DNA from: Gammaproteobacteria bacterium
GTDB taxonomy: Bacteria > Pseudomonadota > Gammaproteobacteria > Steroidobacterales > Steroidobacteraceae
Length of the DNA stretch: 11,986 nucleotides
Assembly (NCBI GenBank): GCA_020846815.1
Contig: JADLDF010000344.1
Coordinates: 1 to 11,986, forward strand
Direction: 5' to 3'
Part shown: positions 1 through 11,986 of the stretch, piece by piece
Position numbering within the stretch: position 1 is the stretch's first letter
Layout: every line of letters begins with the position of its first letter
Made by a program: the position numbers and the translations under genes
The notes under the pieces: generated by a model
What the model saw: only the letters and a program-made list of their open reading frames with translations
Told to the model about the DNA's origin: nothing
Databases searched by the model: none

Positions 1-2
1 AT

Positions 3-1013
3 TGCTACGTGGGCGTGAGCTCGGGATCGGTGCTCGCCGCCTGTCTCGCCAACGGCCTGGACACGCGCGAGCTGGTGCGCCTGTTCATCGCCGAGGAGGC
101 GGACTCGAAGCACGTGCGGGCGCTGCGTCCCGACGTGCTGTTCACGCCGGCGCTCGGCGAATATGCATGGCGGCTGGCGCGCCTGCCGGGGCTGGTGCTG
201 GAGGGGCTGCTGCAGGTGCTGAAGCGGCCGTTCACCGGCGAGTTCGCCGGCGCGCTGCTGCCGATCACGCAGAGCCTGCCGGCGGGCCTGTTCGACAACG
301 CCCGCTTCGAGCGCTTCCTGCGCGAGGAGTTCACGCGCCGTGGACGCAGCAATCGCTTCGATCGTCTCGGCACGCGGCTCTACGTGGTTGCGACCAACCT
401 CGATACCGGCGAGGCCGTGGTTTTCGGTCGCGGGCGCCTGCGTACCGTGCCGATCTCCAAGGCGGTGCAGGCCAGCACCGCACTGCCGGGGTTGTATCGG
501 CCGGTCAGGATCGGCAGGGCGAACTACGTCGATGGCGCACTGCGCCGCACCATGCATGCTTCGCTGGCGCTCGATGCGGGCGACGATCTGGTGTTCTGCA
601 TCAATCCGCTCGTGGCCTTTGCCGGCACCGGCCGGGCGCGCGGCACGGATCTCGCGAGCCGCGGCCTGCCGACCGTGCTGAGCCAGACCTTCCGCACGCT
701 GATCCAGTCGCGCATGCAGGTGGGAATGGCGGACTATCCGGAAGAGTATCCGGGTTCCGACATCCTGCTGTTCGAGCCGGACCGCGACGACGAGACCATG
801 TTCTTCCTGAACCTGTTCAAGTACCGCGATCGCGAGCGTCTCACCGAGCATGCCTACCAGCGCACGCGAGCCGACCTGCGGCGCGCGGGCGCGCCGCTCG
901 AGCGGCTGCTGGCGCGCCACGGCCTGCAGCTCGATCGCCGCGTGCTGCGCGAGCGCCGGCAACTGCTGGCGGTCACGCCCGGCCGGGCGCCGGGCCGCGC
1001 GCGGGGCCGCTGA
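3..1013 (+). CDS. Patatin-like phospholipase, 5'-truncated
   Basis: Serine acyl hydrolase of the patatin family, expected to cleave acyl esters of phospholipids or related lipids with a Ser-Asp dyad. The reading frame is open from the first base, so the N terminus, including the glycine-rich oxyanion loop, lies outside the window; the first visible codon is base 3 and 336 residues are seen. The nucleophile elbow GVSSG comes almost at once (visible residues 4-8, nucleophile Ser6). The second catalytic motif, DGA, is at visible residues 177-179 in the context NYVDGALRR. Between them are typical patatin segments such as a VVATNLDTGE strand and an ASTALPGLYRPV turn. The C terminus is a helical, Arg-rich tail. 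The stop codon overlaps the next ATG by one base (TGATG), which indicates translational coupling to the alpha/beta hydrolase. An internal GTG at base 9 is not a credible start because it would remove the fold before the nucleophile. Family assignment is firm; the substrate is unknown. Confidence 0.9.
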   Translation, partial: CYVGVSSGSVLAACLANGLDTRELVRLFIAEEADSKHVRALRPDVLFTPALGEYAWRLARLPGLVLEGLLQVLKRPFTGEFAGALLPITQSLPAGLFDNARFERFLREEFTRRGRSNRFDRLGTRLYVVATNLDTGEAVVFGRGRLRTVPISKAVQASTALPGLYRPVRIGRANYVDGALRRTMHASLALDAGDDLVFCINPLVAFAGTGRARGTDLASRGLPTVLSQTFRTLIQSRMQVGMADYPEEYPGSDILLFEPDRDDETMFFLNLFKYRDRERLTEHAYQRTRADLRRAGAPLERLLARHGLQLDRRVLRERRQLLAVTPGRAPGRARGR

Positions 1014-2038
1014 TGCTCGCGCTCGTGCTGCTCGCGCTGGAGTGCCTGGAGGTCGGCCTGCTGCTCGGCGTCGCATCGTGGGCGGCCGATGCGGGGCTCG
1101 GCGTCGTCGGTGCGCTGGCACTCGTCGTGGCGCTGGCATTCGCCTGGCGCTCGCTGCTGGTGCTCGCGAGCCATGTCGCGAGCGGATCGGGATGGCCGGG
1201 CTGGCGCCTCTGGCTCGACGAGACGACGGCCTTCACTCTCGCTTATGTCGCGATGACGGTCGAGCCGCTGCGGTACGGCGGCCGGAGCAGGCGCGGTGGT
1301 GAGGCGGCGGGTTGCGCTATCGCTCCTGCCGCCGGCCCGCGGCTCGTGCTGCTGCACGGCTGGTGCTGCAATGCCGGAGTCTGGCAGACATTGCGCGCGG
1401 TCTGGCTGCGGCAGTGCGCCGCGCCGCCGCCGATCGCGGTCACGCTGACACCGGTGTTCGGCGACATCGACCGGATGTGCCGCAACCTGTCCCGGCAGCT
1501 CGCGCCACTGCTGGCGCGGCGCGAGCCGCTGGTGCTGGTGGCCCATAGCATGGGAGGTCTGGTCGCGCGGCGCTGGCTGCAACAGGATGCGGCGGCGGCA
1601 CGGCTCGTCGTGGGGTTGCTGACGGTCGGCACGCCACACGCCGGTACGCGGCTGGCGCGCCTCGGGCCCGGACGCGCCGCGACGCAGATGCGGCCCGGCA
1701 GCGACTGGCTCGCGGCGCTCGCCGCCATGGGACCTTCGTGCCCGGTGTGCTGCGTCTGGAGCGACACCGACGGCTTCGTCGCGCCCGCCCGCTCGGCTCT
1801 GCTGCCGCATGCCGCGAGCGTGGCGCTGCACGGCCGTGGGCATTTCGGCCTGCTGCGCGATGCGCAGCTGCCGCCGCTGGTGATGGACTGGCTGGCACGC
1901 TGTGCTTCACCGACAGCCGCGCTCCAGCCGGCATCCGCGATCGCACCACAGTCGCTGTCCATGCTTGTGCCGCAGTCGGTATGCACCCTCGCACCACTGC
2001 CGGCGCGCACGGCTGGATCGCAGGTGCCGGTGGGCTGA
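1013..2038 (+). CDS. Membrane-anchored alpha/beta hydrolase (lipase/esterase-like)
   Basis: 341-residue alpha/beta-hydrolase-fold protein, probably an esterase or lipase. The N terminus carries two hydrophobic stretches (about residues 2-22 and 28-52) that should hold it in the inner membrane. The catalytic domain starts near residue 109 with LVLLHGW, the HG oxyanion motif. The nucleophile elbow is AHSMGG with Ser179; a VGTPHAG segment at 205-211, typical of lipases, follows. The acid is Asp251 or Asp253 in WSDTDGFVAP and the histidine is His277 in GRGHFGLL. The last 40 or so residues are Ala/Pro/Ser-rich, lie beyond the fold and look unstructured. The ATG at 1013 is chosen because it overlaps the patatin stop by one base and opens directly into a membrane segment; the frame also stays open far upstream, but only as a shadow of the patatin gene. 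Its stop again overlaps the next ATG as TGATG. Fold and triad are clear; the substrate cannot be read from sequence. Confidence 0.88.
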   Translation: MLALVLLALECLEVGLLLGVASWAADAGLGVVGALALVVALAFAWRSLLVLASHVASGSGWPGWRLWLDETTAFTLAYVAMTVEPLRYGGRSRRGGEAAGCAIAPAAGPRLVLLHGWCCNAGVWQTLRAVWLRQCAAPPPIAVTLTPVFGDIDRMCRNLSRQLAPLLARREPLVLVAHSMGGLVARRWLQQDAAAARLVVGLLTVGTPHAGTRLARLGPGRAATQMRPGSDWLAALAAMGPSCPVCCVWSDTDGFVAPARSALLPHAASVALHGRGHFGLLRDAQLPPLVMDWLARCASPTAALQPASAIAPQSLSMLVPQSVCTLAPLPARTAGSQVPVG

Positions 2039-2829
2039 TGGACGCACGCGACGCCTGCCTCGACTCGCTCGCCGCCGCGCTCGCACGTCTCGAGCGGGCG
2101 CAGCGCCGCGCCGTCGCGCCGGCACTGCGACAGCGCCTGCACCTGCTGCGCGACTGGCAGGCGCAGCGGCTCGCCACCGAATACGCAGACCAGCGCGAAT
2201 ACCCGCGGCGGCGCGACGCGGTCGGGTTCTTCCTCGACGACGTGTACGGCGCGCGCGACTTCGCCGAGCGCGACGTGCAGTTCGCACGCGCGCTCCACCG
2301 GCTGCGAGCGATGCTGCCGATGCCGGCGCTGCAGGCGCTGCGCGACGCGGTCGAGCTGCAGGCGTTGACGCTCGAGCTGGACGCCGCACTCGCAGCCTGT
2401 CTCGACGAGGCGGCGGCGCTCGACGCCTCGGCCTACGCGGATGCCTATCGCGAGGTCGGACGCTACGCGGATCGCGACCGGCAGATCGATCTCGCGCTCG
2501 AGATCGGTGCGCGTCTGCGGCACCTGACCGCGCACCCGACGATCGAGCTGATGCTGCGCCTCGCGGCCACGCCGGCGCGTCTGGCGGGCTATGGCGCGCT
2601 GCAGGGTTTCATCGAGCGCGGCTACGCGGCCTTCCGTCGCCTGGGCCCGGAAGCGGCTGCGTTCCTCGATACGATTGCGGCGCGCGAGCGCGCCTTCCTC
2701 GCACGAGTCGCTGCCACGGGCGTGACGGCCGATGGCGAAGACGTCGAGCGGACCGGTGCACGCCCTGGTGAAAGGGCCGTTGCAGAGAGCGGCGATGCAG
2801 CCGCAGGCGAGGCAGGCGGCGGTGTCTGA
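2038..2829 (+). CDS. Conserved hypothetical helical protein with FFLDDVYG motif
   Basis: 263-residue soluble protein that I recognise only as a conserved hypothetical type. It has no signal peptide or membrane segment and appears almost wholly alpha-helical, with long amphipathic Ala/Leu/Arg/Glu stretches. The most distinctive block is FFLDDVYGARDFAERD at residues 64-79, preceded by a charged EYPRRRD stretch (54-60); such an invariant-looking block suggests a functional or binding surface. A second conserved-looking part is residues 165-200, ending AHPTIELMLRLAATPARL and a GFIERGYAAFR helix. The last 35 residues are Gly/Ala/Glu-rich, and the DNA that encodes them also contains the start of the GMC gene. 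The start ATG overlaps the hydrolase stop by one base, so production is coupled to it. By position it may be an accessory factor for the patatin/hydrolase pair; that is inference, and no enzyme function should be assigned. Confidence 0.8.
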   Translation: MDARDACLDSLAAALARLERAQRRAVAPALRQRLHLLRDWQAQRLATEYADQREYPRRRDAVGFFLDDVYGARDFAERDVQFARALHRLRAMLPMPALQALRDAVELQALTLELDAALAACLDEAAALDASAYADAYREVGRYADRDRQIDLALEIGARLRHLTAHPTIELMLRLAATPARLAGYGALQGFIERGYAAFRRLGPEAAAFLDTIAARERAFLARVAATGVTADGEDVERTGARPGERAVAESGDAAAGEAGGGV

Positions 2830-4468
2830 GCGCGGCGACGAATTCGACTATGTGATCGTTGGCGGCGGGTCCGCAGGTTGCGTGCTCGCCAGCCGCCTCT
2901 CCGCCGATCCGACGGTGCGCGTGCTGCTGCTGGAGGCCGGGCCGCGCGACCGCAACCCGCTGATCCATATGCCGGCCGGCATCGCGCGGCTCGTGGATCA
3001 CCCGGTGTTCGACTGGCGCTACTTCACCGAGCCCGAGCCGCAGCTCGGCGGTCGCCGGCTCTACTGGCCGCGCGGCCGCGTGCTCGGCGGCTCGAGCTCG
3101 ATCAACGCCATGTGCTACACGCGTGGCCAGCCCGAGGACTACGACGAGTGGGCCGCGCTCGGCAACCCGGGCTGGGATTTCGCGAGCGTGCTGCCGTATT
3201 TCCGCCGTGCCGAGCATTCCTACCGCGGCGCGGGGCCGTTCCACGGCGCGTCCGGGCCGCTGTGGGTCTCGGCAGCGCGCCAGCGTCACGCGCTCAGCGC
3301 GACCTTCGTCGCGGCAGCGATCGAGCGCGGCCAGCGGGCCTGCGACGATTTCAACGGCGCGCGGCAGGAGGGTGTCGGCTTCTACGACGTCACGCAGCGC
3401 GACGGCCGCCGCTGCTCGGCCGCTGCGGCTTATCTGCATCCCGTGCTTTCCCGGCCGAATCTCGCGGTGCGGCCGTTGCATCGCGCCTTGCGCGTGTGCT
3501 TCGAGGGTCGGCGTGCCAGCGGCGTCGAGTACCAGCGTCGCGGCCGCCGGCAGCGCGTGCGCGCAGCGCGCGAGGTGCTGTTGTGCGGCGGCGCCATCGG
3601 CTCGCCGCAACTGCTGATGCTGTCCGGCATCGGCGATGCGCCGTCGCTGCACGCTCTCGGCATTCCCGTGGTCGCGGACCTGCCGGGCGTCGGTGCGAAT
3701 CTGCAGGACCATCTCGACGTCTGCCTGCTGTGGAAGAGTCTGCGGCGCGACACCTACGACTTCGGGCTGCTCGGCGAGGCGGCCGTCGCGCTGCGCTGGC
3801 TGCTGACGCGTTCCGGCCCCGGCGCGTCGAACGTCGCCGAGTCGGGTGGCTTCCTGCGCAGTCCGCTGGCGCGCGATGCGCGGCCCGACCTGCAGTTCCA
3901 CTTCGTGCCGGCGCAGCTCGACGATCACGGGCGCAACCGGCTGCCGGGCCACGGCTTCACCGTGCACGCCTGCGCGCTGCGGCCCCGCAGCCGCGGCTGG
4001 CTGCGCCTCGCCAGCGCCGATCCGGCGGTGCCGCCACGCATCGCGCCGCACTATCTGCAGCAGTCCGGGGACCTCGACCTGCTGCTCGAGGCGGTCCATC
4101 TGGCGCGGGACATCGTCGGTGCGCGCGCCTTCGACGCCTGGCGCGGCGTCGAGGTGTTTCCAGGGCCAGGCCACGACGATCGGCAATCGCTGATCGAGTT
4201 CATCCGCCGCAAGGCGGAGACGATCTACCATCCGGTCGGCACCTGCCGCATGGGGCCGGGCCACCAGCACGGTGCGGTCGTCGATGCCGCATTGCGCGTC
4301 CACGGCCTCGAGGGGCTGCGCGTGGTCGATGCCTCGGTGATGCCGCAGCTCGTCAGCGGCAACACCAATGCACCGACGATCATGATCGCCGAAAAGGCCG
4401 CGGACCTGGTGCTGCAGCGAGCGGCACTGCCGGAACCGGATGGCGCAGCCCTGCCGCGGCAGGGCTGA
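2795..4468 (+). CDS. GMC-family FAD oxidoreductase (choline/alcohol dehydrogenase-like)
   Basis: 557-residue flavoenzyme of the glucose-methanol-choline family, expected to oxidise a primary alcohol to an aldehyde using FAD. Positions count from the ATG at 2795. The Rossmann dinucleotide site is VGGGSAG (22-28), followed by the acidic end of the second strand in LLLEAGP (44-50). GMC signature 1 is PRGRVLGGSSSINAM (92-106) and signature 2 is GAIGSPQLLMLSGIG (266-280). The catalytic pair is His479 in YHPVGTCRMG and Asn523 in SGNTNAPT. They are 44 residues apart, as in choline oxidase. The start is uncertain: ATG 2732 is in frame but lacks a ribosome-binding site. ATG 2795 follows GAGAG by 5 bases. 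GTG 2822 follows GAGG by 9 bases and sits closest to the flavin fold. All overlap the preceding gene. The family is certain; choline as substrate is not, because many such enzymes act on long-chain or polyether alcohols, which would suit the hydrolases upstream. Confidence 0.93.
   Translation: MQPQARQAAVSERGDEFDYVIVGGGSAGCVLASRLSADPTVRVLLLEAGPRDRNPLIHMPAGIARLVDHPVFDWRYFTEPEPQLGGRRLYWPRGRVLGGSSSINAMCYTRGQPEDYDEWAALGNPGWDFASVLPYFRRAEHSYRGAGPFHGASGPLWVSAARQRHALSATFVAAAIERGQRACDDFNGARQEGVGFYDVTQRDGRRCSAAAAYLHPVLSRPNLAVRPLHRALRVCFEGRRASGVEYQRRGRRQRVRAAREVLLCGGAIGSPQLLMLSGIGDAPSLHALGIPVVADLPGVGANLQDHLDVCLLWKSLRRDTYDFGLLGEAAVALRWLLTRSGPGASNVAESGGFLRSPLARDARPDLQFHFVPAQLDDHGRNRLPGHGFTVHACALRPRSRGWLRLASADPAVPPRIAPHYLQQSGDLDLLLEAVHLARDIVGARAFDAWRGVEVFPGPGHDDRQSLIEFIRRKAETIYHPVGTCRMGPGHQHGAVVDAALRVHGLEGLRVVDASVMPQLVSGNTNAPTIMIAEKAADLVLQRAALPEPDGAALPRQG
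4446..4467. terminator. 22-bp perfect palindrome over the GMC stop codon, possible terminator hairpin
   Basis: The left arm CAGCCCTGCCG is followed directly by its exact reverse complement, so the RNA could form a very stable GC stem with a tiny loop. It covers the last codons and most of the stop codon of the GMC gene. A second perfect palindrome, CCGGCGCCGG, lies at 4479-4488. Both sit in the short gap between convergent genes, where a bidirectional terminator is expected, but neither has a T-run, so a classical intrinsic terminator is not shown. Confidence 0.35.
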
Positions 4469-4507
4469 CGGCGTTGCGCCGGCGCCGGTGCAGTGACGGC
4501 GGCGCTG

Positions 4508-5158
4508 CTAGGTGTCCGGGCGATTCCGCAGCAGTGCGAGGCCGAATGCCGCGCCGCCGGCCGCCAGCGCCATGTCCTTCTGGGCATCCCAGACGTCGCC
4601 CTGCGTGCCGAGGTAGGCGACTCCGAGATCGCCGCCGAACTGCAGCGCAGCAGCCCACTCCAGCAGCTCGTAGATCACGGAGTGGGAGCAGAGGAAGCTC
4701 CACGGCAGCAGCCAGCGCCACGGGCCACGCGGCGCCGCGGCGCGCTGGATCAGCTCCGTGGCCGCGGGCGCGACCAGCAGGCCATAGGCGAAGTGCACCA
4801 GCCGGTCGAAGTGGTTGCGTGCGCCGCCGTTGCCGCTGCCGTCCAGCGGTGAACCGGTCAGCGTTTGCCACCACGCGTCGTACGGGACTTCGGAATAGGT
4901 GTAATGGGCGCCGATCGCGTGCAGCGAGAAGAACACGAACAGTGCGCCGTAGGCGAGATTGGAGAAGGGCGCCGAGTGCCAGCGGCGCACCAACCAGGCA
5001 ATGGCCGCGAAGACCAGCAGGTTCTCGAGCAGCCAGTCCTCGCGGAAGCGCGGCGCGATCGCCAGCGCGAGCCACACCGCGCCGTAGACGGCGAGCAGTG
5101 CCGGGCCCAGCGACCCCGCGCGAACGGCGGATGCGGCCGGGACCGGCGGCTGCGTCAT
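4508..5158 (-). CDS. yjdF: YjdF-like inner-membrane protein (DUF2238)
   Basis: 216-residue multi-pass membrane protein of the DUF2238 family, whose Escherichia coli member YjdF is about the same size and has no established function. Hydrophobic spans are visible near residues 18-35, 45-58, 67-85, 119-136, 148-168 and 196-210. Conserved polar blocks sit between them: LHAIGAHYTYSEVPYD (79-94), RNHFDRLVHFAYG (114-126), YELLEW (163-168) and YLGTQGDVWDAQKDM (182-196). These His, Asp and Glu residues at membrane boundaries could bind a metal or form an active site, but this is inference. The ATG at 5158 is chosen because the longer frame upstream is only a shadow of the macro-domain gene. It starts 8 bases after that gene's stop, so the two are probably co-transcribed. 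It ends 39 bases from the convergent GMC gene. The family match is strong; the role is unknown. Confidence 0.87.
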   Translation of the reverse strand: MTQPPVPAASAVRAGSLGPALLAVYGAVWLALAIAPRFREDWLLENLLVFAAIAWLVRRWHSAPFSNLAYGALFVFFSLHAIGAHYTYSEVPYDAWWQTLTGSPLDGSGNGGARNHFDRLVHFAYGLLVAPAATELIQRAAAPRGPWRWLLPWSFLCSHSVIYELLEWAAALQFGGDLGVAYLGTQGDVWDAQKDMALAAGGAAFGLALLRNRPDT

Positions 5159-5166
5159 CCGGCGCG

Positions 5167-5658
5167 TCAGCCCGTTTCGCGGGCAGCGACGCCGGGCACG
5201 TACTTCGAGTAGACGTAGACCGGTATCGCGAGCGAACCGAGATGCTGCTCCACCAGCGGGCGCACGTCGCTCCAGTCGAGCCCGCCGACGCCGGTCGCGA
5301 TGCGCGGCAGCGCGAGGCTCGGGAACTTCTCCTTCTCGGCGAGCTTGTGCAGCGCCTTCAGCGCATGGCCGACGTGCGAGGGCGAGGCGCGTCCCGGCCG
5401 GCCGCCATGGTGGCCCTCGGCACCTTCCTGCGTGAACAGGCTGACGATGCGCACGCCGCCGGCGCCCATCCATGCCCAGAGCTCGCCGGGTTTCGGATGC
5501 GTGGTCTGGCAGTAGTGGCGGAAGTCCTTGTAGAGCGCCGGCCAGCGCTCGCGCAGCGCGTGCGCGAGGCCCTGCGCGAACGGATCGTTGGGGGCGACGC
5601 CGTGTACCAGGACCGCGGCCTTCGACTCGAGCAGGTCGCCCTGCAGTTCCTTGATCAT
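5167..5658 (-). CDS. Macro-domain (ADP-ribose-binding) protein
   Basis: 163-residue protein consisting of one macro domain, the fold that binds ADP-ribose and in some members removes it from proteins, nucleic acids or small molecules. The N terminus reads MIKELQGDLLESKAAVLVHG; GDLL (7-10) is the typical first-strand motif with its Asp contacting the adenine. A helix follows (PFAQGLAHALRERWP, 26-40) and then a strand IVSLFTQEG (71-79). The hallmark phosphate loop is LALPRIATGVGGLDWSDV (115-132). The arrangement most resembles the ALC1/TARG1/DarG-type macro class rather than MacroD. In that class a lysine after the third strand can act in catalysis; here the comparable place reads FTQ, so Gln77 may replace it and the protein may be a binder or use another mechanism. 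The ATG at 5658 has an excellent Shine-Dalgarno sequence. It is the first gene of a pair with yjdF; no DarT-like toxin is nearby. Confidence 0.88.
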   Translation of the reverse strand: MIKELQGDLLESKAAVLVHGVAPNDPFAQGLAHALRERWPALYKDFRHYCQTTHPKPGELWAWMGAGGVRIVSLFTQEGAEGHHGGRPGRASPSHVGHALKALHKLAEKEKFPSLALPRIATGVGGLDWSDVRPLVEQHLGSLAIPVYVYSKYVPGVAARETG

Positions 5659-5662
5659 CTGT

Positions 5663-5670
5663 TCACCTCA
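5663..5670 (-). promoter_or_regulatory. Strong ribosome-binding site of the macro-domain gene
   Basis: On the minus strand this reads TGAGGTGA, a near-perfect anti-16S match, 4 bases before the ATG. It fixes the start at 5658 and suggests that this gene opens the two-gene unit. Confidence 0.75.
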
Positions 5671-5930
5671 TCACTCGACATGTTCGGTGACCGCGGCCTC
5701 TCTGGCAACGTGAACGACGCGGTCCACGGGACGCGCAACGACACCCTGGCCGCCACAGACCCGTCTTGACGCAGTGTCCGGGCCCTGGCCGGCCGTCGCC
5801 ATCCGCAGAAACGGACGCGGGCCTGCGGAATGTGCCTATCCGCCGCTCCGCCCGGCTTGTGGCCGGCGGGCGGAGGCGTTCCGCTGGCGTCGATTCAGGC
5901 GCACCGAGTGCGTTCCGCGAGGGCCGTGGC
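5671..5930. other. Intergenic stretch with a GC-rich hairpin, no gene supported
   Basis: Small open frames run through here on both strands, but none has a recognisable product, a ribosome-binding site or protein-like composition. The stretch must hold the promoter of the macro-domain gene, though no clear -35/-10 pair stands out. The only structure seen is an inverted repeat at 5846-5875: CTCCGCCC pairs with GGGCGGAG, with a GGC/GCC extension around a TTGTG loop. It lies about 55 bases past the stop of the MgtC-like gene and could stop its transcript, but it lacks a T-run. Confidence 0.4.
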
Positions 5931-7184
5931 TCAGGTGGGCGGCAGCAGGATGCCGAGCCAGAGCGCGCCGATCATGCCGACGAGGCTGGGTGCGAGCCGC
6001 AGGAAATACGCACGGCCGCCGGTCGACGCCGCCCAGAGCTTGGTCGCGGTATTGGCGGACATCGCCAGTGCGACCGCAGTGACAGCGGCCTCCGGTGCGA
6101 GCGCGCCGCGGGCGGCGAGCGCCGTCACCGAAGCGGCTGCCGAGTGGGTATTGATGAAGCCCCCGGCAATGGCTCCGCCGATGATGCCGCCGTCGCCGAA
6201 CAGCCGTCCGAGCAGCGCGACGACCATGAGCATCGCCGCGAGCACGACTGCGATCAGCAGCGCATGCCGCGGATCGAAGGCACGACCGGCCGGCGCGTCG
6301 AAAGCGACGGCGTTCATGTGGCGATAGCTCAGCGCGGCGCCGGCGAGCACGGCAACCGCACCCATCGCGGCCAGCGGCAACGCCATCTGCCATAGCGTTG
6401 CCGGGCGCGTCGCGCCGAGCATCAGCACCATCTGCAGCACCGTGCCGACCGAGGACAGCGAGGCGCCGGCGAGGGCGCCGTGCAGCTGGTCCGGATCCTC
6501 GCGACTGCGTCGCCCCATCGCGGCGATGGTCGCGACGCTGGAGACGAAGCCGCCGGACAGGCCGGCGACCGGCAGTCCCCAGCGCGGCCCGAGCAGGCGC
6601 AGCGCCACGTAGCCGGCCGCATTCACCAGCATCACGATCACCGTCAGGCGCCAGATCAGGTGGAGATTGATCGCGCCGAGCGGATCGAGCGCGCGGTCGG
6701 GCAGCAGCGGCAGCACGACCAACGCCGCGCCGGCCAGCAGGATCGCGTCGTAGAGCTCGCGGTCCGTGAGCCAGGCCTGGGCGAAGTTGTGCAGCTTCGT
6801 GCGTGCGGCCAGCAGCAGCGCGATCATTGCACCGAGGCCAGCCGCGAGCGGCGCGTTCTCAGTGGCGAGCACGCCCATGCCGAAGGTCGCGAGCATCGCG
6901 ACCTCAGTCGTGAGGCCGGGATCGTGCGAGCGGCTGCGCCAGTAGCTGATCGCCGTGAGCGCGACGACGCCGGTGCCGAGCGCGGCGGCGAGCCAGGGCA
7001 GACGGCTGCTGCCCGCGGTCGCACCGAGCAGCGCCACGATCACGAAGGTGCGCACGCCCGCGGCGGCGCGGTCGGGGCCCTCGCCCTTGCGTCGTTCCCG
7101 CTCGACGCCGATCAGCAGGCCGGCGCCGAAAGCGACCACGAAGGCCACGACCGGCTCGGGCAGGAAGCCGAAACCTCCGGACAC
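5931..7184 (-). CDS. MgtC/SapB-DUF4010 family membrane protein
   Basis: 417-residue integral membrane protein with an N-terminal MgtC/SapB-like domain and a C-terminal DUF4010 domain. The N-terminal half has the family signature GLLIGVERERRKGEG (22-36) followed by AGVRTF (42-47) and hydrophobic spans to about residue 130. The DUF4010 half includes LPVAGLSGGFVSSVATI (204-220) and GGIIGGAIAGGFINTHSAA (332-350), plus a further span at 397-414. About ten to twelve membrane segments are expected. MgtC proteins are linked to survival at low Mg2+ and in macrophages; this long two-domain form is common in environmental bacteria and its role is not known. The start is a GTG; no ATG lies between it and the ArsR stop 12 bases upstream, and the ribosome-binding site is weak, so expression probably depends on the ArsR transcript. 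This places it on one arm of the divergent ArsR-controlled unit. The family is well supported; transport of any ion is inference. Confidence 0.88.
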   Translation of the reverse strand: MSGGFGFLPEPVVAFVVAFGAGLLIGVERERRKGEGPDRAAAGVRTFVIVALLGATAGSSRLPWLAAALGTGVVALTAISYWRSRSHDPGLTTEVAMLATFGMGVLATENAPLAAGLGAMIALLLAARTKLHNFAQAWLTDRELYDAILLAGAALVVLPLLPDRALDPLGAINLHLIWRLTVIVMLVNAAGYVALRLLGPRWGLPVAGLSGGFVSSVATIAAMGRRSREDPDQLHGALAGASLSSVGTVLQMVLMLGATRPATLWQMALPLAAMGAVAVLAGAALSYRHMNAVAFDAPAGRAFDPRHALLIAVVLAAMLMVVALLGRLFGDGGIIGGAIAGGFINTHSAAASVTALAARGALAPEAAVTAVALAMSANTATKLWAASTGGRAYFLRLAPSLVGMIGALWLGILLPPT

Positions 7185-7196
7185 GCCGCCGGCCGC

Positions 7197-7586
7197 TCAG
7201 AGCCGTGCGGCGTCGCGGCCCTTGGCCGCGGACGCGCCGCAGTAGACGCCATGCAGCACTTCGATGACCTGTGCTGCGGGACCCGGCTTCAGGGAGTAGT
7301 GGATCGTCTGTGCGACGCGTCGCGTCGCGACGATGCCCTGCTCGCGCAGCACGGCGAGGTGCTGCGACGTCGCCGACTGGCTGAGCGGCAGCCGGGCGAT
7401 CAGCTCGCCGACCGTCAGCTCGCCGTCTGCGAGGTTGCAGAGGATCATCAGGCGCTGGGTGTTGCCGAGGGCGCGCAGCAGTCCGGCCGCCTCCTCGGCA
7501 TGCGGACGCATCGACTGTGCCTGGGTGGCCTGGGCTGCGGCCTCGCGTGGCCGGCGGGCTCGGGTGGGCTGGACGGACGGGCTCAT
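7197..7586 (-). CDS. ArsR-family repressor, BigR/SqrR-like candidate persulfide sensor
   Basis: 129-residue winged-helix repressor (numbered from the ATG at 7586). After a basic, disordered-looking first 27 residues comes the usual ArsR core: [17 protein letters not shown] (36-52), then the recognition helix [19 protein letters not shown] (68-86) and the wing [12 protein letters not shown] (88-99), ending with [11 protein letters not shown] (107-117). The metal motif ELCVCDL of arsenic and zinc sensors is absent. Instead there are exactly two cysteines, Cys50 in the second core helix and Cys116 in the last helix, 66 residues apart. These are the positions and spacing of the pair in SqrR and BigR that forms a polysulfide bridge with persulfides. 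It is transcribed away from the DUF2892-RND operon, with an inverted repeat between them, and precedes the MgtC-like gene by 12 bases. Another in-frame ATG at 7511 would give a shorter 104-residue core; the TTG at 7640 is unlikely. The persulfide-sensing role is inference from the cysteine geometry. Confidence 0.88.
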
Positions 7587-7630
7587 GGACGCTCGCGGGT
7601 GGTGCAGTCGGAACCGCTCTGGGCCGTCAG

Positions 7631-7659
7631 TGTATTCCAAGACTTGCTAAATTAGTAAA
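7631..7659 (-). promoter_or_regulatory. Possible divergent promoter for the arsR-mgtC arm
   Basis: Read on the minus strand, TTTACT (7659-7654) and AATACA (7636-7631) are 17 bases apart and would start a transcript about 40 bases before the ArsR ATG. The matches to consensus are only moderate (4 of 6 and 3 of 6). The -35 overlaps the inverted repeat, so the repressor could also control itself. Confidence 0.35.
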
Positions 7660-7671
7660 TTCTAATATACT
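7644..7671 (+). promoter_or_regulatory. Sigma-70-type promoter of the DUF2892-RND operon
   Basis: TTGCTA (7644-7649) and TATACT (7666-7671) are separated by 16 bases. This is the only strongly AT-rich patch in the window. Transcription should begin near 7678, giving a short leader of about 25 bases before the DUF2892 ATG. Confidence 0.7.
7651..7666. promoter_or_regulatory. Inverted-repeat operator for the ArsR-family repressor
   Basis: ATTAG and CTAAT are exact inverted arms around TAAATT, and matching TA pairs lie one base outside each arm. The element fills the spacer of the rightward promoter and touches its -10 box, so a dimer bound here would exclude RNA polymerase. AT-rich imperfect palindromes of this kind are typical ArsR-family operators. 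Binding by the adjacent repressor is inferred from position. Confidence 0.65.
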
Positions 7672-7689
7672 GGTCCGGAAAGCTGTTGC

Positions 7690-7695
7690 AGGAGG
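7690..7695 (+). promoter_or_regulatory. Ribosome-binding site of the DUF2892 gene
   Basis: AGGAGG, 7 bases before the ATG at 7703. It selects that ATG over the longer open frame running in from 7517, which is a shadow crossing the promoter. Confidence 0.8.
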
Positions 7696-7702
7696 CCCCG
7701 CC

Positions 7703-7906
7703 ATGAACATCGACCGCATCGTTCTCGCGTTCGCCGGCACGATGGTGCTGGCCAGTCTCGCGCTGTCCTGGGCCGTCTCGCCCTGGTGGCTGCTGCTCGG
7801 CGCCTTCGTCGGGCTGAACATGCTGCAGGCGGCGTTCACCGGCTTCTGCCCGCTGGCGATCGCGCTGCGGCGGGCAGGCGTGCCGTCCGGCTGCGCGTTC
7901 CGATGA
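7703..7906 (+). CDS. Small DUF2892 (YgaP-like) inner-membrane protein
   Basis: 67-residue membrane protein consisting only of the DUF2892 domain, the two-helix membrane module that is fused to a rhodanese domain in YgaP. It opens [16 protein letters not shown], with hydrophobic segments at about 6-25 and 28-46 forming a helical hairpin. The family motif FTGFCPL lies at 45-51 with Cys49, and a second cysteine, Cys64, sits in the C-terminal GCAF. No rhodanese domain is attached or nearby. It is the first gene behind the operator-controlled promoter and has the best ribosome-binding site of the operon. Its stop overlaps the adaptor's ATG (ATGA), so the adaptor is probably translated by coupling. 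Its role may be to bind the RND pump, as small helices do in other RND systems, or to handle sulfane sulfur through its cysteines; both are inference. Confidence 0.88.
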
Positions 7907-9069
7907 ACCTTGCCGTCGCGCTCGATCGCACCTGCAGGCCGCGTCGGCGCGCCGCCTCCGGCACGCGCTCGGCGGTGTCCGCCGCAGTGCTCGCCATGGT
8001 CCTGGCGGCACTCGCCGCCTGCAGCCGCGACGCAGCGCCTGCGGCTCCCAAGCCCGGTGCGCCGCCGTTTGCGGTGCTCGATCTGCAGCCCGAGTCGATG
8101 CCGGTCGAGCGGCGGCTCGACGGCACGATCGAGGCCGTCAATCAGGGCACGGTGTCGGCCCAGACCTCGGGCCGCGTGGTCGCGATCGAGTTCGATGTCA
8201 ACGACTTCGTCCCCGCGGGTGCGGTGATCCTGCGGCTGCGCGCCACCGAACAGCGCGCCGGCCTGTCGCAGGCCCAGGCCGCGCTGACCGAGGCCACGGC
8301 CCGCGAGGCCGAGGCGCAGACGCGCTACCAGCGGATCGCCGACATGCACGCGCGCAAGGTGGTGCCGAAGGCGATGCTCGACGAGGCGACGGCGAACCGC
8401 GACGCCGCGGTCGCGCGCCTGCAGGCGGCCCGTGCCGCGCTGTCCAGTGCACGCGAAGGCCTCGACTACACCGAGGTGCGCGCGCCCTACGCCGGCATCG
8501 TCACGCAGCGCCACGTGCAGGTGGGCGAATCGGTCGCACCGGGCACGCCGCTGGTCAGCGGGCTCTCGCTGCAATATCTGCGCGTCGCGGTCGACATCCC
8601 GCAGCGTGTCGTCGAGCAGGTACGACGCATCGGCAAAGCGGCGGTCTACGTCGGCGAGCGGCGCGTGCCGGCGACCCGGCTGACGATCTTTCCCGTCGCG
8701 ACGCCGCAGTCGAACACCTTCCGCGCCCGGATCGATCTTCCGGAGAACGCGGCGGATCTCTATCCCGGCATGTTCGTGAAGGTCGGCTTCGTCGTCGGCG
8801 AGGCGCAGCGGCTGATGGTGCCCGCGTCGGCCGTCGTCCATCGCAGCGAGGTCACCGGGGTCTATGTCTGGACGCCGGACGGACGTACCGTGCTGCGGCA
8901 GGTGCGTCTCGGGCATCTGATCGACGGTCGCTACGAAATCGCAGCCGGTCTCGTCGCCGGTGATCGCGTCGCGCTCGAGCCGCTGGCGGCGATGAGCCAT
9001 CTCGCCGACGGGCGAGTCGGCGACACCGCGCCTGCCGTTCGCCCGGCCGGTGCGGAGCGCGGGCCTTGA
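7903..9069 (+). CDS. RND efflux periplasmic adaptor lipoprotein (membrane fusion protein)
   Basis: 388-residue adaptor that should link the inner-membrane RND permease to an outer-membrane channel. A long basic N region (RPRRR at 12-16) and hydrophobic core lead to a lipobox LAAC with Cys40 as the lipid anchor. Order of domains: first barrel and lipoyl half from about 57 to 113 ([18 protein letters not shown], 84-101); alpha-helical hairpin about 116-187; second lipoyl half [21 protein letters not shown] (189-209, split across the domain edge); beta-barrel about 222-302, including [11 protein letters not shown] (286-296); and membrane-proximal domain to about 360 with VPASAVV (306-312). It has no His/Met-rich metal-binding segment. 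The ATG overlaps the DUF2892 stop by 4 bases and has no ribosome-binding site of its own, so it is likely coupled to that gene. No outer-membrane factor is seen in the window; it may follow the permease or be encoded elsewhere, TolC-like. Confidence 0.92.
9054..9057 (+). promoter_or_regulatory. Ribosome-binding site deciding the TTG start of the RND permease
   Basis: GGAG lies 8 bases before the TTG at 9066. No ATG or GTG lies close by in frame; the next ATG would fall after the first membrane helix. Confidence 0.55.
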
Positions 9070-11986
9070 GCGCCATCCCGCCACCGCGCGACGCGATCGG
9101 CTTCTCGGGCCGTCTCGCCGCGTTCTTCCTGCGCAATCCGCTGACGCCGCTGATCGCGGTCACGGCGCTGCTGCTCGGCCTGTTCGCGGTGCTGGTGACG
9201 CCGCGCGAGGAGGAGCCGCAGATCGACGTCACGTTCGCGAACGTGTTCGTGCCGTTCCCGGGCGCTTCGTCCGAGCAGGTCGAGAGCCTCGTGGCCTCGC
9301 CGATGGAGCAGGTGCTCGGCGAGATCGCCGGCGTCGAGCACATCTTCTCGACCTCGACGCCGGGCCTCGCGGTGCTGACCGTGCAGTTCGAGGTCGGCGA
9401 GCCGCGCACCGAGGCGATCGTGCGGCTCTACAACGCGATCTACTCGAACCAGGACTGGCGACCCGCGAACCTCGGCGTCGGCCAGCCCCTGGTGCGCCCG
9501 GGCGGCATCGACGACGTGCCGATCCTGGCGCTGACGCTCTGGACACGTGATCCGGACCGCGGTGCCTGGGAGCTCGGCCAGGTCGCGCGTTCCATCGAGA
9601 CCGAGATCAAGCGCGTGCCGGGCACGCGTGACGTCTACACCCTCGGCAGCCCGGCGAACCTGGTGCGTGTGCAGCTCGATGCAAGGCGGCTCGCGAACCA
9701 CGAGCTCACGGTTGCCGAAGTCGCCGGTGCGCTGCAGGGCGCGAATCTGGTGCGTCAGGCCGGGAGCCTCGTGGGCGAGGGCCGCGCGACGCCGGTGCAG
9801 GCCGGCGAGTTCCTCGCCGATCGAGACGAGGTCGCGGCGCTGGTCGTCGGTGCCCGCTCCGGCAAACCGGTGCATCTCGAGGACGTCGCCGAGGTGAGCG
9901 CGGCGCCCGAGCTGCCGGCCTCCTATGCCTGGTTCGGCAGTGGCGCCGCGACGCCGGCCGGGAACGCGGTCGAACGCGCGCCCGCGGTGACGATCGCGGT
10001 CTCGAAGAAGCCCGGCGAGAATGCGATCGACGTCGCGAGCCATGTGCTCGAGAGGGTCCGGATGCTCGAGGGCAGCCATCTGCCCGAGGGCGTCGAGGTC
10101 ACGGTGACCCGCAACTACGGCGTCACCGCCGACGACAAGGCGCAGAAGCTGATCCAGAAGCTGCTGTTCGCGACTGCGTCGGTCGTGCTGCTGGTCGTGC
10201 TGACCATGGGCCGGCGCGAGGCCCTCGTGGTCGGCGCTGCGGTCATCGTCACGCTTGCGGCGACGCTGTTCGCGTCCTGGGCCTGGGGTTTCACGATCAA
10301 CCGCGTCTCGCTGTTCGCGCTGATCTTTTCGATCGGCATCCTGGTCGACGATGCGATCGTGATCGTCGAGAACATCCATCGCCGCATGGCGCTCGAGCGC
10401 GCGCCGCTCGACGAGTTGATTCCGCGGGCCGTCGACGAGGTCGGCGGTCCGACGATCCTCGCGACCTTCACCGTGATCGCGGCGCTGCTGCCCATGGCCT
10501 TCGTCAGCGGGCTGATGGGCCCGTACATGAGCCCGATCCCGATCAACTCCAGCATGGGCATGCTGATTTCGCTGGCGATCGCGCTGGTGTTCACGCCCTG
10601 GCTGTCGCGCAAGCTCCTCGGCACGGGCCACGGCGGCGGTGGTGACGATGCCGTGGCGGGCGAGATCGCGCAGACTGCAACCGGCGCGCCCGCGCCGGTG
10701 GACCGCACCCAGGCGCTGTTCGACCGCCTGGTGCGGCCGCTGCTCGAAGGCGAGGGCGGCAGGGCGCGGCGCCATCGGCTGTACTGGGGCGTGCTGGCCG
10801 CGATCGTCGTCGCGGTGTCGCTCGCGGTCGTGCAGCTCGTCGTGCTGAAGATGCTGCCGTTCGACAACAAGTCCGAATTCCAGGTCGTGCTCGACATGCC
10901 CGAGGGCACGCCGCTCGAGACCACCGCGCGCGTGCTCGACGAGCTCGCGGCCGTGGTGCGCGCCGTGCCGGAGGTCACCGATTTCCAGGCCTATGCCGGC
11001 ACCTCGGCGCCGATCAACTTCAACGGCCTGGTGCGCCAGTACAACTTGCGCCAGCGCCCCGAGCTCGGCGACCTGCAGGTCAACCTGGTCGACAAGCACG
11101 AGCGCGACCGCCAGAGCCACGAGATCGCGCTCGCGCTGCGCCCGCAGCTCGCTCGGATCGCAGGCCGCTACGGCGCCTCGCTCCAGGTGGTCGAAGTGCC
11201 GCCGGGGCCGCCGGTCATGGCGCCGATCGTCGCCGAGGTCTATGGGCCGTCCTATGCCGAGCAGCGTCGCGTCGCCGGCGAGCTGCGCAAGCTGTTCGAC
11301 GCCACGCCCGACATCGTCGACGCCAACGACGGCCTGGAAGCCGCGGCGAAGCGCCTGATCCTGGTCGTCGATCGCGAAAAGGCCGCGAAGCTCGGCGTGT
11401 CGCAGCAGCAGGTCGGCGAGGTGCTGACGGCCGCGCTCGGCGGCAGCGACGCGACCTTCGTCCACGGCGGACGCGAGCGCCAGCCCGTCGCTGTGCGCCT
11501 GCAGCTGCCCGCCGAGGACATGGCCGACATCGGCTCGCTGCTGGAGCTCGAGGTGCGCGGCGCCGGTGGCGCGATGCTGCCGCTGTCGGAGATCGTCGAG
11601 GTGCGCGAATCGACCTGGGACGGCGCGATCCACCACAAGGACCTGCTGCCCGTGGTCTACGTGACCGGCGACATGGCCGGCCGGCTCGACAGCCCGCTCT
11701 ACGGCATGTTCCGGATCGTCGGCCGGGCCGGCGCTGCGCCGCCGCAGGGCCTCGGCCTCGCGCAGCGCTTCATCGCGCCGCCGGCGAACCCGAACGAGCT
11801 CGCGATCAAGTGGGACGGCGAGTGGCAGATCACCTACGAGACCTTCCGCGACATGGGGCTCGCCTACGCGGTCGGCCTGGTGCTGATCTACCTGCTGGTC
11901 GTGGCGCAGTTCGGCTCCTATGCCGTGCCGCTGATCATCATGGCGCCGATCCCGCTGACCATCATCGGCGTGATGCCGGGCCATGC
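9066..11986 (+). CDS. RND-family efflux permease, 3'-truncated
   Basis: Proton-driven inner-membrane pump of the RND superfamily; 973 complete codons are visible and the frame is still open at the window edge, so perhaps 100 residues are missing. It starts with TTG, overlapping the adaptor stop by 4 bases (TTGA). Membrane helix 1 is about 27-45, followed by the conserved PREEEPQI. The first periplasmic loop runs to about 355 and helix 2 begins near 366. Helix 4 carries the proton-relay pair Asp428-Asp429 in ILVDDAIVIVENIH. After helix 6 comes a Gly-rich cytoplasmic linker, then helix 7 and the second loop, opening with MLPFDNKSEFQVVLDMPEGT (596-615). The last visible part is PIPLTIIGVMPGH, just before the helix that carries the relay lysine, which is therefore not seen. 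The sequence is of general AcrB/hydrophobic-efflux type, without the heavy-metal CusA hallmarks that I can recognise. Substrate unknown. Confidence 0.92.
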   Translation, partial: MSAIPPPRDAIGFSGRLAAFFLRNPLTPLIAVTALLLGLFAVLVTPREEEPQIDVTFANVFVPFPGASSEQVESLVASPMEQVLGEIAGVEHIFSTSTPGLAVLTVQFEVGEPRTEAIVRLYNAIYSNQDWRPANLGVGQPLVRPGGIDDVPILALTLWTRDPDRGAWELGQVARSIETEIKRVPGTRDVYTLGSPANLVRVQLDARRLANHELTVAEVAGALQGANLVRQAGSLVGEGRATPVQAGEFLADRDEVAALVVGARSGKPVHLEDVAEVSAAPELPASYAWFGSGAATPAGNAVERAPAVTIAVSKKPGENAIDVASHVLERVRMLEGSHLPEGVEVTVTRNYGVTADDKAQKLIQKLLFATASVVLLVVLTMGRREALVVGAAVIVTLAATLFASWAWGFTINRVSLFALIFSIGILVDDAIVIVENIHRRMALERAPLDELIPRAVDEVGGPTILATFTVIAALLPMAFVSGLMGPYMSPIPINSSMGMLISLAIALVFTPWLSRKLLGTGHGGGGDDAVAGEIAQTATGAPAPVDRTQALFDRLVRPLLEGEGGRARRHRLYWGVLAAIVVAVSLAVVQLVVLKMLPFDNKSEFQVVLDMPEGTPLETTARVLDELAAVVRAVPEVTDFQAYAGTSAPINFNGLVRQYNLRQRPELGDLQVNLVDKHERDRQSHEIALALRPQLARIAGRYGASLQVVEVPPGPPVMAPIVAEVYGPSYAEQRRVAGELRKLFDATPDIVDANDGLEAAAKRLILVVDREKAAKLGVSQQQVGEVLTAALGGSDATFVHGGRERQPVAVRLQLPAEDMADIGSLLELEVRGAGGAMLPLSEIVEVRESTWDGAIHHKDLLPVVYVTGDMAGRLDSPLYGMFRIVGRAGAAPPQGLGLAQRFIAPPANPNELAIKWDGEWQITYETFRDMGLAYAVGLVLIYLLVVAQFGSYAVPLIIMAPIPLTIIGVMPGH

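Follow-up and report, generated by a model that had tools for sequence, protein, structure and literature searches.

What does a small ArsR-family protein with only two cysteines measure when its gene faces those of an RND efflux pump, and what does such a pump expel? The question is raised by the window, the whole stretch of 11,986 nucleotides of a Steroidobacteraceae contig (JADLDF010000344.1) that was analyzed here. The initial annotation had proposed that reactive sulfur releases the repressor from DNA and switches on the pump.

The divergent locus and the class of its repressor

The repressor gene (7197..7586, minus strand) encodes 129 residues, with cysteines at positions 50 and 116 only (codons 7437..7439 and 7239..7241, minus strand), and sequence and profile comparison places its product among sensors of the reactive-sulfur type, the SSN cluster 4 of SqrR, BigR, HlyU and YgaV. 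It is divergent from an operon on the plus strand that encodes a YgaP-like transmembrane protein (DUF2892/PF11127, 67 residues, 7703..7906), an RND periplasmic adaptor or membrane fusion protein (388 residues, 7903..9069, with a lipobox-like LAAC at Cys40) and an AcrB/HAE-like RND permease (~9066..11984), of which 973 residues are read before the window ends and whose start, a TTG taken from a mechanical list of open reading frames, is uncertain. The frames of the operon overlap, with an ATGA at 7903-7906 and a further overlap at 9066-9069. This layout, with a single operator-containing promoter between the two transcription units, is as the initial annotation had described it. An MgtC/DUF4010 gene absent from that description lies at 5931-7184 on the minus strand, 12 nt downstream of the repressor gene and on the same strand. 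Genes for SQR, rhodanese and dioxygenase are absent from the window itself, which stops inside the permease, and Rfam gave no matches in the window at gathering thresholds.

The repressor matches the ArsR winged-helix domain (PF01022, 55.9 bits against 22), and its closest solved structures are those of HlyU (the top relative, 90.8 bits), SqrR (chain 6o8l, which we take to be this protein), BigR, NolR and YgaV, after which scores drop from 65 to 46 bits. The stretch between the cysteines aligns without gaps with HlyU and SqrR, and Cys50 and Cys116 fall on the first and second cysteine of both. In SqrR (Rhodobacter) and BigR (Xylella, Acinetobacter), as here, the cysteines lie in helices alpha-2 and alpha-5, helix positions in the repressor being borrowed from relatives, and the spacing of 66 residues is also that of the SqrR chain. 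The pair is present in 117 of 118 close homologues (the best 120 of 1883 hits, not counting the query or a second, shorter version of it read from the window), the sole exception stopping before Cys116. In the survey of genome loci it is present in 59 of 60, and the remaining one is cut by a contig end before Cys116. The score on the BigR equivalog model (NCBIfam NF040642) was 85.8 bits, below its cut-off of 155, and the sole match in PHROGs was a family of unknown function.

In a tree of 72 rows and 94 columns, which left out the BigR sequence and in which several reference branches are long, the repressor grouped with HlyU, SqrR, YgaV and NolR on a 34-row branch (support 95/91), with SmtB, NmtR and SrnR elsewhere. 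Conservation of the pair and grouping away from metal sensors, two points by which the initial annotation had proposed to judge the sensor, thus both speak for it. They also bear on the alternative that a metal- or metalloid-sensing ArsR protein controls a metal-efflux RND pump. Such pumps exist, and the automatic name of the repressor is indeed that of a metalloregulator (NCBIfam NF033788, 86.1 against a cut-off of 55); however, a protein with two cysteines only has no CXC site in alpha-3, and its place in the tree is apart from the metal sensors.

The pump and its genomic neighborhood

The permease points away from metals as well. With an adaptor gene upstream (TIGR01730, 198.1 against 94.9) and 417.9 bits on PF00873 (against 28), it is an AcrB/HAE-like RND permease, with likeness to AcrB and MdtB. 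The incomplete permease scored 161.7 against 701.45 on the heavy-metal CusA/CzcA model (TIGR00914) and reached none of the named multidrug RND subfamilies of NCBIfam (best RND_permease_2, 384.7 against 1250), the window end lowering all of its subfamily scores by shortening the protein. It carries the stretch VDDAIVIVEN, which we take to mark HAE rather than metal pumps. The DUF2892 protein (PF11127, 41.8 bits against 25.3) has a cysteine, Cys49, that is invariant in all 49 aligned rows. It shares the transmembrane domain of the sulfurtransferase YgaP and, with no rhodanese domain in its 67 residues, cannot be given that identity.

The neighbors of related pumps were compared with those of other RND genes. 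Pump loci were picked by permease similarity (80 kept of at least 594 matches listed), and a neighbor could lie anywhere in the DNA up to 6 kb on each side of the pump. The controls were 57 other RND loci, from which L097 and L121 (family members, identical with the loci L026 and L049) and L133 (a family permease fragment) had been excluded. Among the 80 loci kept of at least 594 matches, DUF2892 genes occurred near 47 pumps, ArsR relatives near 31 (21 of these of the Cys-pair type), SQR genes near 20 and rhodanese genes near 13, and each of the four was found in 0 of the 57 controls. These family counts run low, given the choice of loci by similarity and the short flanks of 28 of the 80, which have less than 4 kb on one side of the permease, and the Fisher p-values (down to 4e-15) treat as independent loci that are in fact related. 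Enrichment was weak for genes of thioredoxin, dioxygenase and cytochrome bd (p about 0.04) and not significant for outer-membrane channels (15/80 against 5/57, p 0.14). With all 60 controls and the same score cut-offs, ArsR and DUF2892 were each found once and SQR not at all, falling to zero for all three after the exclusions; at E 1e-5 the 60 controls gave ArsR 2, rhodanese 2, thioredoxin 3, DUF2892 1 and SQR 1. Note that SQR counts use a 200-bit cut-off, the control match at E 1e-5 having 42 bits, and that of the 20 SQR proteins 2 were compared with solved structures and none of 6 tested reached an NCBIfam cut-off.

A different ArsR protein (SmtB/NmtR-like, lacking the first cysteine) occurs in 13 of the 80 pump loci, so that more than one kind of sensor can accompany the pump. 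These loci are a point in favor of metal sensing; against it, relatives of the locus neighbor SQR, rhodanese and dioxygenase genes, in a search for genes of ArsR, DUF2892, SQR, rhodanese, thioredoxin, dioxygenase, cytochrome bd and outer-membrane channels. Together with the repressor and permease evidence, this makes metal control of a metal pump quite improbable.

The same loci bear on a stronger alternative, in which the repressor senses reactive sulfur and controls a pump of broad multidrug or solvent type that merely happens to have come under sulfur control, on the pattern of MexR and MexAB-OprM (PMC11211675, in its available portion). An AcrB-like permease also fits a broad substrate range, and sulfidic habitats presumably contain many hydrophobic poisons. 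Yet SQR stays linked to the pump under the other kind of regulator (7 of the 13 loci), lies inside the pump operon between adaptor and permease in four loci (L021, L032, L056 and L064), three of which (L021, L056 and L064) have the order adaptor-SQR-RND-DUF2892, and is joined by the frequent DUF2892 partner. Kept partners of this kind are not expected of a general drug pump. We regard a broad pump as a real, if tentative, possibility.

Starting from the repressor, a survey of near relatives covered the 60 best-scoring places within one order, in which 86 of 196 genomes matched. Nineteen of these repressors face the pump, with SQR codirectional in 10; 12 face SQR first, followed in 11 by an MMPL-type single-chain RND exporter; 8 face a dioxygenase first; and 13 face no pump, SQR, dioxygenase or MMPL exporter. 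In some relatives (L017, L060) the repressor gene has a separate rhodanese gene beside it. The expectation that a tripartite pump would be an unusual output for such a regulator consequently has to be abandoned, with this pump family opposite 19 of the 60 nearest repressors and with RND pumps described as neighbors of two-cysteine ArsR regulators in the available portion of a 2025 paper (PMC12423496).

The candidate operator

A predicted sigma-70-like promoter of the pump operon (TTGCTA-16-TATACT, 7644..7671, plus strand, a consensus match only) holds in its spacer the candidate operator TTAGTAAATTCTAA, an instance of TTAGN6CTAA at 7652..7665 that is the only one in the whole window; 0 of 200 shuffles contained one. 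Its location between -35 and -10 suggests repression. At one mismatch or fewer the operator lies upstream of 34 of 71 pump-family operons, as against none of 57 adaptor starts in the controls; 37 of the 71 are without it at that tolerance. The longer motif ATTAGN6CTAAT was found within one mismatch at no adaptor start of the 57 control RND loci, and one control locus (L136) contains TTAGN6CTAA twice. The exact operator also precedes 14 operons that have no Cys-pair ArsR gene in the DNA of the locus; each of these 14 genomes has a gene for a C50/C116 ArsR protein. In Vibrio sp. HDW18 (L225), DUF2892 is divergent from adaptor and permease, and no operator was found at one mismatch or fewer.

Could the divergent layout and the motif be a coincidence, the repressor controlling only itself and the MgtC/DUF4010 gene? 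The closeness of that gene on the same strand is what favors this reading. However, the operator recurs in the pump promoters of relatives, and no MgtC/DUF4010 relative occurred in the 200 other loci searched (60 repressor and 140 RND loci), which leaves such a coincidence highly improbable. On the motif evidence, the repressor very likely controls the pump through the candidate operator.

The operator also reaches beyond the pump family. The published HlyU operator upstream of hlyA contains TTAATTCAGACTAA, which agrees with the window at 7 of the 8 core positions and at 8 of the longer motif's 10 (site from the available portion of PMC10509353). For SqrR the reported site is ATTC-N8-GAAT (excerpted text of PMC9774250), as against ATTAGN6CTAAT here, and the best match in the E. 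coli ygaVP promoter (L141) has three mismatches, a loose resemblance only. Cys-pair conservation, the tree, the shared operator and sulfide-oxidation neighbors, any of which might have contradicted it, all support the SqrR/BigR-type sensor of the initial annotation, and from such comparisons the repressor is likely to be a sensor of reactive sulfur species.

Known systems and a proposed mechanism of export

Characterized relatives indicate what the cysteine pair may respond to. HlyU of Vibrio, with the same pair and spacing, does not react with H2O2 and keeps its DNA binding, which GSSH abolishes, as far as the available portion of PMC10509353 describes. HlyU activates hlyA according to that text, whereas the operator in the window suggests repression and its output is a pump operon. 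YgaV of E. coli is a repressor of ygaVP whose affinity for DNA is lost in the presence of Na2S (excerpted text of PMC9774250); there, as in the window, a YgaV-type ArsR gene adjoins a YgaP-type membrane domain, although YgaP has a rhodanese domain and a serine at the position of Cys49. Targets of SqrR and BigR are linked to sulfide oxidation, as are the neighbors of relatives here.

A functional parallel is MexR-MexAB-OprM of Pseudomonas aeruginosa, where a cysteine-based repressor binds between its own gene and RND pump genes and sulfane sulfur derepresses the pump through MexR, which also answers oxidants (excerpts of PMC11211675). MexR is of the MarR family, with sulfur linking Cys30 and Cys62, whereas the repressor here is an ArsR protein, and the excerpts mention no SQR or DUF2892 partners. 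The MexR case, and the capacity of two-cysteine regulators to form disulfides, lend some weight to a redox or peroxide sensor in which C50 and C116 form a plain disulfide and the pump answers oxidative stress in general. This is unlikely in view of the behavior of HlyU, the nearest characterized relative, of the sulfide genes in the neighborhood, and of the peroxide sensors, which carry their cysteines in alpha-3 and form a different cluster (PMC10509353, in part).

A second precedent concerns the pump. In Azospira suillum, the operon Dsui_3440-3443 (adaptor, SQR, RND pump and a gene of unknown function) came out as the Bar-seq hit and was strongly expressed in the presence of H2S, while expression of a DUF2892 gene at another site in the genome rose about 10-fold; deletion of the whole operon left the rate of H2S oxidation unchanged, and in cells that had lost the DUF2892 gene oxidation merely began slightly later (PMC5358917, in its available portion). 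By gene order, Dsui_3443 to 3440 can be likened to the adaptor-SQR-RND-DUF2892 loci above; its regulator is not described in that portion. A literature search found a single paper that mentions both DUF2892 and RND, which in the text returned keeps the two separate, and did not find MMPL, sulfide quinone and ArsR together.

Comparison of the gene map, the cysteine pair, the sensor class, the operator and the linkage to SQR and DUF2892 gives good support to a pump operon that responds to reactive sulfur, and the locus probably works as such in the following way. The reduced ArsR dimer, sitting on ATTAGN6CTAAT between -35 and -10, would block transcription of the DUF2892, adaptor and permease genes. 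When sulfane sulfur (organic persulfide or polysulfide) rises, sulfur atoms would bridge Cys50 and Cys116, and the bridged repressor would leave the DNA so that the pump is made. The pump would then expel sulfane-sulfur products of sulfide oxidation, made by SQR, or compounds accumulating with them, and the DUF2892 protein, with its invariant cysteine, may serve the pump as a small partner in the membrane.

Since both switch and pump have relatives that repeatedly lie beside sulfide-oxidizing genes, the pump probably helps to dispose of the sulfur of sulfide oxidation. That sulfur compounds are its main substrate is plausible, somewhat short of probable. More tentatively, it could be a dedicated exporter in which polysulfide or zero-valent sulfur made by SQR passes to the DUF2892 cysteine and on to the RND pump, the repressor measuring the same compound. 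An outer-membrane channel, sometimes encoded beside the pump, would join sulfane-sulfur export in such an exporter.

ArsR-RND neighborhoods (PMC12423496, 2025) and a sulfane-sulfur-responsive RND pump (MexR-MexAB, PMC11211675) were already on record; this analysis adds the operator, the control comparisons, the recurrence of pump, DUF2892 and SQR as a module, and a hypothesis in which sulfur export is coupled to SQR. The operator allows sulfur-responsive regulons to be predicted even without an adjacent repressor gene. To our knowledge, there is no agreed transporter for the export of zero-valent sulfur or polysulfides, for example in the formation of external sulfur, and a pump family in whose surroundings SQR, DUF2892 and an operator for reactive sulfur are retained is a concrete and testable candidate. 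Given that the same sensor class also faces MMPL-type exporters after SQR, SQR-coupled RND export, if true, may be a general branch of sulfide detoxification that has yet to be named.

The repressor and the operon that it faces

The gene map of the window bore out the initial annotation, which had placed a candidate sulfane-sulfur-responsive RND efflux operon at 7197..11986, with an ArsR repressor whose only cysteines are C50 and C116. The repressor (129 aa, 7197-7586, minus strand) is divergent from three plus-strand genes with overlapping reading frames, from which a 116-base intergenic stretch separates it. These encode a YgaP-like membrane protein (DUF2892; 67 aa, 7703-7906), an RND adaptor (7903-9069) and, starting at about 9066, an RND permease that is cut short by the end of the window. 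A gene for an MgtC/DUF4010 membrane protein (5931-7184, minus strand) follows the repressor gene after a gap of 12 nt, and no relative of it was found among 200 other loci searched. The window also carries tRNA-Arg (ACG) (5040-5120, minus strand), a GMC oxidoreductase of choline-dehydrogenase type (2732-4468, plus strand; NF002550, 657 bits against a cut-off of 605), a patatin-like phospholipase (3-1013, plus strand) and, after the latter in another frame, an alpha/beta hydrolase-like stretch (within 2-2038, plus strand). In L213, one of the compared loci, a relative of the oxidoreductase gene lies about 2.5 kb away from the repressor.

Comparison of the repressor with solved structures recovered HlyU (90.8 bits), SqrR (74), BigR (73), NolR (70) and YgaV (65), and below a gap in score SrnR (46), NmtR (42) and SmtB (34). 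Entry 6o8l, described only as an ArsR-family regulator, we take to be SqrR. The two cysteines align gapless with those of HlyU and SqrR. Among 118 homologues (the best 120 of 1883 matches, minus two that come from the window, the query and a shorter reading of it), C50 was conserved in all 118 and C116 in 117, the remaining one stopping short of that position. A tree of 72 regulators, built from few columns, with long reference branches and the BigR sequence left out, placed the repressor on a branch of 34 rows (support 95/91) that also holds HlyU, SqrR, YgaV and NolR; SmtB, NmtR and SrnR fell outside it, as did another group of ArsR proteins linked to the pump. A published similarity network groups all known reactive-sulfur sensors in one cluster, defined by cysteines in alpha-2 and alpha-5 (PMC10509353). 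Since the NCBI BigR model reached 85.8 bits against a cut-off of 155, we name the repressor SqrR/HlyU-type and not BigR.

A candidate operator within the promoter

The sole TTAGN6CTAA motif of the window, TTAGTAAATTCTAA (7652-7665), occupies the 16-base spacer of a sigma-70-like promoter (TTGCTA-16-TATACT); the motif arose in 0 of 200 shuffles. Of 80 loci that contain a relative of the permease, 26 have the motif, 25 of them at most 160 bases ahead of the next possible operon-gene start (DUF2892, adaptor or dioxygenase), and by eye the longer consensus around it is near ATATTAGAnnnnnCTAATATA. With at most one mismatch, ATTAGN6CTAAT was found upstream of 34 of the 71 pump operons with upstream DNA present and at 0 of 57 adaptor starts in control RND loci. 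It accompanied 12/19 operons whose locus encodes a Cys-pair ArsR, 21/39 for which no ArsR was found, 1/11 with an ArsR type that lacks C50 and 0/2 with both types. Fourteen operons have the exact motif and no Cys-pair ArsR in the locus DNA; all 14 genomes encode a C50/C116 ArsR, the pair being carried by 17 of 23 ArsR matches within these 14 genomes. The operator used for HlyU binding contains TTAATTCAGACTAA, according to excerpts of PMC10509353, which agrees with the core motif at 7 of 8 positions and with the longer motif at 8 of 10.

Gene neighbourhoods of pump and repressor

The 80 pump loci, taken from at least 594 matches, were compared with a random draw of 60 other RND loci from 17 of 20 pump-locus genomes; three of the 60 loci were dropped as pump-family members or neighbours of one. 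Neighbours were counted with the same profiles in both sets, anywhere in the locus DNA up to 6 kb each side. Several were confined to pump loci (0/57 controls): DUF2892 (47/80), an ArsR relative (31/80, with the Cys pair in 21 of the 31), sulfide-quinone reductase (SQR; 20/80), rhodanese (13/80), dioxygenase (6/80) and cytochrome bd (6/80). Thioredoxin (12/80 vs 2/57), the outer-membrane channel (15/80 vs 5/57) and the adaptor, our positive control (75/80 vs 52/57), occurred in both. The SQR name follows from two flavoprotein-cluster members that match solved sulfide-quinone reductases (E 2e-161 and 3e-157), with 0 of six members tested above any NCBIfam cut-off; that of the dioxygenase cluster comes from one member, a 299-aa piece matching the C-terminal part of Blh at 387.9 bits, below the 625 cut-off. 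In four pump loci (L021, L032, L056 and L064), the SQR gene separates the adaptor from the permease. In two further loci, rhodanese genes (L017:3472-3846 and L060:4252-4674) stand beside a Cys-pair repressor and opposite a divergent DUF2892 gene; each of these loci holds both YgaP halves, as separate genes.

For a selection independent of the pump, we used the repressor to search 196 genomes from the order that includes the genome of L001, the locus of the closest permease relative among the matches listed; 86 genomes matched at E 1e-18, and the 60 best places were taken. The Cys pair was kept in 59, the remaining one being cut by a contig end. On the divergent side, 19 loci have adaptor and permease, 12 start with SQR, 8 start with the dioxygenase and 21 have other genes; the exact operator core lay near the repressor in 12/19, 6/12, 2/8 and 7/21 of these, respectively. 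Seventeen of the 19 pump-facing loci have DUF2892, 10 of them also SQR, and their permeases are 61-69% identical to that of the window over at least 960 residues, with one exception cut by a contig end (65% over 185 residues). An MMPL-type RND exporter follows in 11 of 12 SQR-first loci and is faced directly in 8 of the 21 others. An RND-superfamily exporter is thus opposite the repressor in 38/60 loci, and an exporter, SQR or dioxygenase in 47/60. The remaining 13 have a pump (3) or dioxygenase (2) elsewhere in the locus, and among the neighbours identified (ten proteins scanned in all) are kelch-repeat, cytochrome c, PIN-domain and polysaccharide-export proteins. Single-chain MMPL-type exporters are opposite the Cys-pair repressor in 19/60 loci, 11 of these behind SQR (L166, L175, L178, L179, L182, L187, L188, L192, L199, L200, L211, L212, L224 and six others).

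Thirteen pump loci, 10 of them Betaproteobacteria according to their record titles, have a divergent ArsR with asparagine or serine at the C50 position and a C-x3-C stretch close to the C-terminus (L035, L043, L045, L050, L055, L061, L062, L065, L068, L069, L076, L077 and L080). This type is SmtB/NmtR-like in sequence and gives the pump another kind of sensor; just one of these 13 operons has the candidate operator (at most one mismatch) ahead of it. SQR is kept in 7 of the 13, so the association with sulfide oxidation goes with the pump and not with the sensor alone.

Proposed mechanism and pump substrate

We propose that the reduced repressor would sit between -35 and -10 and block the promoter, and that sulfane sulfur would bridge C50 and C116 and release it, by analogy with HlyU, SqrR, YgaV and sHdrR; the cysteine pair of H. 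denitrificans sHdrR is likewise numbered C50/C116 (PMC12423496). The pump would then export SQR-made sulfane sulfur, or else compounds accompanying it. Sulfur as the substrate is favoured by SQR as a recurrent partner, within the operon in four loci, by a DUF2892 cysteine found in every one of the 49 rows aligned (the query and its own frame counted in), and by an operon in Azospira suillum made up of the same kinds of gene, which in excerpts of PMC5358917 was the Bar-seq hit and showed high expression with H2S. Against it stands deletion of that whole operon, which the same excerpts report to have left the H2S oxidation rate unchanged (PMC5358917). The AcrB-like nature of the permease also disfavours it, as does MexAB, a drug pump that is controlled by sulfane sulfur.

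A permease of Vibrio sp. HDW18 is 52% identical to that of the window, with a divergent DUF2892 gene. In V. cholerae, where VexM may belong to this pump family, VexLM lies near an ArsR on the small chromosome that goes by the name BigR. Excerpts of PMC10225521 give no substrate for VexLM among the compounds tested. According to a 2025 study, the sulfur-related genes that neighbour two-cysteine ArsR regulators include RND efflux pumps, and its section 2.1 contains neither the operator nor the DUF2892 partner nor the SQR-pump order (PMC12423496). A sulfane-sulfur-responsive RND pump with a MarR-type sensor is already known. The new part may be a distinct family of SQR-linked exporters.
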